Part shown: positions 1-64,000 of the stretch, piece by piece
How positions within the stretch are numbered: the first letter of the stretch is position 1
Layout of the letters: the number at the start of each line of letters is the position of its first letter
Assembly (NCBI RefSeq): GCF_000331305.1
Contig: NZ_KB217478.1
Coordinates: 4,738,296-4,802,295 of the forward strand
Origin: Calothrix sp. PCC 7103
Lineage (GTDB): Bacteria; Cyanobacteriota; Cyanobacteriia; Cyanobacteriales; Nostocaceae
Direction of reading: 5' to 3'
Length of the DNA stretch: 64,000 bases
The notes under the pieces: generated by a model
Told to the model about the DNA's origin: nothing
Databases searched by the model: none
What the model saw: the letters and a program-made list of their open reading frames with translations, nothing else
Position numbers and translations under genes: made by a program

Positions 1-1
1 G

Positions 2-205
2 TGGGAAAAGTTTATTGAAGAAATGGATCCGAAGCAACGGTCTTTACTCGAACTAAAGCAACAAAAAGAACCTGATGAAAAAATTGCCAAGTTGTGCGGG
101 TTATCAATGGCACAACTGCAAAAGCGATGGTTTAAAATTCTTGAACAAGCCTGGGAAATTCGTAACTCTCTAGTGTCCGGATCGGGTGCATCTACTCATG
201 AATAG
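2..205 (+). CDS. C-terminal part of a protein with a sigma-region-4-like helix-turn-helix (cut by window edge)
   Basis: The reading frame is open to the first bases of the window, so the true start lies to the left and only about 67 C-terminal residues are visible. The ATG at position 23 is in frame but need not be the start. The segment D-P-K-Q-R-S-L-L-E-L followed by I-A-K-L-C-G-L and a basic helix (Q-K-R-W-F-K-I-L) has the layout of a sigma-70 region 4 helix-turn-helix and resembles the end of the sigma-like protein encoded at 29436-30632. The stop overlaps the next gene in an ATGAATAG arrangement, so the pair is probably translationally coupled. HetZ-like proteins are another possibility; the family cannot be fixed from this fragment. 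Confidence 0.6.
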   Translation, partial: WEKFIEEMDPKQRSLLELKQQKEPDEKIAKLCGLSMAQLQKRWFKILEQAWEIRNSLVSGSGASTHE

Positions 206-1172
206 TGACTCAGAATCCTTACAAAACCAGTTGTTTAGATGGTTAATAGCTAAGTATGCTATAGAATCAGAAAATACCTCGGTCAATTGTAAGGAAAATA
301 ACGGGGTCGAAAATATACCTAGTGCTGCGAATACTCCAATTGATTTGCAGCAACTGGAATGGACGCCCCAAACCTCTCAACTAGGAGAAATTCCTACTGT
401 GCAAGAACGTTTCCAAGCCGTCCTTAAACGTCGGTTACAAATTCAAATACAAAACCATCCTCCGTTATTCCCTTGGGAAACCCAAATCCAAGAATATCCT
501 GACTACGTAGACAATCCCTCAGTCGCGTTAGTTCCTACGTGGGGATGGAGTCGTGGAGCATCTTTAACGCTCCCGATTGACTTACCAGAACGTGTATTTC
601 AGCAATTGCTGGCTAGATGCCAAGAATTAGTTGCTTCTTCATTACCGTTAGGAGCAAAATTAGTGGCTGCTGTGGAAAGCTTATTTCCTAACGATGAGCA
701 GGCAATTAATGATTTAGCAGGATTAGTGCTAAGAACTCCTTATCGTTCTGCTTCGGCCATTGAAGCAATGCCTAATTTGGATGGTGATTACTTTGATCTT
801 CAAAGTCGTCAGCAAATGGCCGTTTCATTGTTGGCAGCAAAACAACTGTTTGATAACTTAACATTACCTGTTTCTGCGACTAATCCAGTTGTAGAAAGAG
901 AATGGTTAACTGATGTTGGTGCTATCAAACTTCATGTTGAGTACGCACAATACGGTGCCGAAGCAAAGCTTTGTGTTCGGGCTGATTTACCTACTCAAGG
1001 AAACATCAAAGTTGGCAATGCTAGCACAAGTGCAATGGCTCAGTCTTGGAGTTCAGGTAACTTACGTGTGGAAATACTTTGTGTTTCTCCACGTCAACCT
1101 TACACTCTCGAAGTAAAACTAACAGAAATCGACCAACAACCGTTGACATTTTTAATTCTTCCCACTGTGTAG
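198..1172 (+). CDS. Conserved hypothetical protein coupled to the preceding HTH gene
   Basis: This 324-residue protein is not recognised with confidence. A GTG at 186 would add four residues, but the ATG at 198 overlaps the upstream stop (ATGAATAG), the typical coupling arrangement, and is preferred. The first 70 residues are polar and low in hydrophobics. The middle contains a helical stretch (about residues 130-190) and the C-terminal third looks beta-rich. No signal peptide or membrane segment is visible. The arrangement of an HTH protein plus an overlapping partner recalls both hetZ-patU and the sigma-like/DUF1822 pair at 29.4-31.8 kb, but the W-x3-L-N-x2-C region seen in the DUF1822 protein is not evident here. 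Function unknown. Confidence 0.65.
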   Translation: MNSDSESLQNQLFRWLIAKYAIESENTSVNCKENNGVENIPSAANTPIDLQQLEWTPQTSQLGEIPTVQERFQAVLKRRLQIQIQNHPPLFPWETQIQEYPDYVDNPSVALVPTWGWSRGASLTLPIDLPERVFQQLLARCQELVASSLPLGAKLVAAVESLFPNDEQAINDLAGLVLRTPYRSASAIEAMPNLDGDYFDLQSRQQMAVSLLAAKQLFDNLTLPVSATNPVVEREWLTDVGAIKLHVEYAQYGAEAKLCVRADLPTQGNIKVGNASTSAMAQSWSSGNLRVEILCVSPRQPYTLEVKLTEIDQQPLTFLILPTV

Positions 1173-1288
1173 AAAATAATACTTACTGCTAGCACCAATA
1201 TATTTAGATAGGCTCTTGTTGGTTTTCGAGTCAGGTGACGAAACCTAGTTTAAAGCGTATGCTTGGTATAAATAAGCGGTCATTACTA

Positions 1289-1327
1289 AGGCACTAGTAC
1301 ATGTCGATTTTCGACGGTATAGTGCCT
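1289..1327. repeat. Imperfect inverted repeat in the 1173-1456 gap
   Basis: The arms AGGCACTA and TAGTGCCT enclose a smaller inner stem (GTCGA/TCGAC around TT). It lies about 120 bases after the upstream gene and 130 before the next, without a T-run, so it is more likely a regulatory or REP-like hairpin than a simple terminator. The rest of the 284-base gap shows nothing I can name. Confidence 0.35.
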
Positions 1328-1456
1328 GTAGCGTCTACGGTCAACAGCATTTTATCCGGACAATGTATTAAGAGTTTATACTGACTACATTAGTATCCGT
1401 TGTCTACAAATGCATCGCTTAGTGATTACATCCACTAATTGCTTTATAACTAAAAA

Positions 1457-3793
1457 ATGTTTACCAGGATACGACTTGGCGCCCCAAAACCTGAATGGAA
1501 TTATTGGCGCAACGGGTTTAAAGCATCTGCAATCGAAGTTGAAAATTCAATTGCTTTAAGGGTGCTGGTGCTAGCAAATGTAATTGTGGGAATTATTGCA
1601 ACGGATATAGCGGCAGAAACTCAATTATCTTTTTGGGCAGCACCGCTTTCGGTTGTGGGGGCAGCTTGGAGTTATAGAAGGCGCCAACATCGCAATGTAT
1701 CGGTCAAATTTGGAATCGCGATCTTGATGTTAATAGCACTGGGTGCTTTCTTTGGTCGAATACTGGGGGAATTGAACGATACGCGATTAGTTTTGGCGCA
1801 GTTACTAGTACAACTCCAAGTACTCCACAGCTTTGATATGCCTAGGCGTAAAGACTTGGGGTATTCGATTCTTATTGCGATGATTTTGATAGGTGTAGCG
1901 GCAACATTAAGTCAAACTTTAGCGTTTGCACCAGTGTTGTTACTATTTTTAGCTATCGCTCTACCAACTTTAATATTCGATTACCGCTCAAGGCTAGGTA
2001 TTACAAAGCCAATAGTTAATCAGGAGAAGACGAAGCAGAAAGATGTGGCTTCGTCTTTACCTTCTTACTTTTTACTTTTTGGATTAATTTTAGTTATCGG
2101 TTTGGGAATATTTGCCGTATTACCGCGTTTTCCAGGCTATCAACTGCGAATGTTTCCAGTTAGCTCTAATATCGAAGTCAAAGGTAATTTTACCGGACGT
2201 AGCATTATTAATCCTGGTTATGTGCGCGCAGGTAATAGAAATGGTGGCGTCGCAAGTCCAGGTAGTGCAAATGCTCCAGGAGAGAATGGAGAACCTGGTA
2301 AGGTAAACTCAAGTTTTTATTACGGCTTTAATAGTCGGATGAATCAAAACCTGCGCGGTGAAATGACACCCAAAGTTGTAATGCGAGTGCGTTCACAAAT
2401 TGAGGGGTTTTGGCGAGTATTGGCATTTGACCGCTACACAGGCAAAGGTTGGGAAATTTCTCGTAACGATAAAGTACAAACGATTCGACGTTCTCCTTGG
2501 TCTTATCAAATTTATATACCCAGACCCAACGCTGTTGGCGCCACCAAAGAAATAGTACAGACATATACAGTATTAGCTGATTTACCAAACTTAGTGCCAG
2601 CGATGGCCCATCCCAAGGAAATTTACTTTCCAACTCCGGTGATAGCGGTAGATACAGAAAATAGTTTACGGGCGCCTGTAGGTTTGTCAGATGGGTTAAC
2701 ATATACAGTTATTTCTGAAGTTCCACTGCGTGACAGAACTCTATTAAATAAAGCAGGGAATGATTATCCAGATAACATTTCCAAACATTACTTACAAATT
2801 CCAGAAGCCATTCAAGAAAAAGTTCGCACTCGTACAGAAGAGATATTGGCGAACTATAATAAAAACCGTGTTGGCAAATCAAATAAAAGTTTAGATTCAG
2901 CTTATGAGAAAGCGCTTTACTTGGCGCAGTATTTAAAACAAAACTACAAAGTCCCATCTAACCCTTCTGAGTTTCCGTTCTTAGAAGCAAACGAAGATTT
3001 AGTCGAAGCGTTTTTATTTAAATATAAAGGTGGCTATCCTGACCACTTTTCTACGGTATTAACAATGATGCTACGCTCGGTTGGTATTCCAGCACGCTTA
3101 GTAGCAGGTTTTGGAGCAGGACAGTTTAACCCATTTACTGGTTTGTATATTGTTCGTAACACCGATGCTTACGCGATGACCGAAGTGTATTTTCCCAAAT
3201 ATGGATGGTTTGCGTTTGACCCAATACCTCAACATCCTCTAATTCCTCCTTCAATTGAAGAAACTCAAACATTTTCGGTACTTCAGCAGTTTTGGAAATG
3301 GGTGGCAGGGTGGTTGCCTTCTCCCGTGAGTGGTTTGCTCAATAATTTATTTGGGGGTATATTCTCATTTTTAGCTAGGACATTTGTTTGGTTCTTTGGT
3401 TTATTTACAAAAGGTTTTTTTGGGATAATCCAAGCATTAATAATTGCGACAGCAACAGCTTTTGGTACTTGGTTATTATGGCAGCAATGGAAAAGATATC
3501 GGAACCGAAAAGCTCTTAACAAACTGCCACCAATGGAAAGTCTTTATCAGCAGATGTTACAGTGGGTTGCTAGGAGTGGTTTCAAGAAACATCCATCTCA
3601 AACTCCACTAGAATATGCCCAAATATCCAAGACGCAACAACCAGCAGCAACATCAGAAGTTATTGATGAAATATGCTCATCTTACGTTACCTGGCGTTAT
3701 GGTGGTCAGGCACCTAATTTACAATTGCTGAGAGAAAAATTCAACAAACTTAAAACAATACAGAAACCCGATTTCTTAGCTGATATCTTCTAA
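1457..3793 (+). CDS. TgpA-type membrane protein with DUF3488 and transglutaminase-like domains, catalytic residues replaced
   Basis: The 778-residue protein has a run of N-terminal membrane helices (about residues 35-180 and another near 200-220), an extracytoplasmic transglutaminase-like core (about 480-600), further hydrophobic helices near 630-690, and a cytoplasmic C-terminal tail resembling DUF4129. This is the order seen in TgpA-family inner-membrane proteins. In active transglutaminase-like enzymes the core carries G-Y-C-E-H-F and D-A-H-A-W motifs. Here these read G-Y-P-D-H-F (Pro528) and D-A-Y-A-M (Tyr572), so the nucleophilic Cys and catalytic His are both missing, while the Asp (D588 in D-P) remains. 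The protein is therefore probably a non-catalytic relative, perhaps with a structural or binding role in the envelope. It stands alone, with gaps of 284 and 433 bases either side. Confidence 0.85.
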   Translation: MFTRIRLGAPKPEWNYWRNGFKASAIEVENSIALRVLVLANVIVGIIATDIAAETQLSFWAAPLSVVGAAWSYRRRQHRNVSVKFGIAILMLIALGAFFGRILGELNDTRLVLAQLLVQLQVLHSFDMPRRKDLGYSILIAMILIGVAATLSQTLAFAPVLLLFLAIALPTLIFDYRSRLGITKPIVNQEKTKQKDVASSLPSYFLLFGLILVIGLGIFAVLPRFPGYQLRMFPVSSNIEVKGNFTGRSIINPGYVRAGNRNGGVASPGSANAPGENGEPGKVNSSFYYGFNSRMNQNLRGEMTPKVVMRVRSQIEGFWRVLAFDRYTGKGWEISRNDKVQTIRRSPWSYQIYIPRPNAVGATKEIVQTYTVLADLPNLVPAMAHPKEIYFPTPVIAVDTENSLRAPVGLSDGLTYTVISEVPLRDRTLLNKAGNDYPDNISKHYLQIPEAIQEKVRTRTEEILANYNKNRVGKSNKSLDSAYEKALYLAQYLKQNYKVPSNPSEFPFLEANEDLVEAFLFKYKGGYPDHFSTVLTMMLRSVGIPARLVAGFGAGQFNPFTGLYIVRNTDAYAMTEVYFPKYGWFAFDPIPQHPLIPPSIEETQTFSVLQQFWKWVAGWLPSPVSGLLNNLFGGIFSFLARTFVWFFGLFTKGFFGIIQALIIATATAFGTWLLWQQWKRYRNRKALNKLPPMESLYQQMLQWVARSGFKKHPSQTPLEYAQISKTQQPAATSEVIDEICSSYVTWRYGGQAPNLQLLREKFNKLKTIQKPDFLADIF

Positions 3794-3813
3794 TCAAAAC
3801 AACGATTTGGTTG

Positions 3814-3828
3814 AGAAACCGGGTTTCT
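3814..3828. repeat. AGAAACC-GGTTTCT palindromic repeat, copy 1
   Basis: One copy of a short palindrome (AGAAACC, central G, GGTTTCT) recurring at 6318, 6369, 14214, about 14282, about 14333, 15879, 47602 and 47654, always in intergenic DNA or touching a stop codon. Here it lies 21 bases after the TgpA-like stop. It is followed by an imperfect ATCAAATAAA...TTTATTTGAT inverted repeat at about 3843-3870 that may act as a terminator. The rest of the gap up to 4226 is AT-rich with no recognisable gene. Confidence 0.7.
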
Positions 3829-4226
3829 AAGTTTGTTTATGGCATCAAATAAACTAAATTTATTTGATGCTTTTCATATCTACGGATATTCTATGTGTAA
3901 CATTTTATTAAGTAATAGATTTGACTTTAATATTTTGCTTACATTCTATTCATAAGGATTTACCTGTATCTTTAGAGAGATTTTAATTCAATATTTATCG
4001 ATAGAGATTGATAAAGATTAAAAAACAAGCATTTCGGCAACAAAATAGCGTTGTAACTGCTATTTTTTACGGATAACATGAGAAATAGTATTTTGTAGAA
4101 ACACAATTTATTCTTTAGTCCCGTATCGGTATTTACGCTTTTAAGGTAAATTCGATTCGGCATCCTGTATTGGGTGAAAAGAATATTGTGTTTGACCTCA
4201 CACCGTGCATTGAATAAGTTTTTTAT

Positions 4227-4493
4227 ATGGACATTCAGCTAATCAACATAGGATTTGGCAATATTGTCTCTGCCAACCGGGTAGTTGCCATTGTCAGTCC
4301 AGAGTCAGCTCCGATAAAGCGTATCATTACCGATGCGCGTGACCGGGGTCAGCTGGTTGACGCCACTTATGGGCGCCGTACTAGGGCTGTAATCATTACA
4401 GATTCGAGTCATGTGATACTGTCAGCGATACAGCCAGAAACGGTAGCAAATCGTTTCGTAATTTCGCGGGAACATCAAGTCGTGGATAATTAA
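4227..4493 (+). CDS. remA: RemA-like (DUF370) regulatory protein
   Basis: This 88-residue protein begins [12 protein letters not shown] and contains the conserved [12 protein letters not shown] block, both hallmarks of the DUF370/RemA family. The Bacillus subtilis member is a DNA-binding activator of biofilm matrix genes that assembles into rings; the cyanobacterial role is not established. The length is normal for the family. It precedes gmk on the same strand, a pairing widely conserved in bacteria (remA-gmk), though here separated by 188 bases. Family assignment is firm; assigning a matrix-control function would be extrapolation. Confidence 0.85.
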
Positions 4494-4681
4494 TCAAAAA
4501 TTTATGGGTGGGTTTAAATCCCTACCCCTAAAAAACATTTATCGGCAGTAACATGTGAATTAGAATAGTTTATCTGTCAACAAAGTTACAGATACTGAAG
4601 TTAGCTATCGTGTTAGGTTATACCCCTACTTTACAGACGGCTAATGGATAATGTATATTGATTTATTCACAAGTTGAGCGG

Positions 4682-5299
4682 ATGATGCAACTTTTATCCA
4701 TCCAGAATAGTGCAACTACCTTTTCAAAGCTGTCTCAAGGCAAACTCATAGTCTTGACAGGTCCAAGTGGAGTTGGCAAAGGCACACTAATGCGGACGCT
4801 ACTCCAGCGTCATCCAGAACTATACTATTCTGTTTCGGCAACTACGAGGGCGCCTCGCCCAGGCGAGATAGATGGCAAACACTACCATTTTATCGAGCGT
4901 AGTAAGTTTGAACAACTAGTTGCTCATGGAGAATTTTTGGAGTGGGCTGAGTTTGCCGGAAATTATTACGGCACTCCTAGACAAGCTGTACTTAACCAAA
5001 TAAATGCAGGTAAGTGCGTAGTGCTAGAAATTGAATTAGAGGGAGCGCGTCAAATTCGCACTTCTTTCCCAGAAGCCAAGAGCATCTTTATTTTGCCTCC
5101 TTCGCTCACCGAATTAGAAAACCGTATACGCGGTCGCGGTCAAGACCCCGAAGAAGCAATTAGGCGCCGTTTAAATCGTGCCCACGAAGAAATTCAAGCC
5201 GCAGACGAGTTTGACATTCAAATTGTCAACGATGATTTTGAAGCTGCTTTACAGTCAATAGAAACTGCCCTGGATAGTTTCGCTAATTGTAAAGAATAA
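4682..5299 (+). CDS. gmk: Guanylate kinase
   Basis: Guanylate kinase phosphorylates GMP to GDP with ATP, a step of purine nucleotide synthesis. The P-loop G-P-S-G-V-G-K-G is near residue 30 and is followed by the GMP-binding S-x-T-T-R-x-P-R-x-G-E-x-D-G-x-x-Y block, both intact. The open frame can begin at a TTG at 4658, but tandem ATG codons at 4682 and 4685 give a protein of about 205 residues, normal for the family, and are preferred. It follows the remA-like gene. The gene ends at a strong inverted repeat shared with the convergent psaL gene. In Nostocales gmk is a usual neighbour of the psaF-psaJ-psaL cluster. Confidence 0.95.
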
Positions 5300-5320
5300 C
5301 GTCGGTGCCTTATGTCAAAC

Positions 5321-5357
5321 AGAAACCGGGCTTTTGTTTTAAGCCCGGTTTCTTTGT
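5321..5357. terminator. Bidirectional terminator between gmk and psaL
   Basis: A perfect 13-bp inverted repeat (AGAAACCGGGCTT at 5321-5333 and its complement at 5341-5353) encloses a 7-base loop. T-rich sequence follows on the plus strand and A-rich loop sequence supports use on the minus strand too. It sits between the convergent ends of gmk and psaL. The stem contains the AGAAACCGGG core of the dispersed repeat family, suggesting that repeat has been recruited as a terminator. Confidence 0.85.
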
Positions 5358-5370
5358 AGACTGTACGAAT

Positions 5371-5889
5371 TTATCCAGTTATACCTTGGAGAATTCCCAA
5401 GTTGCTGGTTAAGAAGTAAGCAACAACGGCGCCACCAATACCACCAATAAGAAACGCGCTTCCAAAGTTATTCCAACCTTCTTTTGAGGTAAAAGCATCG
5501 GGTGGGTTTGGAACAGTTACGCTTCCTAGTGCTGGTTTAGGGTTGCTGTTAGCGTACAGCGATAAAGTACCAGTCAAAATAACGATTAAACCAATACTTG
5601 CTAGCAAACCAGCTAAATTAGCGTTTGCGGTGTTACGCAGTGGGCCAAGTTTAGCGAATGGGCCAAAAATAAAATACCCATGTGCCATACCAACTTCTAG
5701 TCCACGACGGAAAGGTGTAAGACCAGCACGGTAAGCAGGCAAATTATTGATGTACCACTTGGTCAACGGAGAAGCATTGATTGGTGTCTCCAGATTACCT
5801 TCTAATGGGTTACGACCAGCAGGAAAAACAACTTCCCGGTTTCTGGGGTCGCCCGGAGAATTCTTTGATGCGTCTATTGCTTGTGCCAT
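5371..5889 (-). CDS. psaL: Photosystem I subunit XI
   Basis: PsaL is the membrane subunit at the centre of cyanobacterial PSI trimers or tetramers and binds chlorophyll and carotenoid. The 172-residue sequence has the typical hydrophilic N-terminus with N-R-E-V-V-F-P-A-G-R-N-P-L-x-G-N-L-E-T-P, followed by R-x-G-L-E-V-G-M-A-H-G-Y-F and hydrophobic helices near residues 95-112 and 145-165. It is the last gene of a minus-strand psaF-psaJ-psaL cluster. A hairpin at 6047-6091 separates it from psaJ, so it may have its own promoter in the 245-base gap. Its position behind psaF-psaJ is the arrangement I recall being linked to tetrameric PSI. Confidence 0.97.
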   Translation of the reverse strand: MAQAIDASKNSPGDPRNREVVFPAGRNPLEGNLETPINASPLTKWYINNLPAYRAGLTPFRRGLEVGMAHGYFIFGPFAKLGPLRNTANANLAGLLASIGLIVILTGTLSLYANSNPKPALGSVTVPNPPDAFTSKEGWNNFGSAFLIGGIGGAVVAYFLTSNLGILQGITG

Positions 5890-6046
5890 ATTCTATCTTT
5901 GCCTCATATACGAGTTAATTGAAATTTTGGCAGGATTTTTCCTTCATCATAAATGTAGCTGAGTACTGTGAAGTAGGCTTTGTTTAAAAAACTTAATCTA
6001 CCTCTTTACTTTCTTTACATTTATTGTCTTGATGAACAATAAAACA

Positions 6047-6091
6047 GACAGTTAAGAAGAGCGACTCCAGGCGCCGCTCCTCTTAACTGTC
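6047..6091. terminator. Large hairpin between psaJ and psaL
   Basis: Inverted arms GACAGTTAAGA...GAGCG (6047-6063) and CGCTC...TCTTAACTGTC (6075-6091) pair over about 16 bases with one mismatch, around an 11-base loop that contains GGCGCC. It lies 44 bases beyond the psaJ stop. On the minus strand the following sequence has T-rich patches, so it could terminate or stabilise the psaF-psaJ message. No other feature was seen in 5890-6134. Confidence 0.6.
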
Positions 6092-6134
6092 AAAGTTTAT
6101 GCAAAAGCTTTAACTGACTTTTTATACCCACGAA

Positions 6135-6269
6135 TTAGGGTAGTGGGTGGAATAGCAGGTCAGGGAAAAAGCGATTGAATTCAATCAAAAGTCCTGCTGT
6201 AAAAATCAATAAAGCAAACAGTGTGACTGGTGCAAGAGACAAGTATCTAAGAAAGTGATTTTGCTGCAT
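6135..6269 (-). CDS. psaJ: Photosystem I subunit IX
   Basis: PsaJ is a single-helix PSI subunit beside PsaF. The reading frame is open further upstream, but the protein must begin at the ATG at 6269, giving 44 residues: a short polar start ([15 protein letters not shown]), one transmembrane helix (about residues 14-30) and the typical [12 protein letters not shown] end. This matches known cyanobacterial PsaJ in length and sequence. It lies 174 bases downstream of psaF on the minus strand, a gap filled by palindromic repeats that could uncouple psaJ from psaF expression. Confidence 0.95.
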
Positions 6270-6317
6270 ATTACTAGCTCCATTCGTTTGTTTCCAATCG
6301 TAAAGTTCCCGCGTACA

Positions 6318-6381
6318 AGAAACCGGGTTTCTACGCCAAATTGTCAGTGTTATTACAGATTTCAACGAAGAAACCCGGTTT
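6318..6381. repeat. Paired AGAAACCGGGTTTCT repeats inside the psaF-psaJ gap
   Basis: Two copies of the dispersed palindrome (6318-6332 and 6369-6381) lie about 50 bases apart. The outer flanks GCGTACAA (from 6311) and TTGTACGC (to about 6395) are also complementary, so the whole interval can fold into one long hairpin. It lies between psaF and psaJ on the psaJ leader side. Confidence 0.6.
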
Positions 6382-6394
6382 ATAGGATTGTACG

Positions 6395-6418
6395 CTTCCA
6401 CATTCATGAATGTGGAAG
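6395..6418. repeat. Perfect 24-bp palindrome downstream of psaF
   Basis: The half-site CTTCCACATTCA is followed immediately by its exact complement, making a loopless 24-bp palindrome 25 bases past the psaF stop. It may be an mRNA-stabilising or terminating structure, or a protein-binding dyad. The sequence alone does not decide. Confidence 0.6.
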
Positions 6419-6443
6419 TATATTTTATGACTAGTGTATTTAA

Positions 6444-6938
6444 CTAGCGAGGAGAAATGGGGATTTCTGTATCCTTAGCAGTTAACTCACCAGATGTAAG
6501 TTCTTTGATTGCAGCAAGGGGCCATGTAAATCCACTTAGCATAATTGGGAGAGCCAAAGGAACATCGATAACGACTTCCTTCATTTCTGAGTTAGGAAGC
6601 TTATGCACAGCATTGAGGTAAGCACGACCAACCCAACCAATCCAACCAGCGATATACAGGAACAGGATGCTAGGAATCAAGAAATCACCTGCATGGTCTA
6701 GGCTCCCATCTACAATTAGGTGAGGTAAACCTTCAGGTCCGCACAGTGCTTGTGAATAGCGTTCAAAACGCTTGGCACCAGAATTAGGGTCAGCAGTGGT
6801 ATTTCTAGCAGCTTCCGCGCGGGCTTGGAAGGCTGGAGATTCACTACAAGGTACTAAGTCAGCTCCTAATGCCAAGGTTGGCGGGGTAAAGCTGAACCAT
6901 AGACATAGGGCTAGAAAGAGAGCAAACAAGCGTTGCAT
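6444..6938 (-). CDS. psaF: Photosystem I subunit III (plastocyanin/cytochrome c6 docking subunit)
   Basis: PsaF lies on the lumenal side of PSI. The frame extends upstream, but the ATG at 6938 starts a protein of 164 residues with a clear signal peptide (hydrophobic run residues 3-14, ending A-L-A near residue 24). Mature residues include the conserved L-V-P-C-x-E-S-P-A-F and R-F-x-x-Y-S-x-A-L-C-G-x-E-G-L-P-H-L-I motifs, whose two Cys form the expected disulphide, and a transmembrane helix with [17 protein letters not shown]. It is the first gene of psaF-psaJ-psaL and is divergent from tsaD. Confidence 0.97.
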
Positions 6939-7094
6939 GATATTGTTTCCTTTTATTACGAAACAAAAAGTTCCTTGTACAAAACGAAGCGGCCTGTACA
7001 ATTTTTATTTGCCTAACTAGCATGTCATCATAATCTGTGGCGGTAAAGCGAGTAAAGTTGAAGTAAATAAAAGTTAAAGCTTCGCAAACAAAAG

Positions 7095-7205
7095 TTAAAA
7101 TAAGTGGAGAGTGCTGAGTTGGAAATAACTCCTAACTCCTAACTTCTAACTCCTAACTCCTAACTCTGATCACTCACTCAGCACTCAGCAATTTCTACTC
7201 AGCAC
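7095..7205. repeat. Short tandem repeats (AACTCCT and CTCAGCA units) upstream of tsaD
   Basis: The stretch contains at least five imperfect TAACTCC/TAACTTC heptamers followed by CACTCAGCACTCAGCA, with a complementary GAGTGCTGAGTT just before. The same composition occurs at 18789-18856 upstream of secD, so it is a dispersed cyanobacterial STRR-like element. It ends just before the tsaD ATG and occupies much of the psaF-tsaD divergent region. Confidence 0.7.
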
Positions 7206-7212
7206 TTAAATT

Positions 7213-8250
7213 ATGGCGACTGTTTTGGCGATTGAGACTAGCTGTGATGAGACGGCGGTGGCTATTGTCTCTGGACGTGAGGTTAAAAGCAGTATTATTT
7301 CTTCACAAATTCCTGTGCATCGGCAATATGGTGGAGTTGTACCAGAAGTTGCTTCACGCGCGCATTTGGAAATTATCAACGACATCATTACAAAAGCAAT
7401 GGTAGATGCCCAACTTGGTTGGGAAGAAATTGATGGAATTGCAGCAACTTGCGCTCCGGGTTTAGTGGGAGCGCTGTTAGTGGGGATGACGGCGGGTAAA
7501 ACGCTGGCGATGCTTTATGAGAAGCCGTTTTTGGGTGTTCATCATTTGGAGGGGCATATTTACGCGACTTATTTAAGTGAGCCAACTTTAAAACCACCTT
7601 TTTTGAGTTTGCTAGTTTCGGGGGGTCACACGAGTTTAATTCATGTGCAGGAATGCGGCGCCTATAAGACGTTGGGTGAGACTCGTGATGATGCTGCTGG
7701 GGAAGCTTTTGATAAGGTGGCTAGGCTATTAAAGCTTGGTTATCCTGGTGGTCCTGCTATTGACCGTATAGCTTCTCAAGGTAATAGTAAGGCGTTTGTG
7801 TTTCCGGAAGGAAGAGTTTCTTTACCTGATGGTGGCTATCATCCCTATGATGCTAGTTTTAGTGGGTTAAAAACGGCTGTGTTACGTCTTGTGCAGCAGA
7901 TAGAACAAACTGGCGCCCCTGTACCTGTAGAGGATATTGCTGCTAGTTTTCAAGCAACTGTGGCACAGGCTTTAACTAAGCGTGCTGTTAGGTGTGCCCT
8001 TGATTATGAGCTTGATACAATTGCTGTTGGTGGTGGTGTTGCTGCTAATAGCGCGTTGAGAAAGACACTTGCAGCGGCTTGTGCTGAAAATAATTTACGT
8101 GTATTATTTCCGCCGTTGAAGTTTTGTACTGATAATGCTGCGATGATTGGATGTGCTGCTTCTGAACATCTTGCTTTGGGTAATACTTCGTCTTTATCGT
8201 TAGGGGTTCATTCTAGGCTTGCGCTAAGTGAAGTGATGAAGTTGTATTGA
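7213..8250 (+). CDS. tsaD: tRNA N6-adenosine threonylcarbamoyltransferase
   Basis: TsaD transfers the threonylcarbamoyl group to A37 of ANN-decoding tRNAs. The 345-residue protein starts [14 protein letters not shown] and has the H-x-x-x-H metal site within H-H-L-E-G-H, the L-V-S-G-G-H-T motif, the [12 protein letters not shown] loop and V-G-G-G-V-A-A-N-S near the C-terminus. These are all hallmarks of the Kae1/TsaD family. It is divergent from psaF, a frequent arrangement in cyanobacteria. TsaC, which makes the intermediate used by TsaD, is encoded in the same window at 13627. A convergent hydrolase gene begins 12 bases after its stop. Confidence 0.97.
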
Positions 8251-8262
8251 GAATTGGTAACA

Positions 8263-9201
8263 TCACGCACCCGAAGAATGTTGGGCTACTAGCCTGCGAA
8301 TTTCGTTACTTACGGCATCTGGTTGTTCTAACATTGCTAGATGTCCACAGTTGGGTATTTCTATGACGTTATCACCGCTGTATTGAAATGAGGGATGGAA
8401 GCTTGCTAGGTGACGGACGTACTTCGGTTCCATTACTTTATCTTCGGCGCCTGTAAGGAAGTAAACTGGTTGCACAAGTTGGGCTACTAGTTGAGGCAAT
8501 GTATTTACTTCTTCTTCTGTTGTAGATTCAAGCAGTGTGCCTAATGCCGCTTCTGGATCTGCTACAACAAAATCGATTACTCGCTGCCTTGCCCAGTGTC
8601 TATCTAAGGGACGCGCTACACTGGCTCTGGAAAATAACAAATCGATTAATGGCACTTGAGAAAGCCAACGAGGACGTACTTGTAAAAATTTTTGCCCTGC
8701 TAATCGAAATTGCTCGAATGCTTCTTTTAAGTAAATTCCACCCCCGGAATTGATACAAATAACACCTTTAATTGTGTCAGGAAGTTTAGCCGCAGCCCAA
8801 AGAGCGATTGTTCCTCCTAACGAATGACCAACCAACCAAGCGCTTTTAATTTGAAGTTTTTGTAAAAGAGTTATTAAATCTTGAGCATAAGCTGCCGGAG
8901 TATAAAGCGATTCAAAGGGATGTGTCACATCACTATTATAATCACTGCCATAATTGGGAGTTAGGTTTGACGAAGTAACTAATTCACGAGCGTTTTTGCT
9001 ATGTGTAGACGCTTGTGATTCGCCAAAACCTCTAAGGTCATAAGATAAACACTGAATATCAACCCCGATACGAGAAATTATAGGCTGCCAGTATCCACGA
9101 CTATTTAGCCAACCGTGGATAAAAACTATAGTGTCGGGGCATGACGTAGGTTTTGAGAACTCGTATGCGTGTAATACGCTTCTAATTTCTATGGTTGCCA
9201 T
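8263..9201 (-). CDS. Alpha/beta-fold hydrolase
   Basis: The 312-residue protein has an oxyanion-loop H-G-W after a beta strand (F-I-H-G-W, near residue 29), the nucleophile elbow G-H-S-L-G-G near 126, an acid candidate in T-G-A-E-D-K and the catalytic His in N-C-G-H-L-A-M-L-E-Q-P, so the Ser-Asp-His triad is complete. There is no signal peptide, suggesting a cytosolic enzyme. The substrate cannot be inferred. It is convergent with tsaD. Its long insertion around residues 65-90 is the most variable part. Confidence 0.88.
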   Translation of the reverse strand: MATIEIRSVLHAYEFSKPTSCPDTIVFIHGWLNSRGYWQPIISRIGVDIQCLSYDLRGFGESQASTHSKNARELVTSSNLTPNYGSDYNSDVTHPFESLYTPAAYAQDLITLLQKLQIKSAWLVGHSLGGTIALWAAAKLPDTIKGVICINSGGGIYLKEAFEQFRLAGQKFLQVRPRWLSQVPLIDLLFSRASVARPLDRHWARQRVIDFVVADPEAALGTLLESTTEEEVNTLPQLVAQLVQPVYFLTGAEDKVMEPKYVRHLASFHPSFQYSGDNVIEIPNCGHLAMLEQPDAVSNEIRRLVAQHSSGA

Positions 9202-9294
9202 ACCTCTATGGTACAGTAGCGCTCGTAAGCATGTAACTGAATATGAATTTACAAGGGTAATTGAATAAAGTTTAAGCGTATAAATTAAAATTAT

Positions 9295-10014
9295 TTACCT
9301 GCCAAGTAATCTCGTTCGCACCCCTTCAGCAATTTTATGACCTAAGTACTCAGGTATCAAACTTTCGTTAGGCCCGAGTAAGTAAAGAATTAAACGAGTA
9401 CGTCCACGCCATACTAGTAAATTAGCATTCACGACTAACAGGTCTTCTTGCCATATGGCGTACATGACTTTGTAAAATAAACCTGGTTGATTGTCTGCTT
9501 CGATTACTAATGCAGGCAGGTGAAACACTGGGTCTACATAAAACTCCGTCTGAACTTGCTCTAAACCAGCATCTAAATTAAATTCCACCGCTAGCATTTC
9601 TTCGACTTCAAACCGACCACCTAATGCTTCACGTATTGCACGGCAAACATTTTCAGCAGTTTTATCGGTCAGCGATTTACTTCCACGCGATACTATCAGC
9701 TTCATAAAAACTAGCATCGGTGGTTTGATTTGACCGTATAACGAAAGTGAATGGATTGTTAGTCCATAAGCTGCTAGTACACCAAAAATATCGCTAAGAA
9801 GGAATGATTGATTCCGGTAAGCGAAATGCAAAGCGCTTTTACTTCCCTCGGTTTTTAATTCAATAACGGCACGTCGAGTTTTATATAACCGATAAGCTAG
9901 ACGTAAATTTTGCAGTTGAATTTCGCTGCTCACAAATTGCTCGTAAAACTGGGGAAACGCTCGATTAAAGCGTTTGAGAAGTTCTAGGGTAGAAATTTTT
10001 AATCCAGTTGCCAT
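9295..10014 (-). CDS. ACT-domain protein, GlnD C-terminus-like
   Basis: The 239-residue protein contains two ACT-like modules, one near residues 68-125 (F-L-L-S-D-I-F-G-V-L-A-A-Y-G-L-T-I-H-S-L-S-L-Y) and one near 170-225 (L-V-I-E-A-D-N-Q-P-G-L-F-Y-K-V-M-Y-A-I). The D-N-x-P-G-L-F/L pattern resembles the C-terminal ACT domains of PII uridylyltransferase, but no nucleotidyltransferase or HD domain is present. It is probably a stand-alone amino-acid-binding regulator. A roughly 285-base region separates it from the divergent acetyltransferase gene; I see no gene in that region. Confidence 0.75.
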   Translation of the reverse strand: MATGLKISTLELLKRFNRAFPQFYEQFVSSEIQLQNLRLAYRLYKTRRAVIELKTEGSKSALHFAYRNQSFLLSDIFGVLAAYGLTIHSLSLYGQIKPPMLVFMKLIVSRGSKSLTDKTAENVCRAIREALGGRFEVEEMLAVEFNLDAGLEQVQTEFYVDPVFHLPALVIEADNQPGLFYKVMYAIWQEDLLVVNANLLVWRGRTRLILYLLGPNESLIPEYLGHKIAEGVRTRLLGR

Positions 10015-10298
10015 TATAAGTTTTTGGTAGTAGGTAGTAATTAACAGGCATCAAACCGAAAAATAAGACCTTAAAAGTACAGCAATATTATCCGGAGTCT
10101 TGCAACAAAGTGCTACAGTTGAAATTGATTGATTTGAAATAAGCTTTGAAAATGGTAAAGGTAAATTCGATATGCGATTCATTGCACTTAACATCAGTTT
10201 AAGTGTGACACGTCCTATTCTGTTACCACCACAAACAAGCTTATCAAGATTCATGAGAGTGGAAACTCCCTCAGTTATACTACCCGAACCACCTGGCA

Positions 10299-10847
10299 AT
10301 GGGTTTTTGGAAAACTTGGTTTAGTACGTCGGAGACTGCGGCAACCCGCACGACTCCAGAAGAAGAGCAAATTATGGATGCAAACGGTAAGTCCATTCCC
10401 AATGGCGCCACCGATGCTTCCAAAGCAGAAACTCGTATTGTTTTTAGTACCGAGCGCGACATTGACCTTTACGAACTCGAAGAACTTTGTGATGCGGTTG
10501 GTTGGTCACGTCGTCCTTTACGAAAAGTCAAAAAAGCTATTGAGCATAGTTTTCTTGTTGCCTCAATGTGGCAGGTTCGAGGAAACCAACGGCGCCTAAT
10601 TGGTTTTGCCCGCGCAACCTCAGACCACGCATTTAACGCCACAATATGGGATGTGGTCGTTCATCCAGACTACCAAGGAAAAGGTCTGGGTAAGGCACTG
10701 ATGAAATATGTACTCAAAAAACTTAGAAGCGAGGAAATTAGCAACGTCACACTCTTTGCTGACCCTCATGTCGTTGATTTTTATCGTGGCTTAGGTTTTA
10801 TGCCTGACCCCGAAGGTATTAAAGGTATGTTTTGGTATCCTCAGTAA
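10299..10847 (+). CDS. GNAT acetyltransferase of the Ycf52/plastid NSI type
   Basis: The 182-residue protein carries a GNAT domain (about 50-180) with the acetyl-CoA-binding segment [15 protein letters not shown] and the strand I-G-F-A-R-A-T-S-D. The V-G-W-S-R-R-P block and overall pattern match Ycf52, encoded in red algal plastids, and its plant homologues (NSI/SNAT), which acetylate photosynthesis-related proteins or serotonin. The first 45 residues are polar and probably disordered. A second, shorter relative lies at 15266-15733 with the same G-F-A-R-A-T-S-D and A-T-I-W-D-V-V/I-H-P-D-Y motifs. The substrate is not determined here. Confidence 0.82.
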
Positions 10848-10998
10848 ACTCATGTAGTATGCTTACTTAGTACAAAAATGACACGTAAAAATTAGAAGAA
10901 AATAAAAATAATATTTTTCTTGTAAAATAGCGGCTTTGTATGCTAACTTTATTTAAGTTGGATAACTCGTTCATCGAGAAAGCAACTTAAGTAAAAAA

Positions 10999-11072
10999 CG
11001 GGATGTAGCGCAGCTTGGTAGCGCGCCTGCTTTGGGAGCAGGATGCCGCAGGTTCGAATCCTGTCATCCCGA
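10999..11072 (+). tRNA. trnP: tRNA-Pro(UGG)
   Basis: The acceptor arms CGGGATG (10999-11005) and CATCCCG (11065-11071) pair, followed by discriminator A. The D-arm contains GCGC...GCGC, and the anticodon stem CCTGC/GCAGG encloses a TTTGGGA loop with anticodon TGG. The T-arm reads AGGTTCGAATCCT-like sequence. CCA is not encoded. UGG reads all four proline codons when modified. Confidence 0.95.
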
Positions 11073-11090
11073 TATTATATTAATTTCTAT

Positions 11091-11120
11091 AAACCCAGAT
11101 TAATTAATCTTGGGTTTTTT
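11091..11120 (+). terminator. Rho-independent terminator after tRNA-Pro
   Basis: AACCCAGATTAA pairs with TTAATCTTGGGTT (one bulged base) and is followed by TTTTTT. It begins 19 bases after the tRNA. Confidence 0.85.
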
Positions 11121-11658
11121 AGTATGAGTGATTAAAAAATAAAATTTAATCTAAGTTTTATTGTTTGAAATGCTCTTGACTCAGAGTTTTTACTTGCATA
11201 GGATGTGTACTTGTTTGAATCTGTATTCAAACATTTAGAGCGCTTGCAAAATTGAATAACGTTCCTTAGATAAGACATCACGTTCTTATTGATGAGTTAA
11301 TTGCGTTATCGAAATGAGTGAAAACCGAAGTAAAAATTTATGACTTAAAACAATTGCAAGTTATTTTACACGGAACGATTCATTTTATGGCGCCGTCGAA
11401 TATAACAGATAAAGACAATTACATTTGCATCCGTCACGCTCTGAGAAGTGAAAATCAGATTTTCATCGTTTGAACGTGTCAGTTCTACACGCATTGCTAG
11501 GTATATAGTCGATGCTTATGGAACATAACCAATGCTTAAAAAAATAGTGCTATTAGTTGGCTAAGACGGTACTATAGCTAGAACTACTAAAACTATTTAC
11601 CGCTCAACCAAACTAAAATCTCGGCTTGATAAAAGTTTTAATTGTGTTAGGAGAGGTT
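11121..11658. other. 538-base intergenic region with no gene recognised
   Basis: No reading frame with convincing coding character was found on either strand. Small inverted repeats occur (TGTTTGAAT...ATTCAAACA near 11210-11232 and TGAAAATCAGATTTTCA near 11450), along with one GGCGCC. The final 30 bases hold the tic22 ribosome-binding site. It presumably carries the tic22 promoter and possibly a small RNA, which cannot be shown by reading. Confidence 0.4.
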
Positions 11659-12483
11659 ATGAAATCATTGATTCGCTGGGGCACAACATTAGGTATAGTC
11701 GGAAGTACTGTATTAACAACAGTATTAGGTGGTTTCATCCCAGCGTTTGCTTTATCAGAGCAACAAATCAAAGAAAAATTGGATGCTGTACCAGTTTGGA
11801 TGATTACCAACCCTCAAGGTTTGCCACTTAGTCGTCAGCTACCTGCAGCTTCGGACGGCAAAAAAGCACCTGCTGGTTCGGTGACAGGAGTTTATATGAG
11901 CAAAACAGAAGCTCAAGCTTTTATTAAAGAACTGCAAGCTGTCAAAAACCCTGACCCCAAAATGGCAGAAATGTTAAAAAGCTTGCAGGCAACAGCAGTA
12001 CCTTTAGGCAGCATTTATCAACAGTTACAGCAAACAAAGAACCAAAATGAGCGCTTACAGTTTGCTTTTAAACCAGTTGACCAAGAAATTAAAGGAGCTA
12101 TGGACTTGCTCCGTGCGAGTGGTCAAGATGTCAAACAGTTTAGAAGCGTACCTGTGTTTATGGTACGATTTGCACCCGACAAAGGATATGTTCCGATTCA
12201 ACTCGGTCAAAACAAACAAGAGTATTTTCCACTGTTTATGAGTAAGCAAGATGCTTTGGCTTTACTAAATCAAGTTAAGCCAAAGTTTCCTAAAGCTGAC
12301 ATCCAAGTTGTTGATGTCGATGGTGTACTCAAAACAATGCAAGATAAAAACGACAAGTGGCTTGAGCAAGTAGTATTCTTCCCATCTCCAGAAGCACGCG
12401 AATATATCCGTACATTATCTAGCAACAACCCACAGCAAAAACCAAACCAACAACCAGCTAATCGTCCAGCTCCCAAAAAGTAA
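11659..12483 (+). CDS. tic22: Tic22-like periplasmic protein
   Basis: Cyanobacterial Tic22 is a periplasmic/thylakoid-lumen chaperone-like factor involved in outer-membrane biogenesis and related to the chloroplast import protein Tic22. The ATG at 11659 follows a good TAGGAGAGG ribosome-binding site and gives 274 residues; an upstream start at 11626 is less likely. A signal peptide spans residues 1-31 (hydrophobic G-T-T-L-G-I-V-G-S-T-V-L-T-T-V, cleavage after F-A-L). The mature protein has the duplicated V-P-V-W/F-M pattern (A-V-P-V-W-M-I and S-V-P-V-F-M-V) and G-V-Y-M-S-K-T-E-A typical of the family. The tail is Pro/Asn/Gln-rich. It lies alone, followed by a MITE-like repeat. Confidence 0.88.
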   Translation: MKSLIRWGTTLGIVGSTVLTTVLGGFIPAFALSEQQIKEKLDAVPVWMITNPQGLPLSRQLPAASDGKKAPAGSVTGVYMSKTEAQAFIKELQAVKNPDPKMAEMLKSLQATAVPLGSIYQQLQQTKNQNERLQFAFKPVDQEIKGAMDLLRASGQDVKQFRSVPVFMVRFAPDKGYVPIQLGQNKQEYFPLFMSKQDALALLNQVKPKFPKADIQVVDVDGVLKTMQDKNDKWLEQVVFFPSPEAREYIRTLSSNNPQQKPNQQPANRPAPKK

Positions 12484-12503
12484 GATCATATGGAGATAGG
12501 GTA

Positions 12504-12607
12504 ATATCATGTCCGGGAGCGTAACCATAATAAAATCATTGTAGAGACGCGATTAATCGCGTCTCTACGTGACGTGGTAATTATGGGTAATCAACCGGAC
12601 ATGATAT
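12504..12607. mobile_element. 104-bp MITE-like element with 13-bp terminal inverted repeats
   Basis: ATATCATGTCCGG at the left end is repeated in exact inverse at the right end. Inside is a perfect 28-bp palindrome (12541-12568; half GTAGAGACGCGATT) that recurs at 35903-35931, 40586-40613 and, with a changed core, 44925-44952. There is no coding capacity. It lies between tic22 and prmC. Confidence 0.65.
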
Positions 12608-12638
12608 AACTCTCTGTCTCCACATCTCCCCTTCTGTT

Positions 12639-13550
12639 ATGGCTGAATATCCTTACTCAATTTCTGGTTTACAACTTTGGCAATGGCGCCTTGAAGCAAT
12701 TGCAGATGCCGTTCAACATGACGTAGAAGTTGCAGAAGTAGATTGGTTACTTAGGGGAATTACACAGTTAGATGGTTTAGGATTACGTTTAGGGTCGTAC
12801 AAAGACCAAGCTCAAATCAACATCAAGTTAAAGATTGAAGAATTAGATGCATTATGGCAAAAACGTCTAAAAGAACGTTTGCCTGTGCAGTATATTGCTT
12901 CATCTCAACCTTGGCGCCAATTTGAGCTATGCGTATCACCCTCCGTTTTAATACCAAGACCAGAAACAGAGTATTTAATAGACTTGGCAATTGAGAAAGC
13001 AAAAAATAATAGCATTCTTCAATTTGGGAATTGGGCAGATTTGGGAACTGGAAGCGGCGCCATTGCGATTGGACTTGCTGATGCTTTTAAGCAAGCAACT
13101 ATTCATGCTGTTGATGTCAGTCCCGAAGCTCTTAAAATAGCTTCAGCAAATACTCGTAATTTAGACTTTGAAGGACGTATAAAATTTTATCAGGGTAACT
13201 GGTGGGAACCTTTAACTTTATTCAAAGGTAAATTTAGCGGTATGGTTTCCAATCCACCATATATTCCCACAAGTACTGTACTGACTTTACAACCAGAAGT
13301 TGTGAATCATGAGCCACATTTAGCATTAGATGGTGGAACTGATGGTTTAGATTGTATCCGTCAATTAATTACATCATCACCAGAATATTTACAACCTGGT
13401 GGAGTCTGGCTAATTGAAATGATGGCAGGACAAGCGGATACTGTTTTCCAACTTTTACAAAACCACGGTAGTTATTGCAATATAGAAATTCATAGTGATT
13501 TTTCTGGGATTGAAAGATTCGCGGTTGCTTATAATAAGGAGCGGGTTTAG
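12639..13550 (+). CDS. prmC: Peptide chain release factor N5-glutamine methyltransferase
   Basis: PrmC methylates the GGQ glutamine of release factors RF1 and RF2 using SAM. The 303-residue protein has the helical N-terminal domain, the P-R-P-E-T-E motif linking to the Rossmann fold, the SAM loop D-L-G-T-G-S-G-A-I-A-I and the catalytic N-P-P-Y-I motif. All are intact and at usual spacing. It is followed 76 bases later by tsaC; prmC and the YrdC/Sua5 family are also linked in many other bacteria. Confidence 0.95.
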   Translation: MAEYPYSISGLQLWQWRLEAIADAVQHDVEVAEVDWLLRGITQLDGLGLRLGSYKDQAQINIKLKIEELDALWQKRLKERLPVQYIASSQPWRQFELCVSPSVLIPRPETEYLIDLAIEKAKNNSILQFGNWADLGTGSGAIAIGLADAFKQATIHAVDVSPEALKIASANTRNLDFEGRIKFYQGNWWEPLTLFKGKFSGMVSNPPYIPTSTVLTLQPEVVNHEPHLALDGGTDGLDCIRQLITSSPEYLQPGGVWLIEMMAGQADTVFQLLQNHGSYCNIEIHSDFSGIERFAVAYNKERV

Positions 13551-13626
13551 CTAAATTTTGATTATTAAGTAGGATATGGGTTAACCCGCCCTTACAATAG
13601 GTGTGATATCTGTCCGTACAAAATAT

Positions 13627-14214
13627 ATGTCTCAAGTTTCAATGGATGCGCTGATTGATGGAGCGCGTAAAGGTTTACTAGTAAGCTTTCCCACTGATAC
13701 TGTTCCAGCACTTGCAGCAAAGCCAGAACATGCCGATTTGATTTACACTGCAAAACAACGTAGTTTAGATAAGCCTTTAATTTTAATGGCAGCAAGTCCA
13801 TCTGAATTGTGGAATTTTGTAGATGGTAGTAAATATGAATTAGAAATTTGGCGCCAAGTCGCAGCTAAATATTTGCCTGGTGCATTAACAATGGTGTTAC
13901 CAACAGTAGCGCTTGTTGCAAAAACAATGAATCTAAATGACCCTACAACAATTGGTGTACGGGTGCCAGCAAGTGAAATCGCGTGTTCAATTTTGGCACA
14001 AACTGGCCCTTTGGCTACTACAAGCGCAAACCTATCAGGTCAAAGTGCTTTGCTAACTATGACAGAAATTGCTAAACAGTTTCCACAAGTGCTTACACTG
14101 CTTGATAGTCAATGCCAAGATACTGCTGCCATTGGAGTCCCTTCAACCGTCATAAAATGGAATGGTAATAATTGGGATATTTTGCGACAAGGCGCCTTAA
14201 AATTTATAAACTAA
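13627..14214 (+). CDS. tsaC: L-threonylcarbamoyladenylate synthase
   Basis: TsaC condenses threonine, bicarbonate and ATP into threonylcarbamoyl-AMP, the donor used by the TsaD complex. The 195-residue YrdC-domain protein carries the expected F-P-T-D-T-V loop, K-x-R-x-x-x-K-P (K-Q-R-S-L-D-K-P), G-V-R-V-P and T-S-A-N-L-S-G motifs. The frame allows a GTG at 13603, but the ATG at 13627 gives a better N-terminus. It has no Sua5 C-terminal domain. It lies downstream of prmC, and its stop codon merges with the first copy of a palindromic repeat. Confidence 0.92.
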   Translation: MSQVSMDALIDGARKGLLVSFPTDTVPALAAKPEHADLIYTAKQRSLDKPLILMAASPSELWNFVDGSKYELEIWRQVAAKYLPGALTMVLPTVALVAKTMNLNDPTTIGVRVPASEIACSILAQTGPLATTSANLSGQSALLTMTEIAKQFPQVLTLLDSQCQDTAAIGVPSTVIKWNGNNWDILRQGALKFIN

Positions 14215-14346
14215 GAAACCCGGTTTCTAGGCATTCATTGTCGTAGACAAATCATAATTTTAATTACAATATTTAAAAAAATAAACCGGGTTTCTACACA
14301 AAATCATAATTTTGATTACAATATTTAAAAAAATAAACCGGGTTCC
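14214..14346. repeat. Palindrome AGAAACCCGGTTTCT plus two tandem copies of a ~52-bp unit
   Basis: The palindrome at 14214-14228 is followed by two near-identical units starting at about 14250 and 14302. Each is AATCATAATTT(T), an AT-rich tract and AAACCGGGTT(T/C)CT. The unit has evidently been tandemly duplicated. It fills the tsaC to 14380 gap. Confidence 0.8.
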
Positions 14347-14379
14347 TCGGATTTTATTCTCAGTTAATGGCAGCAAATT

Positions 14380-15315
14380 ATGAATTGGAACAATTGGATA
14401 TATTTAGCGGTAGGACTAATAATTGGCACCGGATTCCGTAGTTTTTTTACTAACATAAAATCTAGGTCAATTGTATCAAAAAATTCGCATCAAGACGAAG
14501 TAAACGAACTCCGAAACCAAATTAAGCAATTAAACTTAGCATATAGTCTCGCGACTGAGATGAGCCAATTTAAAGCAGGTTTTTTAGCACGCACAACACA
14601 TGTACTGCGTTCACCGTTAAATGGTTTAATTGGTTTGCATCAGTTGATTTTATCTGATTTATGTGAAAGTCCAGAAGAAGAACGCCAATTTATCGTTGAT
14701 GCTCATGAACGAGCGTTAAAATTGCTGAAGTTAATTGATGAAATTCTCAATGTTGCTCGTGCAGAACGCGGTACTAATCGTCTAGATATGCAACCCCAAT
14801 CTTTGAATGAACTCTTACAAGAAGTTCATGATTTGATATATATGTTGGCAGAAAATCGTAATTATCCATTTAAAATTTTATTCCCCGACCCAGAAATATA
14901 CGTGTTGACAGATATTAAATGGCTACGGCAAGCACTAATAATTTTAATCGAGACTGTTATTACTCAAATGGAAGTACAAATGCAAGAAGGTAGTATTTGT
15001 GTATCTGTGTCAGGCGCCGATACAAACAAATATACTTACCTTTGGTTAGATGTACCAACTTATGCGTTTCCAAGCAGTGAAATAGTAAATCTAATGGATA
15101 TTGAAGCTCAACAAAACTTGAAAGAACTCGAAGACAATCCAATATCACCAGGTATGAAATTACTACTAGCCACAACTATACTTGAAGTATTAGGAGGCAA
15201 GCTTGAAGTTGTTCCATACCCAGACAACACACAACAATCACAACCAACAACGAGATTGCAAATGTCTATCCCCCTAGCACCTCTTGAAGCTGCATTGATG
15301 ATTGCAGCGAGTTAA
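14380..15315 (+). CDS. Histidine-kinase-like protein with degenerate ATPase domain
   Basis: The 311-residue protein has an N-terminal membrane helix (residues 4-20), a coiled segment, and a HisKA dimerisation helix with a recognisable H-box (T-T-H-V-L-R-S-P-L-N-G, His near residue 74). The following HATPase-like region keeps the general spacing (L-R-Q-A-L-I-I-L-I-E at the N-box position and S-P-G-M-K-L-L-L-A-T-T-I-L-E-V-L-G-G-K-L at the G2 position). It lacks the N-box Asn, the D-x-G-x-G motif and the G2 glycines. It is therefore probably unable to bind ATP normally and may act as a phosphotransfer or scaffold partner. Its 3' end overlaps the opposite-strand acetyltransferase by 50 bases. Confidence 0.75.
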   Translation: MNWNNWIYLAVGLIIGTGFRSFFTNIKSRSIVSKNSHQDEVNELRNQIKQLNLAYSLATEMSQFKAGFLARTTHVLRSPLNGLIGLHQLILSDLCESPEEERQFIVDAHERALKLLKLIDEILNVARAERGTNRLDMQPQSLNELLQEVHDLIYMLAENRNYPFKILFPDPEIYVLTDIKWLRQALIILIETVITQMEVQMQEGSICVSVSGADTNKYTYLWLDVPTYAFPSSEIVNLMDIEAQQNLKELEDNPISPGMKLLLATTILEVLGGKLEVVPYPDNTQQSQPTTRLQMSIPLAPLEAALMIAAS

Positions 15316-15733
15316 AGTGAGATTGATTGTATATAACCATTGTGGTTGTAGAATTTTTCTCAAACCCAATTTTTTCGTAAAATCCTTGTCGATGAGTTGT
15401 CATTAAGTATGTACGCTCAACTCGATTCACTTTAGGGTGACTCAAAACCGTTTCTACTAACTTGCTACCAAGTCCCTGAGAACGGTAATCAGGATGAATT
15501 ACAACGTCCCAAATTGTAGCTCTATATATACCGTCACTTGTTGCCCTTGCAAAACCTATCAATCTTTCCCCATCTTTAACTGTTATCACAGGTTCACTAT
15601 TAGCGACTGCGATACTTAAATCCTCAGTGCTGCGTTCAGATGCCCAAAATGCCGCAATTTTAAATAATTCCCGCAATTGCTCAAAGTCTACATCTGACTT
15701 GCGCTCGCTAAATTGAATGTGAGCATTACTCAT
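15266..15733 (-). CDS. GNAT acetyltransferase, second Ycf52-like paralogue
   Basis: Starting at the ATG at 15733, the protein has 155 residues; the open frame continues upstream to 15805, but that part does not look coding. It contains [30 protein letters not shown] (acetyl-CoA loop) and a late G-F-Y-E-K-I-G-F motif, so the fold is complete. Compared with the protein at 10299 it lacks the polar N-terminal extension and the V-G-W-S block. The last 16 codons overlap the convergent kinase-like gene. Substrate unknown. Confidence 0.82.
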   Translation of the reverse strand: MSNAHIQFSERKSDVDFEQLRELFKIAAFWASERSTEDLSIAVANSEPVITVKDGERLIGFARATSDGIYRATIWDVVIHPDYRSQGLGSKLVETVLSHPKVNRVERTYLMTTHRQGFYEKIGFEKNSTTTMVIYNQSHFNSLQSSMQLQEVLGG

Positions 15734-15878
15734 ATTGATAATACCAAATTCACAATTTTTACTTAATTTACTTACTTTTATTCTGCAAAATGTTTCACAA
15801 AACACATTTATGACTACTATTGTAATGATTTATATAAAAAAAGATTACAGTATGTTAAGGTTTGATAACAAGAAACCC

Positions 15879-15893
15879 AGAAACCCGGTTTCT
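15879..15893. repeat. AGAAACCCGGTTTCT palindrome touching a stop codon
   Basis: A perfect copy of the dispersed palindrome whose right end overlaps the stop of the minus-strand gene at 15892, suggesting insertion at or just beyond the gene end. A partial extra AGAAACCC copy directly precedes it. Confidence 0.7.
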
Positions 15894-16272
15894 ACTGAAA
15901 AATCCATTTCCATAAAGGATGTGTGGCGCCTTGTTCTCGAATCAGAAAGACTTGTTTTTCGAGACGTTCTCTATCGCGTTGAGGTAAACCAAATAAAATA
16001 TTTCTACTTTGCCAGACCAGTACAGATGTAGTCATCCCGATACAAAATGCTAAACCGAGGGTAGCTAGTGGGTGGAAGTAAAGACCGTAGCGCACAGCTA
16101 CCCATGTGAAATACTGGCGCCATAAAGCAATTTCTTCACGTAAATTCCATAGACAGATAGGAGCAATAAAAATCCACAGAAAACCAACAAATAACCACCG
16201 AGCATACACTGTGAGTCTGTGTAATTTCTGAACTTGTGCATTAAAAATAGGGTCTTTATCTAGATTTTCCAT
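15892..16272 (-). CDS. Conserved hypothetical membrane protein
   Basis: This 126-residue protein has two hydrophobic helices (about residues 24-44 and 66-86) separated by a polar loop with R-E-E-I-A-L-W-R-Q-Y-F, and a charged C-terminal tail (Q-R-D-R-E-R-L-E-K-Q). It lies 78 bases downstream of secF on the same strand and may be cotranscribed with the secD-secF operon. The family is not recognised. The well-formed membrane architecture and position support a real gene. Confidence 0.7.
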   Translation of the reverse strand: MENLDKDPIFNAQVQKLHRLTVYARWLFVGFLWIFIAPICLWNLREEIALWRQYFTWVAVRYGLYFHPLATLGLAFCIGMTTSVLVWQSRNILFGLPQRDRERLEKQVFLIREQGATHPLWKWIFQ

Positions 16273-16350
16273 GAAATCAGGAATTGAAAATATTAAGTAA
16301 AAGTGAAAGAAGCAGGGGGTGGATACCCTGCTGTCTTTATTTATCGATGT

Positions 16351-17322
16351 TCAGGTTCCAACTGATTCGGTATTTGGGGGATGGGCGCCTTTTTCGCTTC
16401 GTTGTCTCCACCAAGCGAGTAAAGTGCTTGCAATAAATATGCTGGAATAAGCACCCATAGTAAAGCCAACAATCAAAGACAAAGAGAAGATTTTGAGTGT
16501 TTCTCCACCAAATAAGAAGATAGCGAACAGCGTTAACATCGTTGTGAAAGTGGTATTAATCGAGCGTGCAAGCGTTTGGTCTACTGCGTCATCAACAATT
16601 TCGGTGATGGGGCGCCCTTTTTCAATTTGCGCTGTTTCCCGAATTCGGTCGTAAATTACCACAGTGTCGTTAACCGAGAAACCAACAATTGTCAGCAGGG
16701 CAACAACAAATAAGCTATCTACCTCAACACCAAAAAAACCTAGTATTGAAAATACACCGATTGTAATTAATACATCATGAAACAAAGCAACAATTGCAAA
16801 TACGGCATAATCCCACTGAAATCTGATTCTTAAGTAAACTAATATACCAATAAGCGACAAAAATAGAGCAGTTAAACCAGAGGTAAATAGCTCTCGTCCA
16901 AGAGTTGGACCAACAGTATCAATTGACTTTTTTTCCGGGTCAAAGGCGCCGATTTTTTCTGCGAGTGCGTTTTCGAGTTGGATGCGCTGTTCAGGACTTA
17001 AGTCTTTAGAGCGAATTGAGATACCGTTTTCTTTTCTTGTTTCTTTATCGGTGACAAGCTGAATACTTGCATCACCAAGTCCTTGGGATTTGGCGGTATC
17101 ACGTACAGCGTTGATATCGATTGGTTTATCACAGTTTCCAGGTTGTGTGCAGTCTCTTTCTAACTGTAAGCGTGTACCACCAATAAAATCTAAACCAGGA
17201 CGTAGAGGCGCCTTAATTTGAGGGTTAAACGTGGAAATTACCATCGAGATAATACCGATGATAAGTAAAGCAGAAGATATACCCCACCAAAGCGACCGCC
17301 TTTTGTTTACAGCTAGTTTCAT
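16351..17322 (-). CDS. secF: Protein translocase subunit SecF
   Basis: SecF with SecD forms the proton-driven accessory complex of the Sec translocon. The 323-residue protein has TM1 at residues 13-31, the periplasmic domain with [10 protein letters not shown] near 45, and a five-helix C-terminal block with [16 protein letters not shown] and R-S-I-N-T-T-F-T-T. Length and topology are normal. Its start overlaps the secD stop by 4 bases, giving translational coupling. Confidence 0.95.
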
Positions 17323-18740
17323 TGTGCTGCCTCCACTTTTTTAGCTGGCACCAAGTTAGGACAAAAATATTCTGGTTTCTTTAATCCGGGAATTCCTATC
17401 GCCAAAAACATGAAAGTGCGACTACATGTAACTGCTGTAAACATACTAACAAGTACTCCTATACTCAAGGTTACAGCAAAGCCTTTGACCAAACCGGAAC
17501 CAAAAATAAACAGGAAGAAGCAGGCAATCCAGGTTGTGACATTACCATCTAAAATACTGGAAAAAGCTCGATAAAAGCCTGATTCAACAGAACGGTACAA
17601 AGTTTTACCTGCCTGCAATTCTTCGCGCGTCCGTTCAAAAATTAAAACGTTGGCATCAACTGCCATCCCAATGCTGAGAACAAAGCCAGCAATACCAGGT
17701 AATGTTATCGTCACTTGCAACAAACCAAAAGCAGCCCAGGAAAGTAAAGCGTAAATGATTAATGCAATATCCGCTAAAACACCCGGTAGTCTATAGTACA
17801 ATGCCATAAATACTAGTACAAGAGTTAGACCACCGATACCAGCATAAATACTGCTTTGAACACTATCTTTACCTAGCGTGGCGCCGACGGTGCGGTTTTC
17901 GACGATTGCCACAGGTACAGGGAGGGCGCCACCTCGTAACTGAATACCTAAGCCACTAGCTTCTTGGGCAGTAAAATTACCAGTAATTACCGCATTACCT
18001 CCAGTAATACCTGTAGCGGCGAACTGGGCGCCGACACTTGGAAAGCTAATAAGTTCATTATCAAGAAAAATACCAATACTTCTTCCAGTACCAGCGAGTT
18101 CCTTGGTTATTTGGGCAAATAAATCGCCACCTTGTTGATTAAAACTGATTGCGACTTCCCAGGCAGTGCTTTGGGTAGGTGTGCCTTGGGCATCTTTGAG
18201 AAATTTACCGCTAAGTGGAGGATTAGTACTTTCAAATAATTCTGCTATAGCTTGATTATTTTTTTGTAAATCTTCTTGAATTTTAGCGATTGCTGAGGAA
18301 TCTTTGCCTTTAAGAGCTTGGTCGAGCTTTGCCTTTAACTCACTACGTGAAGCAAAAAACACAGGAAGTTGGGTTTCTGTACCTGGTTTTTGCTTGCGAA
18401 ACTCTAACTGAGCAGTTCCACCCAAAACTTTTTCGGCTTGTTCAGGGTCTTTAACACCAGGGAGTTGAACTAAAATTTTGTCACTGCCGGCTTGTTGAAC
18501 TAGAGCTTCAGAAACACCTAAACCGTTAATGCGTCCTTCAATGATTTTGAGAACGGCTTCCATTTCACGTTCGGTGATTGTTTTAATTTCTGGTGTAGTC
18601 TTGACTTGAATAGTAAGTTGGGAACCTCCTTGTAAATCGAGACCAAGGGGTACACGTAAACCAGGAGTAGCAATCACCGCGATGGCGGCAATTACCATAA
18701 CAATAATTAGGGCTAATAGCGATTGCTGTCTTTGCTGCAT
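17319..18740 (-). CDS. secD: Protein translocase subunit SecD
   Basis: SecD is a six-helix inner-membrane protein whose large periplasmic domain helps pull secreted proteins through SecYEG. The ATG at 18740 (M-Q-Q-R-Q-Q) gives 473 residues; the GTG at 18764 is less likely. TM1 is followed by [11 protein letters not shown], the P1 head domain (about residues 50-280), then the C-terminal helices with [17 protein letters not shown]. It is coupled to secF. pdhB lies upstream on the same strand, separated by a repeat-rich 117-base gap. Confidence 0.95.
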
Positions 18741-18788
18741 ACCATAACGGGAGTGCGGACACACGCTATGATAACGCTCTTTTTGTCA

Positions 18789-18856
18789 GTAATGAGTGCT
18801 GAGTGCTGAGTGCTGAGTAAGAAATAACTCTTAACTCAGAACTCAGAACTCAGCAC
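18789..18856. repeat. Tandem GAGTGCT / ACTCAGA short repeats
   Basis: Three TGAGTGC units and three AACTCAGA-type units face each other, and the first part is complementary to the second. Composition and order match the element at 7095-7205. It lies between pdhB and secD. Confidence 0.7.
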
Positions 18857-18857
18857 T

Positions 18858-19841
18858 TTAAACTCTTAATGTCATCATTTTCTCGACGGCTTCAACAATT
18901 TGTTCTGGTTGCACTATAGTTAAACGTTCTAAGGCGCCATTATAAGGAGTTGGAATATCCTGCGAAGATAGTCGTAGTACTGGTGCATCCAATTCGTCAA
19001 ACAAGCGGTCATTAATAGAAGCAGTTAACTCGGCGCCAATACCACCTGTTCGCATACATTCTTCCACAATAATCACACGGTGGGTTTTGCGTATAGAGGC
19101 GCCAATGGTATCAAAATCTAAGGGTTTGAGCGAAATTAAATCAATGACTTCGGGGTCAAAGCCTTGTTTTTCTATATTTTTCACGGCTTGCATGACGTGA
19201 TGACGCATCCGTGAGTAAGTTAGTATTGTGACATCTTTACCAGGGCGTACAACTTCAGCTTTATCGAGTGGAAGTACGTACTCTCGTTCAGGTAGGTCTT
19301 CTTTTAAGTTATAAAGCAGTACGTGTTCAAAAAACAGTACTGGGTTATTATCACGAATAGCAGCTTTTAGAAGTCCTTTTGCGTTTTTTGGAGTTGAGCA
19401 AGCGACAATTTTCAAACCGGGAACAGCTTGAAAGTAAGCTTCGAGACGCTGTGAGTGTTCTGCTCCTAGTTGGCGCCCAACACCACCAGGCCCACGAATT
19501 ACCATTGGGATTTTGAAATTACCACCACTCGTGTAGCGTAACATCCCAGCGTTATTAGAAATTTGGTTGAACGCAAGGAGCAGAAATCCCATGTTCATAC
19601 CCTCGATGATAGGGCGTAAACCTGTCATCGCAGCGCCGACAGCGATACCAGTAAAACTGTTTTCAGCAATGGGAGTATCTAGAACGCGCAAATCGCCATA
19701 CTTTTTGTACAGGTCTTTTGTTACTTTATAAGAGCCTCCATAGTGTCCTACGTCCTCTCCAAGTACAAATACAGTGTTATCACGCGCCATTTCCTCATCA
19801 ATGGCTTCCCGCAGAGCGTTGAAGAATAATGTTTCTGCCAT
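18858..19841 (-). CDS. pdhB: Pyruvate dehydrogenase E1 component, beta subunit
   Basis: With the alpha subunit, E1 beta decarboxylates pyruvate in the pyruvate dehydrogenase complex. The 327-residue length and motifs ([45 protein letters not shown] and R-G-P-G-G-V) are typical of cyanobacterial and plastid PdhB. The conserved C-terminal E-R-L-T-I-V-Q region is present. The alpha subunit gene is not in the window. secD follows on the same strand. Confidence 0.96.
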
Positions 19842-20325
19842 TAGACCTAAAATACAACTAAAGTTAATTGAATATTATCGCGCTTGGGGAGCAATTACCG
19901 TAACAATTGCATGAGTTGATATATGCCTATTGTGGAGCGGGCATCCTTGCCCGCCTACTTGGCTTGGAACGGTGTATATTTGCCGTCTACTGGTTCGTGT
20001 CATTAATTTTGGGGAGTACAAAAAACGAACCGCAAAGTACGCGAAGGGCGCAAAGGAAGAAATAAGAGAAGAGAACACACCAAAACTTTTGACACAGACC
20101 ACTAGTCCTTGTACAATAGTGCGTGTGTTCGCAGTCATCATTTTTTGATAAGTGTCACCTTCTGAACCTTTTTCACCTAGACCATCTGCAAATAATTCTT
20201 TGTCTGCTACTTTGACTTTTGCTTATGAATGTGACTTGTTCTATTAATTTTGGGTTTGTGGTCTATCAACAGGAAAAATAAGGATTTATACCCCCCGAAT
20301 TCGCGTTATTTTTGGGGAATTTTAA
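19842..20325. other. 484-base repeat-rich intergenic region
   Basis: Frames here (e.g. 19875-20141) are formed from repeats and are not considered genes. The region includes a GGGCATCCTTGCCCGCC palindrome near 19938 and a copy of the ACCGCAAAGTACGCGAAGG type sequence near 20020, common in cyanobacterial intergenic DNA. No promoter or RNA gene could be identified. Confidence 0.5.
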
Positions 20326-20669
<344 letters not shown>

Positions 20670-20715
20670 AGTTTTCTTAAGCACAGGCAGGATGCCTGTG
20701 CCACAAGAGATTATT

Positions 20716-21105
20716 TTAACAGTCAATTAGTTCTGGTGTTTGGTTGAGAATTTGGCGCCGAATTGAAATGAAATCAAGATACTGTGGTGAATTTAGCTTG
20801 TCGAGACGAAAAACTCCAACGTTATGGCAGTTTTGAAATGCTAACTTTACGCCAAAATAACGCTCAACGGCGCCACGTATTGCATCACCACCCATCATTC
20901 GCAATAGTTGGGCGCGTGCTTGTTCACTTGGTGGTGGTACCGCATGGTTTGCCCACTCTTCTCCTCTGGTAACTTGTTCTACAAGACCGGATACAACACT
21001 CCAAGCGTATGGTAATGATTCTCTGATTGTTTCTACAAACTCTGTCTCGTCAATGTTCCCTGACTGTGCTTGCTCAAGCAGATGTACGCCTACGTTTAAA
21101 GACAT
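20716..21105 (-). CDS. SCO5389-family protein
   Basis: The 129-residue protein closely matches my recollection of the Streptomyces SCO5389 family: M-S-L-N-V-G-x-x-L-L-E-Q-A, F-V-E-T-I-R-E-S-L-P-Y-A-W, P-P-P-S-E-Q-A-R-A-Q-L-L-R and R-Y-F-G-V-K-L-A-F-Q-N-C-H-x-V-x-V-F, ending N-Q-T-P-E-L-I-D-C. The biochemical function is unknown. It has no signal peptide or membrane segment; Cys and His within F-Q-N-C-H are conserved in the family as recalled. It lies downstream of the metallothionein gene on the same strand. Its presence in a cyanobacterium could reflect transfer or simply a wider distribution than I remember. Confidence 0.75.
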   Translation of the reverse strand: MSLNVGVHLLEQAQSGNIDETEFVETIRESLPYAWSVVSGLVEQVTRGEEWANHAVPPPSEQARAQLLRMMGGDAIRGAVERYFGVKLAFQNCHNVGVFRLDKLNSPQYLDFISIRRQILNQTPELIDC

Positions 21106-21229
21106 TAGTTTTCCTCTGTAATTTTTTGGTACAAGTACCGTATAAATTCACAGTGAGAATAGTAATCTTTATCTAGCTAGTTGCTGCATTGTCGCAAACA
21201 AAAGTAACAATTGCAACGGATGATAAACA

Positions 21230-21266
21230 GATGTAACGGATGGTTGATTCTTCTATCCGTTACATC
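21230..21266. terminator. Hairpin between smtA and the SCO5389-family gene
   Basis: GATGTAACGGAT (21230-21241) pairs perfectly with ATCCGTTACATC (21255-21266) around a 13-base loop. Partial extra copies (CAACGGAT before, TATCCGTTA after) allow alternative pairings. On the minus strand it follows the smtA stop by 20 bases, so it probably terminates or attenuates smtA transcription. Confidence 0.65.
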
Positions 21267-21286
21267 CGCTTTATCCGTTACCAGGG

Positions 21287-21454
21287 TTATTTATCACATT
21301 CACAGCCAGTGTGACCGCAACCTCTACCATCTTGATGACCATTTGCACAAGCTTCGCCGCAGTAAGGTTTGCCATCTTTCATCACAGCACTGGATAGGGA
21401 AACGATGCAAAGACAAGATTCGCAAGCGCATTTCATTTGAGTTACTGTCGTCAT
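21287..21454 (-). CDS. smtA: Bacterial metallothionein
   Basis: This 55-residue gene is below usual ORF cut-offs but unmistakable. SmtA-type metallothioneins hold a Zn4 cluster using nine Cys and two His. Cys at 9, 11, 14, 16, 32, 36, 46, 51 and 53 and His at 40 and 48 reproduce the ligand pattern of Synechococcus SmtA, with one residue fewer between 40 and 46. The motif K-P-Y-C-G-E-A-C-A-N-G-H also matches the zinc-finger-like part of that protein. It buffers cytosolic zinc and possibly cadmium. An SmtB-type operator lies 48 bases upstream, yet no smtB gene is adjacent. It sits inside a cluster with Zur-type regulation. Confidence 0.95.
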   Translation of the reverse strand: MTTVTQMKCACESCLCIVSLSSAVMKDGKPYCGEACANGHQDGRGCGHTGCECDK

Positions 21455-21501
21455 AAACTAGCACCCGTATATGTGGTGTACATCTACTATACTACTACAA
21501 T

Positions 21502-21515
21502 TGAACAGTTATTCA
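21502..21515. promoter_or_regulatory. Putative SmtB/ArsR-family operator for smtA
   Basis: TGAACAGTTATTCA is an imperfect inverted repeat (TGAA...TTCA with near-symmetric centre) and closely resembles the core of operators bound by SmtB and ZiaR, as I recall them. It lies in the smtA upstream region. Binding is inferred only from the match. Confidence 0.65.
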
Positions 21516-21589
21516 AACGTTGGATAGAAAAATTATAGTTTCTTTGCGTTTGGTAATGTGAGCATTTTAGAGATGCCGCCCTTTCTACC

Positions 21590-22339
21590 TCACTTTATTG
21601 CCCGCACGCTCTGTGGTTGAGCGTTAAAGCCTTTATTGTTGCCGTAATAAACAATTTTGAAGTCAACTTTATTTGTGTTGGGATTGTAAATTGTATAACT
21701 TGCTTGTCCTGGGGTTCTACCGACGTTTCCGACTCCAATAATTTTGCGGGGATGAGCGTTGATGATATGGAGGGAAATTTGGGTGTCTAGGGTTGTTACA
21801 GAATTGGTTATAGAACCACTGGTAAGTTGGTACTCAAAGGTTAAACCGGAGCGACCACAAAATAGATTGTTTGCTTGCATCCGCGTTGCTCGGTCTAACA
21901 TTATTATTGGTGAGGTTTCTGGTGTTAATGTTTCGCTGACAGAGACACTGGAACCGTGGATTAACAAGCTGTCTAATTCAAAGAAGCCAAAATCAAGCGT
22001 ACTTAACCATCGTACTGTTTGACGAGGTACATATTCCCATAGTTGTTTGACTGTTTCTAAGCCATATTTTTCTATAAGTTCTGTGGGTGTACCATTCCCG
22101 GTTATTGCGTGTAGTATTAAGCATTGTTCTTCCCACCATCCTTTACAAACTAGAGGTTCTAGTTCTCCACGTCGTGGTTTCCGCACTCGTTCTACTAGTT
22201 GTTCTGATTGTAAAGTTGGCCCGACTAAATCACCAATAATATATAGTGCTTCGATGTAACGTTGGCGCCTGATATCTTCTAGTACAGCTTCATATGCTGC
22301 AAGGTTTCCTTCAATACCGCTTAAAATAGCCCATTTCAT
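21590..22339 (-). CDS. Metallophosphoesterase-fold protein with lost metal ligands
   Basis: The 249-residue protein aligns by eye with the upstream gene at 22363-23172 (A-I-L/I-S-x-I-x-G-N-L/I-x-A, I-G-D-L-V-G, L-I-H-G-S, C-G, and a G-N-V-G-R-T-P-G-Q-A block). Key metal ligands of the calcineurin-like fold are altered. D-x-H at the N-terminus reads G-I-E, the G-N-H-D region is unrecognisable, and G-H-T-H reads G-R-S-G. Only the G-D Asp and the H-G His remain. It is probably not a phosphatase. It is the last gene of the Zur-box-led minus-strand series, 23 bases after its relative, so it is likely cotranscribed. Confidence 0.75.
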   Translation of the reverse strand: MKWAILSGIEGNLAAYEAVLEDIRRQRYIEALYIIGDLVGPTLQSEQLVERVRKPRRGELEPLVCKGWWEEQCLILHAITGNGTPTELIEKYGLETVKQLWEYVPRQTVRWLSTLDFGFFELDSLLIHGSSVSVSETLTPETSPIIMLDRATRMQANNLFCGRSGLTFEYQLTSGSITNSVTTLDTQISLHIINAHPRKIIGVGNVGRTPGQASYTIYNPNTNKVDFKIVYYGNNKGFNAQPQSVRAIK

Positions 22340-22362
22340 ATGATAATATTACCTTTTTAGCT

Positions 22363-23172
22363 TTATCTAGTACAAACATGTGTAGGGTCATCAGCACGTT
22401 CTGCAAATTCTAAACCGCGTGCTAGGCGCCAAGCGAAAATAGCAGGTAAACCACGTTCTATAATTGCGGTGCAAGTTTTTTGATAATTATAAGTAACTTC
22501 GCGCAAGGTGACTTGTTGAGTGTCTGTGTCGTAAATTACATAAGTGGCATTGGGGCGCCCGTGTCGAGGTTCACCGACAGAACCAGCGTTGATAATTTGT
22601 TTTAAATTTGCGCTAAAACTACGATTTTCTTGTTTTTTATTGTTTACGAGTGAAAAATTTAAGTTGGCAGCATCAAGTTTACGGACATATGGGACATGAG
22701 TATGACCGCAAAAAAGTACATCGGCGCCTGATGAAAGTACTCGTTCTAATGCAACAAAAGCATCAAGTTCAGGTAGTAAATACTCGTGGTTACTGTGGGG
22801 ACTGCCGTGAACAAAAGCTAAGTTTTCGTAATGTAAAGTATGAGGTAATGTCGCTAAAAATTCACGGTTTTCTGGTAAAGTGTGTTTGTTCGTCCATTCG
22901 TGTGCGCGTAGTCCTCTTTTTTCTGCTAGTAATGAAGGATGACTACATTCGCAAGCATTCAACCCCTCAACAATATCCTTATCCCAACAACCAACGCAGG
23001 AAGGAATATCTAGGGAACGAATTTTTTCGACTACTTCGTTAGGGAAAGGACCATATCCAACTAAATCACCCAAACTAAAAATTTTATCGCATGAATGATT
23101 ATCAATATCTAGCAAAACTGCATCAAGAGCTTCGATATTACCATGAATACATGATATAACTGCAATTTTCAT
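22363..23172 (-). CDS. Metallophosphoesterase-family protein with D-to-C change in the first motif
   Basis: The 269-residue protein has most calcineurin-like phosphoesterase motifs: I-S-x-I-H-G-N near residue 6, G-D-L-V-G-Y-G-P near 36, F-V-H-G-S-P-H-S near 120 and C-G-H-T-H-V-P-Y-V-R near 155. The first Asp ligand is replaced by Cys (S-C-I-H-G-N), and the usual G-N-H-D/E reads G-C-W-D. A Cys ligand and the cluster context hint at altered metal preference, possibly zinc; this is inference. Its start overlaps the upstream CobW-like gene by 4 bases, indicating tight coupling. Confidence 0.82.
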   Translation of the reverse strand: MKIAVISCIHGNIEALDAVLLDIDNHSCDKIFSLGDLVGYGPFPNEVVEKIRSLDIPSCVGCWDKDIVEGLNACECSHPSLLAEKRGLRAHEWTNKHTLPENREFLATLPHTLHYENLAFVHGSPHSNHEYLLPELDAFVALERVLSSGADVLFCGHTHVPYVRKLDAANLNFSLVNNKKQENRSFSANLKQIINAGSVGEPRHGRPNATYVIYDTDTQQVTLREVTYNYQKTCTAIIERGLPAIFAWRLARGLEFAERADDPTHVCTR

Positions 23173-23975
23173 TCTTCAATTCCTTCTGATAACACTTGTT
23201 TGACTTGTTCTTGATATTGTCCAATAGCTGCTTCTGACAATAAACAATCTTGTAAGGTTTGCCCTAAAGTCACCTCATCAAGTTTACTTCCTATAACTTC
23301 CAAACCACTAAAACGCTTGGGTCTTCCTTCTAAGTTGCGCGTTAAATCTAATTCAAATAATCCTGTTGGTGGTAAACCTGCTACATACTCAGTATAGAGT
23401 GACCTACCGTCGTTGACATCAAAAATACCTTTGGCACGAGTCACATTTCCATAGGCGCCATTAGTAACTTCATACCAAAATTCCACTAAGCTATCTTCGT
23501 CAATAACTTCTCCGCTTAGAGGAACTCGCCATATTTGAGTGGAGTTATCTATATTATATATAGTGTCATGAACTGAGGCGCCGGATATAATTTCTGATGC
23601 CCATTGATGTAAATCAGAATCTTTATCTTTGAGATGAGGTGGTAAAACGCCAATGGCTTGGTATGGCTGATTATTAGGTAAGATTTTAGATATAGTGGCT
23701 AGTTCTAAGTAAAAACCAATTTCTATATATATCGATAATGCAGAATTTATTTGGTTGAGAAATTCTGCTTCTTCTCCATCATGAAACACTTTCACACCAG
23801 GACATTCTGATGCTATACGGGTTTGGTCGATGGGTAGCTTACCTGTACCGGGACTGTAATATAGTGTTTTGTTGTAGGGGTATTTGTGGTTGTTAGATGC
23901 TATCTGCTGAAAAATCCAAGTGGTTTTGCCACTACCTAAAGTTCCGGCAACAACTGTAATTTTGGGTGTAGTCAT
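23169..23975 (-). CDS. CobW/COG0523-like P-loop protein without the CxCC motif
   Basis: The 268-residue protein starts with V-V-A-G-T-L-G-S-G-K-T-T, a Walker A near residues 10-17. The C-terminal segment R-A-K-G-I-F-D-V-N-D-G resembles the CobW C-terminal domain. The G-C-I-C-C metal-binding motif and clear GTP-specificity motifs of canonical COG0523 proteins are absent, so it is a divergent member. The 4-base overlap with the phosphoesterase gene suggests that the two proteins act together. A palindromic repeat separates it from folE upstream. Confidence 0.7.
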   Translation of the reverse strand: MTTPKITVVAGTLGSGKTTWIFQQIASNNHKYPYNKTLYYSPGTGKLPIDQTRIASECPGVKVFHDGEEAEFLNQINSALSIYIEIGFYLELATISKILPNNQPYQAIGVLPPHLKDKDSDLHQWASEIISGASVHDTIYNIDNSTQIWRVPLSGEVIDEDSLVEFWYEVTNGAYGNVTRAKGIFDVNDGRSLYTEYVAGLPPTGLFELDLTRNLEGRPKRFSGLEVIGSKLDEVTLGQTLQDCLLSEAAIGQYQEQVKQVLSEGIEE

Positions 23976-23994
23976 TGAGATTAATTATAAGGGG

Positions 23995-24022
23995 TAGCAC
24001 AGGCATCCTGCCTGTGCCACAT
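23995..24022. repeat. CACAGGCATCC-type palindromic repeat
   Basis: GGCACAGGCAGG and its inverse (GCACAGGCATCCTGCCTGTGCC on the plus strand) lie between folE and the CobW-like gene. The same core recurs at about 20682 and 40647. It may form a hairpin within the operon message. Confidence 0.7.
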
Positions 24023-24024
24023 GT

Positions 24025-24666
24025 TTATCTGAAGTTAGAGTTATGACGAACTAGGTTCATAAACTCTTCTCTTGTGCGCGCGTCTTCGGAAAACACACCT
24101 CGCATAGCACTAGTAACAGTCCAAGAACCAGGTTTTTGTACACCACGCATTACCATACACATGTGAGTTGCTTCTACAACTACTGCGACACCTTGGGGTT
24201 TTAATAAACCTTGCAAAGCATCAGCTATCTGCAAAGTTAGCCGTTCTTGCACTTGTAAACGACGCGCGTACATTTCACAAATACGGGCTATTTTCGACAA
24301 CCCAATTACTTTACCATTGGGAATATACGCCACATGCGCGCGTCCAATAATAGGTAGTATATGATGTTCGCACGAGCTAAAGATATCAATATCTCTAACC
24401 AAAACCATCTCGTTTGCATCTTCGCTAAAAACGGCGCCGTTTAGTAGTTCATCCAAAGACTCGTTATAACCTTTGGTTAAAAACTGTAATGCTTTTACAA
24501 CTCTTTTAGGAGTATCTATTAAGCCTTCTCTATCAGGGTCTTCTCCCAACCCAACTAATAAAGTACGTACAGCTTGAACCATTTCTGCCTCTGTAACTTT
24601 TGGCTTTTGCTTTGACAAAGCAAGAAGTTCCGCAGAATTAAACTCCGGATGAAATGATAATGTCAT
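24025..24666 (-). CDS. folE: GTP cyclohydrolase I
   Basis: FolE converts GTP to dihydroneopterin triphosphate, the first step to tetrahydrofolate. The 213-residue protein has the zinc-site motifs S-S-C-E-H-H (Cys and His) and [12 protein letters not shown] (Cys), G-L-S-K-I-A-R and R-L-Q-V-Q-E-R-L-T, all intact. Extra folE copies of this class are known members of zinc-limitation regulons in several bacteria. The position 56 bases downstream of the His-rich COG0523 gene and Zur-like box supports that role here, though whether another folE exists elsewhere in the genome cannot be seen. Confidence 0.93.
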
Positions 24667-24722
24667 GTCTCTCGTCTGGTTTATTACTATAACTGTAGTT
24701 TCGACTGCTTAACACTTCTTAA

Positions 24723-25757
24723 TCATATCAGACATTCGCGTAAACGAGAATGAATTTTATTCTCGTCTAGATGGCGCCCAATAAAGACAAGCTGATTAGA
24801 TGGCGCCGTTTTCCACTCATCCGCATCTAAGTTGTAACGAGGTCCACTAAGTTGGAAGATATGACGTAAAGGACTGTCATCAAACCAAAGAATACCCTTG
24901 GCACGAAATACGTTATCTGGCATTTCCTCAATTAAAAAATGCTCAAATTTATTAACATCAAAGGGTTTATCAACCTGGAACGACACCGACACAAACCCAT
25001 CATTTTCTAAATGATGTGAGTGGTGATGGTGGTCATGGTGATGATCCTCATGTTCGTGATGATGATGGTGATGGTCGTGATGGTCATCTTCTGTAAAAAC
25101 ATGCTCGTCATTAGGCGTTAGTTCTACACCTAAAATTAGAGGTAAAGCAACTTTTCCATACTGAGTGCGTAAAATTTTAGCAGTATCTTTTTTATTACGT
25201 ATGAAAGTTTCTAACTCTACCAGCTTTTCTTCGCTAACTAAATCAGTTTTATTAAGCAAGACAATATCACCGTATGTAATTTGTTTCAGTGCAGCCTCAC
25301 TCTCAAAGTGAGTTTTGTCAAAACTTTCGGCATCAACAACAGTAAGTATAGAATCTAAATTAGTTAAATCTCTTAGCTCAGTTCCTAAAAACGTTAATAC
25401 AATGGGTAAAGGGTCAGCAACACCAGTAGTCTCAATCACCATATAATCAATACGGTCTTCTCGTTCCAACACTCGATAAACCGCATCAACCAAGCCATCG
25501 TTAATAGTACAGCAAATACAACCATTGCTCAGTTCCACCATGTCCTTGTCCGTGGAAACGAGTAACTGGCTATCTATATTAATGTCACCAAACTCATTAA
25601 CCAAAACAGCAACCTTCATATCCTGCTTGTTCTGGAGTATTTGGTTAAGCAGTGTAGTTTTTCCACTGCCCAAAAACCCTGTAATGATAGTCACAGGCAT
25701 TCCACGCTTCGGAATCTCAATATTATTATCTAAATTAATTGCAGTCGCACTAGTCAT
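24723..25757 (-). CDS. COG0523 (CobW-family) GTPase, putative zinc metallochaperone
   Basis: The 344-residue protein has Walker A G-F-L-G-S-G-K-T-T-L-L, the metal-binding G-C-I-C-C motif near residue 80, E-T-T-G-V-A-D-P Walker B region and N-K-T-D for GTP specificity. A strongly His-rich linker (about residues 225-250: D, H and E only) joins to a complete CobW C-terminal domain. Such proteins deliver or store zinc and are classic Zur targets. A perfect 7-1-7 dyad sits 76 bases upstream of its start, and it heads a minus-strand series including folE and two phosphoesterase-like genes. The name zigA/zng1 is possible but not assigned. Confidence 0.93.
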   Translation of the reverse strand: MTSATAINLDNNIEIPKRGMPVTIITGFLGSGKTTLLNQILQNKQDMKVAVLVNEFGDINIDSQLLVSTDKDMVELSNGCICCTINDGLVDAVYRVLEREDRIDYMVIETTGVADPLPIVLTFLGTELRDLTNLDSILTVVDAESFDKTHFESEAALKQITYGDIVLLNKTDLVSEEKLVELETFIRNKKDTAKILRTQYGKVALPLILGVELTPNDEHVFTEDDHHDHHHHHHEHEDHHHDHHHHSHHLENDGFVSVSFQVDKPFDVNKFEHFLIEEMPDNVFRAKGILWFDDSPLRHIFQLSGPRYNLDADEWKTAPSNQLVFIGRHLDENKIHSRLRECLI

Positions 25758-25832
25758 AATCTCTCCTTATATACACATGTTGAGTAGTACTTGCGATATT
25801 TGTAACTAAGTACCAAATCACTCTTGCAAGAA

Positions 25833-25847
25833 TGATAACAGTTATCA
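25833..25847. promoter_or_regulatory. Putative Zur box
   Basis: TGATAAC-A-GTTATCA is a perfect 7-1-7 inverted repeat, extended by one more pair (A...T). This matches the form of Zur and Fur-family boxes recalled for cyanobacteria. It lies upstream of the COG0523 gene. The divergent methyltransferase starts 205 bases away, so it is the less likely target. Confidence 0.8.
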
Positions 25848-25878
25848 TAATAGCGTAAAAGTCTTGCATTTAATCTTG

Positions 25879-25935
25879 TGGAATGGGCATCCTTGCCCGT
25901 TCCAGGCAGGCGGGCAAGGATGCTCACCCCACAAG
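25879..25935. repeat. GGGCAAGGATGCCC-type palindromic repeats
   Basis: GTGGAATGGGCATCCTTGCCCGTTCC and an inverted partner GGCGGGCAAGGATGCTCACCCCAC form a hairpin-capable pair. Related copies occur near 19938 and 55837. It is intergenic. Nothing else is evident in 25936-26051 except a CACAGAGACACAGAGG repeat typical of cyanobacteria. Confidence 0.7.
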
Positions 25936-26051
25936 AGGGAAATTTTGGTATTTTTTTATTGGATGCTATTTGTTTTAGTGCTATGTTTATTCACCACAGA
26001 GACACAGAGGTAAAAGAGTTCAATCTTTGGCGCCTACTCTGGAGATAACTC

Positions 26052-27545
26052 ATGATTATTAGTACACATCAAAAAAAATTAGAATATGGAGATTTTCAGA
26101 CACCCCTCGAACTTGCTATAGAAGTGTGTGAGAAGCTAATTGAGCTTGGTATAAATCCAGATGTTATTATTGAGCCTACGTGTGGAGTAGGTAACTTTAT
26201 AGAAGCTGCGGCTAAATTATTTAAATCAGCTAACAAAATTATTGGTGTAGAAATAAATCAAACTTATTTACACGAGTTGAGTAAGAGAGATAAAATTGCG
26301 CGCGATATACGAATTGATGTAAAACATGCAGATTTTTATCAATTTGATTGGTCATCACTGATAAGCAATATTAACAGTGATATATTAGTAATTGGTAATT
26401 TTCCTTGGGTAACTAATTCACAGCAAGGATATATCGGAGGTGCAAATCTACCTAACAAAAATAACTTTCTTCTTCATAGCGGTTTAGACGCTATTACAGG
26501 GAAAAGCAATTTTGATATATCCGAATGGATGCTAATACAGGTTGTTCAACTGCTACAAAATCAAAATGCTTGTCTCGCAATGCTGTGTAAAACTGCGGTT
26601 GCTAGAAAACTACTAACCTATCTTCATTCTCATAATCTTAATATTTCTGATTATACGACTTATAAAATAGACGCTAAAAAATACTTTAACGCCAACGTTG
26701 AAGCCTGTTTATTATTCTGTAAATTTGATTCAGTGTCAAAACAATATTATTGTGATGTGTTTGAGAGTTTACGAAGCTCCTCGCCTCAAAGAATAGGATA
26801 TTACAATAATATATTAGTTCAAGATGTTAATTCTTTTGCCAAAGTATATAGTTTATATAATACAAGCAAAAAATCACAATTACAATGGCGCTCTGGTATA
26901 AAGCATGACTGTTCAAATGTAATGGAGTTTAAAAAAATTAATAATCAGCTTGTAAATGGATTTGGAGAAATAGTAGACATTGAAGATACTTATTTATTTC
27001 CTTTACTGAAAGGGTCTGATATTGCACAAAATCGTATACATACAACTGAACGTTTTGTTTTAGTTACTCAAAGTTTTGTTGGAGAGTCAACAGAGTCTAT
27101 TCAAAATATAGCTCCTAAAACTTGGGAGTATCTTAAATCGCACGCAAACTATCTAGATAACAGAAAAAGTAAAATATATCAAGGTAATCCTCGCTTTTCT
27201 ATTTTTGGAGTCGGCGCCTATACTTTTACAAGTTGGAAAATAGCAATTTGCGGACTGTACAAAAAATTAGACTTTAAATTAGTGGGAAAGTTATGTAACA
27301 AACCTGCTATATTCGATGATACTGTTTATTTTATTAGCTTTGATGATGAAGACACTGCAAATCAAACATTTAAGCTTTTAAATTCTCCTAGTTCAAAAGC
27401 TTTCTACTCATCACTAATATTTTGGGATGACAAACGTCCTATCAAGTCCAGCATCCTTAATAGCCTTAACCTAACAGCATTAGCAAATGTAGTAAAAAAT
27501 ATTACAGCGCACGACCATAACATGACCCGCAACTTGGGTTCTTAG
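26052..27545 (+). CDS. Type II-like N6-adenine DNA methyltransferase (orphan)
   Basis: The 497-residue protein has a SAM-binding region I-I-E-P-T-C-G-V-G-N-F (near residue 38) and the catalytic motif IV as N-F-P-W (near 115) in place of the more usual N-P-P-Y/W. The rest resembles TaqI/Eco57I-type methylases with a C-terminal target-recognition region. Base composition is more AT-rich than neighbouring genes. No restriction endonuclease gene is adjacent, so it may be solitary or part of a decayed system. A GGAGATAACTC ribosome-binding site precedes the ATG. Confidence 0.82.
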   Translation: MIISTHQKKLEYGDFQTPLELAIEVCEKLIELGINPDVIIEPTCGVGNFIEAAAKLFKSANKIIGVEINQTYLHELSKRDKIARDIRIDVKHADFYQFDWSSLISNINSDILVIGNFPWVTNSQQGYIGGANLPNKNNFLLHSGLDAITGKSNFDISEWMLIQVVQLLQNQNACLAMLCKTAVARKLLTYLHSHNLNISDYTTYKIDAKKYFNANVEACLLFCKFDSVSKQYYCDVFESLRSSSPQRIGYYNNILVQDVNSFAKVYSLYNTSKKSQLQWRSGIKHDCSNVMEFKKINNQLVNGFGEIVDIEDTYLFPLLKGSDIAQNRIHTTERFVLVTQSFVGESTESIQNIAPKTWEYLKSHANYLDNRKSKIYQGNPRFSIFGVGAYTFTSWKIAICGLYKKLDFKLVGKLCNKPAIFDDTVYFISFDDEDTANQTFKLLNSPSSKAFYSSLIFWDDKRPIKSSILNSLNLTALANVVKNITAHDHNMTRNLGS

Positions 27546-27565
27546 AACTTTCCTGTATTACACTT

Positions 27566-27664
27566 TTAAGTTGCCTTAACGAGCGCTAGTTTCGTTTCTA
27601 GACGTATCGCTCTATCTCCACCACGTTGTAGAATTGTTAAGTGGTCAGTATCAAGTAAATACAT
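27566..27664 (-). pseudogene. vapC: Truncated VapC (PIN-domain) toxin remnant
   Basis: Starting 1 base after the antitoxin stop, the frame encodes M-Y-L-L-D-T-D-H-L-T-I-L-Q-R-G-G-D-R, the characteristic N-terminus of cyanobacterial PIN-domain toxins with the first catalytic Asp. It then ends after 32 codons in unrelated sequence; full-length toxins have about 130-150 residues. The rest of the gene has been lost next to the methyltransferase 3' end. Confidence 0.8.
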
Positions 27665-27665
27665 C

Positions 27666-27875
27666 TTATTCCTGAGATTCTTCAACTAAATCATAACGTT
27701 GAGATTCGCGATACTCGCGTCCCAAACTCATTGCTTCATCAAAAGCAGGATTATCTTTAAATTTACCCGAAACTTTTTTCCACCACGGAGTGGTACTTTC
27801 TGTTTGATGTTCAATTTGATTTTTGAGACGGGCAACTTCAGCTTCTAAAATTGCTACTCGTTCTTCAAGTTGCAT
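27666..27875 (-). CDS. Antitoxin-like small coiled-coil protein
   Basis: The 69-residue protein begins with a heptad-rich coiled coil (L-E-E-R-V-A-I-L-E-A-E-V-A-R-L-K-N-Q-I) and ends with a segment containing W-W-K-K-V-S-G and A-M-S-L-G-R-E-Y-R-E-S. This type of short protein commonly precedes PIN-domain toxins in cyanobacteria. Its toxin partner is present only as a fragment, so the antitoxin now stands as an orphan. Confidence 0.78.
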   Translation of the reverse strand: MQLEERVAILEAEVARLKNQIEHQTESTTPWWKKVSGKFKDNPAFDEAMSLGREYRESQRYDLVEESQE

Positions 27876-28034
27876 TGCTTATATACCTTACTTATAAATA
27901 CTTTATCTAACCATCCAATTATATCAGATCAAGATGTGGTGTGTTAAGCAAGGGCATTAACGATGAGGCACTCAAACGCGCGCTCAATAGTTGCTCAAGG
28001 TAGAGAGCGCTCTAAAGATTAAAATTACGTGAAA

Positions 28035-28433
28035 TTAAGGACAGTTATAACTAATTCGTGCCGATGAGACAAAAATACTATCCATTATTAGTAAAGAGAT
28101 TAAAGTAATAGTAACCAAAGAAATAAATTTATAATTTTTAGGTATTACTTCAAAATAACGTTCAAATCTTGGTGAATAGCTGAGTGTTCCTACACCAAGA
28201 AAAGAAATAATTACAACTCTTAACATTAAATCGACTACCTTTAAAAACGGGGAACGCTGATTTGTTAAGCAATTTACATTAAAACTTGATACAGTAGCTA
28301 AATTACTCTCTAGTCTTAAAGATGAGGACAGAGAAAGAATATTAAATGCAGCAAACTGACTTGATAAGAAAATTATTGCAGAAACTAGGCACAAGCTAGT
28401 GCCGATTATTACTATATTATGTTTTAGTTTCAT
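28035..28433 (-). CDS. Hypothetical small membrane protein
   Basis: From the ATG at 28433 the protein has 132 residues with three hydrophobic segments (about residues 7-25, 68-84 and 100-118), a loop containing one Cys (N-C-L-T-N-Q), and a C-terminal N-C-P. There is no recognised family. The two loop/terminal Cys might form a disulphide. Base composition is AT-rich like the surrounding region, and no strong ribosome-binding site is seen, so the gene call is tentative. Confidence 0.5.
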   Translation of the reverse strand: MKLKHNIVIIGTSLCLVSAIIFLSSQFAAFNILSLSSSLRLESNLATVSSFNVNCLTNQRSPFLKVVDLMLRVVIISFLGVGTLSYSPRFERYFEVIPKNYKFISLVTITLISLLIMDSIFVSSARISYNCP

Positions 28434-28494
28434 AATCACAGGTAGATACTAACTACTAACCTTTTTATATCTCTTGCTTTGCGACCAACCGAAA

Positions 28495-29094
28495 TTAAAT
28501 CATTGCAGAAATTATGTAATCAGCTATCGTTCCTAGAAACTGGCTAAAACCAGGAATTAAAAATAACACCATTAAAATAAAAAGTCCCATTTGGTTATAT
28601 TCCAACTGGCGAAGCTCAGGAAAAAATTCTTTAAAAACGCTATATCCGTCAAGTGGTGGAAGTGGTAATAAGTTAAATAAAAAAAGTGTTACATTGATTC
28701 TTGTTGCCATGTACAACAAATCTTCGCTAAAAAAAAACGAAGCGAATGGTGTTAATGAGAGTTTTATAAACAAAACAAACAAAAAAGCTAATGCCAAATT
28801 AGACAAAGGTCCAGCAGCAGAAACTATAACGTCCCCATATTTAGAACGAAACTTCGACGGGTTAACAGGCATTTGTCCCCAAGCCATACCTGCTATGCAC
28901 AAAAAAATTATTGAATGCCAGCCCATATGTATCACAGGATTCAAGGTAATATGACCTCTAACACGCGGAGTGTCATCACCTTGGTATATGGCAGCAAAGC
29001 CATGTGCTAATTCATGCACTGTTATTGAAACGATGATTATTGCTATATACGCAAAGAAAAATCCTGGATTGCGAATCAGAATATTTAAAAACAT
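28495..29094 (-). CDS. Site-2 protease family zinc metalloprotease (M50)
   Basis: The 199-residue membrane protein has the zinc-binding H-E-L-A-H motif (near residue 28), followed by G-H-I-T-L-N-P, and the third-ligand region L-L-P-L-P-P-L-D-G-Y near residue 148, so the active site is complete. It has about five hydrophobic segments and no PDZ domain, the compact form of the family. Substrates are not known. It lies 61 bases upstream of the small membrane protein gene on the same strand. Confidence 0.9.
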   Translation of the reverse strand: MFLNILIRNPGFFFAYIAIIIVSITVHELAHGFAAIYQGDDTPRVRGHITLNPVIHMGWHSIIFLCIAGMAWGQMPVNPSKFRSKYGDVIVSAAGPLSNLALAFLFVLFIKLSLTPFASFFFSEDLLYMATRINVTLFLFNLLPLPPLDGYSVFKEFFPELRQLEYNQMGLFILMVLFLIPGFSQFLGTIADYIISAMI

Positions 29095-29435
29095 GTCTCA
29101 CTACCTTTTATATAGATGCCCAAAGTGCCCAATTACAAGGGCATGACAAAGCAGCAGACAACTTTAACTAATGTCAGTTGAATGCAAGCGTATATATAAG
29201 AACAGCAATTGGTTAAGTATTTCTCTCACAGTATAATAAAAGCCGAAGAGAAAAGTAGGCGGATTATTACTGAGTTTATAAAGTGTTATTTTTTACTTGT
29301 ATATGTTCAATCTCAAAATACTATATCAGCAACAATTGTTTTAATACTGCTCGGCTATTGACTTATGTTTTGCGAATCGAGAGTTATACCCTTAAACTGT
29401 TATGGTATAAACCATTAGCAGTAACTCATTAATTA
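29095..29435. other. 341-base intergenic region upstream of the CHAT operon
   Basis: AT-rich, divergent between the M50 protease and the sigma-like gene. No gene, repeat family or clear dyad was recognised. It must contain the promoters of both genes. Confidence 0.4.
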
Positions 29436-30632
29436 ATGCGCTCTCGGCAAGATATTCCAGAAATATTCGCGACTTTCCTACAGTTTGAGACGGATTATTT
29501 GAGTCGTTGGGTATGGGATGCAAAGTTGCGTCGCAGTATCCAGAATTGCTTGCTCAAATTTCCTCAAGACAAATCAGAACATTTTTGGGCTGTTTACTGG
29601 CACAAATCCTGGTTGACTGAGCCAAACTCTATAAATATGGGGCATTTATCTGCTTACTTACAAGAAAGCTGTTATTGGGCAGCTAAAAGAACGATGCCTC
29701 AGTTTGCTAGCGTGCAGTGTAGTTTGTCTGATTGTTTTCAAATTGCTATTACCTCTGTCCCCAAAATTCTCAAAGCTTGTGACCCTGACTTACAGGCAAG
29801 TTTGAAGAGCTATAGTAGTACGGCTTTTGGCAATATTATCCGTGATGGCTTACGCCAAAAGCAAGAAATTGATTTTTGCACTGATTGGGGATTATTACTG
29901 AAAACAAGTCGTAAGCGGTTACAAGAAGCTTTAGAGAATGCTGGATTTAATTCCGAAATTATTAAGCGCTATCTTTTAGCCTGGAGTTGTTTTGAAGATG
30001 GCTATATTCAAAGTAAATCTTCTAAAAATCGCAAGCTACAGCGTCCAGACCAAGATACTTGGGAACTGATTACCCAAATATATAACCGTAATGCCACTCA
30101 ACTCAACCCATCGCAACCTGAATCTAGTGCTAATCTGGAAAAATGGTTACTGATTTGTGCTAAACATGTGCGTGCGTATTTATACCCAGTTGTTTCGTCG
30201 CTAAACGTCCCTAAACCAGGACAAGGGGAACGGGAATTACAAGATGATTTACCTTCTGGAACTCACGAATCTTTATTAGCTAATCTTATTAAACAAGAAG
30301 AAGCTATAACCAAAAAGAATCAACAAGCTGAACTTAGCAAGGTTTTAATTACGACTTTAAAAAAACTCGATTCTGAATCACAGCAGTTATTAGAACTTTA
30401 CTACCGTCAAGGGCTGACACAGCAAGAGATTGCCAAGCAACTAGAAATGCCGCAATATAAAATTTCTCGTCGTTTGTCTAAAGCACGAGAGCTATTACTG
30501 GTCTCAATTACTAAATGGAGCCAAGAAAAACTGCATATTTCTCCGACTACCAACGTGGTTAAGCACATTAGTGCAGTTTTAGAGGATTGGTTGCAGGATT
30601 ATTTCCACAATCTTGACAATCAAGCCAATTAG
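29436..30632 (+). CDS. Sigma-70-like regulator of the CHAT operon
   Basis: The 398-residue protein ends with a typical sigma region 4: L-D-S-E-S-Q-Q-L-L-E-L-Y-Y-R-Q-G-L-T-Q-Q-E-I-A-K-Q-L and K-I-S-R-R-L-S-K-A-R-E-L-L (about residues 310-350). A long N-terminal helical region contains a degenerate region-2-like segment. It belongs to a cyanobacterial group of sigma-like proteins found next to DUF1822 genes. It may activate the genes behind it or others; the direct targets are not known. It lies 9 bases before the DUF1822 gene. Confidence 0.82.
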   Translation: MRSRQDIPEIFATFLQFETDYLSRWVWDAKLRRSIQNCLLKFPQDKSEHFWAVYWHKSWLTEPNSINMGHLSAYLQESCYWAAKRTMPQFASVQCSLSDCFQIAITSVPKILKACDPDLQASLKSYSSTAFGNIIRDGLRQKQEIDFCTDWGLLLKTSRKRLQEALENAGFNSEIIKRYLLAWSCFEDGYIQSKSSKNRKLQRPDQDTWELITQIYNRNATQLNPSQPESSANLEKWLLICAKHVRAYLYPVVSSLNVPKPGQGERELQDDLPSGTHESLLANLIKQEEAITKKNQQAELSKVLITTLKKLDSESQQLLELYYRQGLTQQEIAKQLEMPQYKISRRLSKARELLLVSITKWSQEKLHISPTTNVVKHISAVLEDWLQDYFHNLDNQAN

Positions 30633-30641
30633 GAGTAAGCC

Positions 30642-31799
30642 ATGTCATTTTCTAGTCATACCCCAACTCAACTCGGATTAGAAGTTTCAAGAGAGGTGCA
30701 AGACTTTTCTTGGCGCCAACTTCAGTTTTGTACCAGTGCAAACAGTCGTTGGAATACTTTTCTTAACCAAATTTGTCTAGATACTTTTTTGCCTTGGTTG
30801 CAAGCTGAGTATGCTCCCCAAGCGCAAGTCTGGACTGATGTCGTCCACAACAATGTATGGAAACTAGTAAACGGCACTGCCATAATTATGGATACAAGGC
30901 GCCTAATTTTGATTCCAGATAAAAGTGTAGAAACAAGAGAAATATCTGTTCCTCAAGAGTGGATTGATATTCCTAATTGGGCAGGAGACTACTATTTAGG
31001 AGTGCAAGTTAGTCCAGATGGTGAATCGTTGCGAGTTTGGGGATACGCTACCCACGAACAAATAAAAAATCAGGGTAGTTACAACTCACAAGAACGCACT
31101 TACTGTTTAGATGCAAATCTAATGGTAGAGGATATAAGCGTTTTGTGGGTGGTGCAGCAGTTATATCCCACAGAAGTAACACAAGCTCAAATCGCTCCCT
31201 TGCCAGCATTACCAGATACCCAAGTCGAAAATCTCTGGCGCCGCCTAATCAATCCATCTATTATAAATCCTCGCTTAGAATTATCGTTTGAAATTTGGGG
31301 CGCCTTGTTAACTCGTTCTGATTGGCAAGAACACTTGCACCAAGCGCCTAATATTGTTAGCTTGCGTGAATTATTTGAAGGTGTTCTTACAAACACTTGG
31401 CAAACCATTGAAGCATTATTTAATCAAGAGCCAAATTTTGCTTTTAGCTTTCGACAAGGTATTGATACAGAACAAACATCAATTCAAAAAGCTAAGTTGA
31501 TTCATTTACCGACAAAACAAGGTAATCAAACTTTAGTTTTAATGCTGATATTAAGAGAACAAACTGATGGTAGGCTCTTGGTTCTGGTTCAACTACACGC
31601 GAAAGAACGCTCACAATATTTACCTGAACAAGCAAAATTAGAGTTAATTTCTGCTTCTGGAGAAATTATCCAGTCGATTACAGCTAGGAATCAGGATAAC
31701 TCGATGCAATTAAAGCGGTTTAAATGTCCCACAAATACTCAATTTAGTTTACAAGTGTCACTAGATGATTTTTGTTTCACAGAAAATTTTGCAATTTAA
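30642..31799 (+). CDS. DUF1822 family protein
   Basis: The 385-residue protein contains the family-typical region with W-N-T-F-L-N-Q-I-C-L-D-T-F-L-P-W-L near residue 32 and W-x-x-V-x-x-N-x-W-K-L-V-N-G-T-A. It has no signal peptide or membrane segment. The C-terminal half carries beta-rich sequence (L-V-L-M-L-I-L-R-E, L-V-L-V-Q-L-H). Function is unknown; these genes characteristically lie between a sigma-like gene and a CHAT protein, as here. The stop is immediately followed by the ATG of the next gene. Confidence 0.82.
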   Translation: MSFSSHTPTQLGLEVSREVQDFSWRQLQFCTSANSRWNTFLNQICLDTFLPWLQAEYAPQAQVWTDVVHNNVWKLVNGTAIIMDTRRLILIPDKSVETREISVPQEWIDIPNWAGDYYLGVQVSPDGESLRVWGYATHEQIKNQGSYNSQERTYCLDANLMVEDISVLWVVQQLYPTEVTQAQIAPLPALPDTQVENLWRRLINPSIINPRLELSFEIWGALLTRSDWQEHLHQAPNIVSLRELFEGVLTNTWQTIEALFNQEPNFAFSFRQGIDTEQTSIQKAKLIHLPTKQGNQTLVLMLILREQTDGRLLVLVQLHAKERSQYLPEQAKLELISASGEIIQSITARNQDNSMQLKRFKCPTNTQFSLQVSLDDFCFTENFAI

Positions 31800-34115
31800 A
31801 TGAGCAAACAAATCGTCCTCAATTTAGGTAAAGGAAATTTACAGCAGGGTTTTTCTGCTGTCATGGCTCAACTTTGGCTTACAGATGTTTCCACACCAAT
31901 GCAATTTACTGGGGAATTACCTGCGGCGCCAAAGCTCGAAAATCTTTATCAACGTTGGCAACAACTATACACAGCACTATATGGCAGTTTAGGTTGGCGC
32001 AGTCAGCAAGGGGGATTTGAAATAGAGGAAGAGGATGTTACTCATATTTCTCAAGCAGAGTTTGAAAAACTCAGTCAAGAACTAAAAAACAGTCTCAATG
32101 ATTGGTTGAACGCATCGACATTCTTAAATATTGACCGGAAACTACGCACACAACTAACACCAACTGATAATATTCGTTTGATGATTACGGCAGAATCTGA
32201 CCAAGTGTTAAAGTTGCCTTGGTGTTTGTGGCATTTTTTAATAGATTATCCCCAGGCAGAAATAGCTCTTAGTCCAATAGACTATACCCGTTCAATCAAA
32301 ACAGCTACAAAAAATCCTCAAGGTAAAGTGAGGGTTTTGGCTATTTTAGGCGACCGTCAGCGTATCGATATTGAGACAGACCAAAAGTTACTTCAGCAAT
32401 TACCCAATGCTCAACTGAAATTTTTAATTGAACCCAGTCGTGCTGAGTTAACTGAGCAATTATGGGAGTCTGGTTGGGATATCCTTTTTTTTGCAGGACA
32501 CAGTACCAGTCAAGGAAAGGGACAAATTCAAATTAACCCAACTTCTAGTTTGACTATTGACCAGTTACGATATGGTTTGCAAAAAGCGATAGCTCAAGGT
32601 TTGAAGCTAGCAATCTTTAACTCGTGTGATGGTTTGGGACTCGCGCGCGATTTAGCTGATTTGCATTTACCCCAAGTAATTGTCATGCGAGAACCTGTAC
32701 CAGATAAAATTGCACAGGAATTTTTGAAACATTTTCTGACTACTTTTGCGCGCGGGCAATCTTTATATACCGCAGTCCGAGAAGCTAGAGAAAAATTACA
32801 GTCATTAGAGGGAGATTTTCCTTGTGCCACTTGGTTGCCTGTAATCTGTCAAAATCCAGCAGAGGCGCCAGTAAATTGGCAAGAACTGCGTGGTCGGCGT
32901 ATAATTCAACTAACAAAACCTAACTGGCGCCAGTTCCCAATAGTATTTCTAAGTAGCTTATTAACTACTATATTAATAGTATTTTTACGTAATTTAAATA
33001 TCATTCAAACCTTAGAATTCCATACATATGATACCTTAATGCAATTAAGACCAGAGTCAGACCCAGACCCACGGTTATTAATTGTTACTATTACAGAAGA
33101 AGATATTCAATCGCAAGGAACAGAACCACGACTAGGTTCTTTATCAGATAAACATCTCAACTTACTATTAACAAAATTAGAGCAACACCAACCACAAGTG
33201 ATTGGTCTAGACATATACCGAGATTTTGCTGTTAGTCCCAACCAGCAAGAATTGGTTAAGCGGATGCAGCAAAGTTCTTTAATTGCAATTTGCAAAAGCA
33301 CCGACACAGAACAAGACCCCACAGGTATCGCACCACCACCAGAAATACCAAGCACACGACTAGGTTTTAGCGATTTTGTTGAAGATAGCGATGGAGTTTT
33401 GCGTCGTCATCTTTTACAGTTATCTCCCGACCCAGCTTCACCCTGTACTACCGATAAAGCTTTTAACGTCCAGCTAGCTTTCAATTACTTAAAAGCTCAA
33501 GGTATAAAAGCAGAATTTACCTCACAAGGAAATATTAAGCTAGGGAATACAACATTTCAACCTCTTAAAAGTCCAACCTTGGGATATCAACCTATAGATA
33601 CCAATGGTACTCAACTATTACTAAATTACCGCTCCTCACCTAGAAATATTGCCCAACAAGTAACGCTTAATCAAATCCTTTCTGGACAAATTAACCCTAG
33701 TGCTATTAAAGACAAAATAATTTTAATTGGAGTCACATCCCCATCGAGTGGAGATTATTGGTCTACACCATATGGTAGAGGTTTTGCACAGCGCACACCA
33801 GGGGTTTTTCTGCAAGCACAAATGGTTAGCCAACTTATTAGTGCAGCATTAGATAAACGACCTTTATTATCGGTATTACCTCAATGGGGTGAACTTTGCT
33901 GGATTTGGGTTTGGTCTTTAACGGGTGGTTTAATTACCTGGTATTTTTACAGAAATTATTTAATTATTATTACTTTAGCTATATCAGTAGGAACATTGAC
34001 TCTAATTTGCTGTGTCTTACTGATACAAGGATGCTATTTACCTTTAGTAGCACCAATACTAACTTTAATTGCTTCTAGTATTCAGGTATATTATTTAACC
34101 AAAAAACTAAAATGA
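31800..34115 (+). CDS. CHAT (caspase-like) protease fused to CHASE2 sensor domain
   Basis: The 771-residue protein joins a cytoplasmic CHAT domain (about residues 120-365), a transmembrane helix near 380-398, an extracytoplasmic CHASE2 domain (about 400-690; F-H-T-Y-D-T-L-M-Q-L-R-P, T-P-G-V-F-L-Q-A) and two to three C-terminal membrane helices. The CHAT catalytic dyad is present: His in F-A-G-H-S (near 233) and Cys in N-S-C-D-G (near 275). The design suggests a membrane receptor that senses something outside and triggers proteolysis inside. The target is unknown. It overlaps the DUF928 gene by 4 bases. Confidence 0.88.
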   Translation: MSKQIVLNLGKGNLQQGFSAVMAQLWLTDVSTPMQFTGELPAAPKLENLYQRWQQLYTALYGSLGWRSQQGGFEIEEEDVTHISQAEFEKLSQELKNSLNDWLNASTFLNIDRKLRTQLTPTDNIRLMITAESDQVLKLPWCLWHFLIDYPQAEIALSPIDYTRSIKTATKNPQGKVRVLAILGDRQRIDIETDQKLLQQLPNAQLKFLIEPSRAELTEQLWESGWDILFFAGHSTSQGKGQIQINPTSSLTIDQLRYGLQKAIAQGLKLAIFNSCDGLGLARDLADLHLPQVIVMREPVPDKIAQEFLKHFLTTFARGQSLYTAVREAREKLQSLEGDFPCATWLPVICQNPAEAPVNWQELRGRRIIQLTKPNWRQFPIVFLSSLLTTILIVFLRNLNIIQTLEFHTYDTLMQLRPESDPDPRLLIVTITEEDIQSQGTEPRLGSLSDKHLNLLLTKLEQHQPQVIGLDIYRDFAVSPNQQELVKRMQQSSLIAICKSTDTEQDPTGIAPPPEIPSTRLGFSDFVEDSDGVLRRHLLQLSPDPASPCTTDKAFNVQLAFNYLKAQGIKAEFTSQGNIKLGNTTFQPLKSPTLGYQPIDTNGTQLLLNYRSSPRNIAQQVTLNQILSGQINPSAIKDKIILIGVTSPSSGDYWSTPYGRGFAQRTPGVFLQAQMVSQLISAALDKRPLLSVLPQWGELCWIWVWSLTGGLITWYFYRNYLIIITLAISVGTLTLICCVLLIQGCYLPLVAPILTLIASSIQVYYLTKKLK

Positions 34116-34888
34116 AAAACATTTTTTGCTCACGAATTATTAAGTTAACTTGTGTAATAGCTCTGACCACTGTTAGTTTCTCTAACTATTTGGAAGGAAA
34201 TGCTCAAACACCTAGACCCACATCAAAAGTGCGCTATTCTACTCCAAAACCACCTAACCCAGGCGCCCCACGTGGTAGAGGTAGAGGTGGTGGTAGTCGC
34301 GGGCCTTGTAAATCATATGCATCATTAACAGCATTAGTACCAGAAACTCAAGGCACACAAAAGTTTATTTGGGGACAATCAGCATCACAAAACCCGAAAT
34401 TTTGGTTTTATGTACCTGAAAAATTAACCAGCAAATTACCTGTAGAGTTTGTACTACAGGATGAAGCAGATAACTATATATATAAGACAAAGTTTAATCC
34501 ACAGGCGCCCGCAGGAGTTGTGAGCGTGACAGTAAAGCCAACTGTCGCTCTACAGCCAGGAAAATCATATAACTGGACTTTCTCTATTTATTGTGACCCA
34601 GATAAACCCTCAAGTTCGGTTTTTGTGCGCGGTTCTGTAACCCAAGTTGCCTTAAATGCAACACAAAAACAGCAACTCCAACAATTGCAGGCGCCTGTAC
34701 AGCGTGCAGCTTTCTATGCCAATAATGGTATGTGGCACGATGCCCTTACAACACTAGGAGAGCAAATTCAAAACAGCAAGCGTAGAGAACCAGAAGTTAT
34801 ATCAGCTTGGACTGAATTACTAACGCAAACTAATTTAAGCAATTTGACTGCGGTGCCTATTGTTCCCTGTTGTCAAAACAAATACTAG
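34112..34888 (+). CDS. DUF928 family secreted protein
   Basis: The 258-residue protein has a signal peptide (hydrophobic residues 9-23, probable end N-A-Q), a low-complexity G-R-G-R-G-G-G-S-R-G segment, and the DUF928 pattern L-T-A-L-V-P, T-x-x-x-P-K-F-W-F-Y-V-P and L-x-P-G-K-S-Y-N-W-T-F-S-I-Y-C-D. The likely location is periplasmic or outer-membrane associated. Its start overlaps the CHAT-CHASE2 stop (ATGA), so its synthesis is coupled to that receptor. A role as ligand or partner of the CHASE2 sensor is plausible but unproven. Confidence 0.86.
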   Translation: MKNIFCSRIIKLTCVIALTTVSFSNYLEGNAQTPRPTSKVRYSTPKPPNPGAPRGRGRGGGSRGPCKSYASLTALVPETQGTQKFIWGQSASQNPKFWFYVPEKLTSKLPVEFVLQDEADNYIYKTKFNPQAPAGVVSVTVKPTVALQPGKSYNWTFSIYCDPDKPSSSVFVRGSVTQVALNATQKQQLQQLQAPVQRAAFYANNGMWHDALTTLGEQIQNSKRREPEVISAWTELLTQTNLSNLTAVPIVPCCQNKY

Positions 34889-34991
34889 TTACGAGTAAAA
34901 AAAATTTGGGGATATTTTGGAGTAGAGTGCATAATTTTGCATACATAAACGTGTTAGCGATTAGCAAAAAACACTAATCGAGAATTTTATT

Positions 34992-35537
34992 ATGTTAAAA
35001 GCAATTTCCTTTGCAGTAGCCACTGTTATTATCCCCTTTGCTAGCTATACCCATAGTCAAGCAATTGCGACCACTCACACAAGTTATGAAATTTCTCAAA
35101 ATACTGCTCAATCAGTAAGAATAAGTTACGACCGCATTGGAGTGGGTGGTATTAAACTGTCGATGTCTGAAACACAAGTAAGAAAAATTTTAGGTAAACC
35201 TTTACAAGTTAGCAACAGCTTTCTTGGCGCCATTGGTAAAACTAGAACTCTTAAATATTCAGGGATTATAGTTGAATTGGGTGAAGGTTCCAAACCTGGC
35301 AGCTATGATGTATATCAAATCAAAGCTAACGGTTCTAACTATGCCACCCCAGATGGAGTCAAAATAGGTGATAGTCAAAATAAATTGATTAGAACATATG
35401 GTAAAATAAAACCCTCTAAAAGCGGTAATGTAAGCCGATTCAGTTACGGCATTGACAAACCCAGTCCTACAATATTTACTTTTACTGTTAAAAACGGCAA
35501 AGTTACAGAAATTGAATGCTTAGATGTTCTTTCGTAA
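34992..35537 (+). CDS. Secreted BamE/OmlA-fold-like hypothetical protein
   Basis: The 181-residue protein has a signal peptide (to about residue 26) and two repeats of a segment resembling the SmpA/OmlA (BamE) fold: L-S-M-S-E-T-Q-V-R-K-I-L-G-K-P-L near 55 and I-G-D-S-Q-N-K-L-I-R-T-Y-G-K near 128. It lies 103 bases after the DUF928 gene and may belong to the same transcription unit; a terminator follows at 35568. Function unknown. Confidence 0.72.
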   Translation: MLKAISFAVATVIIPFASYTHSQAIATTHTSYEISQNTAQSVRISYDRIGVGGIKLSMSETQVRKILGKPLQVSNSFLGAIGKTRTLKYSGIIVELGEGSKPGSYDVYQIKANGSNYATPDGVKIGDSQNKLIRTYGKIKPSKSGNVSRFSYGIDKPSPTIFTFTVKNGKVTEIECLDVLS

Positions 35538-35567
35538 AAATTTATAAACTAAACCAAATATAATTTG

Positions 35568-35601
35568 AAACCCTGCTTTATTTCATAAAGCAGGGTTTTT
35601 T
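35568..35601 (+). terminator. Rho-independent terminator of the CHAT operon
   Basis: AACCCTGCTTTAT pairs perfectly with ATAAAGCAGGGTT around a 3-base loop and is followed by TTTTT. It lies 31 bases beyond the 35537 stop. Confidence 0.92.
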
Positions 35602-35736
35602 GTAGCATAGGTCAAGATTACTGAGAACAGGAAGTAAGTCTGTCGCTTCTAGTAATTCAATGCGTTGGTCAGGGTGTACAACAAAAATACCTGCTTTTAG
35701 GAATGCTGCCGCGCGGGTTTGTGTTTCTTTCTAGGC
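35575..35736 (-). pseudogene. Possible gene remnant
   Basis: On the minus strand the frame reads K-E-T-Q-T-R-A-A-A-F-L-K-A-G-I-F-V-V-H and continues Q-R-I-E-L-L-E-A-T-D-L-L-P-V-L-S-N before running into the terminator. The sequence looks protein-like but lacks a start and ends in non-coding DNA. The family is not recognised. Confidence 0.3.
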
Positions 35737-36173
35737 GCCAAATTCCTAGAGGATAAATTTAATCTCTAGATATCCTCTAGGAAAATTATATTTTGTGAGC
35801 AGGAAGCAATTTTAAACTTCTTTTACTCTCTTTGTGACGAGCGTGGTTAATCCCTCGTTACTACGATTTGTCTGCGACAATGAATGCGTCATCCCAGACC
35901 ATGTAGAGACGCGATTAAATCGCGTCTCTACCCGCCAATTTCCGTCCTTACGTGGGGTGTTACCCCTGATTCGCCAGCAGTATCCTTGTAAGAGAGGGGT
36001 TGGGGGAGAAGTTTTAAAGATGCCGTGAAAAACCAGAGAAGTCTCTGTGGTAAAATAAAATTCCCGACTTCTTTAAGAAAGTCAGGAATCTAAATATGCG
36101 TTATTTTTAGTTAATTCTTTTTAATAACAACTGTAAGGTGGCTTATGCCGAGCCTAAAAATAAGCAATTAAGA
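35737..36173. other. 437-base repeat-rich gap
   Basis: This includes imperfect CCTAGAG repeats near 35745-35780, a GTAGAGACGCGATT palindrome (35903-35931), and a GAGAGGGGTTGGGGGAGA segment also seen near 50983. A minus-strand hairpin at 36060-36089 (ATTCC..GACTT pairing, followed by T-rich sequence) probably terminates the gene at 36174. No gene was found. Confidence 0.5.
36060..36089 (-). terminator. Terminator of the 36174-37070 gene
   Basis: ATTCCTGACTTTCTTA pairs with AAGAAGTCGGGAAT (one mismatch), followed on the minus strand by TTTTATTTTA. It lies 84 bases past the stop. Confidence 0.6.
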
Positions 36174-37070
36174 TTAATTTGGACGAACACTAGGAATAGT
36201 AGGTAAGTTAACGCTTTCACCATTTAATAATGCTTTAACTTTGGTGTTCGGGTAAGTTTTCTGATTCCATTGTAAATTAGCAATTGCTTCTTCGCGTTTC
36301 CAATTTGGCTCAAATCCAACACGTACACCATCCCAGAATAACTCATAGCCGATTTTTTGACCGTTTAATACACCTTCAACTCGTTTATTAGGATAAGCTT
36401 GCTTATTTTGTTGCAAATTAGCGATTGCTTGTTCACGATTCCAACTTGGTTCAAATCCAACGCGCACACCATTCCAAAACAACTCATAGCCAATTTTTTG
36501 ACCGTCGAAATAGCCTTCTATTTTCTTATTAGGATATGTCTTTTTAGTCCATCCTAGATGAGTAATTGCTTCCTGGCGCGTAGCCTTCTGTATGGTTCCA
36601 ATTAAGGCGCCATCCAAATACAACTGGTATCCCTTGGCGGCAAGGAATCTGTCATCTGATAACATTGTACGATTTGGGAAATTCAAGGTAATCGGTTCTG
36701 TTTTACATGCTCCCGAATTACAAATTTGAATAGCTCCTTGCAATTGCGGTGGTCTTGAATATGAGGTGCATCCCTCAACTCGAATCTGACCGTTTGCTGT
36801 ATTGATTGCACCGAAAACAGGACAATGGTCTCCACCATCAATCGAGACTTTTGGACTTGTCACCGACCCTGATTTAGTGTAAAGATTGTAATAACTTTCA
36901 TCTGCTTCAACACAAATGTTTACTCCTGCTTGAGAAATGCAATTAACGAAGTTATTATTGGCTTTTGCAGGTTGCGCTTGGGAGAAGGTAAACAAAGGGG
37001 CGCCAAGGCTTACAAGTGTAAGAACTGATAACAGTGATTTACGATTTTTCATATTATTTTGTACAAACAT
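36174..37070 (-). CDS. Secreted protein with three ~48-residue repeats
   Basis: The 298-residue protein has a signal peptide (residues 1-38, ending A-K-A). The first half contains six Cys (V-N-C-I-S, N-I-C-V, D-H-C-P, G-C-T, Q-I-C-N-S-G-A-C) that could form disulphides. The second half holds two clear repeats with G-Q-K-I-G-Y-E-L-F-W-x-G-V-R-V-G-F-E-P and R-E-x-A-I-A-N-L-Q, plus a more degenerate third copy before them (Y-L-D-G-A-L-I-G...R-Q-E-A-I-T-H-L). An AAGGAA site precedes the chosen ATG. Function unknown; the repeats suggest surface binding. Confidence 0.78.
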   Translation of the reverse strand: MFVQNNMKNRKSLLSVLTLVSLGAPLFTFSQAQPAKANNNFVNCISQAGVNICVEADESYYNLYTKSGSVTSPKVSIDGGDHCPVFGAINTANGQIRVEGCTSYSRPPQLQGAIQICNSGACKTEPITLNFPNRTMLSDDRFLAAKGYQLYLDGALIGTIQKATRQEAITHLGWTKKTYPNKKIEGYFDGQKIGYELFWNGVRVGFEPSWNREQAIANLQQNKQAYPNKRVEGVLNGQKIGYELFWDGVRVGFEPNWKREEAIANLQWNQKTYPNTKVKALLNGESVNLPTIPSVRPN

Positions 37071-37138
37071 AGTTCATATTCCTTATTTGAACGTAGGGTG
37101 GGCACTGCCCACCTTACTAATTAGACTAGGCAATCATT

Positions 37139-37609
37139 TTAATTACAGGCATATATATTCACTGCAAATCCTACCGTATTACCAAATTTATCGTAGGCGC
37201 CAGAAGGATTTGCAATATAGAGGTTACGAGCTTTTTTGATGTCACTTTTTCCATTAGCTGTGAGGTCGCGAAATATAGTTTTGTCTTTTAATACACGTAA
37301 ATCTTCCATAACATTAAATTTAATTTGAGAAGGATTTACGGCAGAAGTTTCAGATACTTGCCAGCAAAGACCACTGTAGCCTTTTGGCATATTATCTGTA
37401 CTAAAATTTCCACTTGAACGACTTTTTTGACCTCGTTGAGGTTCTCCTTGTGACCTAACAGTAGCTATTAATTGTCTCTGAGGAACGCTAGCAATTAAGT
37501 TTTGTGTTTGAGAGGATGATTTAACATTTGCAAAAACACTCGCTGATGAAAGTGCGCTAGCAGCAAATACCAATGGAAGTGCAACTTTGGTTAATGATTT
37601 AATAGACAT
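37139..37609 (-). CDS. Hypothetical secreted protein
   Basis: From the ATG at 37609, preceded by an AAAGGAG ribosome-binding site, the protein has 156 residues with a signal peptide (hydrophobic V-A-L-P-L-V-F-A-A-S-A-L, cleavage after V-F-A). The mature part starts with a Gln/Ser-rich stretch. It has two Cys (G-L-C-W-Q and the C-terminal Y-A-C-N) and a segment V-N-P-S-Q-I-K-F-N-V. No known family is recognised. It lies 68 bases upstream of the repeat protein on the same strand, perhaps as one unit. Confidence 0.68.
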   Translation of the reverse strand: MSIKSLTKVALPLVFAASALSSASVFANVKSSSQTQNLIASVPQRQLIATVRSQGEPQRGQKSRSSGNFSTDNMPKGYSGLCWQVSETSAVNPSQIKFNVMEDLRVLKDKTIFRDLTANGKSDIKKARNLYIANPSGAYDKFGNTVGFAVNIYACN

Positions 37610-37767
37610 GATTGAAACTCCTTTAGTTGTGTGTTGTAATTTGTGAGTCACAGGTCAAGCTAATTAATTTGAGCTTGCTTATTTTTCCTGTTGCTGCAAT
37701 ACACGTTTGGTGTTTCTGGTTTATGCACAAATTACAGAAATTTTTTTGAAATTCTTTTTTTGGTGAT

Positions 37768-37817
37768 GTAGAGATGCGTTCACGGAGTGTCCCGCAGGGA
37801 ATATATCACGTCTCTAC
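37768..37817. repeat. GTAGAGA...TCTCTAC inverted repeat at the end of the CHAT-TPR gene
   Basis: The arms are complementary at their outer ends and enclose a GGAGTGTCCCGCAGGGA-type segment seen in cyanobacterial dispersed repeats. Its right edge overlaps the stop codon of the CHAT-TPR gene, so the repeat inserted at the gene end. Confidence 0.65.
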
Positions 37818-40525
37818 AGCCAATTTCCAAGCAACACATAAGGCGCCCAATGTATGGGATGTCGATAATCTGGGTCTTGTAGTAACGACAGTTGCGCTTG
37901 TCGCAGTGCTTCTGCTTTCGTGATATTTTTTTTAGCTAACTCACGGTAAAATCGACCAATCAGGCGGGCGCCAGATGCATCATCCAAACTCCACAGCGAA
38001 GCGAGAGTACTACGGGCGCCTGAACGTACAGCAATACCAGCAAGTCCCAAGGCCGCTCGTTTATCTCCTTCGGCTGTTTCGCAAGCACTAAGAACAAGTA
38101 GTTCTATTGGTTCCGGTTGAATTTCTTCTCTACCCCGTAGCAATTCTCTTAATTCATTGACTTTTACTGGTCTATCCCAAGCTAGTACAAAAGTTTCATC
38201 AGCATTAGAACTAAACTGACCGTGGGTTGCTAGATGCACAACAGAAAATGGCAGCGTATCAACCTCTTTACGTAGTGCGGAACTAGTAAATGTTTGATTT
38301 AGTAGTACTTCGCTAGGAATTTCTGATTTAATAGCTTCTACTTCATCATTAACATTTGGTAACGAACTAAAACCATGTCGTGCTTCTGTAAGTCCAGCTA
38401 CCAAAGTTTTAATTTTGCCTCGGTTTAAAGGTTTGGGACCGAGCAACTCTAGTCCAGGTGTCAACGCAATAGTATATTTCTCTATCAAATATTGTTTGCC
38501 ATCATATAAAGCAGCCATCGGCACGTTCCGCAGACCACCGTCTAAGACAAATACAAGTGTTTTGACTTTATTTTGTAATAGTTCTGCTTCTAAAGGGCTA
38601 ATCAACCAACTGTAAACTGTTTGTGCAAGCGATTTACCTTCTGGTGCTGTGTAGGGTTTCTCTAAAGACAACCGCAATTCTTCCAAAGTCTCTTCTACTT
38701 GACTTTGAGTCACTTTCACGCTGTAGTGATGAAGTAATCGCCCTTGTAAACTCACAATTACTTCGAGTTTGTCTTTAAGAATGATGGGATAAATTACTGC
38801 TGCTTGCGACTGCTCTATTTGCTCAACTGGAACTATTTGTTCCTGTATACAAGCCGAACGAAAGAAATTGTCTAACTCTGCCAGTTGTAAAGATTCAATT
38901 ACTACACGAGCTTGTGTCAAGTTTTTTTGACTGGGTTCTATTTCCCCCGAATTTCCCTTAGATAATAGCGTTTCTACATATTCCCGATATAAAGGTTCTA
39001 TACTTTCACGAAACGAAAATTGAATATCAGGGTTAATTGCTACCAAATCACTACGTAGTGATTTAAGCGTTGTAAAAGCAACTTTATAGGCGCCAGTTGC
39101 TTGCTCTACTTCTCCTCTAGCCCTTAAAATTCGTCCTAGCTGCCACTGCCATTGGTATACAATATCTGAGGCATTAATAGCTTGTGCTATTTGCAAAGCC
39201 TGTTGCGTTAAATCTTGAGCTTGCCACCACTGTTGATTTTTTTCATACACTCCACCTAAATAACCCAAAGCATAAGATTCTGCTCGTTGGTCACCTAAAG
39301 TTTTAGCTTGTTGAATAGCTTTAGCAAGTATTTGAGCCGATGCTTTTTTATTCCCATCTCCCAATCTCATCAGGCTTTGAGAAAAGTTAATAGTCGCATA
39401 AATAGCTACCCTACTACTTGGCAAATCAGTAAGCTTACTTAAAATTTGCTGAGATAAATTTTCAGCCTCAGATTGTTGCTTAGTTTCAATTAATAAACTC
39501 AATTTATTAATTTCAGCCTGAAGCTGTTTAACTCTACCAGAAGAAGTTGCGATTGCTTGCTGGTAAAATGCTAATGCAGCTTCTGTATCTCCTTGAGCGC
39601 GCGCAGTGTTACCCAAACTCAAAAAGGTAAGGCTCAGATGTTGTTTAAAAGTAGTATTTGTACTTTGTATTGTTATGATTTGCTGTAAAACGCGACGAGA
39701 ATCATTCAAATCTCCCACAAGTCTCAGCACATTGCCCAAACTACGCAATCCTGTAATTTTTAATTCTTGGTCTGGTTGATTTAAAAGCGTTTGTTCTAAC
39801 TCTTTTAAAGTTTTGCGTGCTTGTAAATACATCCCTAAAGCTTGTTGGGCTTGAGCTTGATTCAAATTGGCGCCAATTTTGCCAGAAAGAGAACCAGCTT
39901 TTGTATAGGCGCGTGTTGCCTGCTGCCAACTGTGCAAAGCTTGTTCTGTTTTACCTTGCGCTAATTGTAAACTGCCTTGGGTATTGAGTGCTTGGGCAAA
40001 GATTAATTTTCTAGAAACGCGATTATTAGAGTTCCGACTTGATTGAATGATTTTAAGACTTGAGCTAATTGCAGCTTCTGCTTGTTGCAACTGTCCCAAC
40101 TGTTGATAAGCTAAAGACAAATGATTCAGCAGCATTGCTTGTGTTAGCTGATTCCCCAGAGCTTTCTCTTCGTTAAGTGCTTGTTGCCAAATAGTTACAG
40201 CTTCAGTAAATCTGGATGCTTGAAAAAGTTCTTTACCTTGTTGAATTAATACAGACAGAGAAGAAGTGCTAGGAGGAATAGCATCAACTGATTTAAATGG
40301 AAATGTGTTAAGTATGAGAACAATAATTAAAGCAAATATGAAGTTTTTAAGAGGATGTTTGAAAAGTCGAGCAAGGTATAAATTGTCATTCTGAGTGGAG
40401 TGCAGCGGAACGAAGAATCTAGAGTTTGAGCTATATACTGAGATGCTTCGTTCCTCAGCATGACACTCAAGGACACTTTTCAAACAACCTCTAACACCAC
40501 TCCACCAATTACGGCGCCTAGCCAA
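37814..40525 (-). CDS. TPR-CHAT protein (caspase-like), exported
   Basis: The protein has about ten TPR-like repeats (Y-Q-Q-L-G-Q-L-Q-Q-A-E, Y-T-K-A-G, A-L-G-Y-L-G-G-V-Y and so on) followed by a C-terminal CHAT domain. Both catalytic residues are present: His in L-A-T-H-G-Q-F and Cys in S-A-C-E-T-A-E-G. The frame opens at ATG 40576, but that stretch derives from intergenic repeat. A TTG at 40525 begins a basic segment (A-R-R-R-N-W-W-S-G-V) that would have joined directly to the hydrophobic core N-F-I-F-A-L-I-I-V-L-I-L of a signal peptide. A 144-base in-frame insertion now separates them. It lies downstream of the adhesin gene. Confidence 0.88.
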   Translation of the reverse strand: MARRRNWWSGVRGCLKSVLECHAEERSISVYSSNSRFFVPLHSTQNDNLYLARLFKHPLKNFIFALIIVLILNTFPFKSVDAIPPSTSSLSVLIQQGKELFQASRFTEAVTIWQQALNEEKALGNQLTQAMLLNHLSLAYQQLGQLQQAEAAISSSLKIIQSSRNSNNRVSRKLIFAQALNTQGSLQLAQGKTEQALHSWQQATRAYTKAGSLSGKIGANLNQAQAQQALGMYLQARKTLKELEQTLLNQPDQELKITGLRSLGNVLRLVGDLNDSRRVLQQIITIQSTNTTFKQHLSLTFLSLGNTARAQGDTEAALAFYQQAIATSSGRVKQLQAEINKLSLLIETKQQSEAENLSQQILSKLTDLPSSRVAIYATINFSQSLMRLGDGNKKASAQILAKAIQQAKTLGDQRAESYALGYLGGVYEKNQQWWQAQDLTQQALQIAQAINASDIVYQWQWQLGRILRARGEVEQATGAYKVAFTTLKSLRSDLVAINPDIQFSFRESIEPLYREYVETLLSKGNSGEIEPSQKNLTQARVVIESLQLAELDNFFRSACIQEQIVPVEQIEQSQAAVIYPIILKDKLEVIVSLQGRLLHHYSVKVTQSQVEETLEELRLSLEKPYTAPEGKSLAQTVYSWLISPLEAELLQNKVKTLVFVLDGGLRNVPMAALYDGKQYLIEKYTIALTPGLELLGPKPLNRGKIKTLVAGLTEARHGFSSLPNVNDEVEAIKSEIPSEVLLNQTFTSSALRKEVDTLPFSVVHLATHGQFSSNADETFVLAWDRPVKVNELRELLRGREEIQPEPIELLVLSACETAEGDKRAALGLAGIAVRSGARSTLASLWSLDDASGARLIGRFYRELAKKNITKAEALRQAQLSLLQDPDYRHPIHWAPYVLLGNWL
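40351..40491. mobile_element. 141-bp MITE inserted in the CHAT-TPR gene
   Basis: Terminal inverted repeats GAGGATGTTTGAAAAGT (40351-40367) and its inverse ACTTTTCAAACAACCTC (40475-40491) agree at 16 of 17 positions. TAA direct repeats flank both sides (40348-40350 and 40492-40494), consistent with a 3-bp target duplication of IS5-family type elements. The interior holds a TGTCATTCTGAG...CTCAGCATGACA inverted repeat like that at 60271-60365. It encodes no transposase. Element plus duplication totals 144 bases, exactly 48 codons, and the frame remains open. Confidence 0.85.
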
Positions 40526-40585
40526 ATTCTTAATAGCTCTTCCTCCGTGTCCTTTGTGTCTTTGTGGTTCATCCATCTTCCCTCC

Positions 40586-40613
40586 GTAGAGACGCGATTA
40601 ATCGCGTCTCTAC
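40586..40613. repeat. GTAGAGACGCGATT palindrome (28 bp, perfect)
   Basis: This is identical to the core at 12541-12568. It lies between the adhesin and CHAT-TPR genes, upstream of the latter. Confidence 0.85.
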
Positions 40614-40635
40614 TGTGCCTCTGTGGTAAATATAA

Positions 40636-43600
40636 TTACATCATCTCACAGGCAGGGATGCCTGTGCTACCAACAAGAATTACATTTTTATGGCTATCAA
40701 TTATCCATGCTTGAGCTTCGATAATATTAGTAGGTAGGGAAATATTATTTTCTGTTCGAGCATCACGCGATACCTCTATATTTTCAGTATAAAATTGTAA
40801 ATCTTGCCAAACAGCATCACTACTTATCGGTTCGCTAGGGTTAGGTGGCAAACCACCCCTACCAGTAATTACAAACTCACTTTTTTTGCTAGCTGTTGTT
40901 ACACCGAGCGTCCGACAGCTTTGAGCAATTTGCTGAGAAGCATCTACCAAATTTGTAGGTAAAGGGATAAGTCCGCGACTAGGGTCTACATCAGGTGTAT
41001 TAATATCTATAGTTCCATCAACTCCCAGTTCTGAACTCGCATTAATATCGCTTCTTATAGTTAACTCGTCGCGTGGTGCAATTCCAAAGATACTTTCAGC
41101 TTTGATATTAATGCGTCCTCCCGAACCTTTAAAAGCATTGGCGATAATGTCGTTGTCTTCTTCGTCAACAGCAACTAGAAAATTTGTATCAATATTGATA
41201 TTGCCACCATTACCATTATTCAAAGCTCTGGCATTAATTAAACTTTGGTTCCGCATCAATATATAATCATCAGAACGTAATCTAATATTGGCATTACCAC
41301 CAGAAGCTGTTTCCGCATCAATTCTACCTTGATTTAAAGAAATAGTACCTGCTGCTACCTCTAAATTACCGGGTTGACCGGCGCCTGTACCACTAACACT
41401 GATTTTACCTGTATTTTCGACGAACAATTTCCCCGTTGTAATTTGCAAATTTCCAGCATTGCCATCTCCAAACGAACGTGCAGATAAATTTGTGACGCTC
41501 GAACCACTAACTCCTGTACCGACAACTCGCACTGACTCACTAGCATTGACTACTAGGCTACCAGCATTACCTTTACCTCTTGTCGATGCGGATATTTCTG
41601 CTCCATCCCTTACAATTAGCTGTTTGGTATCAATTCTAAAATCTTTGGCATTCCCCGTAGCGCCACTACCAACTTGATTAAATAATCCACTGGCAATGCG
41701 ATTATTTGCTGAGGCGCCACCAACTTCTACCACATCTCTAGCATTAATAACTAAAATGCCAGTATTACCAGCACCAAATGTTGAAGCAGACACTTCGGCG
41801 CCATCCCGAACAGTTAGTTTACCTGTACTAATACGTAATTCTCCACCCGAACCTGTAGCATCTGTATTGACTTGGGCAGAAAGCCGACTAGCCAACTCTT
41901 GATTAAAAGAAGTACCAAACACATCTACAGATTCAAAAGCATCAATAGTCAAATTACCAGCTTTGCCAGCACCAAATGTTGAAGCTGATATTCTTGCCCC
42001 ATCTCTAACAGTTAATTTGCCAGTTGTAACCAAGATATCACCAGCATTACCTGTAGTATTAATTTCGCTCTGCGATACCAAACCACTGGCAAATACAGTA
42101 TTTCCTACTTTTCCAGTTCCGCTAATTTCTACATTATCTGTAGAGATGATTGTTATATTCCCACCCCTACCCGCACCAAAAGTTGCAGCAAAAATGTCAG
42201 CTCCATCACGAATAACTAATTTACCAGTATTAATCGTCACATTTCCTGCATCTTTGGCGCCAAGTGTAAAAGCACTGAAACTGCTTGATGAACGCCCATT
42301 GGGGGTAGTACCAAGAAGTTGTACTGACTGTGGGGCATTAACAATGAGATTTCCTCCACGTCCATCACCAACTGTGGCAATACTAAAGCTTGCGCCACTT
42401 CGGAGAATCAAATTAGGAGCGTTAATCGTCAAATTTCCAGCATCTCCAGTACCTTCTGAATCTACAAAAAATCCACTAGAAGGCTGACCGTTAACTGTTG
42501 CACCAATCACTTCCACCGACTCGGCATTAACCAACAAATCTCCTCCCCGTCCTTGGTCAAATGTAGCAGTCGATATCCTTGAACCTTCTTGAACAGTTAA
42601 TCTGCCTGTATTAATAATGACGTTTGCTGCGGCGCCAGTTCCGAGCGTTCGAGCAAACAGCCCACCAGGATTACCCGACCCTCTAATACCCGCCAAGTCT
42701 ACAGATTCAGAAGCATTAATTAATAAACTACCACCTGGATTGGCACCCAAGGTATTCGTTAATAGTCGAGACCCTGCGGTTAGAGATACCCGTCTACCAA
42801 ATAAATGTATATCACCAGCTCCTTCTCCACTAGTATTGACAAGGGCAGCTTGGGAAAGAAAAATATCGCCACGTGTAACGGTTTCAGGAAAACTGAATTT
42901 TATGCTATTGTTTTCCAAGTTTGTTTCTAATATTCGATTTTCTCGTATAGAACCTAATTCAACCCGCCCTGCTGTTGCTTGTAAAGTGGTGCCTTCAATA
43001 AAAATATCCCCTCCTAGTAAAGCCAAAGTTTTACCTGTAGGTACTAGTAATCCAGGTGATACTGTTTGCACTTGAATTGGTTTGGCATTAAGACCGAATT
43101 GTAGACCTAGCGGGACATTAACAGTCAATAAAGGTGGAGTTTGAGGATTGATGACACTAAAATCAAAGCCATTGTTAAACACCAAGCTATCTGCTGTACT
43201 CGCCACAAAAGAACCTGCAATGTCTAAGCGTGCATTTGCTCCAAAAATTATACCGTTGGGATTAATTAAAAACAAATTCGCATTTCCCAACACCCCTAGC
43301 GTTCCTAAAATATCAGAACGGTTACTACCTGTTACGCGCGTCAGGATATTTTCAACTCCTGCTGGATTGAAAAAATAAACTTGTTGACCATTATTAATAT
43401 TAAATTCTGTGAAGCTATGAAATAAATTGGCGCCTCGTACTGCACCCCCATCAATACGTTCTCCTATTTTTCCGCCAACATCAACCCCCTGTAGAACTGA
43501 CGATGATTCACTCAATAATGAGTTATCAGGTTTAATGTCAGCAAGGACAACTGTTTGTCCGAGCCACATTACTAAGCAAAAATTTAAAAATGTTAACCCA

Positions 43601-43638
43601 AATACAAAAAAATTACTACGAAGCACAAGCTTTAACAA
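40636..43638 (-). CDS. Two-partner-secretion adhesin with filamentous haemagglutinin N-terminal domain
   Basis: The 1000-residue protein has a signal peptide (to about residue 33) followed by the TPS domain with N-L-F-H-S-F-T-E-F-N-I, F-F-N-P-A-G-V-E-N-I and N-L-F-L-I-N-P-N-G-I-I-F-G. The rest is a beta-helix made of about 35-80-residue units repeating G-N-L-x-I-x-T-G-K-L and V-R-D-G-A-x-I-S-A-S-T. Such proteins are exported by a partner TpsB/FhaC porin, which is not in the window. The last ten or so residues (S-T-G-I-P-A-C-E-M-M) come from a dispersed repeat, so the natural C-terminus has been replaced. It is followed on the same strand by the TPR-CHAT gene. Confidence 0.92.
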   Translation of the reverse strand: MLKLVLRSNFFVFGLTFLNFCLVMWLGQTVVLADIKPDNSLLSESSSVLQGVDVGGKIGERIDGGAVRGANLFHSFTEFNINNGQQVYFFNPAGVENILTRVTGSNRSDILGTLGVLGNANLFLINPNGIIFGANARLDIAGSFVASTADSLVFNNGFDFSVINPQTPPLLTVNVPLGLQFGLNAKPIQVQTVSPGLLVPTGKTLALLGGDIFIEGTTLQATAGRVELGSIRENRILETNLENNSIKFSFPETVTRGDIFLSQAALVNTSGEGAGDIHLFGRRVSLTAGSRLLTNTLGANPGGSLLINASESVDLAGIRGSGNPGGLFARTLGTGAAANVIINTGRLTVQEGSRISTATFDQGRGGDLLVNAESVEVIGATVNGQPSSGFFVDSEGTGDAGNLTINAPNLILRSGASFSIATVGDGRGGNLIVNAPQSVQLLGTTPNGRSSSSFSAFTLGAKDAGNVTINTGKLVIRDGADIFAATFGAGRGGNITIISTDNVEISGTGKVGNTVFASGLVSQSEINTTGNAGDILVTTGKLTVRDGARISASTFGAGKAGNLTIDAFESVDVFGTSFNQELASRLSAQVNTDATGSGGELRISTGKLTVRDGAEVSASTFGAGNTGILVINARDVVEVGGASANNRIASGLFNQVGSGATGNAKDFRIDTKQLIVRDGAEISASTRGKGNAGSLVVNASESVRVVGTGVSGSSVTNLSARSFGDGNAGNLQITTGKLFVENTGKISVSGTGAGQPGNLEVAAGTISLNQGRIDAETASGGNANIRLRSDDYILMRNQSLINARALNNGNGGNINIDTNFLVAVDEEDNDIIANAFKGSGGRINIKAESIFGIAPRDELTIRSDINASSELGVDGTIDINTPDVDPSRGLIPLPTNLVDASQQIAQSCRTLGVTTASKKSEFVITGRGGLPPNPSEPISSDAVWQDLQFYTENIEVSRDARTENNISLPTNIIEAQAWIIDSHKNVILVGSTGIPACEMM
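40647..40672. repeat. CACAGGCAGGGATGCCTGTG repeat encoding the adhesin tail
   Basis: This palindromic repeat of the family at 20682 and 23995 falls inside the last codons of the adhesin gene and supplies its stop-proximal residues. Confidence 0.75.
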
Positions 43639-43690
43639 TACTGAGTGCTAAATATATTAGCATAAAAAGCAAGGGAAAATAGCAAGCGTA

Positions 43691-44709
43691 TCACAGCATT
43701 TTTTTTAAATACAGTTGTATAGGAATTTCAATTATAAATTTACTTCCTTGATTTGGTTGGGATATACAAGAAAGTTTACCACTGTGCTGTTCAATGATTT
43801 GATAGCTAATTGATAATCCTAGCCCAATACCGCTACCTACGGGTTTTGTTGTAAAGAATGGGTCGAAAATTTTATGTTGATGGCATGGTTTAATTCCTCT
43901 GCCGTTATCAGCGAAAGATATTTGAATTGAGTTGTTTACGACTGAAGTCGTTATTACGATTTGTTTGGGGTTTTGTGAGCATACCTGTAACTCGTCGATG
44001 GCATTAATTAGTAAATTCATGAATACTTGATTTAGTTGACCTGCAAAGCATTCTACTAAGGGAAGTATGCTATAATTTCTAATAATTTCTATCTGGGCGC
44101 CAGTACCAGACGGTTTTAAGCGATGTTGTAATAGTGAAAGAGCGCTTTCTATTCCTTCGAGAATATCAACTTTTTTGATTTCGGCTTGGTCAAAACGTGA
44201 AAAGGTTCGTAGGGAAGTTACTAAGTTGCTAATACGTTCGGTGCCTGCTTTTAGTGAGTCGCAAAGTTTAGGTAAATCATCAAAGATATATTCAATATCT
44301 GTTTGTTCAATTTCTTCTTCTAAGCTTTGTGTCAGGTGTGGACATTGATTTTGATAGTTTTTAAATAAATGTAATAATGTTTGAGTATAGGTATCAACAT
44401 GAGTTATGTTGCCATATATAAAGTTAATCGGATTATTAATTTCGTGTGCAATTCCTGCAACAAGTTGCCCCAAACTCGACATTTTTTCACTTTGAATAAG
44501 CTGTGTCTGAGCAAGTTTTAGGTTATTGGTGCGCTCTTGCACTTGTAGTTCTAAGTTTGTATTTAGCGCTTGTACTTGTTGATATAAATGATATTGTACA
44601 ACGGCTGTTGCAAACCTCTCACTTAGCGCACTCGCATATCGAATCTCACTCTCGCTCCATACTTGTGCTTGATTCTGATTGTAGATAAAACTCGATAATA
44701 AGGCGCCGA
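43691..44709 (-). pseudogene. 5'-truncated GAF-histidine kinase
   Basis: A complete HisKA-HATPase unit is present: H-box I-A-H-E-I-N-N-P-I-N-F-I, N-box L-I-N-A-I-D-E, G1 D-N-G-R-G-I, and G2 G-S-G-I-G-L-G-L-S-I. From GTG 44542 it would make 283 residues. Upstream, in the same frame without any start codon, the sequence continues as the end of a GAF domain (S-S-F-I-Y-N-Q-N-Q-A-Q-V-W-S-E-S-E-I and A-L-S-E-R-F-A-T-A-V), stopping near 44709. The N-terminal sensor portion has been lost. Expression of the kinase core from the GTG cannot be excluded. Confidence 0.72.
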
Positions 44710-45141
44710 CCTTGTAGACCCTGATTTTAAGTATTATTAGTGTAACATGAATTAGTAAAAGTAAAGTTTAAATTTCTAACTAACTTGATTTAATAAATTA
44801 AATGAAAGTAATTAATAGTTTTGTTTATAGCTATTATAGAGACACCCTTTGTTAGACAAGTGCTTTAAATCAAATTTCATTGGCATCAGCTAATTAATAC
44901 GTATTTATACTTATAAACAAATACGTAGAGACGTTACATGTAACGTCTCTACATAACGTTTCTACATAAATTTTATTATGATTACGTTAGCGAACATGAT
45001 ATAAGGCAGAAAAAATTATTTACTGTATTTCTTAAGATAGATAATTTGTGGACTCGTATTTTAATGACATCACTCTTTAGAGGTATCGAATTTGAGAATT
45101 TACTCGTGGTATCAAGAACAAAGCACTTAGCACGCTCATTT
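44710..45141. other. 432-base gap upstream of the GH31 gene
   Basis: It contains a perfect 28-bp palindrome at 44925-44952 (half GTAGAGACGTTACA), a further copy of its arm at about 44958, and GAACATGATAT at 44993-45003, reminiscent of the MITE end at 12504. Frames starting at TTG 45046 or ATG 45064 could extend the GH31 protein but do not look conserved. No other gene. Confidence 0.5.
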
Positions 45142-47490
45142 ATGCCGCAATATTTTGGTAAACTGCCTACTACCGACCAACCCTGGACAAAAATCGGTCA
45201 AGTTCAAGCTTGGAAGCAATACGATAGAACTATTATTTTTGATTGCGGGGAATCGAAGTTTTCCATTACTATACTGGCGCCTAATTTATTACGAGTCCGT
45301 TTGGCGCCACAGGGTGAGTTTACATCGCGTCCAAGTTGGGCAGTAACACGTGATGATTCTGAATGGGCACGAGTCTCATTCGAGGTGAATGATATAGATA
45401 CACAAGTCCAAATAAAAACAGAATCTATACATATATATATAGATAAATCTTCAAGTAGAATTACTTGCTTTGATTTAGATGGGCGCCCATTTGCTACTGA
45501 TGCTACCACTAATATGGGTTGGAGACTTGGCGCCGTTGCAGGATGGAAGTGTATTGAAGCAGACGAACATTTTTATGGGTTTGGTGAGCGTACTGGGTTA
45601 CTCGATAAACGCAGCGAAGTCAAAACAAACTGGACTACAGACGCTTTAGATTATAATTCGCTCACTGACGAAATGTATCAAGCCATTCCATTCTTTATAG
45701 CGCTGCGTCCACATGTTGCATACGGTATATTCTTTAATACCACTTTTTGGAGCCAGTTTGATATTGGCGCCGAACAACCAGGTGTATGGAAAATGGAAAC
45801 GCGGGGAGGAGAATTAGACTATTACATTATATATGGCCCCAAACCAGCGCAAATACTCGATACATATACCCAACTTACAGGAAAAATGCCATTACCACCA
45901 AAATGGTCAATCGGCTATCACCAATGTAGATGGAGTTACGAATCTGAAGAAGTAGTACGCACACTCGCACAAGAATTTAGAACTCGTCGCATTCCTTGCG
46001 ATGTTATTCATCTAGATATTGACTATATGCGAGGTTTTCGGGTATTTACTTGGAGTCCTGCACGGTTCTCTAACCCAGAAAAACTAATTAGTGATTTAAA
46101 AGAAAATGGCTTCAAAGCTGTAACTATTATTGACCCAGGAGTAAAATACGAACCCGAAGCTAACTACCACGTTTTTGATGAGGGTATTAAGAACGATTAC
46201 TTTGTTCGCCAAGCGGATGGTAGATTATTTCATGGTTATGTGTGGCCCGATAAATCTGTATTTCCTGACTTTTTACGTGCGGATGTTCAAAAATGGTGGG
46301 GTGATTTACATAAGTCTCTTACTGATATAGGTATTGCTGGCATTTGGAACGATATGAACGAACCAGCAATTAATGACCGACCATTCGGTGATGGTGGTGT
46401 TCATATCTGGTTTCCCCTCAATGCACCACAAGGAAAAGAAAATAATACTACCCATGCAGAAGTTCACAACCTGTATGGTTTGAATATGGCAAAAGCTAGT
46501 GCCGAAGGTTTAATTAAACATCGTACTAACAAGCGTTCGTTCATATTGACACGTTCTGGGTTTGCAGGGGTGCAGCGATACTCTAGTGTGTGGATGGGTG
46601 ATAATCAATCCCAGTGGGAACACTTAGAAATGTCTTTACCGATGCTTTGTAATATGGGGCTTTCGGGAGTAGCATTTGTTGGATGTGATATTGGTGGATT
46701 TGCGGGTAACGCGACGGCAGAATTATTTGCGCGTTGGATGCAGGTGGGAATGCTGTATCCTTTGATGCGGGCACATTCAGCGATGAGTACCGCGCGTCAT
46801 GAACCGTGGATATTTGGTGAAAGGGTAGAAAATATTTGTCGTGAATATATTAATTTGCGCTATCAATTAATACCTTTCTTTTACACTTTATTTTGGCAAG
46901 CAGCGACAATTGGGGCGCCTATTTTACGACCTTTAGTTTACGAATATCCTAATGACCTAAGAACCTACACATTATCAGACCAAGTATTATTAGGTTGCGA
47001 CTTAATGGCGGCGCCAATATATCGACCGGGAGTAGAGCATCGTGTTGTATACTTACCGAGTGGTACCTGGTACGATTGGTGGACAGGAGAAAAATATGTA
47101 GATGGCGCCACTCATATTTTGGCACATGCACCATTAGAACGAATGCCATTATATGCGCGTGCGGGTGCAGTTATTCCCATGCAACCAGTCACACAATACA
47201 TTGACCAACATCCATTAAACGAGTTACAACTGCTAATTTTCCCAGGAAACAGCGAATACACACTCTACGAAGACGATGGAAACAGCTTTGAATATCAAAA
47301 AGATATTTACTCCACAACAAAAATTAACGTATTCATCGAAGCAGAACAAGTTATTGTAAAAATAGCAGCAAGACAAGGAAAATGGAAACCAATCAGGCGC
47401 CGCATTATAGTAAAAGTACAAGGATTAGGCGAACAAAGCTTTGAAGACGAAGGCAAAGAAAATTTGTTGAGATTCACAAAAACCAGGTAG
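45142..47490 (+). CDS. Glycoside hydrolase family 31 alpha-glucosidase
   Basis: GH31 enzymes release glucose from the non-reducing ends of alpha-glucans. The 782-residue protein (ATG 45142; extensions from 45046 or 45064 possible) has the N-terminal beta-sandwich, the D-V-I-H-L-D-I-D-Y-M strand, the nucleophile motif G-I-W-N-D-M-N-E-P-A, and the acid/base region W-M-G-D-N-Q-S-Q-W. The C-terminal beta domain includes G-T-W-Y-D-W-W-T-G. No signal peptide is present with this start, so it is probably cytosolic and may act in glycogen or maltodextrin breakdown. It is monocistronic. Confidence 0.93.
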   Translation: MPQYFGKLPTTDQPWTKIGQVQAWKQYDRTIIFDCGESKFSITILAPNLLRVRLAPQGEFTSRPSWAVTRDDSEWARVSFEVNDIDTQVQIKTESIHIYIDKSSSRITCFDLDGRPFATDATTNMGWRLGAVAGWKCIEADEHFYGFGERTGLLDKRSEVKTNWTTDALDYNSLTDEMYQAIPFFIALRPHVAYGIFFNTTFWSQFDIGAEQPGVWKMETRGGELDYYIIYGPKPAQILDTYTQLTGKMPLPPKWSIGYHQCRWSYESEEVVRTLAQEFRTRRIPCDVIHLDIDYMRGFRVFTWSPARFSNPEKLISDLKENGFKAVTIIDPGVKYEPEANYHVFDEGIKNDYFVRQADGRLFHGYVWPDKSVFPDFLRADVQKWWGDLHKSLTDIGIAGIWNDMNEPAINDRPFGDGGVHIWFPLNAPQGKENNTTHAEVHNLYGLNMAKASAEGLIKHRTNKRSFILTRSGFAGVQRYSSVWMGDNQSQWEHLEMSLPMLCNMGLSGVAFVGCDIGGFAGNATAELFARWMQVGMLYPLMRAHSAMSTARHEPWIFGERVENICREYINLRYQLIPFFYTLFWQAATIGAPILRPLVYEYPNDLRTYTLSDQVLLGCDLMAAPIYRPGVEHRVVYLPSGTWYDWWTGEKYVDGATHILAHAPLERMPLYARAGAVIPMQPVTQYIDQHPLNELQLLIFPGNSEYTLYEDDGNSFEYQKDIYSTTKINVFIEAEQVIVKIAARQGKWKPIRRRIIVKVQGLGEQSFEDEGKENLLRFTKTR

Positions 47491-47601
47491 GTTTCCCCAT
47501 CATTAAGTATAATAACCTTCAAGTGAACCCAAAGGAAACCTGGTTTATAAACGAAGCGCAAAAACAACAAAAACCGTTATTGTAAATTCTGCGTAAATAC
47601 A

Positions 47602-47667
47602 AGAAACCCGGTTTCTTTTGGTAAAGATTTAAGATTGTCGTGCTTAGTGCCAAAGAAACCCGGTTTC
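47602..47667. repeat. Two AGAAACCCGGTTTC palindromes
   Basis: Copies at 47602-47616 and 47654-47667 lie between the GH31 gene and the minus-strand gene at 47677. They recall the paired arrangement in the psaF-psaJ gap. Confidence 0.7.
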
Positions 47668-47676
47668 AGGGGTTTC

Positions 47677-48018
47677 TTAAACAAAACTAGGTATAATGGA
47701 TTTACACTCACCAACAATAAGAGTAGGTAAACTATCAAGACTATCATTTGGACATAAATAGCCATCAACCTCAGCACCAATTTCTAAAGCTTGGTTAGCA
47801 CGACACCAACAATATTCGACGCTCATTGTTTCAAAGTCTTTCAAATACTGAACATAATAGCTTTTGTCAGTACTATATTTCACTAATACTTTGCAACGCT
47901 TATACGGTAAAGAAAATTTAATTTGTGCCAACATACCAATATACCTACCAGTTATTGATTCGCTACGAAACTTACCTATATTGCTTGCTTCAAGCGCTTG
48001 AAAAATCAGCAATATCAA
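47677..48018 (-). CDS. Hypothetical protein
   Basis: This is a 113-residue frame, shorter if it starts at the ATG at 47934. It encodes a mixed sequence with two Cys close together (Y-C-W-C) and others near the end. The composition looks protein-like and unlike the flanking repeats, but no family, ribosome-binding site or neighbour supports it. It ends at a palindromic repeat, so its 3' end may have been changed. Confidence 0.35.
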   Translation of the reverse strand: MILLIFQALEASNIGKFRSESITGRYIGMLAQIKFSLPYKRCKVLVKYSTDKSYYVQYLKDFETMSVEYCWCRANQALEIGAEVDGYLCPNDSLDSLPTLIVGECKSIIPSFV

Positions 48019-48174
48019 GTTTGATATAAACTCGTGACTTTAATAGTTTTATTAAGCCGAGATAAAGGGAACACATTTCAAAGTTATAAGAGAAAACTTT
48101 ATGAACAGCACTAGTATATATACTGAATTTAAGTAAGGGCGGATATTTGTAAACCCGCTCTACGGTAATATCAA

Positions 48175-48906
48175 ATGGGTAAAGTTTATCTTGTCGGCGC
48201 CGGACCTGGAGATGTGGCATATTTAACGGTAAAAGCTTATAAACTTTTACAATCCACAGATGTACTAATTTATGATGCACTTGTTGACGCGGAGTTATTA
48301 GAGTTGGTACCATCAGATTGTTTAAAACTTGATGTTGGTAAACGTGGAGGAAAGCCGAGTACAGCGCAAGCTTCCATCAACGAGTTGTTAGTGCAATATT
48401 GTCAACAGGGAAAACAAGTAGTACGGTTAAAATCTGGTGACCCGTTTATATTTGGACGATGTACTTCTGAAATTGAAGCATTAAAAGCAGCGAATTGCGA
48501 GTTTGAAGTTATACCAGGTCTTTCTTCAGCATTAGCGGCGCCGACCTTAGCAGGCATACCTTTAACTGACCCAGTACTGAGTAGATGTTTTGCAGTTTTT
48601 ACAGCGCATGAACCAGATGCACTGAACTGGGAGGCATTAGCGGCAATTGAAACATTAGTTGTGCTGATGGGTGGAAAAAATCTACCAGAAGTAGTATATC
48701 GGCTGATAAAATATGGTAAGTCGCGCATAACTCCTATTGCTGTGGTACGTTATTGTGGGACACCCCAACAGGAAATCTGGACGGGAACGCTTGAAACAAT
48801 TCTAGAAATCACAGCAAATATTTCACTTTCACCAGTGGTAATTACAATTGGTGAAGTAGTTCAACTCAGGAAGTATCTTCAAGCTGACAATGTAAAGACC
48901 GGATGA
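48175..48906 (+). CDS. cobA: Uroporphyrinogen-III C-methyltransferase
   Basis: CobA/SUMT adds two methyl groups to uroporphyrinogen III, leading to precorrin-2 for sirohaem and cobalamin. The 243-residue protein has V-G-A-G-P-G-D, Y-D-A-L-V, G-K-R-G-G, V-R-L-K-S-G-D-P-F-I-F-G-R and V-I-P-G-L-S-S-A, all family signatures at normal spacing. It has no CysG N-terminal extension. It is followed 32 bases later by hemD, whose product supplies its substrate. Confidence 0.96.
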   Translation: MGKVYLVGAGPGDVAYLTVKAYKLLQSTDVLIYDALVDAELLELVPSDCLKLDVGKRGGKPSTAQASINELLVQYCQQGKQVVRLKSGDPFIFGRCTSEIEALKAANCEFEVIPGLSSALAAPTLAGIPLTDPVLSRCFAVFTAHEPDALNWEALAAIETLVVLMGGKNLPEVVYRLIKYGKSRITPIAVVRYCGTPQQEIWTGTLETILEITANISLSPVVITIGEVVQLRKYLQADNVKTG

Positions 48907-48938
48907 CCAAGCGATAGGTAAGTAGCACTCACACATTT

Positions 48939-49769
48939 ATGCCTACCAACATCTCTCCCCTTGCAACAACACCGCAGCCAGCTCTCCCTCTTGCTAGCAA
49001 AACAATTTTAGTTACACGTGCAGCAGGACAATCAAGTCAATTTGCCCAAATGCTGATTGACTGTGGCGCCAATGTTATAGAAATGCCAGCACTTGAAATT
49101 TGTCAACCATCTTCTTGGCATTCCTTAGATAATGCAATCGCAAATATATCAAGCTTTGATTGGCTAATCTTAACTTCCACCAACGGAGTAGAATATTTCT
49201 TCGAGAGATTATTCGCTAATGGTGGAGATGCACGTTCATTGAAAAATGTAAAAATCGCTGTTGTTGGAGAAAAAACATCTCAAAGTTTACAAACGCGAGG
49301 ATTACGTGCGGATTACATTCCCCCTAATTTCGTAGCAGAGTCATTAATTGAAAACTTTCCAGAAGAACTTACAAATAAAAAGATTTTATTTCCGCGCGTT
49401 GAAAGTGGTGGACGTGAAGTCTTAGTCAAAGAATTGGGTACAAAGGGTGCAGAAGTCATTGAAGTAAGTGCTTACCAGTCATGCTGCCCTAAAAGCATTC
49501 CTGCTTCGGCAGAATTAGCACTGCAAAGTGGTACAGTAGACATCATTACATTTGCTAGCTCCAAAACAGTGCAATATTTCTGTGAACTAGCAAAACAAGT
49601 ATTCGGCGACAATTCCATAGATAATTATTTAGAGGGTGTATGTATTGCCTCAATAGGCCCACAAACATCAAAAAGTTGTCGTGAACTTATCGGACACGTA
49701 GACGTTGAAGCAGTCGAATATACCTTACCCGGATTAACACAAGCCCTAATTCAATGGGGAATTAAGTAG
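48939..49769 (+). CDS. hemD: Uroporphyrinogen-III synthase
   Basis: HemD cyclises hydroxymethylbilane to uroporphyrinogen III. The 276-residue protein has the two-domain pattern: I-L-V-T-R-A-A-G-Q-S near residue 23, D-W-L-I-L-T-S-T-N-G-V near 78, L-F-P-R-V-E-S-G-G near 150 and I-T-F-A-S-S-K-T-V near 205. The first 20 residues are a variable extension. It follows cobA in the same direction. Confidence 0.94.
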   Translation: MPTNISPLATTPQPALPLASKTILVTRAAGQSSQFAQMLIDCGANVIEMPALEICQPSSWHSLDNAIANISSFDWLILTSTNGVEYFFERLFANGGDARSLKNVKIAVVGEKTSQSLQTRGLRADYIPPNFVAESLIENFPEELTNKKILFPRVESGGREVLVKELGTKGAEVIEVSAYQSCCPKSIPASAELALQSGTVDIITFASSKTVQYFCELAKQVFGDNSIDNYLEGVCIASIGPQTSKSCRELIGHVDVEAVEYTLPGLTQALIQWGIK

Positions 49770-49867
49770 GGTGCGTGACGCTACCAACAAACTTAAAACG
49801 AAGTTCATAACCTGGTAGCATCACGCACCTTACTCACAGAGCCAGAAATGACAAATCAAAACATCAA

Positions 49868-50443
49868 ATGAAACGTATAATTGGACTAACAGGCGGAATT
49901 GCTACAGGAAAGAGTACAGTAGCAAACTATTTAGAACAAACTTATAAATTACCCATATTAGACGCTGACATATACGCACGCGAAGCAGTTGCCGCTAATT
50001 CTCCCATATTAAATAAAATCGCACAGCGTTATGGTCAAGATATATTATTCAACAATGAATTAAATCGTGCAAAATTAGGCGAAATAATATTTAATAATGA
50101 ATCAGAACGACTTTGGGTTGAAAGTTTAATTCATCCCTATGTAAAAGAAAGATTTAATCAAGAAATAATTGTATCATCTAGTAATATATTGGTTTTAGTG
50201 ATTCCATTATTATTTGAAGTAGGAATGACTGATTTAACTACAGAAATTTGGGTTGTAAGCTGTTCCGAGTCGCAACAAATACAAAGATTAATGCAGCGCA
50301 ATAGTTTAACTTTAGAACAAGCGCAAGCTAGAATTAAAAGTCAAATGCCACTTGCTGAAAAAATCGCGCGTGCAGACATAGTATTGGATAATTCACAGAA
50401 CTTGGAAACGCTTTTAAAACAATTGCATAACATTTTATCTTAA
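49868..50443 (+). CDS. coaE: Dephospho-CoA kinase
   Basis: CoaE carries out the last step of coenzyme A synthesis. The 191-residue protein has the P-loop G-L-T-G-G-I-A-T-G-K-S-T, D-A-D-I-Y-A-R-E, the substrate region H-P-Y-V-K-E-R, P-L-L-F-E-V-G and Q-M-P-L-A-E-K-I-A-R-A-D near the end. It is intact. A diverged copy of its last 27 or so codons lies 1.5 kb downstream at 51895. It lies 98 bases after hemD. Confidence 0.95.
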   Translation: MKRIIGLTGGIATGKSTVANYLEQTYKLPILDADIYAREAVAANSPILNKIAQRYGQDILFNNELNRAKLGEIIFNNESERLWVESLIHPYVKERFNQEIIVSSSNILVLVIPLLFEVGMTDLTTEIWVVSCSESQQIQRLMQRNSLTLEQAQARIKSQMPLAEKIARADIVLDNSQNLETLLKQLHNILS

Positions 50444-51135
50444 AGCACGCATCTACCAATTGGCATAACTTTATTTTAAGTATCTGCATTCTCTAACACA
50501 ATATTGATGACTAAGTATAGTGTTAAAGAGCGCAAAAAGTTATTTGAAGCTATTGCTTTACAGAAATTTTACATTGATACAAAAAAAGTATATACTTACT
50601 TTAAGTTTGTCTTGCGATTTTATTCTTTAATAAAGAAGTAATACCATTTGCTTTTATTTATAACCTCGAAAGAAACCGAGCATTATCCCATCATGGTTAT
50701 AACGGCACAATCTACACAATCTATAAGTAGGCTCCTTTTTAGCCGTTACAGTAATCGCGGAAGTATTTACTTATTTGCTCCAATGGTAGACTTTAACGTC
50801 ATGGCTGAAGTTGGTGATACTCCACCGTAACCGCGCGCTTCGTCGTTAGAAATAATACGAGAAAATCAATAAATTACATCTAAAGTAAGGAATTTTTTGC
50901 CTTATACGTAAAACCTAACCCCCTAACCCCCTTCCCTTATAGAGAAGGAGGAAAAGAAAACATACACTCCCCTCTCCTTACAGAAGAGGGGTTGGGGGAG
51001 AGGTTATTAACACGACTGAAAACTCAGGAATTAAATAATGCCTGTATGTGATATCTATTCAAGGAGTATCACCATCTTAATCTGCAATGAAAAATGTAGT
51101 TGAACAGAAATTTAGTTTTTTAAGAGAATATTGTC
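50444..51135. other. 692-base gap with repeats and no convincing gene
   Basis: There is a 42-codon frame at 50507-50635 (M-T-K-Y-S-V-K-E-R-K-K) and a 60-codon frame at 50648, neither with other support. Near 50917-51005 are repeats of the CCTAACCCCC and GAGGGGTTGGGGGAGAGG type, also found near 35985. It may mark inserted DNA between coaE and the acyltransferase. Confidence 0.45.
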
Positions 51136-51849
51136 ATGAAATTTCAACTTCTTTCAAAATGGGAACGTTTTAAAGAGCTTTTATTAATTACGTTTGTTGG
51201 AAATATTCCCACAATTTTCTTCGGTGTTAAGCTCAGGAATATTTTATATCGTGCTATTTTCGCGCGCATAGGTAGCTCAGTTTTTATTCAAGACAATGTT
51301 GAATTTTCTGGAGCTAGTTCAATAGAGATTGGGAGTGGTGTATATATTTTTAGAGGTGTTTATATAGATGGAGGAGGATACAGCGACAAGAAACTTTCCC
51401 TAGAAAATAAAAACAATAAAATTTGTCTAGAAAATGGAGTTGCGATTGAGCGTAACGTTAACATAGGAGCGTTAGGCGGCACGTTTATTCATATCGGTCA
51501 AAATACTTTTATTGGGCCTGGTACTTGTATTGCTGGGCCTGGAGATATAAAAATTGGTAAAAATTGTCTAATTGCAGCGCAGTCAGGAATATTCGCGAAT
51601 AATCATAATTTTGCTGATATGGAGTTGCCGATAAGAGAGCAAGGTATAACTCGTCGGGGAATTGTAATTGAGGATGACTGCTGGCTAGGTTCTGGAGTCA
51701 AGGTATTAGATGGAGTTACTATTGGTAAAGGTAGCGTTATTGGTGCTAATTCAGTAGTTACAAAAGATATTCCCCCCTTTTCGGTTGCGGTAGGTATCCC
51801 CGCGCGAGTCATTAAAAAGCGCGGAGCGAAAGACCTAATTAACGCTTAA
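51136..51849 (+). CDS. Left-handed beta-helix (hexapeptide) acyltransferase
   Basis: The 237-residue protein contains imperfect hexapeptide repeats (I-G-S-S-V-F, I-E-I-G-S-G-V, I-K-I-G-K-N, V-T-I-G-K-G, V-I-G-A-N) and the active-site-like H in N-N-H-N-F near 157. This fits the WbbJ/NodL-type acetyltransferases of polysaccharide synthesis. The N-terminus has one hydrophobic stretch but no signal peptide. It is alone in its neighbourhood, followed by a GCCAGCA/TGCTGGC hairpin at 51865-51882. Acceptor sugar unknown. Confidence 0.85.
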   Translation: MKFQLLSKWERFKELLLITFVGNIPTIFFGVKLRNILYRAIFARIGSSVFIQDNVEFSGASSIEIGSGVYIFRGVYIDGGGYSDKKLSLENKNNKICLENGVAIERNVNIGALGGTFIHIGQNTFIGPGTCIAGPGDIKIGKNCLIAAQSGIFANNHNFADMELPIREQGITRRGIVIEDDCWLGSGVKVLDGVTIGKGSVIGANSVVTKDIPPFSVAVGIPARVIKKRGAKDLINA

Positions 51850-51864
51850 TAAAGTTTAAGCTGT

Positions 51865-51885
51865 GCCAGCACCAATGCTGGCTTT
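51865..51885 (+). terminator. Terminator after the acyltransferase
   Basis: GCCAGCA and TGCTGGC pair around CCAA and are followed by a short T-rich tract. Confidence 0.6.
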
Positions 51886-51894
51886 AATAACTTT

Positions 51895-51978
51895 TGCCGC
51901 TTGCTGAAAAAATCGCGCGTGCAGATGTGGTAGTAGATAATTCGCATTCTTTAGATATGCTCTTGAAACAAGTGGATA
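51895..51978 (+). pseudogene. coaE: Diverged duplicate of the coaE 3' end
   Basis: The sequence translates to L-P-L-A-E-K-I-A-R-A-D-V-V-V-D-N-S, closely matching the CoaE C-terminus (M-P-L-A-E-K-I-A-R-A-D-I-V-L-D-N-S at 50347 onward). No upstream coaE portion is present. Differences are concentrated at third positions, so it is an old duplicate or the end of a foreign allele. Confidence 0.8.
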
Positions 51979-52033
51979 TTTCAATCAAAACACGTGAATA
52001 CAAGACTTACGCATAAAATCTTATAAACTCGGT

Positions 52034-52993
52034 TTATGCAACGTAAGTTCTATTTCGATGGGGAACTTGGATTTTCAAAAATGCGTCTTTAGTATAAAAA
52101 CGAATATGTGATAAAAGTCCATATATAAATATAGCTACTCCTAACTGTTCTAACAACTCTTCTAAAGTAACCTCAAGTATATAAAAGATAGACTGTCTCG
52201 TGTACACGCTAACAATATAGCCCCCTACTAATTCACAACCTATTGCACCAGCGATGTATGTTGCACCAGCTATCAAAAATAAGTTTCTGGTGTTTGCATT
52301 CAGATTAGTTATAAATTTGAAAAATACTAGTAAAAAGATTAATACACCAATGCCTGCGGGAATGACCCAAGCGAAATATAAAAAGCCACTAGTTCCAAGG
52401 GCTGTCCGTACTGGTTCTACCATGCCTTCATGCAGACTAGCTATTTCATCGAAAGACAGAAAAGCAAATATAAGTGATAGTCCTCCCCAGTAAAGAGTGT
52501 ACGAATCATGTCTATTCTTTTTAATGTAAGTTATAAAACTTAAAATGATTGAGCAAAAGAGTAATGCTAATGCTGAGTACACAGCGGGTATGTTCAGTTC
52601 TCCATCAAGATTGAATGCAGCAACAAAAGTATCACGTAAGAAAAAGTCGGGAAGATACCGCTGACTTAAGCTTCCAATCAGACCTGTAGATACAAGAAAA
52701 GATATTATGGTTACAAAAACTCTGAAAACAGGTTTAGGAGAAAGATTAATAGTTAGATTTTCAGACTCTAAAATTGTTTGTTGCTCGAAGCTATTTTTTA
52801 AGTTCTCTTTGAAATATGTAATTGTTTGTCGTTTAACCCAGCCTTGTTCAACTAAAATGGTTTCGAGACTTTTTTTGCTTATCTGCTGCTGCTTAACTAC
52901 AGAACATAATTCTTTTTCGTCAATCAGACCTGCTTTGGTCAAACTCTCTGCAAGTAACTTTTCCACATCAATCTTATTTTCTGCCCTGTTCAT
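52034..52993 (-). CDS. Hypothetical multi-pass membrane protein
   Basis: The ATG at 52993 has a strong AAGGAG site upstream; 319 residues follow. The N-terminal 75 residues are soluble and helical (L-T-K-A-G-L-I-D-E-K-E-L-C-S-V-V and L-V-E-Q-G-W-V-K), resembling GspE/MshE N-terminal modules. After a hydrophobic segment near 92-112, about six more membrane helices follow, with a conserved-looking S-F-D-E-I-A-S-L-H-E region facing one side that could bind a metal or ligand. No family name can be given. Confidence 0.78.
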   Translation of the reverse strand: MNRAENKIDVEKLLAESLTKAGLIDEKELCSVVKQQQISKKSLETILVEQGWVKRQTITYFKENLKNSFEQQTILESENLTINLSPKPVFRVFVTIISFLVSTGLIGSLSQRYLPDFFLRDTFVAAFNLDGELNIPAVYSALALLFCSIILSFITYIKKNRHDSYTLYWGGLSLIFAFLSFDEIASLHEGMVEPVRTALGTSGFLYFAWVIPAGIGVLIFLLVFFKFITNLNANTRNLFLIAGATYIAGAIGCELVGGYIVSVYTRQSIFYILEVTLEELLEQLGVAIFIYGLLSHIRFYTKDAFLKIQVPHRNRTYVA

Positions 52994-53163
52994 TAAAATC
53001 TTTCTCCTTAAATAAGATGTTTGGGGTAGATGCAATTTAAAACTCATATTAATAAATGTCTTATTCGATACTTAACCTATTATGGCGTTAAATAACTAGT
53101 TAATAATAAAGCCTTAATAAGCTCTTAACCTTTTAGTGTAAAGATATCATGTAATTAATATTT

Positions 53164-53265
53164 TGTCTATTTATATACCGCACTTAGCAATAAATTTACT
53201 TGTGTCTATTTATATACCGCACTTAGTAATAACTTGACTTGTGTCTATTACTAAATACGGTACTG
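53164..53265. repeat. 2.6 copies of a 39-bp tandem repeat
   Basis: Units begin TGTCTATTTATATACCGCAC at 53164 and 53203, and a third, partial and diverged unit begins at 53242. The first two differ at only a few positions. There are no spacers, so this is not a CRISPR. Confidence 0.85.
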
Positions 53266-53321
53266 TCTTGTTAAAATTACTGATAACACAAGTATCAATT
53301 TTTTTTGAATTTAGACAAAAT

Positions 53322-53395
53322 TACTACGTGCAAGGGTAATATTATTGGTGCTGGTTTAATTGTTGCGAAAGATATTACACCTCATTGCAGTTGCA
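53322..53395 (+). pseudogene. Remnant of a hexapeptide acyltransferase gene
   Basis: The frame reads G-N-I-I-G-A-G-L-I-V-A-K-D-I-T-P-H, similar to the end of the acyltransferase at 51136 (G-S-V-I-G-A-N-S-V-V-T-K-D-I-P-P). Only about 25 codons remain, with no start or usable stop context. Confidence 0.6.
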
Positions 53396-53410
53396 CTGAG
53401 TCTTGTAATA

Positions 53411-54802
53411 TTAACCTTTGAATAAAGAAATAGAACTTTTGTTCTTAAAACTAGTATTATCCAAAGGTAATTGAACTGTAAAAGTGGTACCCTTACACAA
53501 TTCACTCTCTACATTTAGCTTTCCTTTATGTACACTAACTATAGCCTGAACAATAGGTAAACCTAAACCTGAACCACCAGTGCTGCGAGAACGGTCACTC
53601 GAAACACGGTAAAAGCGGTCAAAAATGTGAGGAAGTTCCTGAAGTGGAATACCAATACCTGTATCCTGAACTTTAATTACAGCGTAGTAGTCACTTCTAT
53701 TTAAGAAAATTTTTACATCTCCTCCTGTCGGCGTGTATTGAATTGCATTTACAATTAAATTAGAAAACAAACGATAAAGCTGGTTGGCATTGCCAATAAT
53801 ATTTAAGGGTTGATGCGTGTCCTCTACAGATGTTAATGTTATTTCTGCGGCAGTTGCCATTGCTTGAAATTCTTCTATTAAATCACTAATTATGTCGTTT
53901 AAACAGCATTTTTCCTGTTGTTTAAGTTCTTTAATAGACTGTTTCTCTAAACGTGCTAGCATAAGTAAATCAACAACTAAAGTTGTTAGTCGCTGATTTT
54001 GTCGGTGGATAGTTTGCAAAATATCGCGCGTTTCTTCTTCATTTAATTGTGGAGATAATAACGCGGACTCTACAGTGGCGCCTGTTGCAGCTAAAGGAGT
54101 GCGTAATTCGTGTGCTGCATCGGCGGTAAATTGTTGAATTTGTCTATAGGATTGATAAATAGGCTGCATTGCTAATCCAGATAACCACCAGCTAGCAGCA
54201 GTAATTATACCCATCGCTATTGGCAAACCTAATACTAAAACTAATTTTACACTATCAAGATAATGATTAAATTCTTCTAAACTTCGCCCAATTTGCAAGT
54301 AACCCCAATCACCATTATATCGAGTGTGTAAATGCATTGTTAATTGATGAAATTCATTGCCTTGTCTATCTTTAACAAATTGCCAAGTTTTTTTATTAAA
54401 ATTAGTGGATATCAGTTCTGGGTAGTTGCCTGCTGTCGCAATTAAACGTCCAGAAATATCGAAAAAACGAATATAGTAATTACTTTTGTCAAAAGCACCA
54501 ACAACATGACGTTTAGTGTCTGGTTGCTGTTGAATACAGTTGGCGCCTATGCACATACTCAAATTTGGAAATAACTGCTGTACAACAGGTTCCAAACGTC
54601 CAGGTGTTGGCAACTTTGGTTCAATAGTATCATGTATAGTTCCAGCGATTGACTCGATTTCATTGTCTAAAGCTACTACATGAGCATGAAACACTGAAGA
54701 GTAAAAACCGAAGGCACATAAGCTTAAAATTAAACCCATTACAACGGCATAATATAAAGCTAGACGAATGCGAGTAAGTCGGAACAATCTATTTTGATTC
54801 AT
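53411..54802 (-). CDS. Sensor histidine kinase, RppB/NrsS-like
   Basis: The 463-residue kinase has TM1 (about residues 12-32), a periplasmic sensor with two Cys close together (M-C-I-G-A-N-C) that could bind metal, TM2 near 190-210, HisKA H-box A-A-H-E-L-R-T-P-L-A, and HATPase N (L-I-V-N-A-I-Q-Y), G1 (D-T-G-I-G-I) and G2 (G-G-S-G-L-G-L-P-I) motifs, all intact. The ATG at 54802 is preferred to the TTG at 54811. It lies 5 bases after its response regulator. The pair resembles Synechocystis RppA/RppB and NrsR/NrsS, which respond to redox or nickel. The copper genes nearby suggest copper or another soft metal here. Confidence 0.88.
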   Translation of the reverse strand: MNQNRLFRLTRIRLALYYAVVMGLILSLCAFGFYSSVFHAHVVALDNEIESIAGTIHDTIEPKLPTPGRLEPVVQQLFPNLSMCIGANCIQQQPDTKRHVVGAFDKSNYYIRFFDISGRLIATAGNYPELISTNFNKKTWQFVKDRQGNEFHQLTMHLHTRYNGDWGYLQIGRSLEEFNHYLDSVKLVLVLGLPIAMGIITAASWWLSGLAMQPIYQSYRQIQQFTADAAHELRTPLAATGATVESALLSPQLNEEETRDILQTIHRQNQRLTTLVVDLLMLARLEKQSIKELKQQEKCCLNDIISDLIEEFQAMATAAEITLTSVEDTHQPLNIIGNANQLYRLFSNLIVNAIQYTPTGGDVKIFLNRSDYYAVIKVQDTGIGIPLQELPHIFDRFYRVSSDRSRSTGGSGLGLPIVQAIVSVHKGKLNVESELCKGTTFTVQLPLDNTSFKNKSSISLFKG

Positions 54803-54807
54803 TGCGC

Positions 54808-55494
54808 TCAATTAAGTCGATATCCCATACCGTGTAAAGTTTCAATAGGGTTATCACAGCCACTATTTAATAGTTTACGACGCAATAAACGTATTTGTGC
54901 TGCAACCACATTACTTCCTGCCTCTGCACTAACTTCCCATACTGCCGAGCGAATTTGTTCTGTAGTAACAATTTGCTTTTGATGTTTCATCAAATATTCT
55001 AAAATTTGAAATTCTTTATTAGTTAAAGGTATTACCTGTTGATTCCCTGTTGCATCACTACTAGCAACTGAATTATTCGCATAATCTAAAGTTAAGTTGC
55101 CGACAGTAAGCTTTGGGGGTTGAAATAGGGGAGAGCGACGTTGCAATGCTCGTAATCTTGCTAGTAATTCTCCCATCCCAAACGGTTTTACTAGGTAATC
55201 ATCGGCGCCTGCATCCAAACCAGCAATTTTATCTTCCATCCTATCCTTAGCTGTTAGCATCAAGATAGGTAGAGAATTTCCTTTTAAACGTAGTCTTTTA
55301 CACAATTCTAAACCAGTAATACCTGGAAGCATCCAATCGAGAATAGCTACAGTATACTCTGCCGAGCTATTTTCTAAATATGCCCATGCATCTGTACCAT
55401 TCATTACCCAATCAACCAAGTACTTATGTTGGTTGAGAGTGCGCTTGATAGCAGCTCCTAAATCTGGCTCATCTTCGACTAGCAACACCCGCAT
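54808..55494 (-). CDS. OmpR-family response regulator, RppA-like
   Basis: The 228-residue protein has a receiver domain with phosphoacceptor Asp in I-L-D-W-M-L-P-G, acidic pair V-E-D-E and Lys in V-K-P-F, and a winged-helix DNA-binding domain (about 128-225; L-T-N-K-E-F-Q-I-L-E-Y-L-M, I-R-L-L-R-R-K-L). It probably binds the ATGAAAT direct repeats at 55537, 60201 and 63618; the first lies 43 bases upstream of its own start, suggesting autoregulation. The kinase gene follows directly. Confidence 0.92.
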   Translation of the reverse strand: MRVLLVEDEPDLGAAIKRTLNQHKYLVDWVMNGTDAWAYLENSSAEYTVAILDWMLPGITGLELCKRLRLKGNSLPILMLTAKDRMEDKIAGLDAGADDYLVKPFGMGELLARLRALQRRSPLFQPPKLTVGNLTLDYANNSVASSDATGNQQVIPLTNKEFQILEYLMKHQKQIVTTEQIRSAVWEVSAEAGSNVVAAQIRLLRRKLLNSGCDNPIETLHGMGYRLN

Positions 55495-55536
55495 ATCAAA
55501 AAAATATAATTACATTTAGTAGTTTGGCTCTTAACA

Positions 55537-55554
55537 ATGAAATCAAGATGAAAT
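55537..55554. promoter_or_regulatory. Response-regulator direct repeat, site A
   Basis: ATGAAAT-CAAG-ATGAAAT: two identical heptamers with an 11-base period, typical of OmpR-family operators. It lies between rppA-like (-) and copZ (+). Copies B (60201) and C (63618) differ only at one spacer base. Confidence 0.75.
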
Positions 55555-55567
55555 TTTTATTTACCCC

Positions 55568-55599
55568 TTGACTCTCCAGTAGACGGGAGAATTCACAAT
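55568..55599 (+). promoter_or_regulatory. MerR-type promoter of copZ-copA
   Basis: A TTGACT -35 box is separated by 20 bases from a CACAAT -10-like box, with an imperfect dyad (CTCTCC...GGGAGAA) centred in the spacer. The over-long spacer with internal dyad is diagnostic of MerR-family-activated promoters. A MerR gene lies at 58580 in the same island. Confidence 0.75.
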
Positions 55600-55627
55600 A
55601 ACATTAGTTATTTAAAGGGTGATTTAT

Positions 55628-55822
55628 ATGACACTTCAACTAAAAGTTCCGAACATGGCTTGTTCTGCTTGTGGCGCCACTATTACAGAGGCGATAAAAG
55701 CGATTGACCCGACTGCAACAGTTCAAGCTGACCCGAAAACAAAGTTAGTTAATGTTGAGACTCAGGCGCCTGAAGTGGCAGTTAAAGAGGCTGTTATTGC
55801 TGCTGGTTATTCGGTTGGGTAA
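55628..55822 (+). CDS. copZ: Copper chaperone (HMA domain)
   Basis: This 64-residue protein is a single heavy-metal-associated domain with the metal loop M-A-C-S-A-C near residues 10-15 and ends A-G-Y-S-V. The ATG at 55628 is preferred to an upstream start. Such chaperones carry Cu(I) to CopA. A dispersed repeat at 55837 separates it from copA, 77 bases downstream, but both are probably read from the MerR-type promoter. Confidence 0.92.
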   Translation: MTLQLKVPNMACSACGATITEAIKAIDPTATVQADPKTKLVNVETQAPEVAVKEAVIAAGYSVG

Positions 55823-55836
55823 TACCTGTTATTTAA

Positions 55837-55864
55837 GGGCGGGCAAGGATGCCCACCCCACAAG
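55837..55864. repeat. GGGCAAGGATGCCC repeat between copZ and copA
   Basis: A palindromic intergenic repeat of the type at 19938 and 25879. Translation through it creates a false N-terminal extension of CopA. Confidence 0.7.
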
Positions 55865-55899
55865 ATTTTTATCCTACAAGATTTTTAGTGGAGGAAGAT

Positions 55900-58164
55900 A
55901 TGGAGAATGCTGCTTTAAAGCTGCATGGTATGAGTTGTGCTTCTTGCGCGCGAAGTGTTGAGGAAGCAATTAGTTCTGTAATTGGTGTGTCGGAGTGTAT
56001 TGTGAATTATGGCGCCGAACTGGCAACAGTAAAATATGACCCTCAACAAACGAATGTAACGGCTATTCAAAAAGCTGTGGATGAGGCTGGTTATTCTGCT
56101 GTACCATTGCAACAGCAAAGCCCGATAGCACAACAGGATGAAAGCGAAAAGCGCAGACTGTCAAGAGAAACTAATGAATTAAGCCGTAAGGTAGTTGTTG
56201 CAATTATTCTCAGTGGAATAATTGTTATTGGTTCTATACCAATGATGACTGGGTTGCATGTACCTTTTATCCCTATGTGGTTACATAACCCTTGGTTGCA
56301 ACTAGTGCTAACAATTCCTATTCAATTTTGGTGTGGTTTATCTTTCTATCGCAATGCATGGAAAGCTTTTAAACGCCATGCGGCAACTATGGATACTCTT
56401 GTTGCATTGGGAACTAGTACAGCATTTATTTATTCGCTATTTCCTACCTTTTTTCCTAGCTTTTTTATCTCTCAGGGTCTTAGACCAGATGTATATTATG
56501 AAGCTTCCTCTGTTATCATTGCTTTGATATTATTGGGAAGACTCTTAGAAAGTCGTGCGAAAAAAGAAACAAGCGTTGCTATCCGTAAATTAATTGGTTT
56601 ACAAGCCAAAACCGCGCGTTTAATTCGCAATGGACAAGAAATTGATATTCCTATTGAAGAAGTGCAAATTGGGGATGTAATCTTAGTTCGTCCTGGTGAG
56701 AAAATTCCTGTCGATGGTGAAGTAGTTGATGGCACATCGACTATTGATGAATCTATGGTGACTGGTGAAAGTGTACCTATCAAAAAACAGCTTGGTCATG
56801 AAGTGATTGGCGCCACAATTAACAAAACTGGCAGCTTTAAATTTAAAGCTACGCGAGTAGGAAAAGATACCGTTCTCGCCCAAATAGTTCAGCTAGTTCA
56901 ACAAGCTCAAGGTAGTAAGGCGCCTATCCAAAGACTAGCAGACTCTGTAACAGGGTTTTTTGTACCAGTAGTAATTGCAATCGCAATCCTAACTTTCATT
57001 ATTTGGTTTAATATCATGGGTAATCTTACCCTTGCTTTGATTACCACAGTAGGAGTATTAATTATTGCTTGTCCTTGTGCGCTAGGTCTAGCAACTCCAA
57101 CATCAGTAATGGTAGGAACTGGTAAAGGCGCCGAAAATGGTATTTTAATAAAAGGCGCCGAAAGTTTAGAACTAGCGCACAAAATAAAAACAATAGTTCT
57201 AGATAAAACAGGAACTATCACCCAAGGCAAACCTACAGTTACAGATTTTATTACCACTAATGGAACCGCAAACGGTAATGAAATTAAATTACTACAATTA
57301 GCAGCATCACTCGAACGCAACTCAGAACACCCACTAGCAGAAGCAGTTGTGAGATATGCTCAAACCCAAAATGTAGAAACGCGACATGTCACGTCTAAAT
57401 TTGAAGCAATTGCAGGTAGTGGTGTACAAGGTGTAGTTGATGACCACCTAATACAGATTGGTACGCAACGTTGGATGTCTGAGTTAAATGTGAAAACTCA
57501 AGTTCTGTCCAAGGAAAAAGAACGTTTGGAGTATCTTGGTAAAACCGCCATTTATATCGTGATAGATGGTAAACTTCAAGGGCTGATGAGTATTTCTGAT
57601 GCAGTTAAACCCACATCTGCCCAAGCTGTAAAAGCATTGCAAAAATTGGGTTTAGAAGTAGTAATGCTTACAGGAGACAATCGCCGTACCGCAGAAACGA
57701 TTGCTCACGAAGTTGGGATAAAGCGCGTTTTAGCAGAAGTTCGCCCCGACCAAAAAGCTGAGACTGTGAGAAAATTACAAAGCGAAGGAAAAATTGTCGC
57801 AATGGTGGGTGATGGTATAAATGATGCCCCAGCATTAGCTCAAGCAGATGTAGGTATAGCCATTGGCACAGGAACAGATGTAGCAATTGCTGCTAGTGAC
57901 ATCACACTTATCTCTGGAGATTTACAAGGTGTAGTGACGGCAATTCAACTTAGCCATGCAACAATTCGTAACATACGTCAAAATTTATTCTTCGCCTTCA
58001 TTTATAACGTAGCAGGAATTCCAATTGCTGCTGGTATTCTTTTTCCATTCTTTGGCTGGTTGCTCAATCCAATTATTGCAGGCGCCGCGATGGCATTCAG
58101 TTCAGTATCAGTATTAACAAACGCATTGCGTCTACGTAACTTCCGACCCAAAGTAATTGCATAA
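55900..58164 (+). CDS. copA: Copper-translocating P-type ATPase
   Basis: This P1B-type ATPase exports Cu(I) from the cytosol. The ATG at 55900 with a GGAGG site gives 754 residues; the open frame upstream comes from repeat DNA. There is one HMA domain (M-S-C-A-S-C near residue 10), eight expected membrane helices, the ion-binding C-P-C in A-C-P-C-A-L-G-L, the phosphorylation site D-K-T-G-T, the nucleotide-domain H-P motif (S-E-H-P-L-A) and hinge G-D-G-I-N-D. The final helices carry Y-N and [10 protein letters not shown], typical of copper-specific members. It is cotranscribed with copZ and the small gene at 58178. Confidence 0.95.
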
Positions 58165-58177
58165 AAAGGGGATATAT

Positions 58178-58438
58178 ATGTCGATTAAAAACGTAATTAT
58201 TGGCATTGCTTCTTTAGGATTATTGTTAGGTGGCGCCAGCAACGAAACAGTAGCACAAATGCACCATCCAACCCATACATCTGAAACACAAACAAGCTTT
58301 CAACGTCTTGAACAACCGCTATGGATAAAAGGAGTAGTTACAGCTTCTGGTTTAGGATTAATTGGTTTAGAAATATGGTGGTTTCTATTGAGTAAGCCTA
58401 AATTTAGAAAAGCACAAGCTCATGACGGCATTCAATAA
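58178..58438 (+). CDS. Small membrane protein with His/Met-rich segment
   Basis: From the ATG at 58178, 13 bases after copA with an AAAAAGGGG site, the protein has 86 residues. It has an N-terminal hydrophobic signal/anchor (residues 4-20), a polar segment M-H-H-P-T-H-T-S able to bind metal, and a second membrane helix (about 48-68). It is probably part of the copA operon. Its family is not recognised; a copper-handling role is inferred only from position and the His-rich motif. Confidence 0.7.
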   Translation: MSIKNVIIGIASLGLLLGGASNETVAQMHHPTHTSETQTSFQRLEQPLWIKGVVTASGLGLIGLEIWWFLLSKPKFRKAQAHDGIQ

Positions 58439-58444
58439 ATTACA

Positions 58445-58550
58445 ATCGTAGGTTGGGGAGGCACCGCGTTGCCGGGGTTCCCCCGGTTGTAGCGCGTGCC
58501 GTTGGAGGCTTTGCGCTCACGTAGTGTTCCGAAGGAAAACCCAACATTAC
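58445..58550. repeat. Dispersed intergenic repeat
   Basis: The sequence GTTGCCGGGGTTCCCCCGG and the following GCGTGCC...CGTAGTGTTCCGAAGG segment are GC-rich relative to the window and of a type common between cyanobacterial genes. It separates the copA operon from merR. Confidence 0.6.
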
Positions 58551-58579
58551 TATATTAAGATACTATAAAGGTGCGTACT

Positions 58580-58993
58580 ATGCTAATCCAAGAAAAGACA
58601 ATACAAATAGGCGCCGTTGCCAAAGAAAGTGGTGTACCAATAAAAACCATCCGTTACTACGAAGAGTTAGGATTGCTCAAAGCATCGGCTAGAACTGAAG
58701 GTGGGTTTAGATTGTTCAACTCTGATGTTCTATCTCGTTTGCATTTCATCAAACGCGCCCAAAGCCTTGGTTTAAGCTTATCAGAAATTAAAGATTTTTT
58801 ATCAGTTCATGACCAAGGTGATTTACCTTGCGACCATATAAAAGCTAAACTGCAAGATAAAGTGGCAGCAGTTAATAAGCAAATTCAAGAGCTTATGCTG
58901 TTTAAGCAGGAGCTAGAAAGTCTTCTTTCAGGATGGGAAGCGGTGACAGAAAGTCCGGAACAAACAATTTGTCCAATTATTGAAAGAGATTAA
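58580..58993 (+). CDS. MerR-family metal-responsive regulator
   Basis: The 137-residue protein (ATG 58580; a GTG at 58571 is possible) has the MerR winged helix: I-G-A-V-A-K-E-S-G-V-P-I-K-T-I-R-Y-Y-E-E-L-G-L-L, then R-L-F-N and a long dimerisation helix. Only two Cys are present, Cys84 (L-P-C-D-H) and Cys131 (T-I-C-P-I-I). These positions are near the outer Cys ligands of MerR and ZntR, and the CueR C-x7-C pair is absent. The metal is therefore uncertain. It probably acts at the MerR-type promoter at 55568. A methyltransferase gene starts 4 bases after its stop. Confidence 0.9.
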   Translation: MLIQEKTIQIGAVAKESGVPIKTIRYYEELGLLKASARTEGGFRLFNSDVLSRLHFIKRAQSLGLSLSEIKDFLSVHDQGDLPCDHIKAKLQDKVAAVNKQIQELMLFKQELESLLSGWEAVTESPEQTICPIIERD

Positions 58994-58997
58994 TTTT

Positions 58998-59591
58998 ATG
59001 ATAAATGGATTAAGGGCACAACCAGGAAAACCAACGGGGATAGTTGGTAGAATAGTCGGTTATATAATGGATATTTATAACCAAGAGGATAATCATTGGA
59101 CTGTTTCATTGTTAGATATTAGCGAGACGAGCAAAGTGCTTGAAATTGGTTTTGGAACAGGTTTAGCGATTGCTGATGCTGCAAATAAGATGAAATATGG
59201 ATGTATTTATGGCATTGAACTTTCTGAAACTATGCAGAAAGTAGCTCAAAAACGAAACCGAAACGCCATTAAGTCTGGTCGTGTTAAACTTCAAATGGGT
59301 GATGTGATGTCATTACCATTCGAGGACAATTACTTTGACATTGTTTACTCAATTAATTGTATATATTTCTGGGAACCGCCAACTCAAGGTTTGACTGAAA
59401 TACATCGCGTATTAAAGCCAGAAGGAACTGTCGCAATTACTGCCCGTAATAAAAACGATGAAGTTTATCTCCGTTGGAAACCAAACACGGTTAGAGATTT
59501 ACTCCTATCTTCCGGATTTATAAATGTAAAAATTCTCGAAGGCTTGAATCCCAAGCATCCGATTTATTGTGCGATTGGAAACAAGCCTTAA
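58998..59591 (+). CDS. Class I SAM-dependent methyltransferase
   Basis: The 197-residue protein (ATG 58998) has the SAM loop V-L-E-I-G-F-G-T-G-L, an acidic E at G-I-E-L-S, and M-G-D-V-M-S-L-P-F motif II. It resembles UbiE/ArsM-like small-molecule methylases. It lacks the Cys triplet expected of arsenite methyltransferase. Its position directly behind merR indicates cotranscription; substrate unknown. Confidence 0.86.
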   Translation: MINGLRAQPGKPTGIVGRIVGYIMDIYNQEDNHWTVSLLDISETSKVLEIGFGTGLAIADAANKMKYGCIYGIELSETMQKVAQKRNRNAIKSGRVKLQMGDVMSLPFEDNYFDIVYSINCIYFWEPPTQGLTEIHRVLKPEGTVAITARNKNDEVYLRWKPNTVRDLLLSSGFINVKILEGLNPKHPIYCAIGNKP

Positions 59592-59597
59592 GAGTCA

Positions 59598-60086
59598 TTA
59601 CTGATTAAAATTAAATCGACCGTTTACTTTATCACCACTAATATCCGCATTAATTCTTACTTGATATTGACCAGCGGCGCCTTTATCTAATTTCGCAGCA
59701 TAATGTTTACCTTGAGCATCATAGGTTAGTGGAACAGTATGAAGTTTCCCATCCAGCGCCTGAATATCTGCCGTAACTTTTGCGTTGGAAACAGTTTCGT
59801 GTTTATCGCCTGTTAGCAGGTATAAATCTAAATGAGTGGCGCCGTCTTCTTTTTCAGGTACTAACTCTAAATGGTACTTCCCAGTCTCAACGACTTGACC
59901 GCCTTTGCGACTCTGAGAATGGTCAGTATTCTTGTTGCTATTTGCTACAGTTTCTGTTTTACCTGTAGTTTCTGTCGTACTACTATTTGTATTGCTGCTA
60001 TCTGAAGCTTGGTTGCTACAGGCGCCTAAAATAAACAATCCTGCACTAGCTAAAACTACAAAGACTACTAATTTAAATGATTTCAT
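59598..60086 (-). CDS. Lipoprotein of the metal island
   Basis: The ATG at 60086 follows a GAGGAG site. The 162-residue protein has a lipobox L-G-A-C (Cys near residue 23), a Ser/Thr/Asn-rich linker with few charged residues, then a beta-rich domain (H-L-E-L-V-P-E, H-L-D-L-Y-L-L-T-G-D-K-H) with several His. It could bind metal in the periplasm or modulate the efflux pump. Direct-repeat site B lies about 115 bases upstream. It is convergent with the methyltransferase gene. Confidence 0.82.
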   Translation of the reverse strand: MKSFKLVVFVVLASAGLFILGACSNQASDSSNTNSSTTETTGKTETVANSNKNTDHSQSRKGGQVVETGKYHLELVPEKEDGATHLDLYLLTGDKHETVSNAKVTADIQALDGKLHTVPLTYDAQGKHYAAKLDKGAAGQYQVRINADISGDKVNGRFNFNQ

Positions 60087-60200
60087 TGATTTACTCCTCA
60101 TTAATATTATTAAGCATTATTATTTAAACCTACCTAGGATAGTCGGTTGGTATATGCTCATGTTCGCGGATAGGTGCTATATATAATGTCTCAGACCAAG

Positions 60201-60218
60201 ATGAAATTAAGATGAAAT
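60201..60218. promoter_or_regulatory. Response-regulator direct repeat, site B
   Basis: ATGAAAT-TAAG-ATGAAAT, the same as site C and differing from site A at one spacer base. It lies upstream of the lipoprotein gene. Confidence 0.75.
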
Positions 60219-60270
60219 TTGTGTCCAAACCTCAGATGCCGCAAGGCCTGTTAACGGGTAAAATATAAAC

Positions 60271-60365
60271 TTTGTCATGCTGAACGAAACGTAGTGCAGT
60301 GAAGCATCTTAGAGATTCTAGCCTGCGGCAAATGCTCCGCATTACGCTACGCTCAGAATGACAAA
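60271..60365. repeat. TTTGTCATGCTGA...TCAGAATGACAAA inverted repeat element
   Basis: The two ends are inverted copies over 13 bases with one mismatch. The ends match the interior repeat of the MITE at 40351. It is a non-coding dispersed element. Confidence 0.7.
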
Positions 60366-60409
60366 TTGTACTTTGGCAAAATTGGGATGCTCCCCAAAAT
60401 TTATTACAA

Positions 60410-63400
60410 CTACATATGCATCAAAAACTGCTCCTCTTTAACTTCGTTTATTTTCTTTGGAAACAAATACTTACCAAACTTTGCATACAAAGCAGGTAAA
60501 ACAACTAAAGTTATGGCTGTCGAAGTAAACAAACCGCCAAAGACAACTATAGAAAGTGGTTGTAAAAGTTCTTGTCCAGGGCCACCTTGTAGTACCATCG
60601 GCGCCAAACCCAAAGCGGAAGTTAAAGCTGTCATTAAAATCGCATTTAATCTTTCCATCGACCCTTTAACTATAATATCTTTCAACGGCATTCCTTCAGC
60701 ATATTTACTATTGTAATTATCTACTAGTAATAAACCGTTGCGAGTTGCTACCCCAAACAGAGAAACAAATCCCACTAAAGACGCTACATAAATAACTCCT
60801 CCAGTTAAAGCTACTGCAATTACACCTCCTACTAAAGCAATTGGTAAGTTAATCATAATCATGACAGCAGAAGGGATAGATTTAACTGACATGTACATCA
60901 GTATAGTGATAGCAACAAACGCGATGATACTGAAAATAACAATATTTTGTGTAGCACGTTCTTCTGCTTCAAATTGCCCTGCGTATTGAATAAAATACCC
61001 TGCTGGGATTTGAACATTGCGTTTTACTTTAGCTTCGATATCATTGACTATTGAGCGTAAGTCTCGACCTTTGGCGTTTGCTGAAACTACAATTAAACGC
61101 TCAACTTTTTCACGATTAATTGTATTCGGTCCAGTACCGTCTTGAATTATTGCAACATTTTCTAAAGGAATTTTTTGCCCATTCGGAGTGTCAATCAATA
61201 AATTACGAATCATTTCTAAATTTTGCCGCGCGTCTGGTTTCAACCATACTACGAGGTCAAAGGATTGTTGGTTTTCTAAAATTTGAGAGACGACTTGACC
61301 GTTGAGTGCAGTTTCAATAATGCTAGAAATATCTCCAACTGAAAATCCATAGCGACTTGCTGCGTCTCTATCAAATTTGATTTGAATTTGCGGTACTGGA
61401 ATTTGAGGTTCAAGCAATAAATCAACAACTCCATCAACAGTTTTCATTTGTGCTTCTACTTGTTCCCCAATTTTCCGAAGTTCTGCTAAGTCGGCGCCGA
61501 AAATTTTTACCGCTATAGCACTACGAACTCCAGATAATACTTCATCCATCCGGTGAGAAATAAATCCGCCTATATTAGGCGCCGCACCTGGTATTTTATT
61601 AAACTCTTGACGCAGTTTTTCTAAAGTTTTCGAGCGATTTTTCATCCCTTCTTGGCTTAGTTCAATATCAACATGTGCCAAATTAACACCTGCTGCATCT
61701 GCATCTCCTGCCGCGCGTCCCGAACGTGTTTGAATAAACTTAAATCTACGGTCATTTTTTAACGCTTCTTCAACTACATAACCAGCTTTTGTAGTTGCTT
61801 CTAAAGACACACCAGGATATAAACTCAAAGTATTTACCATTGTTTGCTCTTGAAACTCTGGCAAAAATGCTCTACCAAAAGAAGGAATTATTGCAATGGA
61901 AGCCACAGTTAAAGCTAATGCAATACCAATAATTAATAATGAATTCCTAAAAGAAAAATTTAGACAGTTACTATAAATGCTCTTACATAATCTTGCTAAC
62001 CAAGGTTCTCGCTTTGTTACCTTGATGTTGGGTAATAAAATTGCACATAATGCTGGAGAAACTAGAAGTGATTCTAAACTAGAAATTACTACCACCACTA
62101 AGTAAGAAATACCCATCGGTGTAAAAATTCGTCCTTCCACACCTGGTAAGGTAAAAATTGGTGAGAAAACAATAATCCCAATAATCGTGGCGCCAATTAA
62201 AGATTCTCGTACTTCTTCAGAACCTTCAAAAATGATTTCTAACGGTGGTAAAGGATTAGAAGCAGTTTTATTTTCTCGTAATCGTCTATAAGTATTTTCA
62301 CCATAAACAATTGCATCATCTATTGCTGTACCAATTGCTACTGCTAAACCACCTAAAGTCATAGTATTAAGCCCAATACCTAACCATGAAAGCGCTAATA
62401 GTCCAAACAGTAATGTTAAGAAAAAATCTAGTAAACATACTGTTAGAGTACGCCAATTCATGAGAAAAGGAATTAGAATTACTCCCGCAATAATGCTGCC
62501 TTGAATCAAAGATGAGCGGACATTTTTAACCGAGGAATCAATATAACTATCTTGACGAAATGTAGTAGTTATTTTGATATATGAGGGTAAACCAGCTTTA
62601 ATTTCTTGCATTGCCGCTTCTACCGCACGCGATACAGTCGGAGTATCAGCAAGTGGCTGTTTATTAACCATTAAAATAATAGCTGCTTTGCCGTTAAAAC
62701 TACCATCACCGCGTTTAATGGCGCCTCCAATTTGCACATCAGCAACATCTTGCAGTCTAACAGGTACACCATTACGTGAAGTAATAGTAGATTTTTTCAG
62801 GTCTTCAATTGATTCAATCCTTCCAATTAAGCGAATTAACTTTTCAGTATCTGGCGTAATTAAATAACCACCAGGCGCATTAACATTAGCTGCTTTTGTA
62901 GCGTTAGTAACTTGCTCTAAAGAAACATTAAAAGCTGCTAACTTCGCTGGGTCAACTAATACCTGATATTGCCGAGTATCTCCACCAAAAACTAATACTT
63001 GACTTACACCTGGAACTGCTAACAGACGATTTGTAACTTGCCAATCAACAATTCGCCTAATTTCCATTAAAGAAGTGCTGAGTTCTGAGTTAGTCGTGCT
63101 AAGTGTGGTAAAAGCGTATTGGACAACCAAACCAACTGGTGAAGTAGTGGGAGAAATTTGCGGTGTTTCAACTCCCGGTGGCAATTTACTTGTAGCTTGT
63201 TGTAATCTTTCGGTAACTAGCTGACGTGCTTGATAAATTTCTGTACCCCAATTAAATACTACCCTGACCGCAGAAATTCCCGGCGCCGAGGATGAACGAA
63301 CAGCCGTTACTCCTGGTGTACCATTAATTGCGCTCTCAATTGGTAAAGTTACTAAAGACTCTACTTCTTCCGGCGCCAGTCCAGGTGCTTCAGTTTGAAT

Positions 63401-63544
63401 CTCAACTTGTGGTGGTGCAAACGGTGGTAACACATCCAACGGCATCTGAGGAATCACATAAAATGTCCACAGTGAAACTATAACTGTAGCTAAAACGACC
63501 AACCAGCGTCTGTCAATCACCCACCTTACAATGTTACTGAGCAT
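60410..63544 (-). CDS. HME/CzcA-CusA-type RND efflux pump subunit
   Basis: The 1044-residue protein (ATG 63544; the frame extends to 63586) begins with a TM helix and P-L-D-V-L-P-P, followed by porter-domain motifs (A-P-G-x-x-P-E-E-V-E, Q-x-P-L-A-D-T) and the TM4 relay A-I-G-T-A-I-D-D-A-I-V-Y-G-E-N with two adjacent Asp. A second half repeats the architecture, with twelve helices in total. It exports metal ions using proton motive force across both membranes, normally with a membrane-fusion and outer-membrane partner; neither is in the window. Direct-repeat site C lies 74-91 bases upstream. The substrate is inferred to be copper, silver or another divalent metal. Confidence 0.9.
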   Translation of the reverse strand: MLSNIVRWVIDRRWLVVLATVIVSLWTFYVIPQMPLDVLPPFAPPQVEIQTEAPGLAPEEVESLVTLPIESAINGTPGVTAVRSSSAPGISAVRVVFNWGTEIYQARQLVTERLQQATSKLPPGVETPQISPTTSPVGLVVQYAFTTLSTTNSELSTSLMEIRRIVDWQVTNRLLAVPGVSQVLVFGGDTRQYQVLVDPAKLAAFNVSLEQVTNATKAANVNAPGGYLITPDTEKLIRLIGRIESIEDLKKSTITSRNGVPVRLQDVADVQIGGAIKRGDGSFNGKAAIILMVNKQPLADTPTVSRAVEAAMQEIKAGLPSYIKITTTFRQDSYIDSSVKNVRSSLIQGSIIAGVILIPFLMNWRTLTVCLLDFFLTLLFGLLALSWLGIGLNTMTLGGLAVAIGTAIDDAIVYGENTYRRLRENKTASNPLPPLEIIFEGSEEVRESLIGATIIGIIVFSPIFTLPGVEGRIFTPMGISYLVVVVISSLESLLVSPALCAILLPNIKVTKREPWLARLCKSIYSNCLNFSFRNSLLIIGIALALTVASIAIIPSFGRAFLPEFQEQTMVNTLSLYPGVSLEATTKAGYVVEEALKNDRRFKFIQTRSGRAAGDADAAGVNLAHVDIELSQEGMKNRSKTLEKLRQEFNKIPGAAPNIGGFISHRMDEVLSGVRSAIAVKIFGADLAELRKIGEQVEAQMKTVDGVVDLLLEPQIPVPQIQIKFDRDAASRYGFSVGDISSIIETALNGQVVSQILENQQSFDLVVWLKPDARQNLEMIRNLLIDTPNGQKIPLENVAIIQDGTGPNTINREKVERLIVVSANAKGRDLRSIVNDIEAKVKRNVQIPAGYFIQYAGQFEAEERATQNIVIFSIIAFVAITILMYMSVKSIPSAVMIMINLPIALVGGVIAVALTGGVIYVASLVGFVSLFGVATRNGLLLVDNYNSKYAEGMPLKDIIVKGSMERLNAILMTALTSALGLAPMVLQGGPGQELLQPLSIVVFGGLFTSTAITLVVLPALYAKFGKYLFPKKINEVKEEQFLMHM

Positions 63545-63617
63545 TTTAGATTTTTGTAATTTGCACTCGCGACCAGAAAATAACAAGTGGCGCCTATCTA
63601 TAGTTTTTCAGGTGGTA

Positions 63618-63635
63618 ATGAAATTAAGATGAAAT
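63618..63635. promoter_or_regulatory. Response-regulator direct repeat, site C
   Basis: ATGAAAT-TAAG-ATGAAAT between the RND gene (-) and the small gene at 63654 (+). The distance to the pump gene resembles that of the other sites. Confidence 0.75.
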
Positions 63636-63653
63636 TTTGAGAGGGTTACGACT

Positions 63654-63923
63654 ATGAACAAACCAAGAGTTTTTGCTGATTTCCACAACGCCGATGCTCA
63701 AGGTCGCTTACGTCTAAATTGTACTGGAACAATTGAGGATTTGGCTCGACAAAAAATTTGGTTGCAAGAAGCTCAAGAATTAACACTATATAGTGAAGAT
63801 TTACAAGTTGATGGAATTGTTAGGTACTCTACCGAAGAAAATGTTTGGGTCGCTGTAATTAATTGGGACGAGATTCGAGAGCAAGAAAATTACCTAATTC
63901 AAGAAAGCAAGCTGAATCGATAA
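63654..63923 (+). CDS. Conserved hypothetical small protein
   Basis: The 89-residue soluble protein starts M-N-K-P-R-V-F-A-D-F-H-N-A-D and is followed by a short beta-rich sequence (G-R-L-R-L-N-C-T-G-T, V-D-G-I-V-R-Y). It has one Cys and no membrane segment. A GAGAGGG site precedes the ATG. It is divergent from the pump gene and shares its regulatory region. Function unknown. The window ends 77 bases later without further features. Confidence 0.7.
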   Translation: MNKPRVFADFHNADAQGRLRLNCTGTIEDLARQKIWLQEAQELTLYSEDLQVDGIVRYSTEENVWVAVINWDEIREQENYLIQESKLNR

Positions 63924-64000
63924 TTTCCTCTTATAAAGTTTGTTTAAAAAATCAATTTGTTTGATTCAAAGCTTTACTTAAGATGCTATACAAATATCTT

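Follow-up and report, generated by a model that had tools for sequence, protein, structure and literature searches.

Repeats in a metal island of Calothrix sp. PCC 7103 are very probably CopR boxes of one-way promoters

Gene content of the locus

The window, i.e. the whole stretch of 64,000 nt from Calothrix sp. PCC 7103 that was analysed, carries towards its right end genes of a two-component system, an RND pump, a lipoprotein and a copZ-ATPase pair. An 18-mer, ATGAAATYAAGATGAAAT, occurs among them three times. The features are given below. A composite is a CopR box together with an extended -10-like element at fixed spacing.

53411..54796, minus strand: sensor histidine kinase of the CopS/RppB type (Pfam; NCBIfam RppB; 50% identity to Synechocystis CopS)
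54808..55494, minus strand: response regulator of the CopR/RppA type, OmpR family (Pfam Response_reg and Trans_reg_C; NCBIfam RppA equivalog; 59% identity to pSYSX CopR)
55521..55529, minus strand: -10-like element of box 1 (AG instead of TG; CAAACT), fixed spacing in the 41-box alignment, putative promoter
55537..55554, minus strand: putative CopR box 1 (ATTTCATCTTGATTTCAT read leftwards), exact match, facing copR; composite with one mismatch at 55521
55568..55599, plus strand: predicted MerR-type operator/promoter of copZ (TTGACT, dyad in the spacer, -10), a pattern match outside the CopR system
55628..55822, plus strand: copZ, HMA metallochaperone (Pfam), judged no target of box 1
55849..58164, plus strand: copper-type P-type ATPase behind copZ (TIGR01511, above cut-off), judged no target of box 1
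58580..58993, plus strand: MerR-family regulator that may bind the copZ operator (Pfam MerR; below the CueR, ZntR and MerR cut-offs)
59598..60086, minus strand: lipoprotein, homologue of CopC, the third gene of copBAC (42% identity over 139 aa to the pSYSX gene that follows copA)
60185..60193, minus strand: extended -10-like element of box 2 (TGAGACATT), from the box alignment, putative
60201..60218, minus strand: putative CopR box 2 (ATTTCATCTTAATTTCAT), exact match, facing the lipoprotein gene; composite without mismatch at 60185
60410..63544, minus strand: heavy-metal RND pump CopA, CusA/CzcA family (TIGR00914, above cut-off; 60% identity to Synechocystis CopA)
63602..63610, minus strand: extended -10-like element of box 3 (TGAAAAACT), from the box alignment, putative
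63618..63635, minus strand: putative CopR box 3 (ATTTCATCTTAATTTCAT), exact match, facing the RND pump gene; composite without mismatch at 63602
63654..63923, plus strand: 89-residue protein, ATG 19 bp from box 3, which faces away; judged no target of this box

The copS and copR genes are adjacent (ends at 54796 and 54808). Just past the window on the same contig (C7) lies the gene of an adaptor, classed as CopB-like on inspection of its sequence, with a composite at C7:4804838. The counterparts of this adaptor on replicon C12 match HlyD_D23. The lipoprotein shows no Pfam match at E ≤ 0.001 and no NCBIfam match at E ≤ 1e-10. Its comparison with the pSYSX gene used the longer frame 59598-60101, and the resulting CopC homology bears out an earlier note on this DNA, which had linked the lipoprotein to the metal pathway.

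Occurrence of the repeats in the window and the genome

The 18-mer is found exactly and in the same orientation at the three positions reported in the earlier note (55537-55554, 60201-60218 and 63618-63635). It had not been noticed elsewhere in the window, and indeed allowing up to three mismatches adds only a single match at 59179 (three mismatches, inside a coding frame). Dinucleotide shuffles of the window (n = 100) gave on average 0.39 and at most two matches at this threshold. The whole genome (11.58 Mb) holds eight exact copies: three in the window, one just past its right end (C7:4804854) and four on replicon C12 (487053, 508175, 514776 and 532603). With 0-1 mismatch all 27 matches fall within C7:4793832-4804871 or C12:470016-540584. 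With 0-2 mismatches 38 of 43 lie in the same two regions, the C7 region being extended to 4805978. Genome searches with three mismatches are mostly noise (18-mer 112 vs 89 for the reversed pattern, which is no standout; composite 82 vs 54 for the control) and were rejected as evidence. Hence our argument rests on the matches with 0-1 mismatch only.

Composites with at most one mismatch occur 34 times in the genome, and the reversed control gives none. This is the highest count among the 291 genomes sampled. According to the earlier note, many unrelated genome matches would have spoken against a regulon; 33 of the 34 composites are located in two compact metal islands and one lies ~36 kb from the first island. 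A chance origin of the repeats was rejected on the shuffles together with the reversed-pattern controls.

Box architecture and direction

Read leftwards, the box consists of two half-sites, ATTTCAT-N4-ATTTCAT, 11 bp apart, which supports the OmpR-type operator with an 11-bp period proposed earlier. An alignment of 41 boxes from the own genome (some overlapping) revealed conserved downstream positions T +25 (35 boxes), G +26 (32), A +29 (38) and T +33 (39). These positions fit a -10 in the usual spacing to a -35 position that the box covers. The -10-like element is found at fixed spacing and on one side of the box only, the leftward side in the window; the consensus suggests that it functions as a -10.

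We inspected 43 CopR loci of other genomes, i.e. 43 of the 45 found, L083 and L084 (29 and 47% identity, not cyanobacterial) being excluded. Exact TGNNANNNT is present on the faced side of 134 of 201 boxes and on the other side of none (0/201). Likewise, the unfaced side carries the exact -10 motif in 0/35 boxes on C12 and 0/6 on C7. Considering ORFs of at least 80 codons and gene starts within 300 bp, 42/201 boxes in the other loci and 5/35 on C12 have no gene start nearby, and the only start is on the wrong side for 3/201 and for 1/6 on C7. The composite at C7:4840924 faces no gene within 500 bp except a 38-codon frame.

Boxes 1 and 3 are flanked by genes on both sides, so that direction in the window is taken from the -10-like element and from the other genomes. 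From this, the boxes appear to point one way: copRS, the gene of the CopC-like lipoprotein and the RND pump gene lie ahead of them, copZ/ATPase and the 89-residue gene behind. The earlier view that all three repeats lie upstream of metal-island genes is correct for their position, but each faces only its left-hand gene according to the -10-like element. The interpretation given in the earlier note is thus supported in part.

The box and its regulator across genomes

Genome counts were taken over the 291 sampled genomes as they stand, related genomes each counting in full. Composites with at most one mismatch were found at 676 places in 201 genomes (reversed pattern: 8). A CopR-like regulator (E ≤ 1e-72) is present in 184 genomes; composites are found in 172 of these and in 29 of the 107 without a regulator match at this threshold, leaving 12/184 regulator-bearing genomes without a site. 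Regulator count and site count show a rank correlation of 0.72. Within the 43 CopR loci, 193 composites with at most two mismatches stand against none for the reversed control. Such a composite faces the homologous regulator in 32 loci, and in the other 11 no composite occurs within 300 bp.

The genome itself encodes five regulators of the CopR clade (E ≤ 1e-72). The tree clade uniting them with Synechocystis CopR has a support of 94/94, which is below the starred level. The window regulator and two of its paralogues have the recognition helix of Synechocystis CopR, SNVVAAQ[IV]RLLRRKL, save for one I/V exchange. The seven regulators of the genome that rank next in closeness have a different helix, and it is altered in the two orphan genes of the CopR clade.

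The five paralogues may share the boxes, such that the islands form one stimulon with several sensors, possibly sorted by the N4 core. Besides the number of regulators and the distribution of the helix, the cores themselves are consistent with this: CTTG/CTTA in the window versus mixed cores on C12, where CCTA and CCTG are commonest (13/35). However, both window cores are also present on C12 (6/35), and the full regulator copies may sense the same metal. We regard such sharing as plausible without favouring it.

Comparison with known systems

The closest resemblance is to CopRS-copMRS/copBAC of Synechocystis sp. PCC 6803, with identities of 59 (CopR), 50 (CopS), 60 (CopA) and 42% (CopC) to the window proteins. 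The cop gene names come from papers; the pSYSX record itself is annotated with DUF305, rppA, rppB and CusA/CzcA. The likeness to CopR sites of Synechocystis, noted earlier, is supported by composites at copM (no mismatch) and copB (one mismatch) on pSYSX, the only ones with up to three mismatches in the 14.7 kb of Synechocystis sequence examined. Both promoters are reported to be CopR-dependent (PMC4182526). There the site is written TTCATN4-5TTCAT, whereas in the DNA the spacer is N6 for TTCAT cores, N5 for TTTCAT and N4 for ATTTCAT. Features of cyanobacterial CopRS systems found at the locus are the CopR-clade regulator, the adjacent CopS-type kinase, a copBAC-type RND pump with CopC and the copM/copB-type box. 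In contrast to Synechocystis, Calothrix has own boxes for copRS and copC and a MerR-type operator at copZ-ATPase.

Membership in the CusR subfamily was rejected, as the regulator scores far below the CusR/CopR cut-off of TIGR01387 (178 vs 279.2 bits). Another option is a regulator of the NrsR/RppA kind that answers a nickel, cobalt, zinc or redox signal instead of copper. NCBIfam indeed names the pair RppA/RppB as equivalogs above cut-off, which it shares with the nickel system NrsRS-nrsBACD of Synechocystis. This label cannot separate CopR from NrsR because the pSYSX CopR is itself annotated as rppA. A related motif is reported between nrsRS and nrsBACD, and the CopR motif is also reported near nrs and mntC, neither of which responded through CopR in that study (PMC4182526), so the motif alone names neither the metal nor the regulator. 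Moreover, the C12 island encodes a CDF (Cation_efflux) protein and a P-type ATPase rich in His, and it contains further genes without a clear copper role. Likeness to NrsRS was judged by family models and the published motif; the gene content of the window is copBAC-like, its proteins match CopRS-copBAC throughout, and copZ with a copper-type ATPase adjoins the system. A non-copper regulator of this kind hence appears unlikely.

Are copZ and the 89-residue gene targets of the boxes?

Promoters of copZ, RND and copC genes were sampled from the window, L034, L040-L082, L086 and L087, including close kin; matches without a protein start or less than 200 bp from the end of a locus were skipped. 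Of 10 RND genes, 7 are faced by a box; no box lies within 300 bp of the other 11 copC genes in the sample. None of the 16 copZ genes is faced by a CopR box, and 15 of them have a MerR-type operator in front, be there a box nearby (operator in 11/11 loci) or not (4/5). Control of copZ by the repeat, as the earlier note had it, was rejected on these numbers and on the lack of an unfaced -10. The operator pattern (≤ 3 mismatches) matches once in the window and eight times in the genome, with none for the reversed control. Its dyad lies between -35 and -10 as at CueR-type promoters, the geometry being judged against that of CueR/MerR operators. The MerR protein of the window stays below the CueR cut-off (97.8 vs 147.4 bits).

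The link drawn earlier to the 89-residue protein likewise could not be maintained: with the box only 19 bp from the gene start there is little promoter room in that direction. Nine homologues, fetched out of 19 matches in other genomes, have no box with 0-1 mismatch (mostly 1.5 kb searched on each side). As the box also faces away, its control of the gene was rejected and the gene was judged to be a mere neighbour of box 3.

Could the bound regulator act in both directions, also activating or shutting off copZ and the 89-residue gene? A box facing away lies within 300 bp of copZ in 11/16 loci, Dulcicalothrix (L041) preserves the spacing between box and 89-residue gene, and the related nrs promoter region is termed bidirectional (PMC8675649). 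These observations are set against the absence of exact -10 motifs on every unfaced side, the operator at copZ irrespective of a box and the box-free homologues, which make bidirectional boxes very unlikely.

Box 2 sits in a ~250 bp extra stretch that two sister genomes lack; an imperfect inverted repeat was seen there by eye, which the automated repeat search did not report. A short dispersed repeat without regulatory role, to which this stretch and the many copies in one genome might point, is hardly credible: the copies cluster in metal islands, usually directly ahead of genes and with fixed -10 spacing, and they go together with the regulator throughout an order. It was rejected as the whole story, only box 2 among the window boxes being found in an extra stretch.

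Proposed regulation

We consider it very probable that the repeats are CopR boxes in one-way promoters for copRS, the RND pump gene copA and the lipoprotein gene copC, with copZ-ATPase under a separate MerR-type switch. A phosphorylated OmpR-type regulator of the CopR/RppA clade would sit head-to-tail as a dimer on the two half-sites, one helical turn apart, and cover the -35 position, with the extended -10, TGNNANNNT, seven bases further on. It would replace the missing -35 and recruit RNA polymerase one way only. CopS would sense the metal outside the cytoplasm, copRS would be autoregulated, and copA and copC would be driven under metal, probably copper, stress. The divergent copZ-ATPase genes would answer their own MerR-type metal switch. 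In E. coli the ATPase copA is under the MerR-family regulator CueR. The labour division is similar there, with the two-component system CusRS serving the periplasmic pump cusCFBA (PMC4335983).

A wider regulon and its implications

Composites in other genomes frequently precede DUF2808 genes (26 of 57 distinct proteins). The 57 targets remained from 151 composites, 18 of them without ORF, after thinning by likeness to 87 and then 57; the controls were 57 unthinned ORFs picked randomly among 577. A structure model of an island DUF2808 protein is a beta-sandwich (mean pLDDT 78.3, pTM 0.66). In a PDB fold search the copper protein YcnI ranks third (E 7.2e-4, TM 0.46/0.57) amid many unrelated beta-sandwiches that score alike, hence no DUF2808 function is claimed from the fold. 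Comparing the DUF2808 and lipoprotein sequences with solved structures yielded nothing useful.

Synechocystis CopR is reported at copMRS and copBAC only, in a study that covers plasmid genes incompletely (PMC4182526), compared with 34 composites here. Titles and abstract openings of open-licence literature on CopR sites, Nostoc/Anabaena CopRS, MerR-copZ and DUF2808 contained no description of an expanded CopR regulon. We tentatively suggest that box plus extended -10 form a portable one-way promoter module which the lineage copied across a 70-kb island. In this way a copper switch of two operons may have grown into a broad envelope metal/redox stimulon. It would comprise several sensors, a sigma factor of its own, a porin, a SulP-type transporter, a peroxiredoxin, a cysteine synthase and a secreted DUF2808 sub-family. 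A second regulon, of the MerR type, would be interleaved with this stimulon and meet it at DUF305 (CopM-like) genes. If so, the secreted DUF2808 sub-family would represent new copper-stress proteins.

The box with its fixed -10 provides a stringent directional signature for likely CopR promoters across a cyanobacterial order. It indicates the likely target between two divergent genes and hints at a role for uncharacterised families, most of all DUF2808. Duplication of one promoter module may be a way to enlarge a small two-component regulon, its copy number tracking the number of regulator paralogues. The layout would comprise two switches, CopRS for the envelope and a MerR protein for the cytosol.

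An 18-bp repeat with a conserved extension

The repeat stands on one strand of the window, without mismatch and at the positions reported in the earlier note:

Box 1: 55537-55554
Box 2: 60201-60218
Box 3: 63618-63635

It is otherwise absent from the window, in line with that note. The sole extra match at ≤ 3 mismatches (59179) lies within a coding frame, and shuffled windows contain 0.39 such matches on average. Eight exact copies exist in the genome, which comprises 11.58 Mb in 12 contigs and in which the window corresponds to C7:4738296-4802295: three in the window, one just past its end and four on C12, a 1.56-Mb replicon carrying a second metal island. At 3 mismatches the genome count is unremarkable (112 vs 89 for the reversed pattern). 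Copies with 0-2 mismatches are found almost exclusively (38/43) within C7:4793832-4805978, on the contig of the window, and C12:470016-540584.

Read on the opposite strand the repeat is ATTTCAT-N4-ATTTCAT with a period of 11. Allowing ≤ 1 mismatch over its 14 fixed bases, we count 6 boxes in the C7 stretch and 35 in that of C12. We aligned these 41 boxes, a few of which overlap one another. Conservation runs past the box (T25 35/41, G26 32/41, A29 38/41, T33 39/41). Extended -10 elements read TGN-nAnnnT, and the conserved bases have the form of such a putative element. A -35 placed 17 bases upstream of it would fall inside the box. Since OmpR/PhoB-type activators usually lie over the -35, we infer that the regulator may activate from this position.

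The composite of box and -10-like element (ATTTCATN4ATTTCATN7TGNNANNNT) was built from sites of this genome and then searched in other genomes. With ≤ 1 mismatch it is present in 201 of 291 genomes sampled from the order, the window genome counted, at 676 places in total; its reversed form occurs at 8 places in the same 291 genomes. The window genome has 34 composites (reversed: 0), the highest count among the genomes sampled, followed by a runner-up with 22. Four are located at C7:4793816-4804871, 29 at C12:470016-540600 and one at C7:4840924, ~36 kb from the first C7 group; three of the 34 lie inside the window. The isolated one (C7:4840924-4840957, L038:924 in the fetched locus; 1 mismatch) has just a 38-codon frame, and otherwise no gene, within 500 bp on the side it faces, which is the side bearing the -10-like element. 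It points away from a Cys-rich protein; a similar protein of C12, of the DUF326 family, also has a box pointing away from it.

Direction of the boxes and co-occurrence with the regulator

Forty-five regulator loci were found, and the 43 with named hosts were used after exclusion of two distant non-cyanobacterial ones. Gene starts within 300 bp of their 201 boxes lie on the faced side only in 142 cases, on both sides in 14, on the wrong side only in 3 and on neither in 42. The exact -10 motif is present on the faced side of 134/201 boxes and on the other side of none. The 35 boxes of C12 give 28 faced, 2 both, 0 wrong and 5 neither, with the exact motif in 24; these gene-start counts are weaker as evidence of direction because most C12 genes run one way. 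For the 6 boxes of C7 the numbers are 1, 2, 1 and 2, with the motif in 3. All window boxes face left, box 1 towards copR, box 2 towards the lipoprotein gene and box 3 towards the RND pump gene. Their direction rests on the -10-like element and on the other genomes, since boxes 1 and 3 are flanked by genes on both sides.

With regulator presence defined by a match of E ≤ 1e-72, composites occur in 172/184 genomes with the regulator vs 29/107 without (raw genome counts, kinship ignored). Site numbers increase with regulator numbers, with medians of 0, 2, 3 and 11.5 for 0, 1, 2 and 3 regulators, kinship again being ignored. Moreover, 32 of the 43 regulators have a composite (≤ 2 mismatches) within 300 bp upstream, always facing the regulator; the remaining 11 have none within that distance and threshold.

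The candidate regulator

Compared with the proteins of Synechocystis pSYSX, the response regulator of the window (copR, 54808-55494) is 59% identical to CopR and its kinase 50% to CopS. For the RND pump the identity to CopA is 60%, and the lipoprotein shares 42% with the product of the gene following copA. These Cop names are taken from papers; the sequence record labels the genes otherwise. In Synechocystis, composites stand upstream of copM (0 mismatches) and copB (1 mismatch), and a search of 14.7 kb at ≤ 3 mismatches gave no others (reversed control: 0). The Synechocystis study PMC4182526 reports that expression of copM and copB requires CopRS and concludes that CopRS controls just these two operons, plasmid genes being incompletely covered. 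It writes the site as TTCATN4-5TTCAT, whereas the DNA itself has N6 between the TTCAT cores.

The recognition helix is identical, save one I/V exchange, in the window regulator, those at C12:540679 and C12:470192 and Synechocystis CopR; the seven regulators of the window genome that are next in similarity carry a different one. The window regulator is 99% identical to that of Calothrix sp. FI2-JRJ7, which marks the host as a Calothrix-like cyanobacterium. Two further CopR paralogues (C12:472517-473257 and 507440-508186) have no adjoining kinase gene; their recognition helix is altered, and they carry KSC instead of KPF. Each has one box in front and another overlapping its end, ahead of the next gene.

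Predicted targets

First genes or operons behind the C12 boxes include the following, named by family matches except for the copRS pairs and orphan regulators, which were assigned by sequence likeness:

Two HlyD-type adaptors, RND pumps, a CopC-like lipoprotein and a DUF305 (CopM-like) protein
A His-rich P-type ATPase and a second P-type cation ATPase
C12:485964-486959, RpoD/SigA-family sigma factor directly behind a perfect composite
SulP transporter (box perfect, composite with 2 mismatches)
OprB porin; VKOR followed by peroxiredoxin; CemA-family protein
DUF218 protein; flavodoxin; PLP-dependent enzyme of the cysteine-synthase kind; several DUF2808 proteins
Two copRS pairs and two orphan regulators

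The P-type ATPase at C12:537423-540354 appears as two ORFs (130 and 831 aa) and its start resembles the 955-aa copy at 493161; judged by eye, it is likely a broken copy.

Across the 43 loci from other genomes we evaluated 151 composites (≤ 1 mismatch), 18 of which had no ORF in range. Thinning left 57 distinct downstream proteins: 26 DUF2808, 9 regulators, 4 DUF305, 4 adaptors and 3 RND pumps. Among 57 other ORFs from the same loci DUF2808 occurs at most once, being outside the 25 most frequent families, the last of which have a single member. The window genome has nine DUF2808 genes, seven of them in the C12 island. The remaining two (C7:281473 and C7:8117842) are nearer to the Pfam model, with no composite (≤ 1 mismatch) listed there. 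The island proteins behind CopR boxes form a diverged sub-family of their own (fetched C12 loci L032-L034, e.g. L032:12210-12704). A beta-sandwich is predicted for such an island protein; its fold matches are generic, and among them is a weak one to YcnI, a copper protein.

Boxes 2 and 3

The proposed link of the lipoprotein to the pathway is supported by its CopC homology and by box 2. Only one of the 12 copC genes examined, that of the window, has a box within 300 bp; outside this sample, the C12 paralogue at 504080 has one at 504033. Box 2 thus seems to be a local innovation. Pump and copC are 323 bp apart in the window (60087-60409) vs 54 and 83 bp in the sister genomes L040 and L041 (Dulcicalothrix). 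The window's gap holds the composite and an imperfect inverted repeat, GTCATTCTGAGC...GTTCAGCATGAC, found by eye. In the simplest reading, an insertion would have split the pump-copC operon and a copied promoter module would have given control back.

The 89-residue protein, also assigned to the pathway before, does not appear to be a target of box 3: its gene starts 19 bp from the box on the unfaced side, and the nine homologues fetched from other genomes have no box of 0-1 mismatch nearby. The gene also adjoins a box in Dulcicalothrix. Nineteen homologues were matched in other genomes and nine fetched with 1.5 kb on each side (less for L103). No box of 0-1 mismatch was found within these nine stretches; one holds a 2-mismatch match ~650 bp past the far end of the gene.

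A probable second switch at copZ

The assignment of copZ to box 1 is not supported: a CopR box faces copZ in 0/16 loci (facing away in 11, none in 5). A MerR-type operator is present at copZ in 15 of the 16 loci. Hence the copZ-ATPase is most likely under another predicted switch than the CopR box. The window has a single such operator (55568-55599). The genome has eight (≤ 3 mismatches; reversed control: 0), all in the same two islands. The sites of this predicted second regulon lie in C12:460001-560000 (L031-L035) and C7:4793863-4805671, in front of the following:

copZ (twice)
merR gene
DUF305 gene (twice)
Flavodoxin gene
112-codon frame

For the match at C12:513125 (3 mismatches), no target is evident. 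Both switches occur at DUF305 genes and a flavodoxin gene, some copies being imperfect.

The MerR-family protein at 58580-58993 is a candidate regulator that perhaps acts at the copZ operator. It scores under the CueR, ZntR and MerR cut-offs. Like the proteins at C12:521523-521957 and C12:518004-518396, it carries a single Cys within an LPC/PPC segment and another within a C-terminal ICPII motif. This pattern possibly represents an unusual metal site.

Taken together, we regard the element as a real, directional and putatively CopR-type operator-promoter. The CopR/OmpR-type reading of the earlier note named the right family, yet its targets were partly wrong and its extent was far too small. 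Based on the gene company and the Synechocystis precedent, copper is likely the signal sensed.
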